From assembly GCA_039638595.1 (NCBI GenBank), contig JBDIWM010000003.1:1-50416 (forward strand): a stretch of DNA of 50,416 nucleotides. Reading direction: 5' to 3'. The DNA comes from Atribacterota bacterium. GTDB taxonomy: Bacteria; Atribacterota; Atribacteria; Atribacterales; Caldatribacteriaceae. The translations under genes were made by a program, and so were the position numbers. Positions 1 through 50,416 of this stretch are shown piece by piece; positions within the stretch are counted from its first letter, which is position 1, and each line of letters begins with the position of its first letter. Under the pieces are notes generated by a model. The model had not been told where the DNA came from and did not search any database. It saw only the letters and a program-made list of their open reading frames with translations.

Positions 1-530
1 ACCATGCCGAGATCTTTGCTCTTGGGGCAAATGGTAAAGATAATTTTTTAGATATGAGCTCTAACTCTCAAATGGAGAAAAACTGTCTTGATTTTCGGGG
101 GTCAGTATACCTCTGGTAGTCTTTGGCTTAACGTTGGTCAAGAGGAGACGTGTTTTTCTGAGATTTCAGGGAACGAAATAAAAAGGGCATGGGTGTCTTG
201 GGGAGGTTGTAGCAGCCACGGTTCATTACGAAGGCCCATGATGAAGAAATCCTTGAGTTCATATAGTGACCAGCGAAAAGTCGATGCCAACCCATAGAAA
301 GTCAACGATTGGTTGACGTCTTTACAGGGGATTCAGTTTTTCTCTCTCTATATGGACTTGTCTTAATTTTTTTGGGGTTCTGTTCCGAGTAAGTCCTGAG
401 AGGCGGATGGTTGTTTTTAGGAACCCCCTTTTTTTCAGAGTAGGAAAAAATTTTATAGAAAATTTCGCAGAAAATGTTGCTCAATTTTCCAAAGAGTAGT
501 AGAATTGTGAGAGGAATGGGGGTTAGTGTG
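1..530. other. Left-edge region without a recognised gene
   Basis: No convincing gene is seen here. A reading frame from base 3 to the TAG at 117-119 (38 codons) is open to the left edge and could be the C-terminal tail of a gene outside the window, but its sequence is not recognisable. A frame at 88-297 has no good ribosome binding site and an unlikely composition. The stretch 420-480 is AT-rich and may hold the promoter of the LacI-type regulator, but no clear -35/-10 pair could be picked. Confidence 0.4.
301..317. promoter_or_regulatory. 17-bp inverted repeat, possible operator
   Basis: Perfect 6-bp arms GTCAAC and GTTGAC are separated by 5 bases (GATTG). The size suits a LacI-family operator. 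It lies about 215 bp upstream of the regulator gene, which is far for direct repression, and short palindromes arise by chance. This is a weak candidate. Confidence 0.2.
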
Positions 531-1502
531 ATGGTACGTCTTAAAGATGTGGCAGAAAAAGCAGGCGTCAGTATTTCTACGGTATCAAAGTTTCTCAGCG
601 GGAAGGGTTCTGTTTCCTCCCCGGTGCAGGAACGAATCCACCAGGCTATGGCGTCATTGGGGTATGAGGGACACCAGGTTTGGAAAAGGAGTAAAGGGCT
701 GAAGGTGGTGGGAGTCATTATCCCCGATATTGAAAATCCCTTTTTTTCCAGCTTGGTCAAGTCTCTGGAATTTCTCCTCTTCCGGTATGGATATTTTCTG
801 CTTTTGTGTAATACCGAGAATAACCCGGAGCTGGAGGAGAATTTCATCTATTACTTAAGTCAGAGTAAAGCGAGAGGTGTAATCCTGGTTCCCTCTACTA
901 GCGAAAGGCGATCGAGACTTCTTGATACCCTTCCTCTTTTGCTCTTGGACCGGAGTATCGAGGGAACGGAATTACCCACCGTGACTACGAATCACTACCA
1001 GGGAAGCAAAATTGCCACTTCTTACCTTATCCGCAAAGGAAGACAGAGAATCGCTTTTCTGGGCGGGCGGAAAGGTGTGGACGTATATCAGAAGAGACTC
1101 CAGGGGTATAGCGAGGGACTTGCGGAGAATGGGCTTCAAGTAAACCCTGCGCTTATCGTTGAAGGAGATTTCTCCTTCCAGGGGGGATACCAGGCTGTTG
1201 AGATGCTTTTTGAAAGGAGAGAGTCCTTTGATGCCATTTTTGCGGCTAACGACCTGATCGCCCTTGGAGCAATAGAGCGACTTAAAGAGGGGGGTATCGG
1301 TGTCCCCCAGGACGTTGCCGTCATCGGTTTTGATGACATCTGGCTTTCCCGTCTTTCCCATCCTCGGCTCACCACGGTTCGGCAACCGGTGTATGAACTC
1401 TGTAAAGAGGCGGTGACCGTGCTTTTTGACCTTGTCGATAAGGGGGTGAGAGCAAATTCCAAAGTGCTGGAACCTCAACTTGTGATTCGGGAGTCCTGTT
1501 AA
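531..1502 (+). CDS. LacI family transcriptional regulator
   Basis: 323-residue DNA-binding regulator, probably controlling the sugar transport and mannosidase genes that follow directly. The start at 531 places the classic LacI helix-turn-helix (VRLKDVAEKAGVSISTVSKF) at the very N-terminus. The frame stays open upstream to 474 and ATG 516 is an alternative, but both would add an atypical N-terminal extension. After the HTH comes the hinge region, then a periplasmic-binding-protein-like effector domain beginning near KVVGVIIPDIENPFFSSL. The motif AVIGFDDIWLSRLSHPRLTTV near the C-terminus is typical of the family. Length is normal. It ends 62 bases before the binding-protein gene, so it may be co-transcribed or autoregulated. 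The effector is unknown; a mannose-containing sugar is an inference from context. Confidence 0.9.
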   Translation: MVRLKDVAEKAGVSISTVSKFLSGKGSVSSPVQERIHQAMASLGYEGHQVWKRSKGLKVVGVIIPDIENPFFSSLVKSLEFLLFRYGYFLLLCNTENNPELEENFIYYLSQSKARGVILVPSTSERRSRLLDTLPLLLLDRSIEGTELPTVTTNHYQGSKIATSYLIRKGRQRIAFLGGRKGVDVYQKRLQGYSEGLAENGLQVNPALIVEGDFSFQGGYQAVEMLFERRESFDAIFAANDLIALGAIERLKEGGIGVPQDVAVIGFDDIWLSRLSHPRLTTVRQPVYELCKEAVTVLFDLVDKGVRANSKVLEPQLVIRESC

Positions 1503-1564
1503 GGACAAATGTGGTGTATCGGTCTGAAAGAGAGGACAAAGAGCATTCTGGGGGGATGATGAGC

Positions 1565-2800
1565 ATGAAAAGAGGATTATTGGTTTTGGGTGTAAGCGTC
1601 ATGGTGGTGGTTATTTTCGTATGGGGATTAGCCGCTTTTGGGGAAGAAAAGGTTCATGTAGCTATTCAGAGTTTTGCCCATGAAGCGCTGAAGCCTTTCA
1701 TAGAACAGTTTGAAACCCAGACGGGAATCAAGGTGATTCTGGAATCGATGCCCTCTTCGGGAACGGACGCCCTGACTAAGCTCACGACATACTATCGGGC
1801 TGGTCAAAGCCCTTATGACGTGGTCAGTGATTCAGACGAGGCGTCTCCGGCTTTTGCTCGTGCTGGATGGCTTGAACCACTGAACGACGTTCTACCTGCA
1901 GATTTCTTTGAAGACTTTCCGCCGAGCATGCTAGAGTCAGAAAAGGCTTGGAACTGGTTAGATGAAAAAGTGTACCGGGTGCGGCACAGCTTTGAATTCG
2001 GCTACTTTTTCTATCGAAAAGACTGGTTCGACGCCATGGGTCTTTTGCCCCCCGCAACCTGGGAAGAGATGGTCGACGTTGGTAAGAAATTTACCGCTCA
2101 GGGCAAAATAGGGGTTGAAGACGCCCTCAGTAAGCCAGCCCTCCTCTACGTGTACGTCGCTTACTTGACGCTCCAGGCAGGAGGCAATCCCTTTGCCTTC
2201 GATGAGGGATTCAAGACCGCGGTCAAATTTATCCATGACATGATTTACGAACACCAGATTTTCCCCAAAGAAGCTCTAAACAAAAATTACGATCAGATTA
2301 ACGAGGACTACATGAATGACCGTGTAGCCATGATGCGTCAGTGGCCGTACTTCTATAGTGTCACTCGGGGGAACGCTGAGTGGTACAGAGAAGGAAAGGC
2401 CGAGATTGCGTTACCTCCTCGTGGTCCGGTGAGTAGTGCCTCTTGGGCAGGAGGATGGGGCTGGGAGATTCCCAAGTTTGCTCCGAATAAAGAAGGGGCC
2501 AAAAAGTTCATCCAGTTCATCCTTTCAAAGGAGATTGCTCCTAAACTGGCAAGAGCCAATAGCTGGTTTATGAACCCTCGCTACTCGGTCATGGCCGAAT
2601 TGGGTGATGAGGGCTTAGCGAAGTACATGAAGTGGTATAGCGACAACAATGTTCCCGCTCCTCGCCCGTACCACCCCAGGGTGGCTGAGGCACAGAACAT
2701 CGTGGACGATGTGGTATCTGCGTATCTCATCGGTCAGATGACCTTGGATGAAGCGGTGGAACAGGGCAAGAAGATGATGGCTGAACTCGGAGGACAGTAG
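1565..2800 (+). CDS. Sugar ABC transporter substrate-binding protein (CUT1)
   Basis: Periplasmic solute-binding protein of about 411 residues, family 1 (SBP_bac_1, MalE-like). The start at 1565 has a run of six G at 1550-1555 at suitable distance; 1556 and 1559 are in-frame alternatives and the frame is open to 1511. The signal peptide is hydrophobic with a likely cleavage after AFG; there is no lipobox cysteine, so the protein should be soluble in the periplasm. The pattern of an extended N-terminal binding lobe followed by WAGGWGWEIPKFAPNKEGA is typical of oligosaccharide binders. It is followed by a strong stem-loop and two permeases. No ATPase is next to it, as is usual for CUT1 systems that share an MsmX/MalK-type ATPase encoded elsewhere. 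Substrate is probably a mannoside, judged only from the GH38 enzyme downstream. Confidence 0.88.
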   Translation: MKRGLLVLGVSVMVVVIFVWGLAAFGEEKVHVAIQSFAHEALKPFIEQFETQTGIKVILESMPSSGTDALTKLTTYYRAGQSPYDVVSDSDEASPAFARAGWLEPLNDVLPADFFEDFPPSMLESEKAWNWLDEKVYRVRHSFEFGYFFYRKDWFDAMGLLPPATWEEMVDVGKKFTAQGKIGVEDALSKPALLYVYVAYLTLQAGGNPFAFDEGFKTAVKFIHDMIYEHQIFPKEALNKNYDQINEDYMNDRVAMMRQWPYFYSVTRGNAEWYREGKAEIALPPRGPVSSASWAGGWGWEIPKFAPNKEGAKKFIQFILSKEIAPKLARANSWFMNPRYSVMAELGDEGLAKYMKWYSDNNVPAPRPYHPRVAEAQNIVDDVVSAYLIGQMTLDEAVEQGKKMMAELGGQ

Positions 2801-2810
2801 AGCACGCTAC

Positions 2811-2840
2811 CCCTGCTCGAGGGTATACCCTCGAGCAGGG
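2811..2840 (+). promoter_or_regulatory. Perfect 13-bp stem-loop between binding-protein and permease genes
   Basis: CCCTGCTCGAGGG and its exact reverse complement flank a TATA loop, directly after the binding-protein stop codon and ending next to the ribosome binding site of the first permease. No T-run follows, so it is unlikely to be a simple intrinsic terminator. Hairpins at this position in sugar ABC operons are known to stabilise the upstream binding-protein mRNA or attenuate read-through, giving more binding protein than permease. Confidence 0.75.
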
Positions 2841-2860
2841 TGAAAGGAGTGACAAGTTTC

Positions 2861-3748
2861 GTGAACTTTCAGAAAGCATCCCGGCGGAAGATTTATTATG
2901 CCATAATCCTCATCCTTCCTGCGTTAGTCTTGCGTTTATTTACCTCTCTCTATCCAGTGGTGTACACGATTTACCTCTCTTTTTTTCGGGTCAATCCCAT
3001 CGTTGGTGCCTATACCTACACGGGATTGGCAAACTTTCAGAAAATGTTTGCTGACCTTGTGGTTCGTGAGAGCGTCCTGTTTACCCTGTTTTTCACGTTT
3101 ATTTCCATTGCTTTTCAGACGCTTTTGGGACTTTTGGTGGCTCTTTTGCTGAATAAGCGTTTTTCCCTTCGCTACTTCGCGCGTACCATTAATCTCGTCC
3201 CCTGGGCGATTCCCATGATTGTTGTGGCGCTGGGTTTCCGCTGGATGTTCGATAGCGAATACGGGGTCATTGCCGATCTCATCGCCCGCTTTGTAGGGGT
3301 GCGTTTTGCCTGGCTGGTGGACCCTTGGGGAGCACGGTGGGCGATTGTTCTTGCCAATGTCTGGAAAAATACCCCATTTGTGGCGATGTTGCTCCTCGCT
3401 GGTCTACAAAGTGTCCCTCTGGAACTGTATGAAGCGGCAAGGGTGGATGGTGCTTCTGGATGGCACTGTTTTCGATATATTACGATTCCCTTTCTCTCCC
3501 CAATTGTCATTACCACAGTGCTCTTTTTTACCGTGTGGTACCTGGCAACCTTCGATATCGTATACGGTATGACCGGAGGTGGCCCTGGGTTTTCCACGGC
3601 CATTATGTCGTATAAGATATACCAGGAAACTTTCTCTCATATGAATTTTGGGTACGCTTCGGCCATCAGCGTGGCATTACTTTTACTGGTGGCGATTTTG
3701 GGGACCATTGTCCTTTTCATTTCACGAAAGTTTGAAATTCTTCTGTAA
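2861..3748 (+). CDS. Sugar ABC transporter permease (MalF-type)
   Basis: Inner-membrane permease of about 295 residues with six predicted membrane segments and the cytoplasmic EAA loop EAARVDGASGWHCFRYITIP, which docks on the ATPase. It belongs to the CUT1 MalF/UgpA family. The frame is open from 2840, but a GTG there would overlap the stem-loop. GTG 2861 follows AAAGGAG at 2843-2849 and gives a normal N-terminus (MNFQKASRRKIYYAIILILP). It pairs with the next permease, 14 bases downstream, and the binding protein upstream. Confidence 0.88.
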   Translation: MNFQKASRRKIYYAIILILPALVLRLFTSLYPVVYTIYLSFFRVNPIVGAYTYTGLANFQKMFADLVVRESVLFTLFFTFISIAFQTLLGLLVALLLNKRFSLRYFARTINLVPWAIPMIVVALGFRWMFDSEYGVIADLIARFVGVRFAWLVDPWGARWAIVLANVWKNTPFVAMLLLAGLQSVPLELYEAARVDGASGWHCFRYITIPFLSPIVITTVLFFTVWYLATFDIVYGMTGGGPGFSTAIMSYKIYQETFSHMNFGYASAISVALLLLVAILGTIVLFISRKFEILL

Positions 3749-3762
3749 GGAGTGAGTTTTGG

Positions 3763-4605
3763 GTGCACAGAGATGGTTTGTGGACTAATGCAGTCATGGT
3801 TTACGTGTTTTTTTGTGTGTACATATTCATTACCATTTTCCCATTCTACTGGATTTTTATTTCCTCGGTGACCCCAAAACATAAGCTTTTTTCCATTCCG
3901 CCCCTGTACTTTCCTTCCTATTTCACCACGGAGAATTTTCTCCGGATGGCGGGCAACATTCCCTTCTCATCGTACCTTCGGAATTCCCTTATTTTTGCCC
4001 TTTCTTCAAGCGCGGTCTCCGTTTTCTTGAGTTTCTTTGCTGCTTATGCATTTGCTCGAATTCGCTTTCGAGGGAGCAATATTCTTTTACTCCTTTTTCT
4101 CTTGAGCATTGCCCTGCCACCAATTACCACGGTAATCCCGTTGTACGAACTCTATGGAAGGGTTAGCCTTCTGAATAAAATTGAGGGGATGGTGGTGGCA
4201 ATGTCAAGCCTCATCACCCCTTTTACCATCTGGATTCTCATTTCCTTTATCAAGCAGGTTCCGGCAGAAATTGAAGAGGCGGCAGCCATCGATGGTGCTG
4301 GATTTTTGCACATTCTTTTTCGGATTGCTTTCCCTCTGATTTTACCTGCGGTGGGCACGATGTTTGTCATCAACTTTATTACCGGCTGGAACGAACTCCT
4401 TTACCCTTTAGTCTTTGCCGTTGATGCGCGGAGCAAGACCCTCACCGTTGGTCTCACCGAGGTGGCTTTGGAATCAACGGCCTATGGGAAACCATGGGAC
4501 CTCATGAGTGCTCTCAGTGTGGTGATGATTATCCCTGTCATTGTGCTTGTGATTCTCTTTCAACGAACCATCATCGAGGGTCTAACCCGAGGGGCTATTA
4601 AGTGA
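3763..4605 (+). CDS. Sugar ABC transporter permease (MalG-type)
   Basis: Second permease of the CUT1 importer, 280 residues, six predicted membrane segments. The EAA loop is EAAAIDGAGFLHILFRIAFP, with the conserved ITGWNELLYPL stretch after it, as in MalG/UgpE proteins. GTG start at 3763 has AAGGAG at 3747-3752. Length is normal. It lies 14 bases after the MalF-type gene and 18 bases before the first UroD-family gene, so the five genes read as one operon. Confidence 0.9.
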   Translation: MHRDGLWTNAVMVYVFFCVYIFITIFPFYWIFISSVTPKHKLFSIPPLYFPSYFTTENFLRMAGNIPFSSYLRNSLIFALSSSAVSVFLSFFAAYAFARIRFRGSNILLLLFLLSIALPPITTVIPLYELYGRVSLLNKIEGMVVAMSSLITPFTIWILISFIKQVPAEIEEAAAIDGAGFLHILFRIAFPLILPAVGTMFVINFITGWNELLYPLVFAVDARSKTLTVGLTEVALESTAYGKPWDLMSALSVVMIIPVIVLVILFQRTIIEGLTRGAIK

Positions 4606-4623
4606 AAAAGGAGTGGTAAAATC

Positions 4624-5724
4624 GTGCTTCCATCACGCTCCTCTATGGAGGAAAAAAAAGGGTATCTCAGGCGTTTTTGGCAACGAAAGGAAAAGGGTCC
4701 GGTGTGGTATATTGGCTCTCCGGGAGAAGCACTCTTAATCGAAGAGGGTACGATTCCCTCGTTTGAGGCCATGCTCCAGGCGGAGCTTCGGCGCATTGAA
4801 AACCGCACACATATCCTTGACTTTGACGTTCCCGCTATTCGGACGGATTTTGGGACCAGCATTTTTCCTTCCGCTTTTGGATGTCCACTCCATTTTTCGA
4901 AGGGTCGATATCCCTGGGGAGAACCGGTACTCTTTGATGACTCCGAAAAGGTTTTTGCGTTGAAGAAACCCTCAGTGCGGGATGGGCTTCTTGGGGTAGT
5001 CCTCGATTTCACTCATTTCGCTGCAGGCGCAACCCGGGAAACTTTACCCATCAAGATGACCGATCTCCAGGGGCCGATGGATGTAGCCTACCTCTTGTGG
5101 GAGAGTAACGACTTCTTTTTGGCCCTTTTTGATGCTCCTCGGGCTGTTCACCACCTCCTTGGGATGGTCACCGAACTTATGATCGAATTTGTCCATGCGC
5201 AGCGAAGCGCAGTACAAGGTGCGGAATTCATTCCCTGTCATCTCCAGCATTACCTCCCCTGGGGGGAAGGGATTTGTGTAAGCGAGGACCTTCTCTCTCT
5301 TCTCTCTCCGGAACTCTACCGAGAGTTTGCTCTCCCATACATCAACATTCTTTCGCGGGAGTTTGGTGGAGTGTTCATCCATTCCTGTGGAAATTTTGTG
5401 CATAACCTGGAAGTACTCCTTGAAATTGAAAACCTCAAAGGGATCAATTTCGGGGCTACCGAAACACCGTTTGAAGAGGTGGTAGGCAAACTTGGGAACC
5501 GGGTGGTGCTCTCTCCACATGTAGGGTTGAATAAAGATGTGGTTTTTGAGAGCGTTTTTCACTATTTAACCCATCTTGAGCGTTGGGGGAACAATGTGGC
5601 CGGTCTCTATGTGCTCGTGGATACCACGAATTCTCTCCTTGGGCATGACATGGCTTGGAACGGAGACGAACTGGAAAAGATTTATCGTATTTTTGCGCGC
5701 TGGAGTGAACAGGATGGCGAGTAG
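4624..5724 (+). CDS. Uroporphyrinogen decarboxylase family protein (MtaA-like), first of a pair
   Basis: 366 residues, UroD/MtaA/CmuA TIM-barrel superfamily. Members include haem-pathway decarboxylases and zinc enzymes that move methyl groups from corrinoid proteins. The fragment FIHSCGN (about residues 255-261) carries the His-x-Cys zinc-ligand pattern of the methyltransferase branch, and GINFGATETPFEEVVGKL and VVLSPHVGLN fit the barrel end. The distal zinc-ligand cysteine expected near the C-terminus is not seen; that region reads LVDTTNSLLGHDMAWNGDE. GTG start at 4624 follows AAAAAGGAG. Its end overlaps the next UroD-family gene by 11 bases. Sitting between sugar permeases and a mannosidase, it is unlikely to serve haem synthesis. 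The reaction is unknown. Confidence 0.75.
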   Translation: MLPSRSSMEEKKGYLRRFWQRKEKGPVWYIGSPGEALLIEEGTIPSFEAMLQAELRRIENRTHILDFDVPAIRTDFGTSIFPSAFGCPLHFSKGRYPWGEPVLFDDSEKVFALKKPSVRDGLLGVVLDFTHFAAGATRETLPIKMTDLQGPMDVAYLLWESNDFFLALFDAPRAVHHLLGMVTELMIEFVHAQRSAVQGAEFIPCHLQHYLPWGEGICVSEDLLSLLSPELYREFALPYINILSREFGGVFIHSCGNFVHNLEVLLEIENLKGINFGATETPFEEVVGKLGNRVVLSPHVGLNKDVVFESVFHYLTHLERWGNNVAGLYVLVDTTNSLLGHDMAWNGDELEKIYRIFARWSEQDGE

Positions 5725-6832
5725 AAGTCGAGCTAGGGCAGCTTTTTTCCTTCAACCTACAGACCGTATTCCCCACTGGGAATTTTTGGCGAATCCTGCA
5801 TTTGAGTTGCAGTTGACGGGAATCGATCCAGCGCAGCATCCTCAAAAAGCACGATTACGTACGTTGGAACTCCTTCCCATCGATGTGGAAATTCCTCCTC
5901 GCACTGATGTTCCCTCTGCTTTTCAGATCCTTGAAAACGGAACCATCGTCAATGAACGAGGCAAAAAGGTGAGCCAATGGGGAAGTGGGATTACCTGGGA
6001 ATGGGACCACGGGTCCTGGTTTCATTCTATTGAGGATGTTTTGCATTTTGATCCGGTATCGATGTTCTTAGAGCAAGAGTCGAAGGAGGTATTTGAGGAT
6101 ATAGACCCGCTCCAGCAGTTTTTCCATCTACCACTTGAGGAGATGGTGAAGAAACTCAACGAGGATTTTCATCGTCTTCAGGATCTTGTGGGGGAAAGGG
6201 CTCTGGTCCCCGGTCACTACTACCGAACGCTTCTCATGTGGCCGCTCATGCTCTTTGGATGGGAGTTTTTTGCAGAACTCGCTTACCTCTATCCCCAGGA
6301 TTTTCAGAGAATCTGGAAGGGGTTTACCGAAATCTCCCTCAAGGTGACCTCAGCTTTTTCTTTGACCGATATCGAGGTGTTCACGAGTCACGATGATTTG
6401 TGTACCGCCAGGGGGCCAATTTTCAACCCAGAATGGTATCGAAAGAACCTCTATCCGTACTACGAAATGTTATGGGACCCTCTGAAAAGGAAAGGGAAGA
6501 AGGTAATTTTTATCTCCGACGGAAATCTTGACTGTGTCATTGACGATGTGCTTGCTTGTGGGGCGGATGGATTTTTTGCCGAAAGTTATACGGACCTTGA
6601 GACACTGGCTCGTAAGTACGGGCAGGAAAAAGTCATGGTTGGAAACATCGATGGACGGATACTGGCAGAGGGGACGAAAGAAGATATTCGAAGAGAGGTT
6701 GAGCGTTGTACCCGCTTTGGCAAAAGTTGTCCCGGGTATTTTTACTGTGTTTCAAACCACCTTACCCACACCATTCCCCCGGAAAATGTGTTTTACTACT
6801 TTGCTCTCTGTGAGGAGTTGGGAAGGCGATAA
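5714..6832 (+). CDS. Uroporphyrinogen decarboxylase family protein, second of a pair
   Basis: About 372 residues, a diverged UroD-superfamily protein. ATG 5714 overlaps the end of the previous gene by 11 bases, which implies translational coupling; the frame is open further upstream only as an overlap. The region that carries His-x-Cys in methyltransferases here reads FISDGNLDC, so those ligands are absent. A cysteine-rich C-terminal part is present (CTRFGKSCPGYFYCVSNHL), followed by the usual IPPENVFYY. Coupling of two dissimilar paralogues suggests a heteromer. No corrinoid protein is encoded nearby. Function cannot be assigned; methyl-group chemistry or decarboxylation on a sugar-derived substrate are guesses. 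Confidence 0.72.
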   Translation: MASRSRARAAFFLQPTDRIPHWEFLANPAFELQLTGIDPAQHPQKARLRTLELLPIDVEIPPRTDVPSAFQILENGTIVNERGKKVSQWGSGITWEWDHGSWFHSIEDVLHFDPVSMFLEQESKEVFEDIDPLQQFFHLPLEEMVKKLNEDFHRLQDLVGERALVPGHYYRTLLMWPLMLFGWEFFAELAYLYPQDFQRIWKGFTEISLKVTSAFSLTDIEVFTSHDDLCTARGPIFNPEWYRKNLYPYYEMLWDPLKRKGKKVIFISDGNLDCVIDDVLACGADGFFAESYTDLETLARKYGQEKVMVGNIDGRILAEGTKEDIRREVERCTRFGKSCPGYFYCVSNHLTHTIPPENVFYYFALCEELGRR

Positions 6833-6853
6833 TTCCCTTCGGAGGTGTTTGAC

Positions 6854-9496
6854 GTGTACCTGCATTTTGTAAGCCACACGCACTGGGACAGGGAGTGGTA
6901 CGAAACTTTTGATGCCTTTCGTTTTCGTCTTGTACGGCTTATTGATCACCTCCTTGATGTTTTTCGAGAGGAGCCGGCGTACAGGTACTTTCTCTTGGAC
7001 GGCCAGACGATAGTCCTTGAGGACTACGTGGAGGTCAATCCCGCTCGACAGAGTGAACTTAAGTCGTACATTGAAGGGGAGCGGTTATTCGTCGGTCCAT
7101 GGTATGTCCTCACCGATGAATTCTTGGTGAGTGGTGAGACCCACATTCGAAACCTTCTTTTGGGTAGGAACATGATGCGGGCATTTGGTGGAGACAATAG
7201 GGTTGGTTACCTTCCCGATTCTTTTGGTCACATTGCCCAGATGCCCCAAATACTCATAAAAAGTGGTATTCCCCATGCTACCTTTTGGCGAGGAGCGCCG
7301 AAAACGGTACAAAAGAGTGAATTCTTTTGGCAAGCTCCCGATGGTTCAAAGGTTTTAACCCTGTACATGCCCTTTGGATATGGCATTGCCACCGATCTTC
7401 CAGACGACGAGGAGAAACTCATGCGAAGAATTGGTGGACTTGTGGAGAAACTCACCCCTTTCGCTACGACTTCGCATCTTCTACTCATGAACGGAAGTGA
7501 CCACGTGGAGCCAGACCCAAAACTTCCTCAGAAACTCGATCTCCTTCGCAAAAGGTTTCCCGAACATGTTATTCTCCACTCCCATCTAGGATATCTTTTC
7601 CGGAAAATCGAGGAAGAAGCTCCGACCCTATCCATTTATGAGGGTGAATGGAGGGCTGATGACCTCAACTACCTTCTGGGAGGAACACTCTCAACCAGAG
7701 TGTATTTAAAACAGAAGCACCATCAGTGTTCCTCCCTTCTTGAGGGATGGCTTGAACCCCTATATACCGTTATCTCTCTTTTGGGTGGTCCTTATCCTGA
7801 GGAATACCTCGCTTACCTTTGGAAGCTCCTTTTGCAGAACTCTCCCCACGACTCTATCTGTGGCTGCAGTATTGACGCAGTGCATGAGGAAATGATGCTT
7901 CGGTATCGCAAGATTGAAACCTTGGGGGGAAAGCTTCTGGAAGAGGCGAGGGATACTCTGGAAAAATGTTGCCGTGGTGATGAAGATATCCTCCTCATTT
8001 TTAATCCCTATCCCTATCCGGTGGATGCGTACCTTGAAGGTGAGGTGTACCTTCAGAAAGCGAAGATACGGGAAGTGGACTTTGAGGTGAGTAAAATTCG
8101 TTCTTACGAACCTGAGGAGGGCGCTCTTTACCGTGTCCTGGAGCTCCAAAGCCGGGAAGAAACCGTGATTCCCGAAATCATCGAAAACGATTGGGTTACG
8201 TTTATGGCCACTCCATCCCATACCCTTCCTCAAATTTTTAGAGCACAGCGACTTTTTCTTGGCTTTACAGTACACCACCTCCCACCCCTTGGTTTTCGAG
8301 CTTATCGCATCGTTCCCAAAAACATTGCAAAGGAGAATCATTCGATCTTTCCCCAAAGGAATGTTTTAGAAAACGAGTTCTATCGGATTGTGGTGGAACC
8401 GTCGGGGTGCCTTCGTCTCTTTGCTCATGAACTCTCCTGGGAAGGCGTCTTGGGTCCTGTGTTTGAAGATGGTGCCGATGCCGGCGATGAGTATGACTAC
8501 TCACCATGCGAGAATGACGAAATTATTCACAGCAGTGACCTTTCTCCTGCCATTTCGTGGGTGAGAAAGGACCGATACCTCCAGAGCGTTCGCCTTCATT
8601 ATAGTATGACGGTTCCTCGTTCCCTTACCCCCGACCGGAAAGGGCGAAGCCAGGAAAGAGTGGTTGTTCCTATTACCATGGATGTTCGTCTCTATAGTGG
8701 ATCTCGGAGGATTGACCTTGATATCGGTTTGGAAAACACTGCCAGAGACCACCGGTTACGAATCCTTTTCGACGTGCCGTTCAGGACAGCACACCACTTT
8801 GTCGATGCCCATTTTGCCATTCTGCAGCGGGAAAATGACGGTAAATCCCACCCCCAAAATGACTTTGTCTTCGTAGAAGATGGGGAAAAGGTTTTTGCCC
8901 TCTTCAACCAGGGACTTCGGGAATATGAAGTATCTCCAGAGGAAAAGGGGACACGGATAGCTGTTACCCTTCTGCGTGCGGTGGGATGGCTCTCACGGGA
9001 TGACCTCTTAACTCGCAAAGGGGACGCTGGTTGGAGCCTGCCTGCAGAGGGAGCCCAGTGTTTGGGAAACCATCGCTTTCGTTTGGCGCTTCTTTTCGCT
9101 AAAGGTCCTGCCTGGCAACTTTTCCTGAATCGGGAAGCTCGGATTTTTAACCGTCCTCCGCTTCTTTTGCAGGTTGAGGGGAATGAAGCATCCTTCCTGA
9201 ATGGTTGGTCACCCTTTGAGTGTGACAATCCGGTGCTTGTTTTGAGTGCTCTGAAGCGGAAAGAGAATGGTGATGGTATGGTTATCCGGATGTATAATCC
9301 CACAGTGTCCCCTCAACGCTTTCGCCTTTCTTTCACCCTTCCGGTAATTGCGATTCAGCGATTGTCGCTGGTAGAGGAGGAAGAGGACCTTGTTCCCCTG
9401 CGAGGGAACGTGGTAGAGGGTGTTATGGGTCCTTTTGAGATTGCTACTTGGGGTATTGTTTTGAGAAAGGAACGGAAGGGAACCTTCTATCCTTAA
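6854..9496 (+). CDS. GH38 alpha-mannosidase
   Basis: About 880-residue cytoplasmic glycoside hydrolase family 38 enzyme, hydrolysing alpha-mannosidic bonds in imported oligosaccharides. GTG 6854 has GGAGG at 6841-6845; the frame is open from 6845 but that would swallow the ribosome binding site. The N-terminus YLHFVSHTHWDREWY contains the zinc ligands His10 and Asp12. The catalytic nucleophile is Asp122 in GYLPDSFGHIAQMP. A further zinc-ligand His (about 332) lies in NSPHDSICGCSID. The large beta-rich C-terminal half (from about residue 390) is the usual GH38 C-terminal domain. No signal peptide, so it works after import by the ABC system upstream. Length is typical for bacterial MngB-like enzymes. 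Confidence 0.93.
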   Translation: MYLHFVSHTHWDREWYETFDAFRFRLVRLIDHLLDVFREEPAYRYFLLDGQTIVLEDYVEVNPARQSELKSYIEGERLFVGPWYVLTDEFLVSGETHIRNLLLGRNMMRAFGGDNRVGYLPDSFGHIAQMPQILIKSGIPHATFWRGAPKTVQKSEFFWQAPDGSKVLTLYMPFGYGIATDLPDDEEKLMRRIGGLVEKLTPFATTSHLLLMNGSDHVEPDPKLPQKLDLLRKRFPEHVILHSHLGYLFRKIEEEAPTLSIYEGEWRADDLNYLLGGTLSTRVYLKQKHHQCSSLLEGWLEPLYTVISLLGGPYPEEYLAYLWKLLLQNSPHDSICGCSIDAVHEEMMLRYRKIETLGGKLLEEARDTLEKCCRGDEDILLIFNPYPYPVDAYLEGEVYLQKAKIREVDFEVSKIRSYEPEEGALYRVLELQSREETVIPEIIENDWVTFMATPSHTLPQIFRAQRLFLGFTVHHLPPLGFRAYRIVPKNIAKENHSIFPQRNVLENEFYRIVVEPSGCLRLFAHELSWEGVLGPVFEDGADAGDEYDYSPCENDEIIHSSDLSPAISWVRKDRYLQSVRLHYSMTVPRSLTPDRKGRSQERVVVPITMDVRLYSGSRRIDLDIGLENTARDHRLRILFDVPFRTAHHFVDAHFAILQRENDGKSHPQNDFVFVEDGEKVFALFNQGLREYEVSPEEKGTRIAVTLLRAVGWLSRDDLLTRKGDAGWSLPAEGAQCLGNHRFRLALLFAKGPAWQLFLNREARIFNRPPLLLQVEGNEASFLNGWSPFECDNPVLVLSALKRKENGDGMVIRMYNPTVSPQRFRLSFTLPVIAIQRLSLVEEEEDLVPLRGNVVEGVMGPFEIATWGIVLRKERKGTFYP

Positions 9497-10034
9497 GATG
9501 CCTGCAATGATGAACGCTCCTCGTTCGGTTGAACTATCCTGAAGATGGGAGGCAGCGATGTCACCGGCGGTCATCCGGCCCCTTTTCTCCCCACATTTTC
9601 GCTTTTTCCGCGTCTTGGTGGATGTCGCACTCGAAGGCGATTTCCCGATCGAGTTTCAAGCACTTCTCTCGGTCAATGGCATGGAAGGCACGACAAAATC
9701 TCTCTCTTCTAAAGCTTCTTTTCATTTTCTTTTCTCTTTGGAGCGGGAGACTCTTTAAATGGGTGAACGCACCTCTTCGATGACGCACAGGTAGGGGATT
9801 TCTACGTGTTCCGGAAAGTGGGGTATTTTGTAGCAAGGTACGTTGCGGTTTCATTTGGGAAGATAACACCTGTTGGAAAACTATCCTGTTTACGCTCCAT
9901 CTGGAGAGAGCCCCATTCATAACGCCTGATTCAAAAGAACACAAAATTAATGGTAATTTTCTTCGCATTCTCTCTCATCGTCCATCTTTTGGCTATATAA
10001 TGATAAGGGGAGATTGAGTAGAAAGGGTGAAAGC
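9497..10034. other. Non-coding gap of about 540 bp after the mannosidase
   Basis: No intact gene is seen. Reading frames at 9529-9783, 9558-9758 (plus) and 9561-9968 (minus) lack ribosome binding sites and look non-coding. On the minus strand near 9570-9590 a short stretch reads GRMTAGDIA, reminiscent of ArsR/SdpR-type helix-turn-helix proteins, but the frames around it are interrupted and the similarity cannot be extended. At most it is a remnant. The right end carries the promoter of the next gene. Confidence 0.4.
9996..10001 (+). promoter_or_regulatory. Putative -10 box (TATAAT)
   Basis: Consensus TATAAT about 34 bases upstream of the ATG of the exported protein gene at 10035. No good -35 hexamer is seen at 16-18 bases spacing, so the promoter assignment rests on the -10 box and its position. 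Confidence 0.45.
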
Positions 10035-11072
10035 ATGAAAAAGGTGGTCATTTTGGGGCTTTTGATTACAGTCCTCTGTGCCCAGATTTCCTTTGCTCAA
10101 ACGTCTTTCGATTCTTTTCCGAAAGAAGTTCTTATGCCCATTCCTTCATGGTTACAGGAAGGCGTATGTGCGGTGTACGAAACGAAATTCGGAGGCCGTG
10201 TCGGATCGGGAGCGGAGGGTTCGTCGACTACACTTTCTGGTTACTCCATATATATCGCGACGAGTATACAGGGAGAAAGAGTCTATGGGTTCATATTCGA
10301 CGTTTTCGCTGACACCTTAAGGGGAGAATGGAGTATCAATCCGAGATTCCAGGTACTGAACACCCTGGGTTCGGGTTTTTATCTCCATCCAAAAGTAGTA
10401 GAAAAGGCTCTGAACGATCGTGACCTCTATGCCCGCTATGGGACGACTGTCGAGGGAGGATATGCGGGAGATGATCTGTACTATTTTGCAATCACAACGA
10501 GGTCTCAGGATGAAGTCACCACCACTTTAGACCAGTTTCGAAGCGATGGTATTATCCAGAAGTCGACCATCACGCGTCAAAGTCCAAACGGGGCCGAGGC
10601 CGGGGATAGGGTTCTCGTTGACATCGCTAATCTGCCCTTACCCCGGAATGTTGAACTCCCCGAGGTGGCCCGAAGGGATGTAACCTATGCGGTGGGTAGT
10701 GGCGCAATGGGTATGATGTCCTATGTAGGAACGCTGATCTATCGATTTGTGGGTGTAGAAGGTAAAATCACGCATTACGATTCCACTGCTACTTTAAATT
10801 ACGGAACTTCCACTTCAAAAGTGGTGGGAGATGCGTACTTTGGTCCCTTTTATATTAATCCTGTTCTTTTGAATGAGAGCGCCATATTCACTGTCCCTCA
10901 GATTGGTTTTTCTATGGACGTTACCTCTTATGGTCAAGGGGGAAGAGTGCTGGTGACCATAACCGTATCAGGGCACCCCTTGGCCCAGTACGAATATGAA
11001 CCGGATACGGGACTCCTTTTGCGTGGAAGCTATGCAAGTGGTGGAATGACGATTTTCCTGGAAATTCAGTGA
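10035..11072 (+). CDS. Exported protein of unknown function
   Basis: About 345 residues with a clear Sec signal peptide (MKKVVILGLLITVLCAQISFAQ, likely cleaved after SFA), so it is periplasmic or secreted. The mature part is rich in Ser, Thr, Gly and Tyr with alternating hydrophobic patterns, suggesting a beta-sheet fold. No catalytic motif or known domain is recognised. The ATG at 10035 is preceded by AAGGGTG; the frame opens at 10014 but the earlier start would spoil the signal peptide. It stands alone: its own -10 box lies upstream and the next gene is on the other strand. A weak hairpin (11101-11119) lies about 30 bases after the stop. Confidence 0.7.
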   Translation: MKKVVILGLLITVLCAQISFAQTSFDSFPKEVLMPIPSWLQEGVCAVYETKFGGRVGSGAEGSSTTLSGYSIYIATSIQGERVYGFIFDVFADTLRGEWSINPRFQVLNTLGSGFYLHPKVVEKALNDRDLYARYGTTVEGGYAGDDLYYFAITTRSQDEVTTTLDQFRSDGIIQKSTITRQSPNGAEAGDRVLVDIANLPLPRNVELPEVARRDVTYAVGSGAMGMMSYVGTLIYRFVGVEGKITHYDSTATLNYGTSTSKVVGDAYFGPFYINPVLLNESAIFTVPQIGFSMDVTSYGQGGRVLVTITVSGHPLAQYEYEPDTGLLLRGSYASGGMTIFLEIQ

Positions 11073-11298
11073 TCCACGTGAGCATCTTATAGACGGGTAG
11101 GATCTTTTTTGGAAAGATCGAAGAGACCCGGAAGAACTGAAACCGGTCGGTGGATTTGCGAAAAGTGACAAATTGTTTACATTGCTCGGGTAAAGTGGAG
11201 AAGGTGTAAGGGGGGAACTCGAAACACTTTCGGGTGGAATACGCCCGTGGTGGTGAGCATTGCACGCTTCTGTCTTAAATGACAGCACACATCAAGAG

Positions 11299-12378
11299 TT
11301 AAATCGTTGGTGTGGGTTTTCCAAAAAGGTATCCCTGGGCGTAATCGACACCCAGATCTTTGACGGTGGAAAACTCCTCTTCCGTTTCTACGCCCTCGGC
11401 GATGGTCTTGAGTCCCATTTCTTTTGCCAGCGTGGTAATGGCTGTGATGACTGACTTTTTTATTGGTTCGTGATGAACATGCCTCACGAAGCTCATAGCG
11501 ATTTTGACTATATCGGGTTTGAGCTGGACAAGCATTTCAAGGTTCGCATATCCAGCACCAACGTCATCCAGCGCTACTTTGAATCCCCATTTTTTATAGT
11601 AGTCGAGCACTTCTTTTAGATGCTCGTGGTTTTCGAGTTTTTCACTTTCAATCACCTCAAAGACCACTTTTGATACATCGTAATTGAGCTCTTTAGCGGT
11701 GTTGATCGTTGATCTGAGGCAGAATTCAGGATTGTATATGGCGCTGGGTGAGAAGTTAACAAAGATCATCTTGGTGATGACATTTTCTCTGGCACTTTGA
11801 AGCGACTTTATTCTACAAAGGCGGTCTAAGTAGAAGAGTAAATCGGCTTTCTCAGCCAAACGAAACATGGTCTCGGGATAAAGGAGACTTCCGTCCCTTT
11901 TTATTCCCCTTGAAAGACATTCGTATCCGACTATCTCTCGGTTACTCACGTCCACTATGGCCTGGAAATAGGTCACGATAGCATTGTGTTCTAGAATCCA
12001 CTTCAGCTCCTCTGCCTGGTGAATGTGTATCCATTGCTCGAGCGTTCTTACGCTTTTGAAGTCGTTGAACTTCAAAAAGTTCACATCTTTACACACCATG
12101 ATGGAGATGTTTTGTAGTTCCAATGGTGTGAATACCCCTGAGCTTGTAATGGACACGGTTTGCATGAAATCATCGAAGTCCTCTTTGAGCATCAGGCACT
12201 CATTGTAACGCTGGATTGAAAAAGCGTGCTTCAAATTTTCGTAGAACTTTTGGAGTAGGTACTCATGGCTTGCGTATATGACAATATCGCGTACTCCTGC
12301 AGGCTTTTCCCATGGAATGGTTTCACATTTTTTACAGGGCATTCTGTTGTTTTCACATCCCGAACATGAGTTTTCCAC
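11299..12378 (-). CDS. EAL-domain c-di-GMP phosphodiesterase with N-terminal four-cysteine motif
   Basis: 359-residue cytoplasmic protein predicted to hydrolyse cyclic di-GMP to pGpG. The N-terminus has Cys5, Cys8, Cys15 and Cys18 (CX2C-X6-CX2C), a likely zinc or iron-sulphur site. A linker domain of about 110 residues follows, then the EAL domain from about residue 130. The signature Glu is in GYECLSRG (EAL changed to ECL). The other metal and catalytic residues are present: Asn in FVNFSPSAIYNP, Glu in EVIESE, Asp-Asp in ALDDVGAGYANLEML, Lys in DIVKIA, Glu in AEGVETEEE and Gln in YAQGYLFGKP. Enzyme activity is therefore likely. The start is GTG with an in-frame TGA just upstream. A 19-bp tandem repeat occupies the promoter position. 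The metal-like site may sense redox state or metals (inference). Confidence 0.88.
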   Translation of the reverse strand: MENSCSGCENNRMPCKKCETIPWEKPAGVRDIVIYASHEYLLQKFYENLKHAFSIQRYNECLMLKEDFDDFMQTVSITSSGVFTPLELQNISIMVCKDVNFLKFNDFKSVRTLEQWIHIHQAEELKWILEHNAIVTYFQAIVDVSNREIVGYECLSRGIKRDGSLLYPETMFRLAEKADLLFYLDRLCRIKSLQSARENVITKMIFVNFSPSAIYNPEFCLRSTINTAKELNYDVSKVVFEVIESEKLENHEHLKEVLDYYKKWGFKVALDDVGAGYANLEMLVQLKPDIVKIAMSFVRHVHHEPIKKSVITAITTLAKEMGLKTIAEGVETEEEFSTVKDLGVDYAQGYLFGKPTPTI

Positions 12379-12379
12379 T

Positions 12380-12417
12380 CAACACCATACTAATACTACA
12401 ACACCATACTAATACTA
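12380..12417. repeat. Two perfect tandem copies of a 19-bp unit
   Basis: CAACACCATACTAATACTA occurs twice without gap (12380-12398 and 12399-12417). It ends one base before the GTG start codon of the EAL gene on the minus strand. Each copy contains a TAGTAT/TATTAG -10-like element when read toward that gene. It could be a duplicated promoter or operator, or a recent slippage product. Confidence 0.85.
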
Positions 12418-12470
12418 TCAATTGGTGGAGTTCCATATTCGGTGCCTATTTCTGGTTAAAAATTTTTAAT

Positions 12471-12499
12471 TTGACACTCCCCTGGTTTTGTGTTATGAA
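12471..12499 (+). promoter_or_regulatory. Sigma-70-type promoter of the ABC operon
   Basis: Perfect -35 TTGACA (12471-12476), 17-base spacer, -10 TATGAA (12494-12499), with an AT-rich UP-like stretch just upstream (12456-12470). It drives the permease-ATPase-binding protein-permease operon starting at 12540. It lies in the divergent region with the EAL gene. Confidence 0.8.
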
Positions 12500-12539
12500 C
12501 AGAGATGGGAAAATTAGGAGAAACAAAAGATAGGATTCC

Positions 12540-13355
12540 ATGTTTTGGATCGGCGAGAACCATTTTGGTCTATCGCAGTTTTGGTTACGTCTTTCCCGTT
12601 CTTTTTTGGTCGTGTACATTTTGCTACCGGTTCTCCTCCTCTTCGTCGGTTCTTTCGGTGAGAAATGGTTTGGTACCCTTTTCCCCCAGGGGTTCACCTT
12701 TGAATGGTATCGGACCCTCTTTTCCGAAAAAATGTACCTCCGTTCTTTGCAGATGAGTGTTCTGGTGGGAGTATTAACCGTCATTGCCACGGCACTTTTG
12801 GCTATTCCGACCGTGTACGCGGTGCATATTTCGGGAAGGAAGCTTTTGCGTTCTCTTTTCGATGCCATGGTGATTTTACCGATTGCTTTGCCTCCCATTG
12901 TTTTGGGTATTGGCCTCGTCCAGGCTTACAACTGGCCTTCTTTGTCCCTGGTAGGGACGTGGCAACTCCTCTTTTTCGCTCACGTGATCTATAGCATTCC
13001 CTTCATGGTGAAACCGATTATGGCCAATCTGGAAATGCTCGACTGGAAAACCCTAGAGGAGGCCGCCGAAAGTTTAGGTGCTTCCCAGTGGTACATTGTT
13101 CGGCGATTGCTCCTCCCGAACTTGCGCTTAGGTATCCTCTCTGGGGCAATTATGACTTTCGCTTTTTCTTTTGGAGAGTTCCAGTTGGCTCTCATTCTCA
13201 CGAGTTCTGAAAGCCAAACCTACCCAGTTACTCTATATCAGGCGTTCTACGTGAGCACCGGTTTTGCTTGTGCGGCGGTGATGGTGCTCGTTTTGGTGGC
13301 TGGGATGACGCTATGGGTTTTTAGTCGTTTCTCTTCAATCCGAGTGGTGCAATGA
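12540..13355 (+). CDS. ABC transporter permease (PotC/ThiP/FbpB-type)
   Basis: 271-residue inner-membrane permease with about six membrane segments and the EAA loop EEAAESLGASQWYIVRRLLLP. The family (BPD_transp_1, PotBC-like) serves polyamine, ferric iron, sulfate, thiamine or aminophosphonate importers. ATG 12540 has AGGA at 12532-12535. It overlaps the ATPase gene by four bases (ATGA), and is the first gene of the operon. It pairs with the second permease encoded at the operon's end. Confidence 0.85.
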   Translation: MFWIGENHFGLSQFWLRLSRSFLVVYILLPVLLLFVGSFGEKWFGTLFPQGFTFEWYRTLFSEKMYLRSLQMSVLVGVLTVIATALLAIPTVYAVHISGRKLLRSLFDAMVILPIALPPIVLGIGLVQAYNWPSLSLVGTWQLLFFAHVIYSIPFMVKPIMANLEMLDWKTLEEAAESLGASQWYIVRRLLLPNLRLGILSGAIMTFAFSFGEFQLALILTSSESQTYPVTLYQAFYVSTGFACAAVMVLVLVAGMTLWVFSRFSSIRVVQ

Positions 13356-14440
13356 GTGCGGTGAGCGTGAAACTGCTTGGAATTACAAAGCGTTTTGGCT
13401 ATACATCGGTTTTAGAAGGGGTCCATCTCGAGATTCCGGGAGGACAGTTTATTTCCATTGTTGGTCCAAGTGGTTCGGGAAAAACCACACTTTTGCGAAT
13501 CATCGCTGGTTTCCTACGCCCTGATGCGGGTCAGGTATACATCGACGAACGGGATGTCACCGAGGTCCCCTCCCGCCTTCGGAACATCGGCATGGTTTTC
13601 CAGCACTATGCTCTTTTTCCCAATCTCAACGTCTATGAAAATGTGGCTTTTGGCTTACGAGCCCGGAAAATGGAAGGATCCGAGATTGACCGAAGGGTGA
13701 AAGAAATGCTCGCCCTGGTCCACTTAGGGGAGAAAATGCGCAGCATGCCGAGTGAGCTCTCCGGCGGGCAGAAACAGCGGGTAGCGCTGGCACGGGCTTT
13801 AGCGGTTCAACCGAAGTTGCTCCTTCTGGATGAGCCATTGAGTGCTTTGGACGCTAAAGTGCGGCTGGAGTTACGCTATGAACTCAAGCGCATTCAAAAG
13901 GAAATGGGTATCACCACCATTTATGTTACGCACGATCAGGAAGAAGCGCTGTCCATTTCGGACTTGGTGGCTGTGCTCCATCAGGGACTCATAGAGCAGA
14001 TAGGCACCCCCGAAGAGGTTTACTCCCGTCCCCGTACCCGTTTTGTTGCTGAATTCATCGGAATTTCTACGCTCTTGGAGGTGGAAGTCGTATCGCCAGA
14101 CGAGGGAAAATTGCGTTGGATGGACCATACCTTACAGGGATTGCCACTTTCTCGCGAAAGCGCAAAGCTTTTGATCCTCCTTCGACCGGAGAATCTCAAC
14201 GTCCTGTCAAAAGACCGCTTTTCGTCGGTGGCTTCTTCTCGGAATAATGCACTCCAGGGAAAGATCCTGGGTCAGGTTTTCTTGGGATCCGTTGTGAGGG
14301 TAGCAGTTGAGGTAAGAGGAGTGAAGTTTCTTGTCGATGTGCAGAATCGAGAGGAAAACCGTTTCCATTTGGGAGAGGAGGTGATGGTTACTTTTCTTCC
14401 AGAGTCGATTCACTATCTCCTTGAACGTGAACGGAACTGA
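13352..14440 (+). CDS. ABC transporter ATP-binding protein (PotA/FbpC-type)
   Basis: 362-residue ATPase that energises the importer. Walker A GPSGSGKTT is at residues 38-46, the Q-loop in MVFQHYALFPN, the signature LSGGQKQR, Walker B LLLLDEPLSALDAK and the switch His in YVTHDQEEAL. The C-terminal 110 residues form a TOBE-type regulatory domain, as in PotA and FbpC. It starts inside the upstream permease (ATGA overlap); its TGA at 14438-14440 is 39 bases before the binding-protein ATG. All catalytic residues are intact. Confidence 0.93.
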   Translation: MSAVSVKLLGITKRFGYTSVLEGVHLEIPGGQFISIVGPSGSGKTTLLRIIAGFLRPDAGQVYIDERDVTEVPSRLRNIGMVFQHYALFPNLNVYENVAFGLRARKMEGSEIDRRVKEMLALVHLGEKMRSMPSELSGGQKQRVALARALAVQPKLLLLDEPLSALDAKVRLELRYELKRIQKEMGITTIYVTHDQEEALSISDLVAVLHQGLIEQIGTPEEVYSRPRTRFVAEFIGISTLLEVEVVSPDEGKLRWMDHTLQGLPLSRESAKLLILLRPENLNVLSKDRFSSVASSRNNALQGKILGQVFLGSVVRVAVEVRGVKFLVDVQNREENRFHLGEEVMVTFLPESIHYLLERERN

Positions 14441-14479
14441 GTGTCGGGATATACCTCGTTTGAAAGGGAGGCGATAGGC

Positions 14480-15559
14480 ATGCGCAAGTACGTGGGTTTG
14501 GTTCTGTGTGTGATTTTGGTCGTGGCGTTTTTGGGAGTCGCTTTGGCTTTAGAAGAAGAACTTTATCCGGGAGAAAAAGAACTCCTGGAAAAAGCCAGGG
14601 CCGAGGGTGGCATTGTGGTGAGCTATGATACCGGTCCGACCTGGGCGAACTGGGCGGGAGTGTTCAAAAAATTTACCCAGCGTTACGACATCGAAATCGT
14701 CTATAACGATTTGGGAAGTGGTGCTACTGTCGTTCGTTTAGAAAAGGAGAAGAATCGTCCCAATGCTGATACCGCCTATTATTTTATGCCCTTTGGGGCT
14801 TCAGCGAAAGAGAAGGGTTTGACGGAAGGGTTCATTCCCGTCAACTTTGAGAAAATTCCAGAGCTCTTGCGCGATACGGAAGGGCATTGGTTCAGTATTC
14901 ACAAGGGAACCGTGGTCTTTGTGGTCAATACCAGGTTGGTTCGCAAAATACCGGAGGGCTGGAAGGACCTTCTGGACCCGGCTTTCCGCAAGAGCGTGGT
15001 GTATCTTGACCCGCGCACTACCGGGATTGGGTTTGCCATCGTTTTGGCGACGGCGCACGCCTTAGGTGGAAGCGTGGATGACCTCATGCCAGGTATTTCT
15101 TACCTTGCGGAATTGCAAAAGGAAAACATTCGTCTCATTGAAAAGACCACCGAATACGATAAATTCGTGAAGGGGGAAATCCCGGTGTGGATTACGTATG
15201 ACTTCAACGGGTATCGGGCAAAGTACATCGGAGGTCTGGGTGATGATGTGGCGATCGTGATTCCCAAAGAGGGGACCATCACTGCGCCATACGCTATCAG
15301 TCTCGTCAAGGGTGGGCCACATCCGAACGCTGGGAAGTTATGGCTTAACTTCATCATGAGTCGTGAGGGCCAGCTCACCTTTGCCGAAGGGTTTGTCCGT
15401 CCGATTCTTGATGATGTGGAATTGCCACCCGAAGTCCAGAGTAAGTTCTTGCCAGCCGAGGAGTATGCAAAGGCAATTGATATCGATTGGGTGAAGGCAC
15501 AAAAGGTTCAGCCTGAAGCGGCAAAACTCTGGGGAAGCAAGGTGTTAGGAGAAGAATAG
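14480..15559 (+). CDS. ABC transporter substrate-binding protein (Fe3+/polyamine/aminophosphonate type)
   Basis: About 359 residues, periplasmic binding protein type II. ATG 14480 follows GGGAGG at 14466-14471; the frame is open from 14441 but that start lacks a site. Sec signal peptide with cleavage near ALA; no lipobox. Stretches such as VVFVVNTRLV, GWKDLLDPAFRKSVVYLDP and TAPYAISLVKGGPHPNAGKLWLNFIMSREGQ are typical of the FbpA/PotD/PhnS group. No obvious tyrosine pair for iron could be assigned, so the ligand is open. The position between the ATPase and the second permease is less usual; most such operons begin with this gene. Confidence 0.85.
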   Translation: MRKYVGLVLCVILVVAFLGVALALEEELYPGEKELLEKARAEGGIVVSYDTGPTWANWAGVFKKFTQRYDIEIVYNDLGSGATVVRLEKEKNRPNADTAYYFMPFGASAKEKGLTEGFIPVNFEKIPELLRDTEGHWFSIHKGTVVFVVNTRLVRKIPEGWKDLLDPAFRKSVVYLDPRTTGIGFAIVLATAHALGGSVDDLMPGISYLAELQKENIRLIEKTTEYDKFVKGEIPVWITYDFNGYRAKYIGGLGDDVAIVIPKEGTITAPYAISLVKGGPHPNAGKLWLNFIMSREGQLTFAEGFVRPILDDVELPPEVQSKFLPAEEYAKAIDIDWVKAQKVQPEAAKLWGSKVLGEE

Positions 15560-15560
15560 C

Positions 15561-16388
15561 ATGTGGAGCCGGAGAAGGGTATGGTGGCTTTTACTCCCTG
15601 TCGGATTTTGGTTTCTCTTCTTTCTTGTCGTTCCTCTGGTATTTGTAGTCTGGGAGAGTATCCGAGGGGAGATAGGTTTGGACTGGAGTGCCTATACCCG
15701 AGTTTTTACCAGAAAGCTGTATAGGGAGTCGCTCAAGAATAGTTTTCTTCTTTCCATCTCAACGACGCTTTTGGGAACGCTTATAGGTTTGCCGCTTTCA
15801 TATGCCCTGTATAGAACCGACCCCAAAACCAAGGAAGTCTTTTTGGCCCTTTTAGCTTTGCCACTTACCTTCTCCGGCTTGGTTATCGCCTACGCCTTCA
15901 TCATTCTTTTGGGGAACTCCGGGTTTATTACCATCCTGCTTTCACGGCTTTTTGGTATTGATACGCTTGAGTTTTCGTCGTTCCTTTTTACCTGGCGGGG
16001 ACTGGTTGTGGCCTATCTTTACTTTCTCATTCCACGCATGATTTTGGTCATGATTGCGGCGTGGTCAGAGGTAGATTGGAGCCTTCTTGAAGCGGCAGAA
16101 ATTTTGGGGATGGAACGGATTAAAGCCTTTTTCCGGGTCATTTTTCCCTTGGTTCGACCCTCGCTTTTGGCGGGGTCGAGTCTGCTTTTTGCCGTTTCCA
16201 TGGGTGCCTTTGGCACTGCTTTTGCCCTGGTGGGAACGGGCGTGAATATCATGCCCCTTCTTATCTATACCCAGATGTCCGAAATCTCGGTTAACCTTCA
16301 GGAAGCCAATGCTCTGGCGGTGGTGCTCGTTTTGGTAACCACCGCCATTGTGGTCCTGTATGAGCGTACTTTTGCTCGTCGTTTTTAG
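15561..16388 (+). CDS. ABC transporter permease (PotB/FbpB-type)
   Basis: 275 residues, about six membrane segments, EAA loop EAAEILGMERIKAFFRVIFP. ATG 15561 begins one base after the binding-protein stop, with GGAG at 15549-15552. It is the second permease of the importer that starts at 12540. It ends the operon; the next gene is convergent and 90 bases away. No clear terminator is visible between them. Confidence 0.85.
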   Translation: MWSRRRVWWLLLPVGFWFLFFLVVPLVFVVWESIRGEIGLDWSAYTRVFTRKLYRESLKNSFLLSISTTLLGTLIGLPLSYALYRTDPKTKEVFLALLALPLTFSGLVIAYAFIILLGNSGFITILLSRLFGIDTLEFSSFLFTWRGLVVAYLYFLIPRMILVMIAAWSEVDWSLLEAAEILGMERIKAFFRVIFPLVRPSLLAGSSLLFAVSMGAFGTAFALVGTGVNIMPLLIYTQMSEISVNLQEANALAVVLVLVTTAIVVLYERTFARRF

Positions 16389-16478
16389 ACCATCATTGTC
16401 GATTTTTCAGTTTCTTTGTCCATTTGGGTCTTTAGAACGAGAATCGGCTTTCGTCTTGTCCAGGTGTTTAGAGGCAAG

Positions 16479-17063
16479 TCAGGGGATTGTCACCTCTTTG
16501 GTTTGCGCTCTTTTCTGTTTTTCACTCTCTTCTCCTATGGCAAGGAGAAGGATTAAGAGCTTCTCTTTCTCGCTTGTAGCCACTTTCCCGAGGAGGGCGT
16601 AACGTACCATCCCCCGCGGATCAACCACAAGGACGTTACTCTCCTTGGTATCGAAACCGAAGGACTGACGCATGGCTCCGTTCCAGTCCGCATAGAGGTC
16701 AACGCCATATTTTCTGGCATTTTCGCGCAGTTTCCGTTTCCAGATGGTTCGGGTAAGAAAATTGGCACTCGAAGCGTCGACTACCTGTACCACCTGAAGG
16801 TTTTCAAGAAGGGGAAGATTTTGTTCCCGAAAGTCGCTGATTTCGTATTTAAGGTCATTGTTCACTGCAGCTGTGCGTCGGTTATCATAAAAGAGGACTG
16901 TGATTTTACCCAGGAGGTCTTTTTCGGTGAGTGGTTCTTCGTCCTGAGAGAGGACTTCGAAGGGGGGGATGGTGTTTCCCATATTGATTGCCCAAAGGGG
17001 GAGAGTCAAGAACAGTAGGAGAAAAGCCATTAAAAACCGGATGACCTTTTTCATGGTGCACAT
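16479..17063 (-). CDS. Exported thioredoxin-fold protein, YtfJ-like
   Basis: 194 residues with an N-terminal signal sequence (KKVIRFLMAFLLLFLTLPLWA). ATG 17063 has GGAGG eight bases upstream; the ATG three codons later is a possible alternative. The mature part matches the pattern of the YtfJ family, a thioredoxin-like fold without a CxxC: GNTIPPFEVLSQDEEPLTEKD, GKITVLFYDNRRTAAVNND, then VLVVDPRGMVRYALLGKV near the C-terminus. No redox cysteines are visible in the mature part, so disulfide exchange is unlikely. The function of this family is unknown. It follows the phosphoesterase on the same strand but is separated from it by a strong hairpin. Confidence 0.6.
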   Translation of the reverse strand: MCTMKKVIRFLMAFLLLFLTLPLWAINMGNTIPPFEVLSQDEEPLTEKDLLGKITVLFYDNRRTAAVNNDLKYEISDFREQNLPLLENLQVVQVVDASSANFLTRTIWKRKLRENARKYGVDLYADWNGAMRQSFGFDTKESNVLVVDPRGMVRYALLGKVATSEKEKLLILLLAIGEESEKQKRAQTKEVTIP

Positions 17064-17169
17064 CGGTAAAACCTCCTCTACTGGTGCATTTTTTGTGTAT
17101 AACCGAAGAAGGGGGTGGTGAATTCCTTGCTTTGAGGGTATAAGGGGCTCAAAAACGCTGGAAGAAGTT

Positions 17170-17203
17170 GAAAAGGAGGAGGGGCAGAGCCCTCCTCCTT
17201 TTC
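17170..17203 (-). terminator. Intrinsic terminator after the phosphoesterase gene
   Basis: A 14-bp perfect stem (GAAAAGGAGGAGGG and its complement) with a 6-base loop starts two bases beyond the phosphoesterase stop codon. On the minus strand the stem ends in CCTCCTCCTTTTC, giving a short U tract. Confidence 0.7.
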
Positions 17204-17204
17204 T

Positions 17205-18791
17205 TTACCACACTTCAAAAAGGCGTTTTTCCTGGTATTTCCGGCCGTAACGGTCTTTGGCGGTGACGGTAACGGTATGGATTCCTGGTTCAAGAGTGGA
17301 AGGAAGCGGAGCCCAGTAAGTGTGGGTGGAACCGACTGGTCGCATCCACTCGGGGAGGTCTTTCATGTACCAGTTCATGATCGGGTCAGGGAGAGAATGA
17401 CGGGTCATGGTATGGGTGATTTGACCGTCGACGGTGCACTGTACCTCGGTAGCGTCACAGAACACATTCGCCACCACGTGGACTCCGATGAGGTCGCCGC
17501 GCAGGAAAGTGCTTTCGGGAAGCGCCGGTTCCTTGAGCCTTCGCTCCACCCGGTCATTTATGAAGAAGGAAATATTGATTTGGTCTTCGAAGGGTTGGTT
17601 CAGAACCTTATAGGTTTCTTTCCAATTAGCACCTTCAAATTCGAAAATCATGTACCCTTTGGGGGCTGCGTCTCGCTGATAGGCGAAGGGAATGGCATAT
17701 TTATCCTTAGGACCACTCCACCAGGAACCGCAAGCTGCACCAGGAATGATCTGGGGGAAAGGAAGATTTGGTGACCATCCGTCGATCGTAGTTTCAGGGT
17801 ACAATCGTTCTAAGGTATGGGTATGACCAGCGAGAAAGAGTACTTTTCTTCCCTGAAGGAGAGTAAAGAGATCTTCCCGATTTTTCACCTGGTGTTTCTC
17901 GGCATTCCGATCCATATAGGAGATAAGGGGGATATGCATGGCAATCACGAGGAGATTGTCGGCTGGAACCATGGCCAGGTCATTCTTTAGAAAGTTGAGT
18001 TGTTCTTCGCTGATTGCTCCATAGTAGGCTTTGCCATCCCATACCACATTGTCAAGGACCACAAAGTGGACATTACCAACGTTAAAGGCGTAGTATGGGG
18101 GCATTACCATCTTGGTGTAGGTTTCTGCGCTGTACTGGTCATTTTGAGAGTAAAAGTTTATATCGTGATTACCCAGGACGTAAAAGGTGGGAATACCCAT
18201 TCCTGCCATAACCTGAAGGTACCGGTCATAGAGTCCCAGGACGTCATTAACGTTGTCCCCAAGAACGAGGGCAAACGCGGCATCGGTTCCCTGAACTTCT
18301 TTGACCAGCGAATCCCGCAGGTACCCGATTTCCCGGTGGTCGGTCACTTGAGTATCACCGATGATAAGAGCTTTGAAAGAATCGTTCTTTTTCCCAGGAA
18401 GGAGCGGGAAGTCCACCGAGGCAGGGAGCTCCCCAGTGGAGGCAAATCCCTCGTAATCCTGGATAAAATCAGGTGAACCATTGGGTCGATGGACATAGAA
18501 AAACTGAGGGATGTTCTTTGCGTTGACCGGAAGGTTGTAGTCCGCAGGTTTAATCACAAAAACCACCATCTCGTCCTTTCGGGGAAGACTATAACGACCT
18601 TCGCCATCGGTTGCCACCACTTCAACCCCATTCGAGACGCAGACGTTGGGAATTCCGGGTTCACCAGCATCCCGAAGACCGTTTCCGTTCCGATCCTCAA
18701 ACACCACGCCCTGAAAACTTTCCTGGGCTCCTGCAAGGTTAACCCACAACACCAAGACACACACGAAAACAATCCACACTGTGCGCCGCAT
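17205..18791 (-). CDS. Exported calcineurin-like metallophosphoesterase
   Basis: 528 residues with a signal peptide (cleavage after LAGA). Residues about 27-110 form a beta-sandwich of the MetallophosN/SdrD-B type, with FEDRNGNGLRDAGEPGIPNV as a calcium-loop-like motif. The central domain is a dinuclear metal phosphoesterase: GDTQVTDH, LGDNVND, LGNHDINFYS, the His of AMHIPLISY and AGHTHTLERL supply all metal ligands. The last 130 residues match the C-terminal domain common in this architecture (MetallophosC). It should act outside the cytoplasm on a phosphate ester of unknown identity. ATG 18791 has a perfect AGGAGG. Its promoter region holds a palindrome over the -10 box. A strong terminator follows. 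Confidence 0.88.
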   Translation of the reverse strand: MRRTVWIVFVCVLVLWVNLAGAQESFQGVVFEDRNGNGLRDAGEPGIPNVCVSNGVEVVATDGEGRYSLPRKDEMVVFVIKPADYNLPVNAKNIPQFFYVHRPNGSPDFIQDYEGFASTGELPASVDFPLLPGKKNDSFKALIIGDTQVTDHREIGYLRDSLVKEVQGTDAAFALVLGDNVNDVLGLYDRYLQVMAGMGIPTFYVLGNHDINFYSQNDQYSAETYTKMVMPPYYAFNVGNVHFVVLDNVVWDGKAYYGAISEEQLNFLKNDLAMVPADNLLVIAMHIPLISYMDRNAEKHQVKNREDLFTLLQGRKVLFLAGHTHTLERLYPETTIDGWSPNLPFPQIIPGAACGSWWSGPKDKYAIPFAYQRDAAPKGYMIFEFEGANWKETYKVLNQPFEDQINISFFINDRVERRLKEPALPESTFLRGDLIGVHVVANVFCDATEVQCTVDGQITHTMTRHSLPDPIMNWYMKDLPEWMRPVGSTHTYWAPLPSTLEPGIHTVTVTAKDRYGRKYQEKRLFEVW

Positions 18792-18814
18792 GAAAATACC
18801 TCCTTTCTATTGTT

Positions 18815-18837
18815 GGGAAGAGTATAAAATTCTTCCC
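18815..18837 (-). promoter_or_regulatory. Palindrome over the phosphoesterase -10 box
   Basis: GGGAAGA and TCTTCCC arms (7 bp, perfect) flank nine bases. Read on the minus strand the interior contains TATACT, a good -10 hexamer, about 30 bases upstream of the ATG. A repressor bound here would block the promoter. No convincing -35 is seen, and a transcript hairpin is an alternative reading. Confidence 0.4.
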
Positions 18838-18995
18838 TTAAGCGAACATGAAGCGAACGTAAAATTTTTTTGACTGCGATTTCTTCGTCTATGGAGAGAG
18901 CCAGCGAATTTTACAATTCTGTCATTATTTCTTCTTTTTTTGGTCAAACATTGTTTTTAAGATATTCGTAAAAAATGAGAAAGAGGTGAACGGGA

Positions 18996-19631
18996 GTGTG
19001 GAAGAATCGTTTTCTAGGAGTGGTGTTCGCTGGCCTTTTCGTGCTGGGACTTTCGGCCTCGGTTTTAGCTCAAAACAACTGGGGCCAGAATCTTACCGGT
19101 AATACGGAATCGTTGACTGGGACCGTCATCAGTATTGACTTGGTAGCTCCTAGCACCGGTTTGCAGGTTCGGGTGGGTGAGGAAATTCTTACGGTTGAGC
19201 TTGGTCCGACATGGTTTGTGGGGGAGTTCTCGGTAAACGTGGGAGATGAGGTCACCGTCGTGGGAGAACGCACTAGCGGAAATACGTTCGTGGCTTACAG
19301 CGTGAGCAAAAATCAAAATGGTAATACCGTAACCCTAACCCTGCGTGATGCCAACGGGAAGCCGGTCTGGGGTGGAACACCTGGCCCTAAAACCAAAAAC
19401 CAGTATCGAAACCGCAATCGAGTGACCCTGCGGGATGGGAGTGGCAACAGCAATGGCAATGGTGCTGGTAACGGAAGTTCCGGTAGTGGGAATGGTGGCA
19501 GTGGAAATGCTGGTAACGGGAACGCTTCAGGCCAGGGCCACCAGAGTGGTCCCCAGGATGGAAGCGGTAATCAGTGGGGAAGAGAGCAAAACCAAGCTGG
19601 TCGAGAGCAGAATCGCCAGGGAAGAAGGTAG
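18996..19631 (+). CDS. Exported OB-fold-like protein with Gly/Asn/Ser-rich tail
   Basis: 211 residues. Signal peptide MWKNRFLGVVFAGLFVLGLS..., cleaved near VLA. Residues about 38-105 look like a small beta-barrel of the bacterial OB/DUF5666-like kind (TGTVISIDLVAPSTGLQVRV, VNVGDEVTVVGERTSGNTFV). The rest is low complexity: Gly, Asn, Ser repeats, then Gln/Arg-rich (REQNQAGREQNRQGRR), probably disordered and basic at the end. GTG start with AGAGGTGAACGGGA upstream. It is a single-gene unit closed by a strong terminator. No function is known; binding to nucleic acid or wall polymer through the basic tail would be speculation. Confidence 0.75.
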   Translation: MWKNRFLGVVFAGLFVLGLSASVLAQNNWGQNLTGNTESLTGTVISIDLVAPSTGLQVRVGEEILTVELGPTWFVGEFSVNVGDEVTVVGERTSGNTFVAYSVSKNQNGNTVTLTLRDANGKPVWGGTPGPKTKNQYRNRNRVTLRDGSGNSNGNGAGNGSSGSGNGGSGNAGNGNASGQGHQSGPQDGSGNQWGREQNQAGREQNRQGRR

Positions 19632-19656
19632 ATTTGGTTTTATCCAACCACTACTG

Positions 19657-19694
19657 AAGCGGAGAAAGAGGACGAGTCCTCTTTCTCCGCTTTT
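19657..19694 (+). terminator. Intrinsic terminator
   Basis: Perfect 16-bp stem (AAGCGGAGAAAGAGGA and its complement) with loop CGAG, running into TTTTT. It lies 26 bases after the stop of the OB-fold-like protein gene. Confidence 0.9.
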
Positions 19695-19865
19695 TGTTTC
19701 TCAACGTTGTCCGTGTTCAGGGTTTACGCTAAAGACACCATTTTGTGGCTCAATTCTCATAAGAGGAGAAACGCATGACCAGGGAGCCAGCTGAACCTCT
19801 CCTTGTGTTTTTGGAGATGGAGATATACAATGAAAAAAATCCAGGTAGTGGGGAGGGAAATGGGA

Positions 19866-20888
19866 ATGAAAGGAATACGAAAAGGTTTAATCACAGTTCT
19901 TTTGTTTGGTTTGCTTTTCTTCTCTTTTGCCTTTGCTGAAGGAGCGGGAAGGATTGGGTTGATCTTAGCCACCGGTGGTCTGGGGGATAAATCGTTTAAT
20001 GATATTTCCTATGCCGGAGCACTTAAAGCGAAGGAAGAATTAGGGGTGGAACTCGATTACGTAGAACCAAAAGCTATTGCTGAGTATGAGGGGTATCAGA
20101 GAGATTTTGCTTCGTCAGGGGAATACGAAATCATCGTCTGTGTGGGATTCGACCAGGCCGATGCGTTGAATATGATTGCCCAGGAATTTCCTAATCAGAA
20201 GTTTGCCATTGTGGATATGGTGGTCAACCAGCCCAATGTGGCCTCTCTTCTTTTTAAGGCTAACGAAGGTGGTTTCCTGTTAGGAGTGGAAGCAGCGTAT
20301 ATGACTAAAACCAAGAAAATCGGCATCGTGGGTGGTATGGACATCCCCCTGATTCGGGATTTCTTTATCGGATTTGAAGAAGGAGTGAAGTGGGCCAATA
20401 CGAAAGCGGTGGTGTTACCCACGGTGTATGTGGGGGGATGGGCTGACCCCACCAAAGGGAAGGAGCTAGCTCTGTCTCTTATTGACCAGGGCTGTGATGT
20501 CATCTGGGCGGCGGCTGGAAAAAGCGGTTTGGGAGCTCTGGAGGCAGCCAAAGAGCGAGGAGTTTTTGCCATGGGGGTGGATGCCTGCCAATGTTACCTG
20601 GGGAGCCATATTTTTGCCAGTATGACCAAGCGAGTGGATGTGGCAGTGTATGAGACCATCAAAGCAGCCTTCTCCGGAACGTTCCAGGGAGGAATCTTTG
20701 AAAAGGGAATTGCTGAAGGATGGATCGGCAATTGCCGGATCCCTGAGGAACAACCTCTGTGGGAGGAACGGTTCGGATTTACCCATGCGGTAGCAATTCC
20801 CAAAGAAGTGATGGACAAGGTGCTCGAAGCCAGAGAAAAAGTGGCCCAAGGAGCAATCAAGGTTCCTCGTCCGCCAGAGTTCCAGTAA
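19866..20888 (+). CDS. BMP-family ABC transporter substrate-binding protein (nucleoside type)
   Basis: About 340 residues, Bmp/PnrA family of periplasmic nucleoside-binding proteins. The N-terminal GRIGLILATGGLGDKSFND carries the family's DKSFN motif, and KFAIVDMVVN, LLFKANEGGFLLGVEAAYM, KIGIVGGMDIPLIRDF and GVFAMGVDACQ follow in the expected order. ATG 19866 has GGGAGG at 19850-19855 and gives an ideal signal peptide ending FAFA. ATG 19830, also with a GGAG, is a real alternative that would lengthen the N-region by 12 residues. No lipobox. First gene of a complete four-gene importer. Purine nucleosides are the likely ligand from family knowledge; other ligands exist. Confidence 0.9.
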   Translation: MKGIRKGLITVLLFGLLFFSFAFAEGAGRIGLILATGGLGDKSFNDISYAGALKAKEELGVELDYVEPKAIAEYEGYQRDFASSGEYEIIVCVGFDQADALNMIAQEFPNQKFAIVDMVVNQPNVASLLFKANEGGFLLGVEAAYMTKTKKIGIVGGMDIPLIRDFFIGFEEGVKWANTKAVVLPTVYVGGWADPTKGKELALSLIDQGCDVIWAAAGKSGLGALEAAKERGVFAMGVDACQCYLGSHIFASMTKRVDVAVYETIKAAFSGTFQGGIFEKGIAEGWIGNCRIPEEQPLWEERFGFTHAVAIPKEVMDKVLEAREKVAQGAIKVPRPPEFQ

Positions 20889-20898
20889 AGATTGAAAG

Positions 20899-22413
20899 AT
20901 GGCCTTTGCGTTACAGGTTCGGAGCCTTACTAAGAGTTTTCCGGGGGTTCTGGCCAACGACCATATTGACCTCGATATCGAAGAGGGAGAAATTCACGGA
21001 ATTTTAGGCGAAAATGGGGCGGGAAAGTCGGTGCTCATGAGTGTGATTTACGGGCTTTACCGCCCCGATGAAGGTAGGATTTTCGTGCGAGGTCAGGAGG
21101 TTTCCATCGGTAGCCCCTCCCAGGCCATTCGCCTTGGGATTGGTATGGTTCACCAGAACCTGACTCTGGTTCCCCAGCTTCGGGTGTTTGAGAATATCAT
21201 TCTGGGGCAGGAACCACGACGGGGAATATTCCTCGGACGTCAGGAAGCCTTGCGACGCATTGAAGAGCTACTTCACCAAACCGGACTTCGTATTGACCTG
21301 AACGAAAGAGTCAGCAACCTCCCCCTTGGCCTACAGCAGAGGGTGGAAATCCTCAAGATGTTGTACCGGGGGGCGTCGATTTTGATTTTTGACGAACCCA
21401 CCACTGTCCTTACCCCACAGGAAGTGGATCAGCTTATTGCCTACCTTTTGACTCTCAAAAAGCAGGGGAAGACCATTATCTTTATTTCCCACAAGTTGCG
21501 GGAGGTTTTTGCCCTCTGTGATCGGGTGACAGTCCTGCGCCGGGGGAAAAAGGTGGGAACCTGTGCGATCAAGGAAGCCACACCGGAGAGTCTGGCGGAA
21601 ATGATGGTGGGGCGAAGGGTGTTTTTTGAGCTTCCCAGGGGAAAAAAGCCGAGTGAAGAGGTGGTTTTTTCCGTTGAGGGTATCTCGACATTGCCTGAGA
21701 AGGGTAAGGCGCTTCGGGGGGTGAGCTTTCAGGTTCACCGGTATGAGATTTTGGGGATTGCTGGGGTGGAGGGGAATGGGCAAACTGAGCTTGCCGAGGC
21801 CATTGTAGGACTTCGTCGGGTGAGGCAAGGAAAAATGGTGCTCAATGGGGAAGACATCACGCACCTTTCAGTCAAAGAGAGAATTAAAAGGGGTTTAGCC
21901 CACATCCCGGAAGATCGCCATCGTCGGGGGACCATCTTTGATTTTACCGTGATGGAGAACATGATACTGGGGTTTGAAGATGAGCCACCATTGCGGCGAA
22001 GCTTTCTCACACTGCATTTGCCAACCTTGCAAGAGTTTGCCTCTTCGCTCATCCAGGAGTTTGAGATTGCCACCCCCGGGGGCGATGCCCTGGTGCGGAC
22101 ATTAAGCGGAGGAAACCAGCAAAAAGTGGTTCTAGCCCGGGAATTATCCCATCCAGTTTCGGTCCTTCTGGCCTGTCAGCCGACTCGAGGCCTTGATGTG
22201 GCAGCCACGGAGTACCTGCACCGGAAGATTCTGGAGTTGAAAAACCAGGGAAAGGGAATTATCCTTATTTCTGCTGACCTTGATGAAATTCGGGTTTTGA
22301 GTGACCGGGTGCTGGTACTTTATGAAGGAAGGATTATCGGGGAACTGAGTCCAGAGAGTGACGAGTACCAGTTTGGGCTTCTCATGGGAGGGAAGTCCTT
22401 TGCGGCTTCGTAG
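20899..22413 (+). CDS. BMP-type ABC transporter double ATPase
   Basis: 504 residues with two fused ATPase domains. Domain one (about 1-240) has Walker A GENGAGKS, signature-like LPLGLQQRVEIL and Walker B ILIFDEPTTVLTPQE. Domain two (about 255-504) has a degenerate Walker A (GVEGNGQTE, Lys replaced), an intact signature LSGGNQQKVVLAREL, and ACQPTRGLDVAA where the catalytic Glu is Gln. This asymmetric pattern is the norm for nucleoside-type (NupA/YufO/RnsB-like) transporters, so only one site is expected to hydrolyse ATP well. It starts 10 bases after the binding-protein gene and overlaps the next permease by 14 bases. Confidence 0.92.
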   Translation: MAFALQVRSLTKSFPGVLANDHIDLDIEEGEIHGILGENGAGKSVLMSVIYGLYRPDEGRIFVRGQEVSIGSPSQAIRLGIGMVHQNLTLVPQLRVFENIILGQEPRRGIFLGRQEALRRIEELLHQTGLRIDLNERVSNLPLGLQQRVEILKMLYRGASILIFDEPTTVLTPQEVDQLIAYLLTLKKQGKTIIFISHKLREVFALCDRVTVLRRGKKVGTCAIKEATPESLAEMMVGRRVFFELPRGKKPSEEVVFSVEGISTLPEKGKALRGVSFQVHRYEILGIAGVEGNGQTELAEAIVGLRRVRQGKMVLNGEDITHLSVKERIKRGLAHIPEDRHRRGTIFDFTVMENMILGFEDEPPLRRSFLTLHLPTLQEFASSLIQEFEIATPGGDALVRTLSGGNQQKVVLARELSHPVSVLLACQPTRGLDVAATEYLHRKILELKNQGKGIILISADLDEIRVLSDRVLVLYEGRIIGELSPESDEYQFGLLMGGKSFAAS

Positions 22414-23443
22414 CCGGCGCTTTTTTGAGTTTCCATTTGTATTAGAAATTTTGGCCATTCTCTTGGCCTTTCTTTTAGGGTTTCTGGTGCTTTTCGTAAC
22501 CGGTTATCCACCTCTACGGGCTTTTTCCGCCCTTTTCCGGGGAGCCTTTGGGAGTCGCAACGCCTTTGGACAAACTCTGACCCAGGCCACGCCCATTCTT
22601 TTCACTTCGCTTTCGTTTTTGCTTTCTTTTCGAGCCGGTATTTTCAACATTGGGATTGAGGGGCAACTTCTTATCGGAGCCTTTTTGGCAGCGATTCTGG
22701 GAACGGCGATTACTTCTTTACCATTCCCTCTGCATTTGCTTTTAGCACTTCTTGGTGGGGGGATGGGAGGAGCACTGTGGGCCTTGATTCCTGCGCTCAT
22801 TAAGACCTACCTTGGGGCCCACGAAGTCATCACCACCATGATGATGAGTTACATCGCTTCGTATCTTACAAGTTATTTCGTGAATTATCCGTTGAAGGCC
22901 CCTGGATGGGTGGCACAGACTAATCCAGTGCGGGTCACAGCCCTTCTTCCCCGGATTCTTCCACCGACGCAGCTTTCTTTTGCCTTTATTCTCGCTCTCA
23001 TCTTTTCGATACTCGTTTTTTACTTTCTTTTCCGGACTTATCTTGGTTTTCAGGTGCGGGCAGTGGGTCTGAATCCTCTGGTGGCGGAGAACCGGGGGAT
23101 TTCGGTTCCCTCGCGTCAGATTCTGGCCTTCCTTTTAAGTGGCTTCGTGGCTGGTATCGGTGGAGCCGGAGAAGTACTGGGGGTACATGGAAAGTTCGTG
23201 GATGGGTTTTCCCCTGGATACGGCTGGGACGGTATTGCGGTGAGTCTGGTAGGGCGACTTCATCCTCTGGGGTGTATTCTGGCTTCCCTTCTTTTTGGCA
23301 TGTTGCGGGCTGGGGGAATGACCATGTCCCGGGTCACCAAGGTACCGCTTGACCTTTCTCTCATCATCCAGGCTCTGGTGATTCTCCTCGTCGCTGCTCC
23401 CCGCTTAATGCAGATTTTGCTCTTTCGGAGTAGAGGTCGGTAA
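22400..23443 (+). CDS. BMP-type ABC transporter permease 1
   Basis: About 347 residues, BPD_transp_2 family, with roughly nine membrane segments. TTG 22400 has GGGAGGG at 22386-22392 and overlaps the ATPase stop by 14 bases; the frame is open to 22358 but no site supports that. Family stretches are FNIGIEGQLLIGAF, GAHEVITTMMMSYIASYL, VRAVGLNPLVAENRGIS and ALVILLVAAPRL. Forms the channel together with the next permease; the two differ in length, as usual for NupB/NupC-like pairs. Confidence 0.88.
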   Translation: MRLRSRRFFEFPFVLEILAILLAFLLGFLVLFVTGYPPLRAFSALFRGAFGSRNAFGQTLTQATPILFTSLSFLLSFRAGIFNIGIEGQLLIGAFLAAILGTAITSLPFPLHLLLALLGGGMGGALWALIPALIKTYLGAHEVITTMMMSYIASYLTSYFVNYPLKAPGWVAQTNPVRVTALLPRILPPTQLSFAFILALIFSILVFYFLFRTYLGFQVRAVGLNPLVAENRGISVPSRQILAFLLSGFVAGIGGAGEVLGVHGKFVDGFSPGYGWDGIAVSLVGRLHPLGCILASLLFGMLRAGGMTMSRVTKVPLDLSLIIQALVILLVAAPRLMQILLFRSRGR

Positions 23444-23446
23444 AAA

Positions 23447-24343
23447 ATGGAGATTTTGAGTTTAAGTCTTTTCCAGGCTATGCTACGGATGTCCATGCCG
23501 GTGCTCTTCGCCGCGCTGGGAGGGATGTTCTGCGAGCGGGCCGGGGTGATCAATATTGGTCTTGAGGGAATCATGCTCAATTCTGCCTTTTTTGCGGTTT
23601 TAGCCACTTTCCTGGGCGGAAATCCCTGGATAGGGTTGGCAAGCGGAGTCCTTTCTGGGATTGTTTTGGGTTTTGTGATAGCTCTTCTCACTGTCAAATA
23701 CCATGGTAACCAGGTTGTAGTGGGAACCGGAATCAATGTCTTTGGTTTAGGTTTTAGTGCGTTTCTGTGTCAGAAAATCTGGGGTTCTCGAGGGGCTTCG
23801 GGGAGCGTGGTGAGTTTACCACTTTTTCGGATGCCGTACCTTGAACGGCTTTTGGGTGAAAACACAGCCCTGGTCTATATTGCTTTCCTCTTGATTGTCC
23901 TCTCTCACCTTTTTCTCTTTCATACTCCCTGGGGATTGCGGCTCCGGGCGGTAGGAGAAAATCCTCAGGCAGCCGATACCGCGGGAGTCAATGTCTTTCG
24001 TTACCGGATGTTTTTCGTGACCCTCGGTTCAGGAATTGCGGGGTTGGGGGGAATATTCCTGTCGCTTGCGCACCTTAGTTTCTTTGCCTGGGGCATGACC
24101 AGTGGCCGGGGCTTTATGGGCCTGGCAGCCATGATTTTTGGGAAATGGACACCTCTGGGGTGTTTTCTGGCCAGCCTCCTTTTTGGCTTCACCGATGCGC
24201 TGCAGATGCGTGTGCAGGCTTTGGGGGTCCTTCCCTCGCAGATTATCCTTCTTTTTCCTTATGTGGTGACGATTCTGGTGCTTTGCGGGTTTGTCGGAAA
24301 AGCGCTTCCACCTTCGGATTACAAGCCTTACGAGAAACGATAG
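23447..24343 (+). CDS. BMP-type ABC transporter permease 2
   Basis: 298 residues, second BPD_transp_2 permease. Recognisable stretches: CERAGVINIGLEGIMLNSAF, HGNQVVVGTGINVFGLGF, LRAVGENPQAADTAGVNVFRY and SGRGFMGLAAMIFGKWTP. ATG 23447 is three bases after the previous stop, with AGAGG upstream. Last gene of the importer. The decayed GGDEF gene starts 76 bases downstream behind its own -10 box. Confidence 0.88.
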   Translation: MEILSLSLFQAMLRMSMPVLFAALGGMFCERAGVINIGLEGIMLNSAFFAVLATFLGGNPWIGLASGVLSGIVLGFVIALLTVKYHGNQVVVGTGINVFGLGFSAFLCQKIWGSRGASGSVVSLPLFRMPYLERLLGENTALVYIAFLLIVLSHLFLFHTPWGLRLRAVGENPQAADTAGVNVFRYRMFFVTLGSGIAGLGGIFLSLAHLSFFAWGMTSGRGFMGLAAMIFGKWTPLGCFLASLLFGFTDALQMRVQALGVLPSQIILLFPYVVTILVLCGFVGKALPPSDYKPYEKR

Positions 24344-24380
24344 CCGCGTGATTTGTTCTGCAAAGGTTTGGTAAATACAA

Positions 24381-24386
24381 TATAAT
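24381..24386 (+). promoter_or_regulatory. Putative -10 box (TATAAT) of the decayed GGDEF gene
   Basis: Consensus TATAAT 33 bases upstream of the likely GTG start at 24420. No good -35 at the right spacing. Because it touches ATG 24387, that ATG is unlikely to be the true start. Confidence 0.4.
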
Positions 24387-24419
24387 ATGGATTCCGGGGA
24401 AGAAAGTTGGGGGGACAAG

Positions 24420-26384
24420 GTGGAAAGGCATTATCGTTCTCCGGAGGAGTTCTCTCAAGAGAAGAGAAAGAAAAAAACGCTCTTTTTGCTTTCGTTATTC
24501 GTTGCCACTTTTCTTTTTCACGGATTTTTTCTGGTCCTGAGTAGGACTTTTCTTCTGTCCTGGCGGTTTATGGTGAATAGCCTGGTGATTCTTTTGCTGG
24601 CATTTTTCTCGTACTGGTGCCTCTTTGGAGTCTTCCGTTCGACATTTTCTGGATGGGGTTGCGGTTTGTTTTTTAGGAGAAGCGCTTTTCCTCCTGGAGT
24701 ATCCGTCGCTCTTAGTGTTACAGGAAGCCTTGCATTGAGCGCTACTTGTAGGTGGGTCCCTGTTTTTGCTTCTGGGGGTCTGACAGGAAAAAAAGCAATC
24801 TTTGTATCTAGGGATCGAAGCATTGTTGGAACAAATAAATAAGCCGGCTCTTTTTCTGGACCGAGAAGGATGGATTCAGGGAATTAACGAAAAAGGCACC
24901 AACCTTTTGGGATATATGCCTTTAGACCTTAAAGGCCGTTCTTTTGTCCAGTTTCTTCCCTCGGCAATACAGGAAAAGGCCTGGGACTATTTTTGGAAAA
25001 TTCGGGAGGGGAAAAGTGAACGTGTCTTGCTCTGGCTGAGGACTAAGGAAGGAAAAGAAGTTCTGGTGCGAGTCACTCCTCTTTTCCCCATGCCTGAGAA
25101 TGAAACCGGAATCATTTTTGAACTGGAAGATGTTGCGAAGAGCCAAAGTCACTGGTTGTCCCTCTATCGGGAATGGCAACGATTGCGAAACTACCTGGAA
25201 GCCGTGCGGGATATTTTCCTTATCCTTGATGAAGAGGGGAAAGTGCAGTACATCAATCGGACAGGGAGTGTTCCTCTGGGATTTAAAAGAAAAGCTATTT
25301 TGGGAAAGACCTTGGAAGGTTTTTTCAAGGACGGAGAACGGGTGCAGGGAGAGTTGATTTTTCGCAAACTTCGGGAGGGTGAACCAATTCCCGAGCGTGA
25401 GCGCTTTATCAAGATTCTCAATACTAGGGGCGAAATGCGGCAATCCGCTGGAATTACCGGACTCTTTTGGATTCAGCTGGTGCGGTGCCGGGTTTTGCCT
25501 TCTCGGGTATCGATGTCACCCAGGAAATGTACCACTGGGAAGAACTCCAGCGTGACCATCTTTTTCAGCGGACCCTCCTTGACCTTATTCATCGGGCACT
25601 AACGGGAGATTCAGTTAGGTCAGGTGCTTTCTGGCGTCAGGTGGTGACATTGCTGAAGTCCGTTTTTGATGCGGAAGAAGCCTTGTATCTTGAGAGGATG
25701 AACGGAGAGAGTTTTTGTGGTGGTGGGAGCGGAGCAGGACGGAAGAAACGGACAGAGAAGCACTGTATCTGGTGAGCTTGCAAGTCTTTTCCTGTTCGGG
25801 AGGAGAGGGAAGTCTTTCACTGGCATAAACATACAGCGGGTGCAAGTACTCCAGAAAACCTTCGAACTCCTCCGTTATAGAATGCAAACCGAAGCTGAAC
25901 CCCTCCACCTTTTTTCTCATGATTTCCTGACCGGGACCCTGAACCACAAGGCTTTTCGGGAGAATGGAAAGGAAATTTTGCCTCTTGTCGAACGGTATCA
26001 GTGGCCTTTTTCTTTGGTTTTTCTGGACGTGGATGACTTTAAATCCATCAACGACCGCTTTGACCATCTTTTTGGTGACAGGATGCTGTCATTCTTTGTA
26101 CAACATCTTCGAGCTAACCTCCGCCGTAATGACCCTCTGGCCCGTTTCGGTGGAGATGAGTTTGTGCTTTTACTTCCCCAAACTCCGGGAGAAAAGGCTC
26201 AGGAGCTTCTGGAACGCCTGCAGCGTAGCCCCTTTTCCTTGAGGAAGGGGAAGAGGTCATCTCGCTTCGTTTTTCGGCCGGAGTCAGTGTGTACCCTGAG
26301 GATGGCAAAACCCTGGAGGTCTTGATGGAGGTGGCCGATTGGAGGATGTACGAGAACAAAAAAGCCAAAGAGAAAAGGGCTTGA
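24420..26384 (+). pseudogene. Decayed membrane-PAS-PAS-GGDEF diguanylate cyclase gene
   Basis: Several plus-strand fragments together spell one sensor protein, but the frame is broken repeatedly. An N-terminal part with two or three membrane segments (24420 to about 24650) is followed by a stretch where the later frame contains TGA at 24736 and 24781. PAS domains lie at about 24805-25440 (PALFLDREGWIQGINEKG; DIFLILDEEGKVQYINRTG). A frameshift near 25440-25453 leads into WNYRTLLDSAGAVPGFAFSG; another at the T5 run 25712-25716; then a GGDEF domain (LTGTLNHKAF, VFLDVDDFKSINDRFDH, RFGGDEFVLLLPQ) that shifts once more at about 26228-26237 into FSAGVSVYPEDGK and ends with TGA at 26382-26384. The GGDEF motif itself is intact. 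Separate lesions including nonsense codons suggest real decay rather than only sequencing error. Confidence 0.8.
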
Positions 26385-26429
26385 AGGCTTTGCCCTCAGA
26401 CCTTTTGCCTTCGTTACTTTAAAAAACCC

Positions 26430-27593
26430 TCACTCTCCGGCCAGAAACCATGGGTCTTCCAGCAATTTTTGAACCAAAACCAAGAACTCAGCCCCATAGG
26501 CTCCATCGATAAGACGGTGATCGAAGGAGGCAGTGATGGTCGCAAGGGGGCGAGCGACAATTTTTCCTTCTCTATAAACCGGGCGTTCGGCAATCTTTCC
26601 TACGGCCAGAATGCAGGTTTGTGGGGGGTTGATGATGGCCACGAAGCGGTCTATGCCGTACATCCCTAAGTTGGAAAGAGTGATGGTTCCCAGTGCCAGG
26701 TCTTCAGGGGTTAACTCTCCGTTGCGGGCTTTTTGGATATTTTTTTCATTCTCCTGGGCAACTTCAAGGAGCGATTTTCGACCCACTTCTTTGACCACCG
26801 GGATGAGTAACCCATCCTCCACCCTCACCACCAGACCAAAGTTGACACTTGTATACACCTTTACCTGTTCCTCTTCGAAGGCGGCGTTTACCAGAGGATA
26901 TTTTTCCACTGCCTGGGCAGCGCATTTCATGATGAGGTCGTTATAGGAGATTCTCATCTGGAAATTCTCCTTGAAGTACTGCCTCAGGTTGATGCATTCC
27001 GACATCTCCACTTCGATGGAGATGGTGTAGTGAGGGATAGAGGAAACACTCTGCACCGCCCTCTGGGCGATGGCTTTTCGTACGGGAGAAAGGGGGAAGG
27101 AATACCAGTCTTTGGCTTTTTCTTTCGGGTTTCTCTGGAGGAACGCTCGCACATCATCCCCTTTGAGAGCTGCTTTGGGGAAAATCTGGGAAATATCCCT
27201 GAGGTCAAGGTGGTGTTCTTGAGCCAGCCTTTTGGCTAAAGGAGAGGCCAGCGGTTTTCCCCTTGGTTCCCTTTTTATCTCTGGCTCTGGGGTTACAAGA
27301 GACGTTTTCTTTTCCGGTTTTTCTCTCTGACTGACATTTTCGGGAAGTAACTCATCCTTTTCACCGATATAGGCCACCACTTGCCCGACTTCCACCAAAT
27401 GGTTTTCGGGATAGAGCACTGCCAGAAGCACTCCGTCCCGATAACTCTCGATTTCCATGGTGGCTTTATCGGTTTCAATCTCAAAAAGGATTTCACCCTT
27501 TTTGATTTCGTCGCCGACCTTTTTACACCACCTGATGATCCGCAACCTGTCACTGATCTGTCCGGCGGAAGGCATCACCACTTCGGTAACCAT
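26430..27593 (-). CDS. 2-oxoacid dehydrogenase E2 (dihydrolipoamide acyltransferase)
   Basis: 387 residues; transfers the acyl group from the E1-bound intermediate to CoA. The lipoyl domain (about 1-78) has the lipoylation Lys43 in EIETDKATMEI. A linker rich in Glu, Lys and Pro leads to a peripheral subunit-binding domain (about 112-150, PLASPLAKRLAQEHHLDL). The catalytic domain follows, with SFDHRLIDGAYGAEF near the C-terminus carrying the catalytic His and Asp of HxxxDG. Starts nine bases after the aldolase-like gene's stop; last gene of the operon E1alpha-E1beta-aldolase-E2. It may form a pyruvate, acetoin or branched-chain complex; sequence alone does not settle this. No E3 gene is in the window. 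Confidence 0.92.
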   Translation of the reverse strand: MVTEVVMPSAGQISDRLRIIRWCKKVGDEIKKGEILFEIETDKATMEIESYRDGVLLAVLYPENHLVEVGQVVAYIGEKDELLPENVSQREKPEKKTSLVTPEPEIKREPRGKPLASPLAKRLAQEHHLDLRDISQIFPKAALKGDDVRAFLQRNPKEKAKDWYSFPLSPVRKAIAQRAVQSVSSIPHYTISIEVEMSECINLRQYFKENFQMRISYNDLIMKCAAQAVEKYPLVNAAFEEEQVKVYTSVNFGLVVRVEDGLLIPVVKEVGRKSLLEVAQENEKNIQKARNGELTPEDLALGTITLSNLGMYGIDRFVAIINPPQTCILAVGKIAERPVYREGKIVARPLATITASFDHRLIDGAYGAEFLVLVQKLLEDPWFLAGE

Positions 27594-27602
27594 ATGTGCA
27601 CT

Positions 27603-28514
27603 TCACCCCAAACCTTTTCTTCCCGCACTACCAAAAAGGCTTATGAACCGAGACGCCTCTTCGGCAAGCCTTGTTCTGGCCCGGCTCAAAATATCGTCCT
27701 TGCCGCCCCTACCAAGAAGGTCATGGACATTGGTGTGTTCCACCTGGGGGTCGGCGAAAGAACTGGCGAGTGATTCCAGAAACACCCTCTTGAGTAAGGT
27801 TCCCACGTTGATTTTGCTCACTCCCAGGCTGATTGCGGTCCTGATATCATGTTCATCAATACCGGTTCCTCCGTGGAGCACCAGAGGAACGTGCACGGCT
27901 TTTTCGATCGCCTCAATAAGGCTATGGTTGAGACGGGCCTTCCCTTTTTCCAAAAGATGGACATTGCCCACCGAGACAGAGAGGGCATCTACGCCAGTTT
28001 CCCGCACAAATTGGATGGCTTCCTCCGGGTCGCTCAAGTTAGCTTTTGTTGTCAATCTTTCTTCTCCATCGGCTGTGGGTAGGTGACCCACTTCTCCTTC
28101 CACGTACACTCCGCAAGTGTGGGCCACGTCGATGGTACGTTTTACGAGAGCTATTGCTTTTTGCAGGGAGAGCCCCCGGTCATTGGTGTACATCACTCCG
28201 TTAAAACCTGCTAGGATACCCTGAACCATGGTGGGGAAATCCTGGCACTCGTTGAGAAGGAGCGCCACGGGGACTCGAGCATGGTGGGCAATGGCTTTTC
28301 CCATTGCTCCGTAGTGAAAGACGTTTTCCTTCACATTGCGTTCCTGGTTCACCAGGAAACCGCCGTTAAAACCGATAATGACCGGCGCAGCCATTTTCTC
28401 GGCGGCGTCGATGACGGCCAGAGTGGATATGAGGTCCCAGGATTCGAAATATCCCACCGCATACCGGTTTTTCCAGGCATGTTCGACCAGTTCCTTCATT
28501 GAATAAAGAGCCAT
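27603..28514 (-). CDS. Class II fructose-bisphosphate-aldolase-like protein with altered active site
   Basis: 303 residues, clear member of the zinc-dependent class II aldolase family (FbaA/GatY/KbaY/IolJ) by VYVEGEVGHLPTADGEE, GVDALSVSVGNVHLL, LVLHGGTGIDEHDIRTAI and GVSKINVGTLLKRVF. The zinc-ligand His residues in GNVH and LHGG are kept. The motif VPVALHLDHG, which supplies the catalytic Asp and a zinc His, here reads VPVALLLNECQD: Asn88 replaces Asp and Glu89 replaces His. Ordinary aldolase chemistry is therefore doubtful; Glu could still bind a metal. ATG 28514; it lies between E1beta (18 bases upstream) and E2, so it probably acts on a substrate or product linked to the dehydrogenase complex. 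Confidence 0.85.
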   Translation of the reverse strand: MALYSMKELVEHAWKNRYAVGYFESWDLISTLAVIDAAEKMAAPVIIGFNGGFLVNQERNVKENVFHYGAMGKAIAHHARVPVALLLNECQDFPTMVQGILAGFNGVMYTNDRGLSLQKAIALVKRTIDVAHTCGVYVEGEVGHLPTADGEERLTTKANLSDPEEAIQFVRETGVDALSVSVGNVHLLEKGKARLNHSLIEAIEKAVHVPLVLHGGTGIDEHDIRTAISLGVSKINVGTLLKRVFLESLASSFADPQVEHTNVHDLLGRGGKDDILSRARTRLAEEASRFISLFGSAGRKGLG

Positions 28515-28532
28515 GGTACGGTCATCCCTTTC

Positions 28533-29552
28533 TTATGAGTGCATGAGAGCTTTTGCTTCCTGGATGATTCGTTCCACCGATGGAACGACGTAGCGTTCCA
28601 TCACCGGGGCAAAGGGAATGGGAACATCGTAGGTAGCCACCCTCTTTATCGGAGCATCCAGGTAGTACAGTGCGTCTTCAGCGATCTGAGCAGCCACCTC
28701 CGCGCCCCACCCATTTCTCCGGGTATCTTCCTCAACGATCATGAGTCGAGAAGTTTTTTTGACCGAGGCGATGACGGTCTCGTAGTCAAAAGGGACCAGG
28801 GTTCGGGGATCGATCACCTCTATACTGACTCCCTCTGTAGAGAGAACCTCTGCGGCTTCGAGCGAGCGGTAGAGCATGAGGAGGTTCGCTACGATGGTGA
28901 TGTCCTTACCCTCTCTCCGTATGGCTGCCTGACCAAAGGGGATGAAGTATTCTTCCTCTGGTACGTCTTCCACGAGACTCAGAGCTGCCTTTTCTGAACG
29001 CACTCCCTTGCTTCCATAAAGGAGCTTGTGTTCCAGAACCAGCACCGGGTTATCATCTCGTATGGCCGTTTTGAGGAGACCCTTGGCGTCGTAGGGTGTG
29101 GCGGGGCAGATCACTTTGAGCCCTGGAACATGGGTGAAAAATCCCTCGATGCTCTGAGCGTGCTGAGCACCACGGGTGGTGGCACCCACTGGAGCACGCA
29201 GAACCATGGGCACTTTCACGGTTCCCCCCGACATGTAGGTCATTTTGGCTGCCTGGTTCACAATCTGGTCCATCATGCAAAAGATAAAATCGCTGTACTG
29301 CACATCGGCAATGGGGCGCATTCCCCCTATGGCTGCGCCGATGGCTGCTCCAGCGATAAGGATTTCAGAGACCGGAGTGTCGATAATTCGCCCATGTCCG
29401 AATTCTTCGGATAATCCCAAAGTGACGGTGAAGGCTCCACCAAATCCACCCTCAATACCGATGTCTTCACCGATACAGAAAACGGTTGGGTCCCGTCTCA
29501 TTTCTTCCCGTATAGCCTGTCGCAGAGCTTCAGCAATGGTCATCCTGGCCAT
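28533..29552 (-). CDS. 2-oxoacid dehydrogenase E1 component, beta subunit
   Basis: About 339 residues, transketolase-type beta subunit. Family marks are FCIGEDIGIEGGFGGAF, IIDTPVSEILIAGAAIGAAI, QYSDFIFCMMDQIVNQAAK, APVGATTRGAQHAQSIEGFF and VIDPRTLVPFDYETV. ATG 29552 is chosen because GGAGAG lies six bases upstream and only four bases separate it from the E1alpha stop; the frame is open upstream to 29630 but would overlap E1alpha. With the alpha subunit it forms the thiamine-diphosphate decarboxylase of a pyruvate- or acetoin-type complex. Confidence 0.93.
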   Translation of the reverse strand: MARMTIAEALRQAIREEMRRDPTVFCIGEDIGIEGGFGGAFTVTLGLSEEFGHGRIIDTPVSEILIAGAAIGAAIGGMRPIADVQYSDFIFCMMDQIVNQAAKMTYMSGGTVKVPMVLRAPVGATTRGAQHAQSIEGFFTHVPGLKVICPATPYDAKGLLKTAIRDDNPVLVLEHKLLYGSKGVRSEKAALSLVEDVPEEEYFIPFGQAAIRREGKDITIVANLLMLYRSLEAAEVLSTEGVSIEVIDPRTLVPFDYETVIASVKKTSRLMIVEEDTRRNGWGAEVAAQIAEDALYYLDAPIKRVATYDVPIPFAPVMERYVVPSVERIIQEAKALMHS

Positions 29553-29556
29553 GGTT

Positions 29557-30519
29557 TCACTCTCCATAGAAGACGTGTTGTAAGGCTTCCGCCGGTTCTG
29601 GATCGGGAGAGGAGAGCGCATATTGTACACTCTCTTCGATATCCCCTGTCACCCGATTTTCAATGGTTCGGAGGCTCTCCTCGTCGGCAATTTTTTCTCG
29701 AAGGATGTGAATCCGGAGGGTTTGAATGGGATCCCGGGACAACCAGTACTCTTCTTCCATCTTATCTCGATATCGACAGGAATCAGTTCGGGAATGACCA
29801 CAGAAGCGATAGGTTTTGAGCTCAAGTAGGGTCGGTCCTCCACCACTTCGAGCCCGTTCAATGGCTATCCGGGCTGCTTCGTTCACTTGCAGGACATCCA
29901 TCCCATCCACAATTTGACCAGGCATCCCATAGGCAGAAGCCCTCTCAGCAACGTGTTTGAGTTTCATCACCTTGTCCACCCGGGTCGAAGCAGCATAATG
30001 GTTATTCTCGCAGGCAAAAATTACCGGAAGGTTCCAGATGGCAGCACCGTTTAGCGCTTCATGAAAAGCCCCCTCGTTGCTGGCCCCGTCGCCAAAGAAA
30101 GAGACCACCACCTGTCTGGTTCCTTTCATCTTGCAGGATAACCCCAGACCCACCGCAATGGGCAATCCTCCTCCCACGATGGCGATAGCCGGAAGCATTC
30201 CCACGCTGATATCCCCAACATGCATGGAGCCACCCTTTCCCCGGCAACAACCGGTTGATTTCCCAAACATCTCGGCCATCATAGAACGTAACGGAACCCC
30301 TTTAGCCAAGGCATGACCCGCAGGCCGGTGGGTTGAAACCACGTAATCGCTTGGCTCAAGGTCAAACAACATTCCCACGGCACAGGCTTCCTGCCCCAGA
30401 GATTGGTGGATGGTACCGGGTAATATGCCCTGCAGAAAAAGGGAATTGACCCGTTCTTCATACTTCCGGATGCGGTACATCATTTCGTACATCTTCAGGA
30501 TTCGTTCTTTTTGTTCCAC
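29557..30519 (-). CDS. 2-oxoacid dehydrogenase E1 component, alpha subunit
   Basis: About 320 residues. The thiamine-diphosphate motif is GDGASNEGAFHEALNGA ... ENN, and GTIHQSLGQEACAVGM, STHRPAGHALAKGV and GKSTGCCRGKGGSMHVGD are typical of AcoA/PdhA proteins. The phosphorylation-loop-like segment YRFCGHSRTDSCRYRDK is also present. GTG 30519 has GGGAGG eight bases upstream; the frame opens at a TTG (30537) that would lie upstream of that site. First gene of the operon, 33 bases behind a TATAAT on the minus strand. The short length favours the PdhAB/AcoAB type. Confidence 0.93.
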   Translation of the reverse strand: MEQKERILKMYEMMYRIRKYEERVNSLFLQGILPGTIHQSLGQEACAVGMLFDLEPSDYVVSTHRPAGHALAKGVPLRSMMAEMFGKSTGCCRGKGGSMHVGDISVGMLPAIAIVGGGLPIAVGLGLSCKMKGTRQVVVSFFGDGASNEGAFHEALNGAAIWNLPVIFACENNHYAASTRVDKVMKLKHVAERASAYGMPGQIVDGMDVLQVNEAARIAIERARSGGGPTLLELKTYRFCGHSRTDSCRYRDKMEEEYWLSRDPIQTLRIHILREKIADEESLRTIENRVTGDIEESVQYALSSPDPEPAEALQHVFYGE

Positions 30520-30551
30520 CCCTTTCGCCTCCCTCAATAGACCACATCACC

Positions 30552-30576
30552 ATTATACCTCTAAACATGGTATAAT
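30552..30576. promoter_or_regulatory. Back-to-back divergent promoters inside a perfect inverted repeat
   Basis: ATTATACC (30552-30559) and GGTATAAT (30569-30576) are exact inverted copies separated by nine bases. The left arm is the -10 TATAAT of the E1alpha operon on the minus strand and the right arm is the -10 TATAAT of the sugar kinase on the plus strand. Predicted leaders are about 26 and 14 bases. The -35 regions are poor. The two promoters overlap so much that they should exclude each other, and the symmetry also suits an operator. Confidence 0.65.
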
Positions 30577-30596
30577 CTGAACCAGAGGGGTGAAGA

Positions 30597-31537
30597 ATGT
30601 TCGAGGTTGTCTGTGTGGGGATTGCCTGTGCTGATGTTCTGGTAAAGCCAATTTCCAGGTTTCCAGGGAGAGGGAAGCTCCAACTCGTTGAAGAACTCAC
30701 CCTTCAATCCGGAGGGTGTGCCCTGAATGCAGCGATCGACCTTGCGAGATTAGGAGTTTCCACTGCCATCGTGAGCAAGGTGGGGAACGATGGATTTGGA
30801 CGATATCTCCTGGAGACACTGAAGAGGGAGGGGGTCGATGTAAGGGGGTGGTGATTGATCCCTTAGCCCCAACCTCGGCTTCGGTAGTGCTCATTGACGA
30901 GGAGGGTGAACGATCCATCGTTCACCTTCTGGGAGTCAGTGCCCAATTTGCCGCTCTGGATATTAACCTCGATTTAGTCAGGTATGCCAAAGCGCTCTTG
31001 ATTGCTGGCACTTTTCTTATGCCTCTTTTCGATGGTGAAGGTACAGCCTGGCTGGCACGATTTGCTCGCGAGGAAGGAATCCTCGTGTGCATGGACACTG
31101 CCTGGGATTCAAGTGGTCAATGGTTTCAGAAAATCGGGGGTGCCCTGCCTTACCTGCACTTGTTTATGCCCAGTTACGAAGAGGCGAAAGTCTTAAGTGG
31201 CCATGACCATCCGGAGACAATAGCCAGATTTTTTATCGCTCGGGGAGTGGAGAACGTCGTGATTAAGTTAGGGGAGGAAGGGTGCTATGTGGCATCGGCT
31301 TCAAAAAACGAAGCTTTTTATGTCCCTTCCTACCGGCTGGAACACGTGGTTGACACCTCAGGTGCCGGAGATGCATTTTGTGCTGGGTTTATCTGTGGGC
31401 TTCTTTCTGGTTTCAGTATCAAACGGTGTGCCCAGTTCACCAATGCTGTTGCGGCGCACTGCATTATGGAGATTGGGACTACCAGGGGAGTGAAAGACAA
31501 AGAAACCATCCTTAAGATGATGAGTGAGCATCGGTGA
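30597..31537 (+). pseudogene. PfkB-family sugar kinase, interrupted by one frameshift
   Basis: Two plus-strand frames together give one ribokinase-like protein of about 313 residues. The first (30597-30854) reads MFEVVCVGIACADVLVKP ... LQSGGCALNAAIDLARLG ... KVGNDGFGRYLLETL. The second continues from about 30849 with GVVIDPLAPTSASVVLIDEEG to VKDKETILKMMSEHR. The break is at a G5 run (30844-30848); one extra G would restore EGVDVRGVVIDP. The ATP/anion-hole motif DTSGAGDAFCAGF with the catalytic Asp is intact. A homopolymer sequencing error is as likely as a true mutation. It would phosphorylate a sugar or nucleoside. It is divergent from the dehydrogenase operon, sharing its promoter palindrome, and has GAGGGG as ribosome binding site. 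Confidence 0.82.
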
Positions 31538-31547
31538 GGGGTTATCT

Positions 31548-32021
31548 TTATTCCTCGATTTGCTTTTCCAGAAATGATTTCCACTGGAGGAGGTCTTTTT
31601 CAATTGTGTTCCAGTGGGTGCAGATTTTTCCCTTGAGATGGAGGACTTTTTCAGGGGAGAGGCTATAAGCGTAGGAGTGGCGGAAGATGTGCCGAAATCC
31701 CCGCAATTCATCCAGGATGGCATAACTTTCTGCGGTAAGAACCCGGGGTCGGATCCGGGGGACTTCCAGGCTCATTCTTTTCAAAAGCTGGCGGTGGAAG
31801 CGAAGAGGATCTTCGTCCACGGTATTTTCAAAGGTTTTGGCGATTTCCCGGAAGAGGTCTTCCAGGGCGCAATAGAGGTTGTGGAGGAGGTAGCCCAGGT
31901 ACACGGTTTCTTCTTCGGTTGTGGTGTTCTTTTTTTCGATCACCGCAAGGAGCCGGTGGAAAATTTCCAGCTGGTTGTTGAGATACCCCAGAAGAAGAGC
32001 TAGAGGTTCTTTCTTCACCAT
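31548..32021 (-). CDS. HEPN-domain protein of a HEPN-MNT module
   Basis: About 157 residues, all-helical. ATG 32021 overlaps the upstream nucleotidyltransferase gene by seven bases; the frame is open to 32063 but that start would lie deep in the other gene. The segment ELRGFRHIFRHSYAYSL contains the RxxxxH-type HEPN ribonuclease motif (RHIFRH) of HepT-like proteins. In characterised type VII modules such a protein is an RNase toxin silenced by AMPylation from the partner nucleotidyltransferase. Here the pair is the tail of a translationally coupled amino-sugar operon. It ends 10 bases from the convergent sugar kinase. Confidence 0.75.
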   Translation of the reverse strand: MVKKEPLALLLGYLNNQLEIFHRLLAVIEKKNTTTEEETVYLGYLLHNLYCALEDLFREIAKTFENTVDEDPLRFHRQLLKRMSLEVPRIRPRVLTAESYAILDELRGFRHIFRHSYAYSLSPEKVLHLKGKICTHWNTIEKDLLQWKSFLEKQIEE

Positions 32022-32356
32022 ATGCGTAAACCCCGTTTTACGATGTCGTCCCGGAAGAGACATCCTTCCAGCTCGATGAGGTCCACGCTTCGATCAAGCA
32101 AGTGTTCTAACTCCGCCAGGGTTTTGAAATAGTCTTCCTGAAGTCCCAAGACGGCCACATCGACGTCCGAAGAGGGAAGGAATTTTCCTTCCCGGAGGAG
32201 AGAACCGGTGAGATACACTTCTCGTACCCTTTTTCGGGAAAAATAAGCCCGAAGGAGAGAAATGGTTTGAGATTGAGTTTTCATTCGTTCTCGTTCCTGC
32301 TGCAGTAATCGTTCTTCCTGCAGGCGTTTCCACAGAGTGAGGTTAAACTCGCTCAT
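32015..32356 (-). CDS. MNT-type minimal nucleotidyltransferase
   Basis: 113 residues. The first 35 residues are a charged helix (LWKRLQEERLLQQERERMK), followed by the nucleotidyltransferase core: VYLTGSLLREGKFLPSSDVD has the GS motif and the DxD metal site (DVDVAVLG). LLDRSVDLIELE would supply the third acidic residue. It is the usual antitoxin partner of HEPN proteins (MntA), modifying the toxin with AMP. The gene overlaps NagA by 14 bases upstream and the HEPN gene by seven bases downstream. Confidence 0.8.
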   Translation of the reverse strand: MSEFNLTLWKRLQEERLLQQERERMKTQSQTISLLRAYFSRKRVREVYLTGSLLREGKFLPSSDVDVAVLGLQEDYFKTLAELEHLLDRSVDLIELEGCLFRDDIVKRGLRIW

Positions 32357-33503
32357 AGACTTTTTCTCCCTTGATAAAGGTTGCCTGAGAGGTCAGCATT
32401 GCGTCGAAAACCACAAGGTCGGCTTGTTTCCCCTTTTCGATACTTCCCAGGAGGTGGTCATAGCCCAAAAGTGTTGCCGGAAGGAGACTTCCCATGGTGG
32501 CTAAATGAGAAAATGAGAGTCCGGTATACCGATGAAGGTGGTACAATGCTTGGTTGAGAGGGCGAGTGCTTCCGGCTAAACTCTGGCTTTTGGCAAGGAT
32601 TGCCGTTCCCTGGATGAGCATCACGTCTTCAGGTTGATACGGGTATACCCCATCTGGGGGTTCGGCAACCTTGATGGCATTACTCACCGGGAGGAGTTTG
32701 TGGTGCGTTTTGCACCGCAGTGCAAGCTGCAAAATTTCTGGACTCACATGGATTGTGTCGGCAATGATTTCGGTATATATTTCCTCTTTTTCCAGGGCAA
32801 AAGCGAGGAGGTTGGGTTTGCGATGGTACAGGGGGTCCATCCCATTAAAGAGGTGGGTGATGAGCTTTGCACCCCGCTGGAAGGCTTCTTGGGTGGTCCA
32901 GTAAGAGGCGGTGGAGTGTCCAAGAGAAACGAGGATTCCCTGGTTTGTGCAGTATTCGATGGTTTCCATGGCTCCTTCTAATTCTGGGGCAATGGTGATT
33001 CGTTTGATGGTTCCCTCTCCACAATTTAGAAGGGACGCTATTTCTTCTTTTCGAGGAGTCCGAAGATAATTGGGGTCATGAGCACCTCTTCGCTCCAAGG
33101 AAAGGTAGGGTCCTTCTAAGTGGAGCCCAAAAATTTGGGCGCCGTGTGACGGAGGCAAAAAGGTTTTAAATTCGTTGAGGAGAGCCAGCAATCGTTCCCA
33201 GGACGTGGTGAGGGTGGTGGGGAGAAACCCGGTTACCCCAAAGGTGGGGAGGTGGTCGCTCAGTCTTTGAGCACCTCGTACGCCATGTTCGGTGACGTCA
33301 AACCCCAAAAGACCGTGGATGTGAAGGTCAATGAGTCCAGGGAAAATGAAACACCCGGTGAAAGAGAGGGTGGGTGTTTGGCAGTCTTGACTCTCTTTTT
33401 CACTGAAAAGAACCTTGATGAGCCCATTTTGGACCTTTACAAGGCCATTTTCCAGGATCTTCTCTTTGGCGACGATGTTTCCCCGCAGGGCAAAATGGTT
33501 CAT
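32343..33503 (-). CDS. nagA: N-acetylglucosamine-6-phosphate deacetylase-like protein, catalytic Asp replaced by Asn
   Basis: 386 residues, NagA family amidohydrolase, normally removing acetate from GlcNAc-6-phosphate. Metal and substrate motifs present: GLIDLHIHGLLG, FGLHLEGPYLS (Glu ligand), VSLGHSTA and LITHLFNGM (His ligands), EIIADTIHVSPE and the C-terminal GSIEKGKQADLVVFD. At the position of the catalytic Asp (motif VTDA in the family) the sequence reads PVSNAIKVAEPPDG, so Asn275 takes its place. Loss or change of activity is expected from family knowledge. ATG overlaps the SIS gene stop (ATGA); the gene overlaps the MNT gene at its end. Confidence 0.85.
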   Translation of the reverse strand: MNHFALRGNIVAKEKILENGLVKVQNGLIKVLFSEKESQDCQTPTLSFTGCFIFPGLIDLHIHGLLGFDVTEHGVRGAQRLSDHLPTFGVTGFLPTTLTTSWERLLALLNEFKTFLPPSHGAQIFGLHLEGPYLSLERRGAHDPNYLRTPRKEEIASLLNCGEGTIKRITIAPELEGAMETIEYCTNQGILVSLGHSTASYWTTQEAFQRGAKLITHLFNGMDPLYHRKPNLLAFALEKEEIYTEIIADTIHVSPEILQLALRCKTHHKLLPVSNAIKVAEPPDGVYPYQPEDVMLIQGTAILAKSQSLAGSTRPLNQALYHLHRYTGLSFSHLATMGSLLPATLLGYDHLLGSIEKGKQADLVVFDAMLTSQATFIKGEKVYERV

Positions 33504-34528
33504 AATTTGACTACCTTGGTAAGGTTGTGGGGATGGTCCGGGTCAAGACCACGCTTCTTGGCTCGGAAGTATCCCAGAAGTTGCAGAAAAGGTACGTCGA
33601 GAAGGGGTAAAGAAATATCGGTGATGCCGTTTTCGGGAAAGAGGATTTCTACCGTCTGGGAAAGCTGAAGAGTTACTTTTCCCAGATGGAAAAGGATAGC
33701 ACCCAGATCGATCATCTCTTTAAGGAGTTCCCTCTCCAGCGCAAACGCCCTTTCAGAGGTCAGGGCAATGATTAAGGTTTGTTCATCCACGATGGATTTG
33801 GGACCGTGACGGAACTCTAAAAAGTGAAAGGTCTCGGTGGGGGTGAGACTCATCTCCTTGAGTTTTAAAGAGCCTTCCCAGGCTATTCCGTAATAGGGAC
33901 CATTGCCCAAAAAGATGAATTTGGTGAAAGTATCTTGCTCAGCCAGATTCTTTACGGTTTCTTCATGAGTGTTGAGGGCTTGCTGAAGTAATTCGGGGAG
34001 CAAATCAAGGTTTTCTCCTTCTTCCTGAAGGAGCAGGGCCAGAGCGGTGAGGGAAAGGAGCATGGTGGAAAAAGACTGGGTCATCACCACGCTCTCTTCG
34101 TGGGCAAAGGGAAGGACCAGAGCTAATGAGGATATCCGGGCAAGATGTGAATCCCGTTCACAAGTGACCCCTAAGGTTTTCCCCTGGTAGTTTTCGGTAA
34201 AAAACCGCAAGGCTTGCACCGTTTCGCTTGTTTCTCCGGACCGGGAGACGGCCACTAAAAGATATCGCCGGCAGGGAAGAAAAATTCCCTGCGGGAAGAG
34301 AAACACTTCTGAAGACGGAACTCCCCGGGCAGGAATCTGGGTCACGGTTTGGAAAGTATGGGCGGCGGAGAGAGCCAGGTTATAGGAGGTACCGCACCCA
34401 GCAAAAACCACTTCGTCGACCGATTCGGTAAAAAGGGCACGCAAATCCGACTTCATCCCCTGCACGGTGGATAAGGCTTCGCGAAAGCTCTGAGGTTGTC
34501 TTTTGATTTCCACATAGGTGTAATCCAT
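33500..34528 (-). CDS. SIS-domain sugar-phosphate isomerase/deaminase (GlmS C-terminal-like)
   Basis: 342 residues with two SIS domains and no glutaminase domain, as in AgaS/FrlB/GlmD-type enzymes. Domain one has VVFAGCGTSYNLALSAA and AVSRSGETSETVQALR; domain two has GNGPYYGIAWEGSLKLKEMS, ETFHFLEFRHGPKSIVDE, and a GlmS-like tail GLDPDHPHNLTKVVKL. It probably converts an amino-sugar phosphate (glucosamine-6-phosphate or similar) to a keto-sugar phosphate plus ammonia, following the NagA-like step. First gene of the four-gene overlapping operon; ATG 34528 is preceded by GGGGGTG. Confidence 0.85.
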   Translation of the reverse strand: MDYTYVEIKRQPQSFREALSTVQGMKSDLRALFTESVDEVVFAGCGTSYNLALSAAHTFQTVTQIPARGVPSSEVFLFPQGIFLPCRRYLLVAVSRSGETSETVQALRFFTENYQGKTLGVTCERDSHLARISSLALVLPFAHEESVVMTQSFSTMLLSLTALALLLQEEGENLDLLPELLQQALNTHEETVKNLAEQDTFTKFIFLGNGPYYGIAWEGSLKLKEMSLTPTETFHFLEFRHGPKSIVDEQTLIIALTSERAFALERELLKEMIDLGAILFHLGKVTLQLSQTVEILFPENGITDISLPLLDVPFLQLLGYFRAKKRGLDPDHPHNLTKVVKL

Positions 34529-34556
34529 ACGTTCACCCCCTTCTTTTTCCTATCCT

Positions 34557-34562
34557 ATTGTA
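34557..34562 (-). promoter_or_regulatory. Putative -10 box (TACAAT) of the amino-sugar operon
   Basis: TACAAT on the minus strand, 28 bases upstream of the SIS-domain gene start. The -35 region is poor. Assigned by position only. Confidence 0.35.
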
Positions 34563-34643
34563 GCAGACCGTGGGTTTTTTAGGGAAAGAAAGGATGAGTG
34601 TGATCGATGACATCGATGTTAATCTGGAGAATGGAGGCTACCG

Positions 34644-34898
34644 TTGTGGTGCGTAACGAGTGATTTACGCTACTTTAGTTTGGATAACGAATCGCCGGTC
34701 CGGGAAAAGAAAGGGCGAATCAGGGAAGGAATCGCGGTGATGGTTCGGGGATGCACCAAAGGGATAGCGAAAAAATGGTTATACCATGGGGAACGGAGCT
34801 TTGAGGTACTTTCTTCGGGAAGCGCCGGGAAATGGGATATTTTTTATCCCACTGGTGAACGCGTGCTGAAAGACGTTAAAATAACGCTTCGCCTTTGA
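34644..34898 (+). CDS. Possible small protein, 84 residues
   Basis: A TTG start at 34644 follows GGAGG (34633-34637) at good distance. The C-terminal half (SFEVLSSGSAGKWDIFYPTG, then VLKDVKITLRL) looks like a small beta-rich domain, whereas the first 30 residues are less convincing. It is convergent with the PBP1C gene and overlaps its 3' end by 23 bases. No family is recognised. If not real, the interval 34529-34875 holds only the operon promoter on the minus strand and otherwise nothing recognisable. Confidence 0.35.
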   Translation: MWCVTSDLRYFSLDNESPVREKKGRIREGIAVMVRGCTKGIAKKWLYHGERSFEVLSSGSAGKWDIFYPTGERVLKDVKITLRL

Positions 34899-37158
34899 GG
34901 GTCAACGATGGGTACCCCACTTCGATGGTCACGGTATCGGTATTTCCAGAGGGCGAAGAAGCCGTGATGGTGTGGGTTCCCGGAGAGAGGGTGACAAAGA
35001 GAGAAGCACCTCTCTTACTTTTTCCCACAAATTCTCCATTCACGAACCAGTACACTTCGTTTTCCTTGGTCTCAGCTCGAAGGGGAAGGCGTAGACCCCG
35101 GGTAAGGGGGTTGGGAAGGTATCGTTTCCCGTCCGCTGGGGAAGCAATGGTGAGCGAGATTGTCGGACTTGTGATGGGTGAAGAGCGTTTTTGATCTTCC
35201 AGATAGAGGCTCAATTCTTTGGGCCAGAGAGTGACCACCTGTCCATTGTCGAAGCGGTGCAGGTTACAAATTTCCAATCTCGACACTCCTTTGATAAAGG
35301 GAGCTTTGCTGCGGTTCTGACAAGCTGGAGAGGGAAGCTTGCCGGAAATGGAACACACTTCTCGCCATTCGATGGTATCGGGGGGAGTGTACCAGGTACT
35401 TTTTCCTTGGCTGAGCTTTTGCATAATTTTGACTGCGAGGGGGGTAGCGGTTTGCAGTCCCACCAGTTCCTGGTGGGGTTTCCCGGAGGGATCCCCATAC
35501 CAGACCACTACGGTGTAATCGGGATTGTAGGCTATAGTCCAGGCATCCCGTAAGCCATAGGAGGTACCGGTTTTAAAGGCAAAAAGGGGGATTGAGCCCC
35601 CTTCTTTGTGGTAAAGAGGGGAAAATCTGGTGCGATCGGCCAGAATGTCGGCGATGAGGTAGGAGGTAGCCGGTGAAAATATACGTTTTCCATTTTTCGG
35701 TGGTGCATCGCGGAGAAAACTCAGCTCGATGGCTTCTCCTTCACGAGCTAAGGTAAGATAGGCTCGAGCCATCTCCAGTGGGGTCGTTTCGCACCCTCCC
35801 AGAATCAGAGCATCACCGTAGTATTCCGGGTTTTTGTTGATATAGGTGAAACCGAGCTGTTGCAGGGTGGAAAGAAAAAGTGAAACACCCACCGCACGCA
35901 TAACCCGTACCGCTGGAACGTTGAGAGAATAGGAGAGGGCGGTACGGCAGTTCACCGGACCTCGGTACCGCTCGTCGAAGTTACGCGGGATATACCCTCG
36001 CAGACCCAGTGGAGTATCAGCAAGAAGTGATGAAGGGGTGTAGCGACCCTCCTCAAAAGCGAGAGCATACGCAAAAGGTTTGAGTGCTGAACCCGGTGAA
36101 CGAGGGGCCTGCACACAGTCTACCCAGTCTCCCTCTTCTTCGAATCGGGCATTTCCCACATAGGCGAGAACCTGTCCGGTTTTATTCTCCACGATCAGGG
36201 CACAGGCGGTCACTTCTTTGGGAAGAGTGGCAACGGCTTCTTTCATCGCTTTTTCAAGCCAGATTTGGAGTTCAAAGGAAAGAGAGGAAAAAACCGGGGA
36301 AGGGAAGAGGGTGCGGAGGAATTCGGTTGCATGGTAAGCATACCGGGGGAATCCGGCTGGTTTTGGGGGAAGGGATTCTTTGGTAGCCATGGCGTACTCG
36401 ATTGTGGTAATAACCCCACGCCGATAGAGGATATCAAGGATGATAAGGCGTTTCCTCTTTGCCCGTTCCGGGTATTTATCGGGTCGGAGCCGTTCTGGCT
36501 CGGGAAGCATGCCGATGAGGATTGCAGCTTCTCCGAGGGAAAGGTTACGGGCATTTTTCCCAAAATAGAAAAGGGAAGCTGCTTCCACCCCCCGGATATT
36601 CTTGCCTAAGGGGACCCGGTTTAGATAGGTTTCGAGGATTTTTTCTTTGGAAAGACGCCGTTCCAATTTCAGGGCCATCACGACTTCTTTCGTTTTCTGG
36701 AAGATACTCCTTTCCCCAGGATGGGTCATGCGGATGAGCTGAGTCGTTATGGTGGAAGCACCGGAAACGATACGTCGTTCCCGAAAATTATGGAACAAGG
36801 CTCTCCCCAGGGATAGAAAATCAAAGCCCCGGTGGCGGAAAAAACGGCGATCCTCGATTTCGACTGCAAGGAGCGGAAGCCACTTCCCCATGGCGTCGAG
36901 CTCTACCGGAATACACCACTCGTCCTCTACAGAACGAAAAACCCGGAGGATTTTCCCTTCCTGACTCAGGATCAGGGGTGAAGAGGAGTAGGAAAGGATT
37001 CGCTCTGGATTGACCGAGATACTCTGGAAAAGAAACACGAGAAGGATAAGTGGGGCAAAAAAGAGGAAACCCCACTTATCCTTCTGTCCTTTTACTCTCT
37101 CCGTACCACCACGCTCCCCTCTTCGCCAAGTGCTGAGATGGCTGGATTGTACATGCAC
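34876..37158 (-). CDS. pbpC: Penicillin-binding protein 1C
   Basis: 760-residue bifunctional cell-wall synthase: membrane anchor (about 30-50), glycosyltransferase GT51 domain (EIEDRRFFRHRGFD, SGASTITTQLIRM, ETYLNRVPLGKN), transpeptidase domain with SxxK in RSPGSALKPFAYAL, SxN in SYSLNVPAVRV and FAFKTGTSYGLRDAW, and the C-terminal PBP1C beta domain (VYWFVNGEFVGKS). All catalytic motifs are intact. The only visible start, ATG 37158, overlaps the upstream macroglobulin gene by 67 bases, because no other ATG/GTG/TTG occurs in frame before the anchor. PBP1C next to alpha-2-macroglobulin is the same pairing as pbpC-yfhM of enterobacteria. Confidence 0.93.
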   Translation of the reverse strand: MHVQSSHLSTWRRGERGGTERVKGQKDKWGFLFFAPLILLVFLFQSISVNPERILSYSSSPLILSQEGKILRVFRSVEDEWCIPVELDAMGKWLPLLAVEIEDRRFFRHRGFDFLSLGRALFHNFRERRIVSGASTITTQLIRMTHPGERSIFQKTKEVVMALKLERRLSKEKILETYLNRVPLGKNIRGVEAASLFYFGKNARNLSLGEAAILIGMLPEPERLRPDKYPERAKRKRLIILDILYRRGVITTIEYAMATKESLPPKPAGFPRYAYHATEFLRTLFPSPVFSSLSFELQIWLEKAMKEAVATLPKEVTACALIVENKTGQVLAYVGNARFEEEGDWVDCVQAPRSPGSALKPFAYALAFEEGRYTPSSLLADTPLGLRGYIPRNFDERYRGPVNCRTALSYSLNVPAVRVMRAVGVSLFLSTLQQLGFTYINKNPEYYGDALILGGCETTPLEMARAYLTLAREGEAIELSFLRDAPPKNGKRIFSPATSYLIADILADRTRFSPLYHKEGGSIPLFAFKTGTSYGLRDAWTIAYNPDYTVVVWYGDPSGKPHQELVGLQTATPLAVKIMQKLSQGKSTWYTPPDTIEWREVCSISGKLPSPACQNRSKAPFIKGVSRLEICNLHRFDNGQVVTLWPKELSLYLEDQKRSSPITSPTISLTIASPADGKRYLPNPLTRGLRLPLRAETKENEVYWFVNGEFVGKSKRGASLFVTLSPGTHTITASSPSGNTDTVTIEVGYPSLTLKGEALF

Positions 37159-40100
37159 TCTGCCTTGACCTGAGGGATGGCGAACCTTCCCGCGGTAATG
37201 GCCCGTACCGTGTAACGGTATTCAAAGGTTCCATGAAGGTTGGGTATAAAGAGGATCAGCCGATCATCCCGGATTTCAAGATGGAGCGGGGAGCTCTCTT
37301 CTTCCCCCTCGTAACTGACGCTTGTGGCCAGGCGTGGATTTTCCACCTCCAGTCCCCCAGGAAGTGGATCAACGATCACCACGTTTTCTAAAGGCTGGGC
37401 TGTGGCGACCTGGAGGAGCACTTCGAGTATCTCTCCTCGTTTCACATTCTGAAGGTTCTGGGGATTGCCAGTAGTATTGAGATAGGTCCGTTTGATTTCT
37501 ATTCCATGTTGCCATGGTTTTTGGGGAGTGATTGGGAATCCGCTGATATTCCAGAGATAAAAGAGTCTTCCTGAGACCTGGTTCTCAATCTGGAAGGAGG
37601 AGGGAAGAGTCTCCGTGGAAAGGGTTACCTTTTCTTGGTTCACAAACTGCTGGATTTCCCGGCCAGTGGTATCATACATGGTGAAAGTAATATAGGGGAG
37701 GAAGGTTTGTCCTGCGAAGTACTCACTGAGAGCCAGAACCAAGAAGGCGCTTTCCTGGGTGGTGAGGTATTCACTTTGGGGGAGGAGCTCGCGGATGCGG
37801 TTGACGATGGTGGTAGCCTGGGCTGAAGATGGGTCAAGTCGGAGGGTAAGGAGGAGTTGCAGGGCCAGTTTCCGCAGCGATGATTCGTAAATCTCTCCGG
37901 TTTGAGGTGCTGTTTCGAAAGTTGGTGTATACCCTCCAGCCAGCTCTAAAGCCACGTCTTTTTGTCCAGCTTCAGCGTAGGCAAGGGCTAACAGTAAAAG
38001 TCCTGATTCATGGAGAAGCGAACGTTTTTCCCGAAGGTGTTCCATCCAGGCTAAAGGCGCTTCGCCCTGAAGGGTAAGGACATAGGCGGCATAAGCCTGG
38101 GATGAAAAGAGGTTGCGCAGGTACCATTCCTCTTCAGAATAGGGCTGGAGAGTCAAAAGGGTGAGGAGAAAATTCCGGGCATCTTGAAGGGTCTCCTGAG
38201 GAATAGGCCATCCTCTCTTTTGGGCTTCCTGCAAGAAATGAGTCGCATAGGCTGAGTCCCAGAAACTGCTCTGCGACCCACCTGGCCAGGGGCTGAAACC
38301 TCCTTCGTAGGTCTGCATGGAGAGAATGCGTCGAATACGCTTTTCCATGGCATTCCTAATTTCGCTTTCGTTAACCAGGAGTGGGTCAACATCCCGTAAA
38401 AGGTCAGGGAGGAGCAGAAGTCCCCAGGCTGAGGAAACGGTCTGTTCCACGCATCCATAGGGGTACTCAAAGAGGAATGATCCGAGGCGCGTCAAGTCCA
38501 CCCTGGGTGATGGAGCAATGGTGCAATACCCCCTGATGCTTCCCGGAAGCCAGGCAGTTGGAAGGTCAACCCGCTTTCGTTCCGATGGTTCGATTTTTCC
38601 GCCCCCGGCAAGGGTGATTCTCGGGGTGATTGGTCGGATGAGGAACGAAACCCGGTCTTCCCGGGTACCACCAGAAAAGATGGTTTTCACGGTGAGGATG
38701 CCTTCTCCCAAGAGGTCTTTTACTTTCATAGTGATGAACTCTATAATTCGCCCACCCGGCGTAATTTCCACGCGTAGTTCCTTGGGACCCTCAATTTCTA
38801 CCAGGCCATTTTCGCTCATTACCACTTCCACCGTTTCGGTATATTCGGAATGCGAAAAGATGGAGAGGGCGACTTCAAAGGCATCACCTGGGGCGACGGC
38901 TTTGGGGGCCACCACTTCGGTGACCACCTTGTCTGTGCTTAAGACCTCCTTTTCTCCGGAACCAAACCGTTCTCCTTTCATGGCTACGGCCACAAGCTTT
39001 AAGCGCCCATCAAAGTCCGGAATTTCAAACTCGGCGCTGGCCTTCCCTTGCGCATCGGTTTTGAGGGTGGGCAGGAAGAACGAAACGATCTTGAATGCCC
39101 GGGGTCGCAGGGGGGCAAATTCGTCGGCCAGAAATTTTGCGGCTTCCCCTCCAGCTGGGTGAAGGAGTGGCGTAGTGGCGAGTTCTGGAGCAATGAGGTC
39201 GTTGTAAGGATCAAAGGTTCCCACCGTGAGCTGTCGTTTTTCATTAAAGAACGTCCAGGGGTCGGGAGTTTTTTCTGCGGTGAGCTGTAGGAGTCCTACG
39301 TCAACGAGTGCCAGTGAAAGTTCTACTCCATGAACCGGATTTCCAAATATATCCCGAACGGTGATTTGTACCGGAAGCGTGGTTTTGGGTCGAATGGTGT
39401 TTGGGGCGTCGATGGTGATGACAAGATGCGTCGGTATGCGGTTAAGAAATACGGGAATGGTTCCCAGGGCCCGACGAGGAAGCGGTTCTTCCGCATCGGC
39501 TTTCCGCACCATGGTCATGGAGCAATAAGCATTGGGACTCATGGCCTCGGTGACAGGAATTGTGATGGTGCCTTTTCCACTCTCGACGTCAATCACCTTT
39601 TGAAAGAGGATGCGATCGGTTTCCACGGTGATGAGTGCTTTCCCAGCAAATGGTGCCTGATAGGTGATGAGCGCTTCTTCACCGGGGTAATAGATCTTTT
39701 GGTCACTTTGCATGGTAATCCGGTCAAACAGAGCTTCCCCTTCGGGGAGAAATCCGTATTTCCCGTAGACAGAGAAACGTTGCGTGGAGGTGTTGCCGGA
39801 TTCAGGGTCACTCACTTCCAGAAGGTATTCACCGTAATTGGAGGGGGTGAAAGTGTATTTCCCCATTCCTCTTGAAAGTGAAATAGCCTCTTCTTTTTGC
39901 AGAGAGAGTTCTTCTTCTGCCTTATACCTCATTTTTCCTTCGCTTTCGGTAAGGACGTAGTGACGAATGACCTGGTAGATCCGGGCAGTGAGCGTGGTGA
40001 TACGTTCTTCCACGTTCCCGTCTGGTTTAACGACTGCAACCTGAAAATCAACCGGTTGTCCAGGTTCCTGGTCTTTCTGGAAATACTTGATACCCAGAAA

Positions 40101-42434
40101 GTAAGGGTAGAGATAAAAGGGAAGTACAAGATGCTGGCTCACCCCTCGTCCGGCTGGGTCGTTCAGGGTGAATGTGAATCTGGCTCGCAGGGAGGGAGGA
40201 GCGATCAAGTCAGCCGGGGTAAGGAAACGCACGGAAGTTCTTCCATGCTCATCCAGTATGCCTTCTCCCAGAGGGAGTTTCAGGGTGGCGAAGGTAATCT
40301 CCGGATTACCAAATTGAAATCCCTGCCAGTTCGGATGAGTGAAGGTATCGGCTTCAATAGTCACTTCACCGGTGTACGGTATTCCGGAAGCCTTGGTTCC
40401 AAAAAGGTATTCACCCTCAAGAAGAATGTCAACCTCCGCCCCCGGGCCTAAGAAATCCCTGTCGCAGGAGAGGGAAAGACGCATACGGGGTGGGGTGAAT
40501 TCTTCGACCAGGAAACTCTTCTCCCCCAGAGGTTGGTTTTCGCCTCCCGGGAGGCTGCAACGGATACGGTATGTCCCGGTGGGAGCGTTCTCGGGAAGAG
40601 TAAAATCGAAGGCTGCACCACCTTCTTCAGAAAGGAGTACCGTCTTTTGGATGAGGGTTCTTCCAAACGGGGTTACCACGGTGAAAAGAAGCGGGAAAGG
40701 AGATGGTGGTGCAAGCGATGGTCCCCGCAGTATAGCTTTAGTGTCGACTTTCTCTCCCGGTCGGAAAACTCCCCGGGGGAGGTAGAGAAAGGTTTCGTAC
40801 CCTCTACGAAGATACTCTTTGCCGGTAACGTCAAATCCACTCAGAGCAAAGAGTTCGTTGCGCAAAACCAGAAAGGAAACATCACCGTTTTGGGAAACCA
40901 TCACCACGTATGGAGCCGTACTTCCTTCACCCCAGGGTTCTTCCCGTTCTAAAAAGAGTACGCCTTCAGCGTCGCACTTTCCTTGGGCCAGAATCTGGTT
41001 GGAACGAGAAAGCACCTTGACTTCAGCACCAGGAATAGGCTGGCCTTTTTCTAAAGAATTCACCCAGATGAGTATACCCCGGGGAAAGAGTTTGGCGGTG
41101 GGGGCAATATCGGTGAGAATCACAATTTGTTCCGCCCGAATCCAGGTTGAGGCTTCGTCTTCAGCGGTGAGGAGATATGCTCCTCGCTTTCCACCAGTGA
41201 GCATTTCTAAATCAATGGCTTTGCGGGTGAGTGTGTTAGGCTGGGCGTCGTTAAAGAGAACTTCTTCGTAGACGAGCTCTGAAAGAAGATCTGGGGGTAT
41301 ACCGTAGACTTCTGCGAAGGCCAGTGGGAGATTGTTTTCGTAAATTCTCCAGAGACTGAGTTTAACCCGATTAACGTTCACCGTTTCGACTGGTATACGG
41401 GCACCCCTGGTTGGAGAAAGGTAAATGCCCCGGGTGGGGAAGGCAATCGAAGGATACACATCGGGGATGATGAATGCCTTGACAAAATCTTTCTGAAGTT
41501 TCGCCCCGGTTTGAGCGTTAAGCCCTTTTTTGAGGGTCACCACCAGGCGGCTGCGAGGTGCGAAGTTGCCGGTGATTTCAAATCCGTAATACGTGGTTCT
41601 CACGGTAAAGGGAGTGGAGGGGTCAATCTGGATGAAACTGTGAAGGGTGCGAGGGTCCGGCGGTGTGGAAGTGTTGAAAGAGATGGTTACATTCTTTGGT
41701 CCTGTAAAGTAGACGTAGCTTCCGGTGATTTCAAACTCGTAGGTAGCTTCGAGTTTCTTTTGGTAATTTGTTTCTAATCCCAGCGGTCCCTTTTCGCTGG
41801 TTAATCCTGCCAGAATCTCCAAAAACACAGTTGGGCTTTGGAGGGGTGAGGTGGTGAGAAAGAGCTTGGTGCTTGCTGGTCCAAGGGGAAGCTGGTACGG
41901 GATTTCCTGCCCTTTTTCATTCTTTAAGGTGAGAAACCCCCGTAGTTTCTGGGGCGAAACCGGGAGAGAAAAATCGATTTGAATGACGATGCTCCCGTCC
42001 GGATTATAGTCAACCTGCTTGGCCTCTTTGACCTTAAGGGGTGCGGTTTTGAAGGTGAAATCGTGCCGTCCGGAGAGGAGCCTTCCTTCTTTGTCGGCAA
42101 AATCGTCGTTGAACCGGAAGGTGTAGATGGTGGCTTCCTTCAGGGCCCCCTTAAGTTTTACCAAGAGCGTTTTCGGGTCTTCCCACCGGAATTGTCCGGG
42201 AAGGTGGGGAGTAATCCGAAAAGGAGCCTGGATGATGTCCTGGGCCATTCCCACGTTTTCGCTTTTGACCATCTCGGCCGAGAAAGTCACCTTTATCTCT
42301 GAAAGGTTCAGCGGTACAACCGAATCAGGTGCTGGAACAATGGAAACGATAACCGGTCCCGAGGAGTCCTGTGCCAGAAGAGGCAGGGCACAGAAAATTC
42401 CCAAAAGGAGAATAAGAAAAAAAATGACTTTCAT
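37092..42434 (-). CDS. Alpha-2-macroglobulin family protein with thioester motif
   Basis: 1780 residues, exported (signal peptide ending LPLLA; no lipobox). Bacterial alpha-2-macroglobulins trap foreign proteases in the periplasm: cleavage of a bait region exposes a Cys-Gln thioester that bonds to the attacker. Here the motif is PYGCVEQTV, with Cys at about residue 1328 and Gln three residues on. Before it come repeated MG beta-sandwich domains (YLPRGVFRPGEKVDTKAILR, TLPVQITVRDIFGNPVHGVE), after it the alpha/alpha thioester domain (PWPGGSQSSFWDSAYATHFL) and a receptor-binding-like beta domain. It is slightly longer than E. coli YfhM. ATG 42434 has GGGAGGG upstream. The linked pbpC suggests a joint role in defending and repairing a breached wall. 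Confidence 0.93.
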   Translation of the reverse strand: MKVIFFLILLLGIFCALPLLAQDSSGPVIVSIVPAPDSVVPLNLSEIKVTFSAEMVKSENVGMAQDIIQAPFRITPHLPGQFRWEDPKTLLVKLKGALKEATIYTFRFNDDFADKEGRLLSGRHDFTFKTAPLKVKEAKQVDYNPDGSIVIQIDFSLPVSPQKLRGFLTLKNEKGQEIPYQLPLGPASTKLFLTTSPLQSPTVFLEILAGLTSEKGPLGLETNYQKKLEATYEFEITGSYVYFTGPKNVTISFNTSTPPDPRTLHSFIQIDPSTPFTVRTTYYGFEITGNFAPRSRLVVTLKKGLNAQTGAKLQKDFVKAFIIPDVYPSIAFPTRGIYLSPTRGARIPVETVNVNRVKLSLWRIYENNLPLAFAEVYGIPPDLLSELVYEEVLFNDAQPNTLTRKAIDLEMLTGGKRGAYLLTAEDEASTWIRAEQIVILTDIAPTAKLFPRGILIWVNSLEKGQPIPGAEVKVLSRSNQILAQGKCDAEGVLFLEREEPWGEGSTAPYVVMVSQNGDVSFLVLRNELFALSGFDVTGKEYLRRGYETFLYLPRGVFRPGEKVDTKAILRGPSLAPPSPFPLLFTVVTPFGRTLIQKTVLLSEEGGAAFDFTLPENAPTGTYRIRCSLPGGENQPLGEKSFLVEEFTPPRMRLSLSCDRDFLGPGAEVDILLEGEYLFGTKASGIPYTGEVTIEADTFTHPNWQGFQFGNPEITFATLKLPLGEGILDEHGRTSVRFLTPADLIAPPSLRARFTFTLNDPAGRGVSQHLVLPFYLYPYFLGIKYFQKDQEPGQPVDFQVAVVKPDGNVEERITTLTARIYQVIRHYVLTESEGKMRYKAEEELSLQKEEAISLSRGMGKYTFTPSNYGEYLLEVSDPESGNTSTQRFSVYGKYGFLPEGEALFDRITMQSDQKIYYPGEEALITYQAPFAGKALITVETDRILFQKVIDVESGKGTITIPVTEAMSPNAYCSMTMVRKADAEEPLPRRALGTIPVFLNRIPTHLVITIDAPNTIRPKTTLPVQITVRDIFGNPVHGVELSLALVDVGLLQLTAEKTPDPWTFFNEKRQLTVGTFDPYNDLIAPELATTPLLHPAGGEAAKFLADEFAPLRPRAFKIVSFFLPTLKTDAQGKASAEFEIPDFDGRLKLVAVAMKGERFGSGEKEVLSTDKVVTEVVAPKAVAPGDAFEVALSIFSHSEYTETVEVVMSENGLVEIEGPKELRVEITPGGRIIEFITMKVKDLLGEGILTVKTIFSGGTREDRVSFLIRPITPRITLAGGGKIEPSERKRVDLPTAWLPGSIRGYCTIAPSPRVDLTRLGSFLFEYPYGCVEQTVSSAWGLLLLPDLLRDVDPLLVNESEIRNAMEKRIRRILSMQTYEGGFSPWPGGSQSSFWDSAYATHFLQEAQKRGWPIPQETLQDARNFLLTLLTLQPYSEEEWYLRNLFSSQAYAAYVLTLQGEAPLAWMEHLREKRSLLHESGLLLLALAYAEAGQKDVALELAGGYTPTFETAPQTGEIYESSLRKLALQLLLTLRLDPSSAQATTIVNRIRELLPQSEYLTTQESAFLVLALSEYFAGQTFLPYITFTMYDTTGREIQQFVNQEKVTLSTETLPSSFQIENQVSGRLFYLWNISGFPITPQKPWQHGIEIKRTYLNTTGNPQNLQNVKRGEILEVLLQVATAQPLENVVIVDPLPGGLEVENPRLATSVSYEGEEESSPLHLEIRDDRLILFIPNLHGTFEYRYTVRAITAGRFAIPQVKAECMYNPAISALGEEGSVVVRRE

Positions 42435-42459
42435 AATTATCCCTCCCTTAACTTACTCT

Positions 42460-42488
42460 ATGGTAGCACCGCGGGAAGACGTTGTAAA
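42460..42488 (-). promoter_or_regulatory. Promoter of the macroglobulin-pbpC operon
   Basis: On the minus strand TTTACA (-35, 42483-42488), a 17-base spacer and TACCAT (-10, 42460-42465) lie 26 bases upstream of the macroglobulin ATG. The -35 begins right after the stop codon of the UPF0104 gene. Confidence 0.6.
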
Positions 42489-42489
42489 G

Positions 42490-43521
42490 TTAAACTTTGC
42501 GGATACTCCGTAAGAAAGTGATACCTCCCACCACCAGGGTAAGGTAATAGCTGAAAATACGCCATAGGAAAACCAGGGTTCCAGCGTGGGTATCTCCCAG
42601 AAAGGGAGCGAAGGTTGAAGTAAGGGCCAATTCAATACCTCCACTTCCTCCAGGGGTGGGGGTCAAGCGGAAGAGGAAGAAGGTAGGGATTTGGAGTTTC
42701 ACCACTTCAAAAAGAGGGAGGTTCCCGCCTATGGTGAGAATGATGAAATACGTGATGGCAAAAGTAAAAAAGAAGTGGAGGGTGTAAAATCCGATGTTCA
42801 GAGCAAAGTAGTACGGTTTCTTAAAGAAGATGAGCTGAAAACCTGACCGAAATTCGTTCAGAAAATCTAAAGCCGCTTCCAGAGCCATTTTCTCATTATA
42901 CCGTGCGTAGCGGGGAAAGTATCGTTTGGGGATTTTCACCATCTTTTCGATGAGGCTCGGGAGTATTCTCCGATTCTGAGAAAGGACAAAAAAGAGGGCA
43001 AGACCGATACCGTAGGCTAGAAAAATGAAAAGCATGGTCCTGAAAAAGAGGGAAAAAGGAACCGCAGCAGGGACTAAGAGAAAAAGCACCAGAAATCCCA
43101 CTTGGTAAAGGAGTCCACAACTCAAAGAAAGACTCCCCGCCTCTCCCCAGGTAAATCCCAGTTTGTGGAGCAGGTAGATTTCTGCTGCTCCGCCGCCGGT
43201 ATTGGAGGGGGTGACACCGGCTAAAAAGTGGGTTGATAAAACCACAGTCAAGGCGTTACGAAACGAAATGCCCTTCTGCCAGGCCCGGGTGATTAACACT
43301 AATCGTAGAGCGTCGGTGAACCAGGACAAGAACACAAAAGTGAAAGCCGGCAGGAGGTAAAAAGGGAAACGGAGTGTCAAGGTGGTTTGTTCGCCCTGGA
43401 AGTGCATCCAGAGAAAAACAGAAAGGACGCTCCCTAAGCTGATGGCCACTGCAAGGAAAGAACGTCGAATGAGCTTGGAGGTTTCAAAAAACCGCTTGGT
43501 TCCTGACTCGCCACCTTCCAT
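42490..43521 (-). CDS. UPF0104 / lysylphosphatidylglycerol-synthase TM-region membrane protein
   Basis: 343 residues with about eight membrane segments. The C-terminal signature RLTPTPGGSGGIELAL is the hallmark of the LPG_synthase_TM family, related to the flippase half of MprF. No synthase domain is present, so the protein may move a lipid across the inner membrane; the lipid is unknown. ATG 43521 is two bases after the previous stop. It precedes the macroglobulin-pbpC operon, which has its own promoter but could also receive read-through. Confidence 0.83.
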   Translation of the reverse strand: MEGGESGTKRFFETSKLIRRSFLAVAISLGSVLSVFLWMHFQGEQTTLTLRFPFYLLPAFTFVFLSWFTDALRLVLITRAWQKGISFRNALTVVLSTHFLAGVTPSNTGGGAAEIYLLHKLGFTWGEAGSLSLSCGLLYQVGFLVLFLLVPAAVPFSLFFRTMLFIFLAYGIGLALFFVLSQNRRILPSLIEKMVKIPKRYFPRYARYNEKMALEAALDFLNEFRSGFQLIFFKKPYYFALNIGFYTLHFFFTFAITYFIILTIGGNLPLFEVVKLQIPTFFLFRLTPTPGGSGGIELALTSTFAPFLGDTHAGTLVFLWRIFSYYLTLVVGGITFLRSIRKV

Positions 43522-43523
43522 TT

Positions 43524-44129
43524 TTATGATTCTTCCCTTCCGTAACGAAGATACAAGTGGGGAAAGAAGAGCATGAGGAAAAAGGCGTTGAGAAGCAAAC
43601 CCACTGTAGGAATGAGACCAAGCAGAAAGGCAATGAACACATAGAGAAGGAGAGGAAGAAAATTTTTGTCCCTAAACACGAACCGGGACATAAAGGCCAT
43701 GGATTTGTCAAACGTGGTTTTTTCAACCACAACCTGGGGAACGGTGATCATAAAGAGGGCGGCAAGAATGATTCCTGGCACAATATAGAAAGAAAATCCC
43801 AGGGATACAATCACCGTGACAAGAATCACGGCAATCATGACCTTTCCCAGTTTTTGGGAAAGCTTCACCCAAGTTTCCTGGAGGTTGGCCTTTTCCCCTC
43901 GGAAGTATTGCTCAAGGAGCAGAGTCACCCAGGCCATATCGAAAAGAATCACTGCGAAACGAATGAGGCTCATCACGAAAATTTCCCAGCGGACAAAAAC
44001 TCCTCGCATAGATAGAGTAAGGACCAGGATAAACACACTGGTCATTCCAATTGGTACAAGGATCACTGGAACTTTTCCCAGAAGCTCAAGCGGGACCCGG
44101 AACGATTCCTCAAGGTTGATTTTCGCCAC
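43524..44129 (-). CDS. Multi-pass membrane protein of unknown function
   Basis: About 201 residues, five or six membrane segments. GTG 44129 is preferred: AGGAGG lies seven bases upstream, whereas ATG 44135 is too close to it. The middle contains RGEKANLQETWVKLSQK, a loop seen in glycerophosphodiester-phosphodiesterase-like and YciC-like membrane proteins, followed by IVPGIILAALFMITVPQVVVE. No enzyme motif is visible. Co-transcribed with the UPF0104 gene (two-base gap), behind a TATAAT at 44162-44167. Confidence 0.68.
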   Translation of the reverse strand: MAKINLEESFRVPLELLGKVPVILVPIGMTSVFILVLTLSMRGVFVRWEIFVMSLIRFAVILFDMAWVTLLLEQYFRGEKANLQETWVKLSQKLGKVMIAVILVTVIVSLGFSFYIVPGIILAALFMITVPQVVVEKTTFDKSMAFMSRFVFRDKNFLPLLLYVFIAFLLGLIPTVGLLLNAFFLMLFFPHLYLRYGREES

Positions 44130-44161
44130 TACCATTCCTCCTTTTTCAGCATTTCCTTTTA

Positions 44162-44167
44162 ATTATA
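44162..44167 (-). promoter_or_regulatory. Putative -10 box (TATAAT) of the membrane protein operon
   Basis: TATAAT on the minus strand 32 bases upstream of GTG 44129. A weak -35 (TCAACC at 44185-44190) falls inside the hairpin that ends the neighbouring operon. Confidence 0.5.
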
Positions 44168-44183
44168 CCGTAACCTTTTCCTC

Positions 44184-44211
44184 AGGTTGAGGGGGTTGAC
44201 CCCCTCAACCT
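44184..44211 (-). terminator. Perfect 12-bp hairpin at the end of the CHAT operon
   Basis: AGGTTGAGGGGG and its complement flank a 4-base loop. The stem overlaps the last base of the stop codon of the DcrB-like gene. Read on the minus strand there is no U tract after it, so termination may be inefficient or may need a factor. Confidence 0.6.
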
Positions 44212-45218
44212 TACTGTGCTTCGATCCGGGTAAAAAACACTTCAATCCATGGGGAAGCGTTCTGGTATTCGGTGGTCGGTAAAACAAGGAGGATAAGGAG
44301 GGTTTTGCCAGAGAGGGTCCCTACCAATGTGGCATACTCCACGCCGGTTTCAGGGTTTTTCGAACTATAGAGGGCCACCTGAACGGGATTTCCCGTGAAG
44401 CTTTGCAACTGAGAGGCACCGTGAAAATTCTTCCCCTGGACAGCCTGGGCCACGATTCCCTGGACTGCGGCGTCGTTCTCCAGTGCCATAATCACCAGTT
44501 GTCCCTGATTGGGGGTGGCGTACACCGCGCCATTATCGAGTTTCTGGGTAAGGGAAGCGCCCTGGGGGAGAGGAATGCGAAATCGTCCTTGAGGGTTCTG
44601 ATACGTCCAATACTCAGAACTCGTAGTTTCTGGAACACTAAGACTTGGAAGTCCCTGGGATGGAGCTGTGGTAGATGATGGTGGGGTGTAGGGTGTTGCT
44701 GTGGAAAGGCTATCAACGACGATGAGTCCGCGGGTAATCTCAATAAGTTGGGGCTCAAGCTGGAAAAATTGGGTGCTCAGGCAGTCGAAAAGAAGGGTAT
44801 ACACTTGATTGTCAAGGAGGAAAAGAAACGCCAGTCCTTGTAGTTCATTGGGGTTCCCCTGGACTCGAAAGAGAAACTCGTGACGCAGGCCCGAAAGACC
44901 GCTCCATTCAAAAGGAGTGGTTTCCTGAAGGGTATAGCTTTAGAAAAGGGTCAGTAGGGATTGACTCACCTGCTGGAAGTAGTCCTGGAGAGTGAGGGAA
45001 GCCGGTACCGGTTCGGTGGCAAAAATGAGTTCGGCTTGCGCAATTCCCTGCTCATTGATGAGGAAGGCACGCAATTTCTGTTGCGGGGTGAGGGGTTCAA
45101 CCGGTGTCCAGCCAGGAGGGATATTCAGAGTCAACCCTCTTTCCCCAAAGGCTTCCTGAACAAAGATTGCTAAGCAAAGGGTGATGACCAGGATAAGAAA
45201 AACCATTCTTTTCATCAT
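44211..45218 (-). pseudogene. Exported protein with DcrB/PsbP-like domains, broken by an in-frame TAA
   Basis: One uninterrupted frame of 336 codons apart from a single TAA at 44940-44942 (codon 93). Before the stop: signal peptide (LILVITLCLAIFVQEAFG) and LNIPPGWTPVEPLTPQQ ... TLQDYFQQVSQSLLTLF. After it the same frame continues SYTLQETTPFEWSGLSGLRH and then a second similar domain (YQNPQGRFRIPLPQGASL ... ALYSSKNPETGVEYATLVG). Both halves look like the Mog1/PsbP/DcrB fold of small secreted domains; this is a visual judgement. Start ATG 45218 has AGGAGG upstream. A point mutation of a Lys, Gln, Glu, Leu, Ser or Tyr codon explains the stop; read-through cannot be excluded. Last gene of the CHAT operon. 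Confidence 0.78.
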
Positions 45219-45230
45219 TATCAACCTCCT

Positions 45231-47363
45231 TTATTGTTCTTTCCCAATCAGAATGAAGGGAGCCCAGTGGAAAGGGTGTTCATACGTGTTTGCCACATCA
45301 ATCTGGGCTCGCCAGAGGGCTTCCGCTTTGGGAAGTCCCTCCACAATGTGGCGATAAAAATTCACGAAGAGGTCTCTGGTGGAGCGGTCGCTCACACTCC
45401 AGAGGCTGGCGATGAGCGATGATGTCCCAGCGTAGAAAAAGGAACGGGTGAATCCAATGAGTCCTTCAGTAGGACTGTATTGCCCCAAAGCGGTCTGGCA
45501 GGCACTTAAAACCACGAGGTCAGTCTGCAAGGTGGTGAAAAAAATCTCTCCAGCCAGAAGGAAACCGTCGTTTTCCCGGTCGGGAGCAAGGAGAATCGTG
45601 CTCTGAAGAGGGGATTGCTCGTCTGGTGAACCATGTGTGGAGAGATGCACGATGCTGGCTTGTTGGACCAATCGGTAAAAGGCAGATTCTGTAGCCTCTT
45701 CGCCGAAAAGGAGCAGAGGATTTGGGAATAGTTGGCCAATCGTTCTCACCTCTTCCTCGGCCCCCGGAAGAGGGGGAATATCGGGATCAGAAAATTTTGG
45801 GTTTCCAAAACCCAGAAATCGCCCCGAAGGGTTCCCCTCTTTCTTTCGAGAATAGAAGTAGGTATTGAGGGAGGGAGCGTAGAAAAAGAGATACTCTCCT
45901 AGGAGATACCGCCCTCTTCGGGTAAGGGCCTGAAAGGGAAGAAAAGAGAGGGAACGATGGGGGATAAGGAGTATTTTTGTTTTCTCTTGGAAGTGTTCTT
46001 CCAGGGGAACAAAGAGTGTTTCACACAGAGCATTGGTAAGAGAGACAAAGTCTTCTTCTGTAGGGCTGGCGAGTTTCTTTCGCAAAAGAGCAACTTTTTC
46101 GTAGAGCACGTTTTCCCCCACTGGGAGTTCAAAGCCACTGATGGTCGAAGTGGTGATAATCCAGACGAAGGTCTTGTCTGGAAGGACAAAGTAATCGAGC
46201 ACCACCACATCTTCGGGAATTGATTTTTGCATCTCGTAAAACGATAGAGGAGAGACTGCGACCATTGACAGAAGTTCCGGGGAAGAGATTTTTAGTTCCT
46301 CATAGAGGAGATGGAGCTTTTTCTCCACCTGGGCCAATTCTTCGGTAACTTTCCAGAGTGCTATCGTGTCCTGTCTTACCTCGACCTTTTTGGCTTCAAG
46401 ACGCGCTTTTTCCCGTTCCCAGGCCTTGATCTTCTCCATTACCTCCATGTCTTTGGATTTCACCTGTACCGATTGTCCCACCATCACATCAAGGAAACTC
46501 CTGGCTTTTACTCGCTCGGAGAGATTGAAGGCTTCTTCGATTCTTCCCTCACGGAAGAGCGCTTCCATGAGAAACTCATATACCGCAAGCCGGCTCTGGG
46601 TGAGACAAATGCGATCACTCACTTCCTCCATCCGATTACGGGTTTTCTCCACGATTTCGATGGCTTCATGGAGATGTATGAAGGCCTTCTCCTTCTCATT
46701 ACGCTTCAACTCCACTTCTCCAAGCCCCAGAAGGGCGTAGAAACGCAATGACCGGAGGGCACTCCCTTCGAGCTCCTGTAAAGCTCTTTCAAAATGGCTT
46801 TGTGCTTCATCAAGGTCATTGTTCTCCATCCTGACGTATCCCAGGTTCATTTCCACCTGAGCCATACCTTCTTTGTCAACAAGCACTTCATAAATGGAGT
46901 GGGCAATATACAGAACCTCTTCGGCCCGCTCAAGGTTTTTAGTCATCACATGGAGACTGGCGATGCTGTTCAAGAGGTTAGCTGTATCTCTTTTGGCATC
47001 GAGCTCTTTGAGTATACGGTAGGCGTGTTCGTAATAAGGAAGGGCTTCTTGGAGTTTTCCCATAGCCTTGTAGAGCATTCCCAAGTTACCAAGGATAAGC
47101 GCTCCACCAGAGTACTGGTCTTTGAGCCCGAATGCTTCCTCATACGCTTTTTTCAAATACCGCTCGGCGTTCCCGAAATCACCCAGGTAGAAGGAAAGAA
47201 CCCCAAGATTGGTCAACACTCCAAGGTCTTCGGACATTTGGTGGCTTTCCTGTATTTCCAGAGCTTCTTTCAGGGCTTTTCTGGCTTCGCCATATTCTCC
47301 CCATCGGGTGAAAAGAACCGCTTGGTTATTGAGCGCCCATACTTTTTCCTGAGGAAGGTCCAT
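45231..47363 (-). pseudogene. C-terminal part of a disrupted TPR-CHAT protein
   Basis: 710-codon frame holding the second half of an exported TPR-CHAT protein. Residues about 1-270 are TPR repeats (WALNNQAVLFTRWGEYGEAR, LGNLGMLYKAMGKLQEALPY). A coiled-coil stretch follows (about 300-355), then a CHAT (caspase-like) domain of about 300 residues. The catalytic dyad is visible: His577 in VHLSTHGSPDEQ and Cys622 in VVLSACQTALGQYSPTEGLI. The frame has no good start of its own: upstream sequence before the 17-bp duplication at 47411-47444 continues it in another frame. If translated from an internal start it would lack a signal peptide and stay cytoplasmic. CHAT proteins are cysteine peptidases activated by partner cues. 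Confidence 0.85.
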
Positions 47364-47377
47364 TCCCTCAGCATGTT

Positions 47378-48196
47378 CTAAAGCAACCCGAAGGTGTTTG
47401 AGGGCTTCATCTTCCTCCCCGAGGTATCTTCCTCCCCGAGGTATTCGCTCAGGATCTGAGCGAGATTGAGGCGAACCACAAGCTCTACCCAGCGCAGATT
47501 CCTTCCTGTGCTGAAAGATAGCGCTCTTTGTGCGTATTCCAGGACTTTTTCCGGGTTTTCTTCCTGGAGAAAAACCCGGCTCATGTGGTTGAGGGTCAGT
47601 CCCCGGGTTTCAGGGTAGAATACCGCTTCCTTTTCGGCTTCTTCCCAGTCTTTTCGGGCTTCACCAAAGCGATTTTCATGGAAATGCATCACCCCCAGAT
47701 GGAAGAGGTACATCTCCTGGTACATCCCTTTGAGGTGCTGGGCAAGTTTTTCCAGTTCTGTAAGGTAGTTCTGAGCTTCTTCCCAGTAATTGAGATTGGT
47801 AGCGACTCGCACCAGGGTTTCGAGGGCTAGAAATTGATACTGCTCATGATGCAGCTTCGTATAGATGGGATAGGCCTGTGCAAGGTGGATAAATGCTTCC
47901 TGAAATTTTCCCTGGCGGGAAAGTGCCCGGGCTGAAAAAAGTTCGTAATGGGCTTGCAGCAATTCGTTGTTGTGGAGAAGCCCGAGAATCATAAAATATC
48001 GGGCTTTCTCCAGAGCTTGGGAGTAATTCCCCTCAAGGTAGAGCCCGTCAATCTCCCGTTCCAGGGTGGTCGCAAAGTCAGGGACTTCTTCTGGCGGGAT
48101 GCGCGCGGATTGAATGATGATGGTGACTCCATCGATGGGTTGTGCCAGGGCAACACCCGAAAAAAATACGACCACAAGAAGAAAAAGTTTTTTCAA
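47378..48196 (-). pseudogene. N-terminal part of the disrupted TPR-CHAT protein
   Basis: 272-codon frame: TTG start with GAGGCGTG upstream, signal peptide (KKLFLLVVVFFSGVALAQ), then helical TPR-like repeats (LEREIDGLYLEGNYSQALEK, EAFIHLAQAYPIYTKLHHEQ, LNHMSRVFLQEENPEKVLEY). It runs out of frame at the 17-bp duplication, adding TSGRKMKPSNTFGLL before a stop. Removing one copy of the duplication joins SEYLGEED to EALKHLRVALEHAEG and the downstream TPRs without any other change, giving one protein of about 980 residues (45231-48196). The export signal places the intact protease in the periplasm or outside. Confidence 0.85.
47411..47444. repeat. 17-bp perfect tandem duplication disrupting the CHAT gene
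   Basis: CTTCCTCCCCGAGGTAT occurs twice in direct succession (47411-47427, 47428-47444). Seventeen bases shift the frame. Deleting one copy restores a single open frame through 45231-48196, so the duplication is the lesion. Tandem copies of this size can be lost by replication slippage, so it may be reversible. Confidence 0.93.
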
Positions 48197-48211
48197 GGTT
48201 CACGCCTCTTT

Positions 48212-49157
48212 TTACTGTGGCAAATTGATTTGGGGCACGCTTCCCCCGGTTGCTGACCCCGCTTTCGCTACGGATTCAAAGGAGGCAATCATGTGGTTGA
48301 AGTACTTTTGCATTTTTTCCTGGAAAACTTCCTGTGGTGCATAGCAAAGAAGAGCTCCCGATAAGGAGTACTGCGCTACGGGTACGTATAGCACGTACGA
48401 TTGGAGCACAATGGTCATATTTCTTCCCTGATAATTTCCACTTAACACCACCTGGCCATAAGTCATGCTGAGGCCAGATTTTGCTGCCTGGGGGTCGCTT
48501 TTGAAATCCTGGCTCTGGATGGCAAGATTCTCCACGTTCTGGGAAAGTATGCCCACCACTTGCTGTGCCAACTCTTCGGCAGTTCTTATCATGGGGTTTT
48601 GGATGGCAAGATACGCGTTCAAAGCCACAAGCCCCGTTGCATCTTCGGCAAATACTGCAGACTTATTAAAAACATCGACGTTGATGAACCACCCGTCCGG
48701 GTATTCCACCACTCCCCTGATAAGGGGGTTATATCCGAAGGCCCGTCCCAGGTCAAACTGTTTCCACCGAATAGTAACCTGAGGTGGGGGGAGTAATGGT
48801 AATCCCTCCTGGCTGAGTCTGTCCTCCGAGATTGGGAAGCAACCCTCCCGAGGCCGGTAAACTCAATGGAGCTTGCGGGGTGGCACCTGGGGAAGGAAGA
48901 CCAGGCGATGGTTCTGTGGTCGTACCACCTATGGGAGGAAGTCCAGGTGGCTCTCCTGGACGAGAAAACGAGGGAAGCCCACTGCGAGTTTCCCCGGAAT
49001 TAAGATTCCCTGAACCTAAAATGGATAGCGAGGATTCCTTTTTGGTATCGATGACGGTCGAGTCAGGAAGAATCAGCAAGTTAGGGTTTTCGTTTGCCAG
49101 CGCCCCAAAAGAGAGAGCGAACACCAGAAAGGTACACGTAAGAACAAAACACTTCAT
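48212..49157 (-). pseudogene. Exported Pro/Gly-rich protein with PsbP/DcrB-like domain, frameshifted
   Basis: Two frames make one gene. The first (49157-48753) has a signal peptide (KCFVLTCTFLVFALSFGALA) and a low-complexity Pro/Gly/Ser linker (PGEPPGLPPIGGTTTEPSPG), and ends shortly after ITITPP. The second frame continues PQVTIRWKQFDLGRAFGYNP, GVVEYPDGWFINVDVFNK and on to 48212. The switch is at a run of six C/G at 48786-48791; five would keep one frame. The C-terminal 180 residues resemble the PsbP/DcrB-like fold, as in the operon's last gene. ATG 49157 has GGAGGGG. First gene of the operon with TPR-CHAT. A homopolymer error or a phase-variable tract are both possible. Confidence 0.75.
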
Positions 49158-49188
49158 CTCTATCCCCTCCTTGGTTCTTGTTTACTTT

Positions 49189-49194
49189 ATTATA
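49189..49194 (-). promoter_or_regulatory. Putative -10 box (TATAAT) of the CHAT operon
   Basis: TATAAT on the minus strand 31 bases upstream of ATG 49157; no good -35 hexamer. The gap 49158-49226 otherwise holds a small CCCC-AAAA-GGGG hairpin just after the stop of the mannosyltransferase gene. Confidence 0.5.
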
Positions 49195-49226
49195 TCATTT
49201 TTCGGTACGAGAGCCCCCTTTTGGGG

Positions 49227-50414
49227 TTACATCACGTACATCCCCCAGGTGTAAGCAAGTACGTAGAGGCAGAGCATGGTGAGAGAGAAAAAGGTCAATA
49301 TTTCATCCAAGATCTTTCTCTGGGAAAGTTGGGCAAGGAAGATATAAAGGGGGAACATGGTCGTCGTGTATCGTGGAGCACTTAAAAGCCAGGTGGCGGA
49401 AAAAGAGATAAAAAGGAGGGTGAACATATAGGCCACATAGGAAAGGCGCATCTGCCAGAGGGAGCCCATGAGACAAATAAGGGAGAGTAAAAGAACGAAG
49501 AGTTGTGGAATCCATAGGGCCACGCGATTAACTGGTTTCCAGGTAAGGACCATGATGACCTGGTTTTTGATGTTCTCGGCGAAAAACCCAAAACCCTGAT
49601 GCCAGTGTTCTCGAAGATAGGTCAAAAAACAGAACCAGTTGCCGGTGACCACACGGTTCAAAAAGAGGTAAAGGAAAATACCCAGCACGATGAGCCCGAA
49701 TCCAGTTAAAAACTGCCCGAAGGTCTTTTTTATTTCCTGGTATGTCCTCTTGCGGACGTGGCCGAAGAGCTCTACGGCTTGCAGGTACTCGATGGAAAAG
49801 GGGATGAGGAGGAAAAAACCAAAATTTCTGGTCAGAGAAGCCAAGAGTCCGAAAATGCCGGCGATAACCCATCGTTTTTGCCTCATGGCATAAAAGCACA
49901 GGACACTCAGGGCCAGAAACAGGCTCTCAGTAAAAACCAGACTAAGGAAAAAGGTATAGGGAAAAATGAGCACCCACTTGACGCATTTTCTGGCTACCGT
50001 GATTGAGTAGTCGAGTTGGACAAGCTTGTAGAGGTAGGTGCAGGCGACGATGAGGCTCACCATGGAGACCATGAGGCCGGCAAGGAAATAGTCTGGAAAA
50101 ACGAAGCGAAAAAGTCGGATGAGAAGAGGATAGAGTGGGAAAAAGACGATGAAAAGTCTCTCTTCACCGGCGTTTGTGTACCAGTTCTCTGCCAGCCACA
50201 GGTAGTGGCTGGAATCCCATCGCTCCCAGATGATGCGGGACGAGGCAACGATGCCAGGCAGTTCGTTGTTGCGCAAAACGTAACCTAAATATCCAAAAAG
50301 GAGAATGGATAAGCGAGTTGCGAGAATCAGAACGAAAACGAAACATACAAGCCGGAGTGTTTTTTGACTTCCAATTCTTGCCCGGAAACTTTTTAGGTAT
50401 GTTTTGACGCGCTG
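49227..50414 (-). CDS. Gpi18/PIG-V-like mannosyltransferase (N-terminus outside the window)
   Basis: At least 395 residues, multi-pass membrane glycosyltransferase. An in-frame TTG exists at 50276, but the frame stays open to the right edge and the extra upstream residues form a membrane segment (LVCFVFVLILATRLSILLFG), so the true start is at or beyond the edge. The luminal catalytic-type motif WERWDSSHYLWLAENWYT, with the acidic residue of WDxxHY, is typical of Gpi18/PIG-V-like mannosyltransferases that use a lipid-linked mannose donor. About nine membrane segments follow, with LASLTRNFGFFLLIPF and LSAPRYTTTMFPLYIFLAQL typical of this fold. Role in surface glycan or protein glycosylation is inferred. 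Confidence 0.8.
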   Translation of the reverse strand, partial: QRVKTYLKSFRARIGSQKTLRLVCFVFVLILATRLSILLFGYLGYVLRNNELPGIVASSRIIWERWDSSHYLWLAENWYTNAGEERLFIVFFPLYPLLIRLFRFVFPDYFLAGLMVSMVSLIVACTYLYKLVQLDYSITVARKCVKWVLIFPYTFFLSLVFTESLFLALSVLCFYAMRQKRWVIAGIFGLLASLTRNFGFFLLIPFSIEYLQAVELFGHVRKRTYQEIKKTFGQFLTGFGLIVLGIFLYLFLNRVVTGNWFCFLTYLREHWHQGFGFFAENIKNQVIMVLTWKPVNRVALWIPQLFVLLLSLICLMGSLWQMRLSYVAYMFTLLFISFSATWLLSAPRYTTTMFPLYIFLAQLSQRKILDEILTFFSLTMLCLYVLAYTWGMYVM

Positions 50415-50416
50415 TA

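Follow-up and report, generated by a model that had tools for sequence, protein, structure and literature searches.

On the minus strand of the 50,416-nucleotide stretch of DNA analysed here (the window), positions 44211-49157 hold what is probably a recently inactivated copy of a conserved cassette, in which a TPR-CHAT peptidase gene (B) lies between two partner genes (A and C), all three products being exported, and a dispensable system has been lost by ordinary mutation. This reading is based on what we observed of gene order and reading frames in relatives, on the CHAT dyad, on N-termini of the export type, and on the presence of one lesion in each gene.

Each gene of the cassette carries its own lesion

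Genes A (48212-49157), B (45231-48196) and C (44211-45224) are adjacent on the minus strand, and each is broken by a different lesion. The initial annotation had described this arrangement, and we confirmed all three lesions in the sequence.

Gene A encodes a signal peptide, a Pro/Gly-rich linker and a conserved domain of ~175 aa, and it is a homologue of the exported proteins encoded upstream of TPR-CHAT in relatives. Its ORF (48753-49157) ends in TGA, and the homologous frame picks up again at ~48784 and continues to 48212. Alignment with a genome of the same genus (G001) shows that the frame is lost within six consecutive C (48786-48791, minus strand), a run not present at that place in G001; the two frames of A differ by a net 2 bases in this alignment.

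Gene B encodes an exported TPR-CHAT peptidase that in relatives is ~1000 aa long. Here it is in two pieces, an ORF with a TTG start and a signal-like N-terminus (47378-48196) and an ORF for the CHAT part (45231-47363). An exact tandem duplication of 17 bp (47409-47442, minus strand; copies at 47442-47426 and 47425-47409), absent from G001, shifts the frame, so that the CHAT part is cut off from the signal peptide and the first TPRs, and there is no intact B frame in this genome. The match to the CHAT profile (Pfam PF12770) reaches 219 bits against a cut-off of 24. The catalytic pair had been described as an intact His/Cys dyad, and this holds: the His (in STHG) and the Cys (in LSAC) are both present, and they are conserved in all homologues aligned.

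The product of gene C has a signal peptide and a pair of PsbP/DcrB-like domains, with a linker rich in Pro, Ser and Thr between them. The ORF of the gene (44940-45224) stops at an in-frame TAA (44940-44942, minus strand), and the same frame runs on to 44211. The homologues aligned have a sense codon there, and the intact C homologue in G002 reads through the site.

Both A and C had initially been assigned PsbP/DcrB-like domains. The assignment stands for C and was not confirmed for A. Members of the gene C family match Pfam PsbP_2 (5e-6), PsbP (7e-5) and DcrB (2e-4), in 3, 3 and 2 of 6 members, respectively; the window fragment of C by itself gives no hit to these three families. The C profile also matches EagT6 and PA0094 weakly (E 0.15); these are Eag chaperones, whose fold falls within the same broad group as that of DcrB. 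The AlphaFold model of C has a pLDDT of 44. For A, the conserved domain gave no Pfam match, the more divergent members of the family gave no PsbP-like hit, the A profile had no significant match to the C profile, and a PDB profile search with A returned nothing significant. The AlphaFold model of the A domain, made from a single sequence, is of low confidence (pLDDT 53), and a PDB fold search with it found no match. PsbP-like hits do occur in two of the ten members of the A alignment, together with zinc-ribbon Pfam hits, and these members are probably the two long homologues, in which additional N-terminal sequence matches the C profile. Such A proteins, of ~770 aa, are found in G046 (L037 10028-12358) and G045 (L038 9253-11547).

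The cassette is conserved among relatives

A search of 61 genomes with the CHAT part found near full-length homologues in eight genomes of the phylum besides this one. The TPR-CHAT proteins of these eight are ~1000 aa long and 35-83% identical. A lies directly upstream in all eight, and C directly downstream wherever the contig goes on; A adjoins the orthologous B in 9/9 genomes. The order A-B-C is the same in G002, G008, G012, G045 and G046, and is partial in G001, G010 and G024, where the contig ends. Among 50 genomes of the phylum, A was found in 9/9 of those with an orthologous TPR-CHAT and in 7/41 of the others (Fisher p 4.6e-6), and C in 16/16 of those with A and 2/34 of those without (p 3e-11). 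The cassette is also absent in patches among relatives, as would be expected of a dispensable trait.

The relatives' genomes are draft assemblies, and their reading frames are mostly open. For example, in G001 the frame of A (309 aa) is open, as is that of B over the 927 residues that precede the contig end. In homologue scans, some A matches (G008, G010, G020 and G023) were each flagged for a single stop codon, and the C match of G045 for one TAA. Because long ORFs are present over these A and C genes, including that of G045, the flags are probably due to matches that overrun the gene ends. From the shared order and mostly open frames, we conclude that A, B and C form a conserved cassette and that, judged by sequence comparison, the cassette is real. 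The three genes do travel together, as had been proposed, and the contrary outcome, in which they would not, was not found. An alternative genetic code, or recoding, was ruled out as well, since the relatives' frames are open without the lesions.

The cassette also looks like one transcription unit, with a conserved element upstream of A and a hairpin after C. A TATAAT element at 49189-49194 (minus strand), 31 bases upstream of A and conserved in G001, is likely the -10 element of the operon promoter, but a consensus scan did not call a promoter at this site. A perfect 12-bp hairpin at 44184-44211 (minus strand; z -4.16), directly after C, likely marks the end of the unit, though no T-run follows it.

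Inactivation is probably recent, and broken genes are not confined to the operon

The broken operon had been described as flanked by intact genes on both sides. This is true of the immediate downstream genes, but the upstream gene (49227-50414), a putative glycosyltransferase with a weak match to PMT_2, is truncated by a 10-N scaffold gap. The gap is at contig position 50417-50426 (L040 418-427), just past the end of the window at 50416 and 1.2 kb from the operon.

Over 65.6 kb aligned to G001, clear breaks are concentrated in the operon and in genes for PAS-GGDEF, PfkB and HEPN proteins. Compared with G001, the PAS-GGDEF (diguanylate cyclase) gene at 24387-26375 is frame-shifted at four or more places, carries a deletion of 120 bp and shows a raised dN, and from its sequence is an older pseudogene than the CHAT operon. 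The PfkB-family kinase gene (30597-31534) has a 1-bp frame break near its start, and the HEPN-domain gene, upstream of the operon past the scaffold gap (contig position 51636-52033; L040 1637-2034), has a 13-bp deletion, both relative to G001. Long core genes have no breaks, for example the 5.3-kb and 2.3-kb genes at 34876-42434. A few more 1-bp differences from G001 fall in short or doubtful ORFs, and several of the contig's lesions affect 1 bp in a homopolymer. Since unrelated accessory genes are broken while core genes are intact, lesions are not special to the operon, and its earlier reading as singled out is not supported. The pattern of breaks is consistent with dispensable genes having decayed recently in this lineage.

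Estimates of selection point the same way. By the Nei-Gojobori method, omega against G001 is 0.07-0.23 for the A and B fragments and 0.04-0.18 for the intact genes of the window. Operon residues altered in one genome only number 64 in this genome and 55 in G001; in intact control genes the corresponding counts are 178 and 110. By these measures the operon is under ordinary purifying selection, with no excess of change on this branch and no indication that constraint has been relaxed for long. The broken genes are thus under selection like that on the intact genes, and the inactivation must be recent or partly error.

It is unlikely that error explains the lesions as a whole, with the organism carrying intact genes and every lesion having arisen in sequencing or assembly, though any single lesion may be an error. 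Errors would give the same lack of a relaxation signal as recent loss does, with conserved omega and no acceleration on the branch. The homopolymer context of the break in A, the other 1-bp homopolymer differences on the contig and the proximity of the scaffold gap are all consistent with them. Against error, the lesions are concentrated in accessory genes and spare the long core genes, and the multiple breaks and raised dN of the PAS-GGDEF gene indicate that real decay does occur on this contig. In addition, neither a 17-bp duplication nor a nonsense substitution is typical of consensus errors. The 10-N gap suggests to us that the assembly is a short-read scaffold, which we assume here, and in such an assembly a duplication of 17 bp, shorter than a read, would be an unlikely artefact.

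The initial annotation favored selection against the system in this lineage, for example because the peptidase had turned harmful. All three genes have indeed been hit, each independently, but once one gene has died, later hits in its partners need no selection. The breakage of unrelated accessory genes on the same contig, the patchy absence among relatives, which suggests dispensability, and the finding that the operon changes no faster, under ordinary purifying selection, also argue against this view, and we regard it as distinctly improbable.

A further explanation is phase variation, in which the C-run and the 17-bp tandem repeat serve as slippage sites that switch the operon on and off. 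Repeats of both types readily undergo slipped-strand mispairing, and each of the two shifts the frame. G001 has neither repeat at the corresponding positions, which means that they are not switches conserved between the genomes. Slippage cannot reverse the TAA in C, and independent switches within one operon would be redundant. Phase variation is therefore very improbable.

Under the preferred reading, recent loss by ordinary mutation, the system would have been dispensable in this lineage. One inactivating event would have been followed by others under relaxed selection, and the loss would be too recent to have raised the substitution rate.

The same partners accompany other central proteins

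Members of the A and C families are also found with proteins other than TPR-CHAT. In G008, G010, G015, G017, G020, G022 and G024, A lies beside a gene for an exported TPR-WD40-caspase (Peptidase_C14) protein of ~1220 aa, some of these genes being cut by contig ends. The C-terminus of this protein is a C-type domain, and several of the loci also have a separate C-type gene. Loci with the exported fusion beside A, mostly together with a C-type gene, include L137 (3325-9655), L131, L133 and L136. An ankyrin-TPR protein with C-type domains is the neighbour of A in G015, G017, G022 and G024. At L134 (2308-8514) and L145 (6952-13106), A and C genes flank a large protein of this kind, in which no recognised peptidase was found. 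A and C occur without a peptidase in G009 and G019, and further A genes are solitary. The solo A-family genes at L139-L143 (genus g8) are divergent from a putative sensor gene and, at most of these loci, from a response-regulator-like gene.

The fusion of a C-type domain to a WD40-caspase beside A and C genes ties these partners to caspase-fold peptidases and, at the level of sequence, is the best evidence that C-type domains may act together with such peptidases. That TPR-CHAT, WD40-caspase and ankyrin-TPR loci share the A and C families suggests a cassette of the envelope in which the central protein can be exchanged. It is possible, though we would stop short of calling it probable, that these are phylum-restricted envelope cassettes, with A and C combined with TPR-CHAT, WD40-caspase or ankyrin-TPR proteins, that form a module for extracytoplasmic caspase-like signalling or cell death with PsbP/DcrB-fold sensors or substrates. 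We found no published description of an A-TPR-CHAT-C cassette in the literature.

Relation to known systems

Export of a CHAT peptidase had been thought unusual. We examined 81 TPR-CHAT homologues of other phyla from 80 loci (Geobacter relatives, cyanobacteria, Acidobacteria, Bacteroidetes and others), and a simple rule based on hydrophobicity, which is a crude heuristic, assigns a signal-like N-terminus to 54 of the 81; the claim of rarity is thus not supported. The exported TPR-CHAT proteins of Geobacter, cyanobacteria, Acidobacteria and Bacteroidetes share with gene B both the TPR-CHAT architecture and the signal-like N-terminus. Unlike the cassette described here, they have no convincing relatives of A or C nearby. 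The 80 loci yielded one weak A-like match (E 0.003, L168) and no C-like match, so A and C look phylum-restricted within the limits of this sample.

Gene B resembles the TPR-CHAT protein Csx29 of Craspase, and HetF, in having the CHAT His/Cys dyad next to TPR repeats. Csx29 pairs with Cas7-11 (PMC10028731, PMC9729208), and HetF is a membrane-associated divisome protein of Anabaena (PMC8406250). In contrast, no CRISPR effector adjoins gene B, whose product is exported together with two dedicated exported partners. A relative of Craspase (type III-E CRISPR) was ruled out, since no large Cas7-11/gRAMP-like gene adjoins TPR-CHAT here or in relatives. The best 60 matches of a TPR-CHAT profile in the PDB were all TPR-type or other repeat proteins. 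PADLOC matched TPR and caspase models and, over the TPR region, gave a weak match to PDC-M71B, a candidate model that is uncharacterised; beyond the generic TPR and caspase models, it gave no match to a described anti-phage defence protein.

Many prokaryotic metacaspases carry WD40 or TPR repeats, and some appear to be extracellular, according to a survey from 2012 (PMC3501461). These metacaspases (C14) have the same architecture as the WD40-C14 proteins of the relatives, which share the A and C partners with the TPR-CHAT operon. The relatives' proteins differ from known metacaspases in being fused to a C-type PsbP/DcrB-like domain and in lying within a conserved cassette, and they are C14 rather than CHAT enzymes. 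Similarly, relatives of gene C match PsbP_2, PsbP and DcrB and so resemble proteins of the DcrB/PsbP/Mog1p fold (the DcrB lipoprotein, PA1624 and the Eag chaperones). Gene C differs from these in having two copies joined by a linker and in its linkage to a peptidase, and the matches are weak. The functions of DcrB-type proteins are diverse (PMC7716261, on DcrB and Mog1p/PsbP).

Proposed mechanism and significance

We postulate that in relatives with an intact cassette, TPR-CHAT would be a caspase-fold cysteine peptidase of the cell envelope, and that its TPR region may bind the A and/or C proteins. A and C could act as sensor, scaffold or substrate, with their linkers, rich in Pro, Ser and Thr, as plausible cut sites, and an envelope signal would then release a proteolytic response. 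The occurrence of A and C without any peptidase (in G009, G019 and the solo A genes) speaks against a mechanism in which they act as partners of a peptidase.

Bacterial CHAT and caspase-like peptidases are best known from intracellular systems, among them CRISPR and further conflict systems. Here a conserved cassette encodes such a peptidase for export along with two dedicated partner proteins, which are also used with another type of caspase-fold enzyme. It provides concrete candidates for the sensors or substrates of extracytoplasmic caspase-like proteolysis. The broken copy described here suggests that the system is dispensable and is being lost in at least one lineage.
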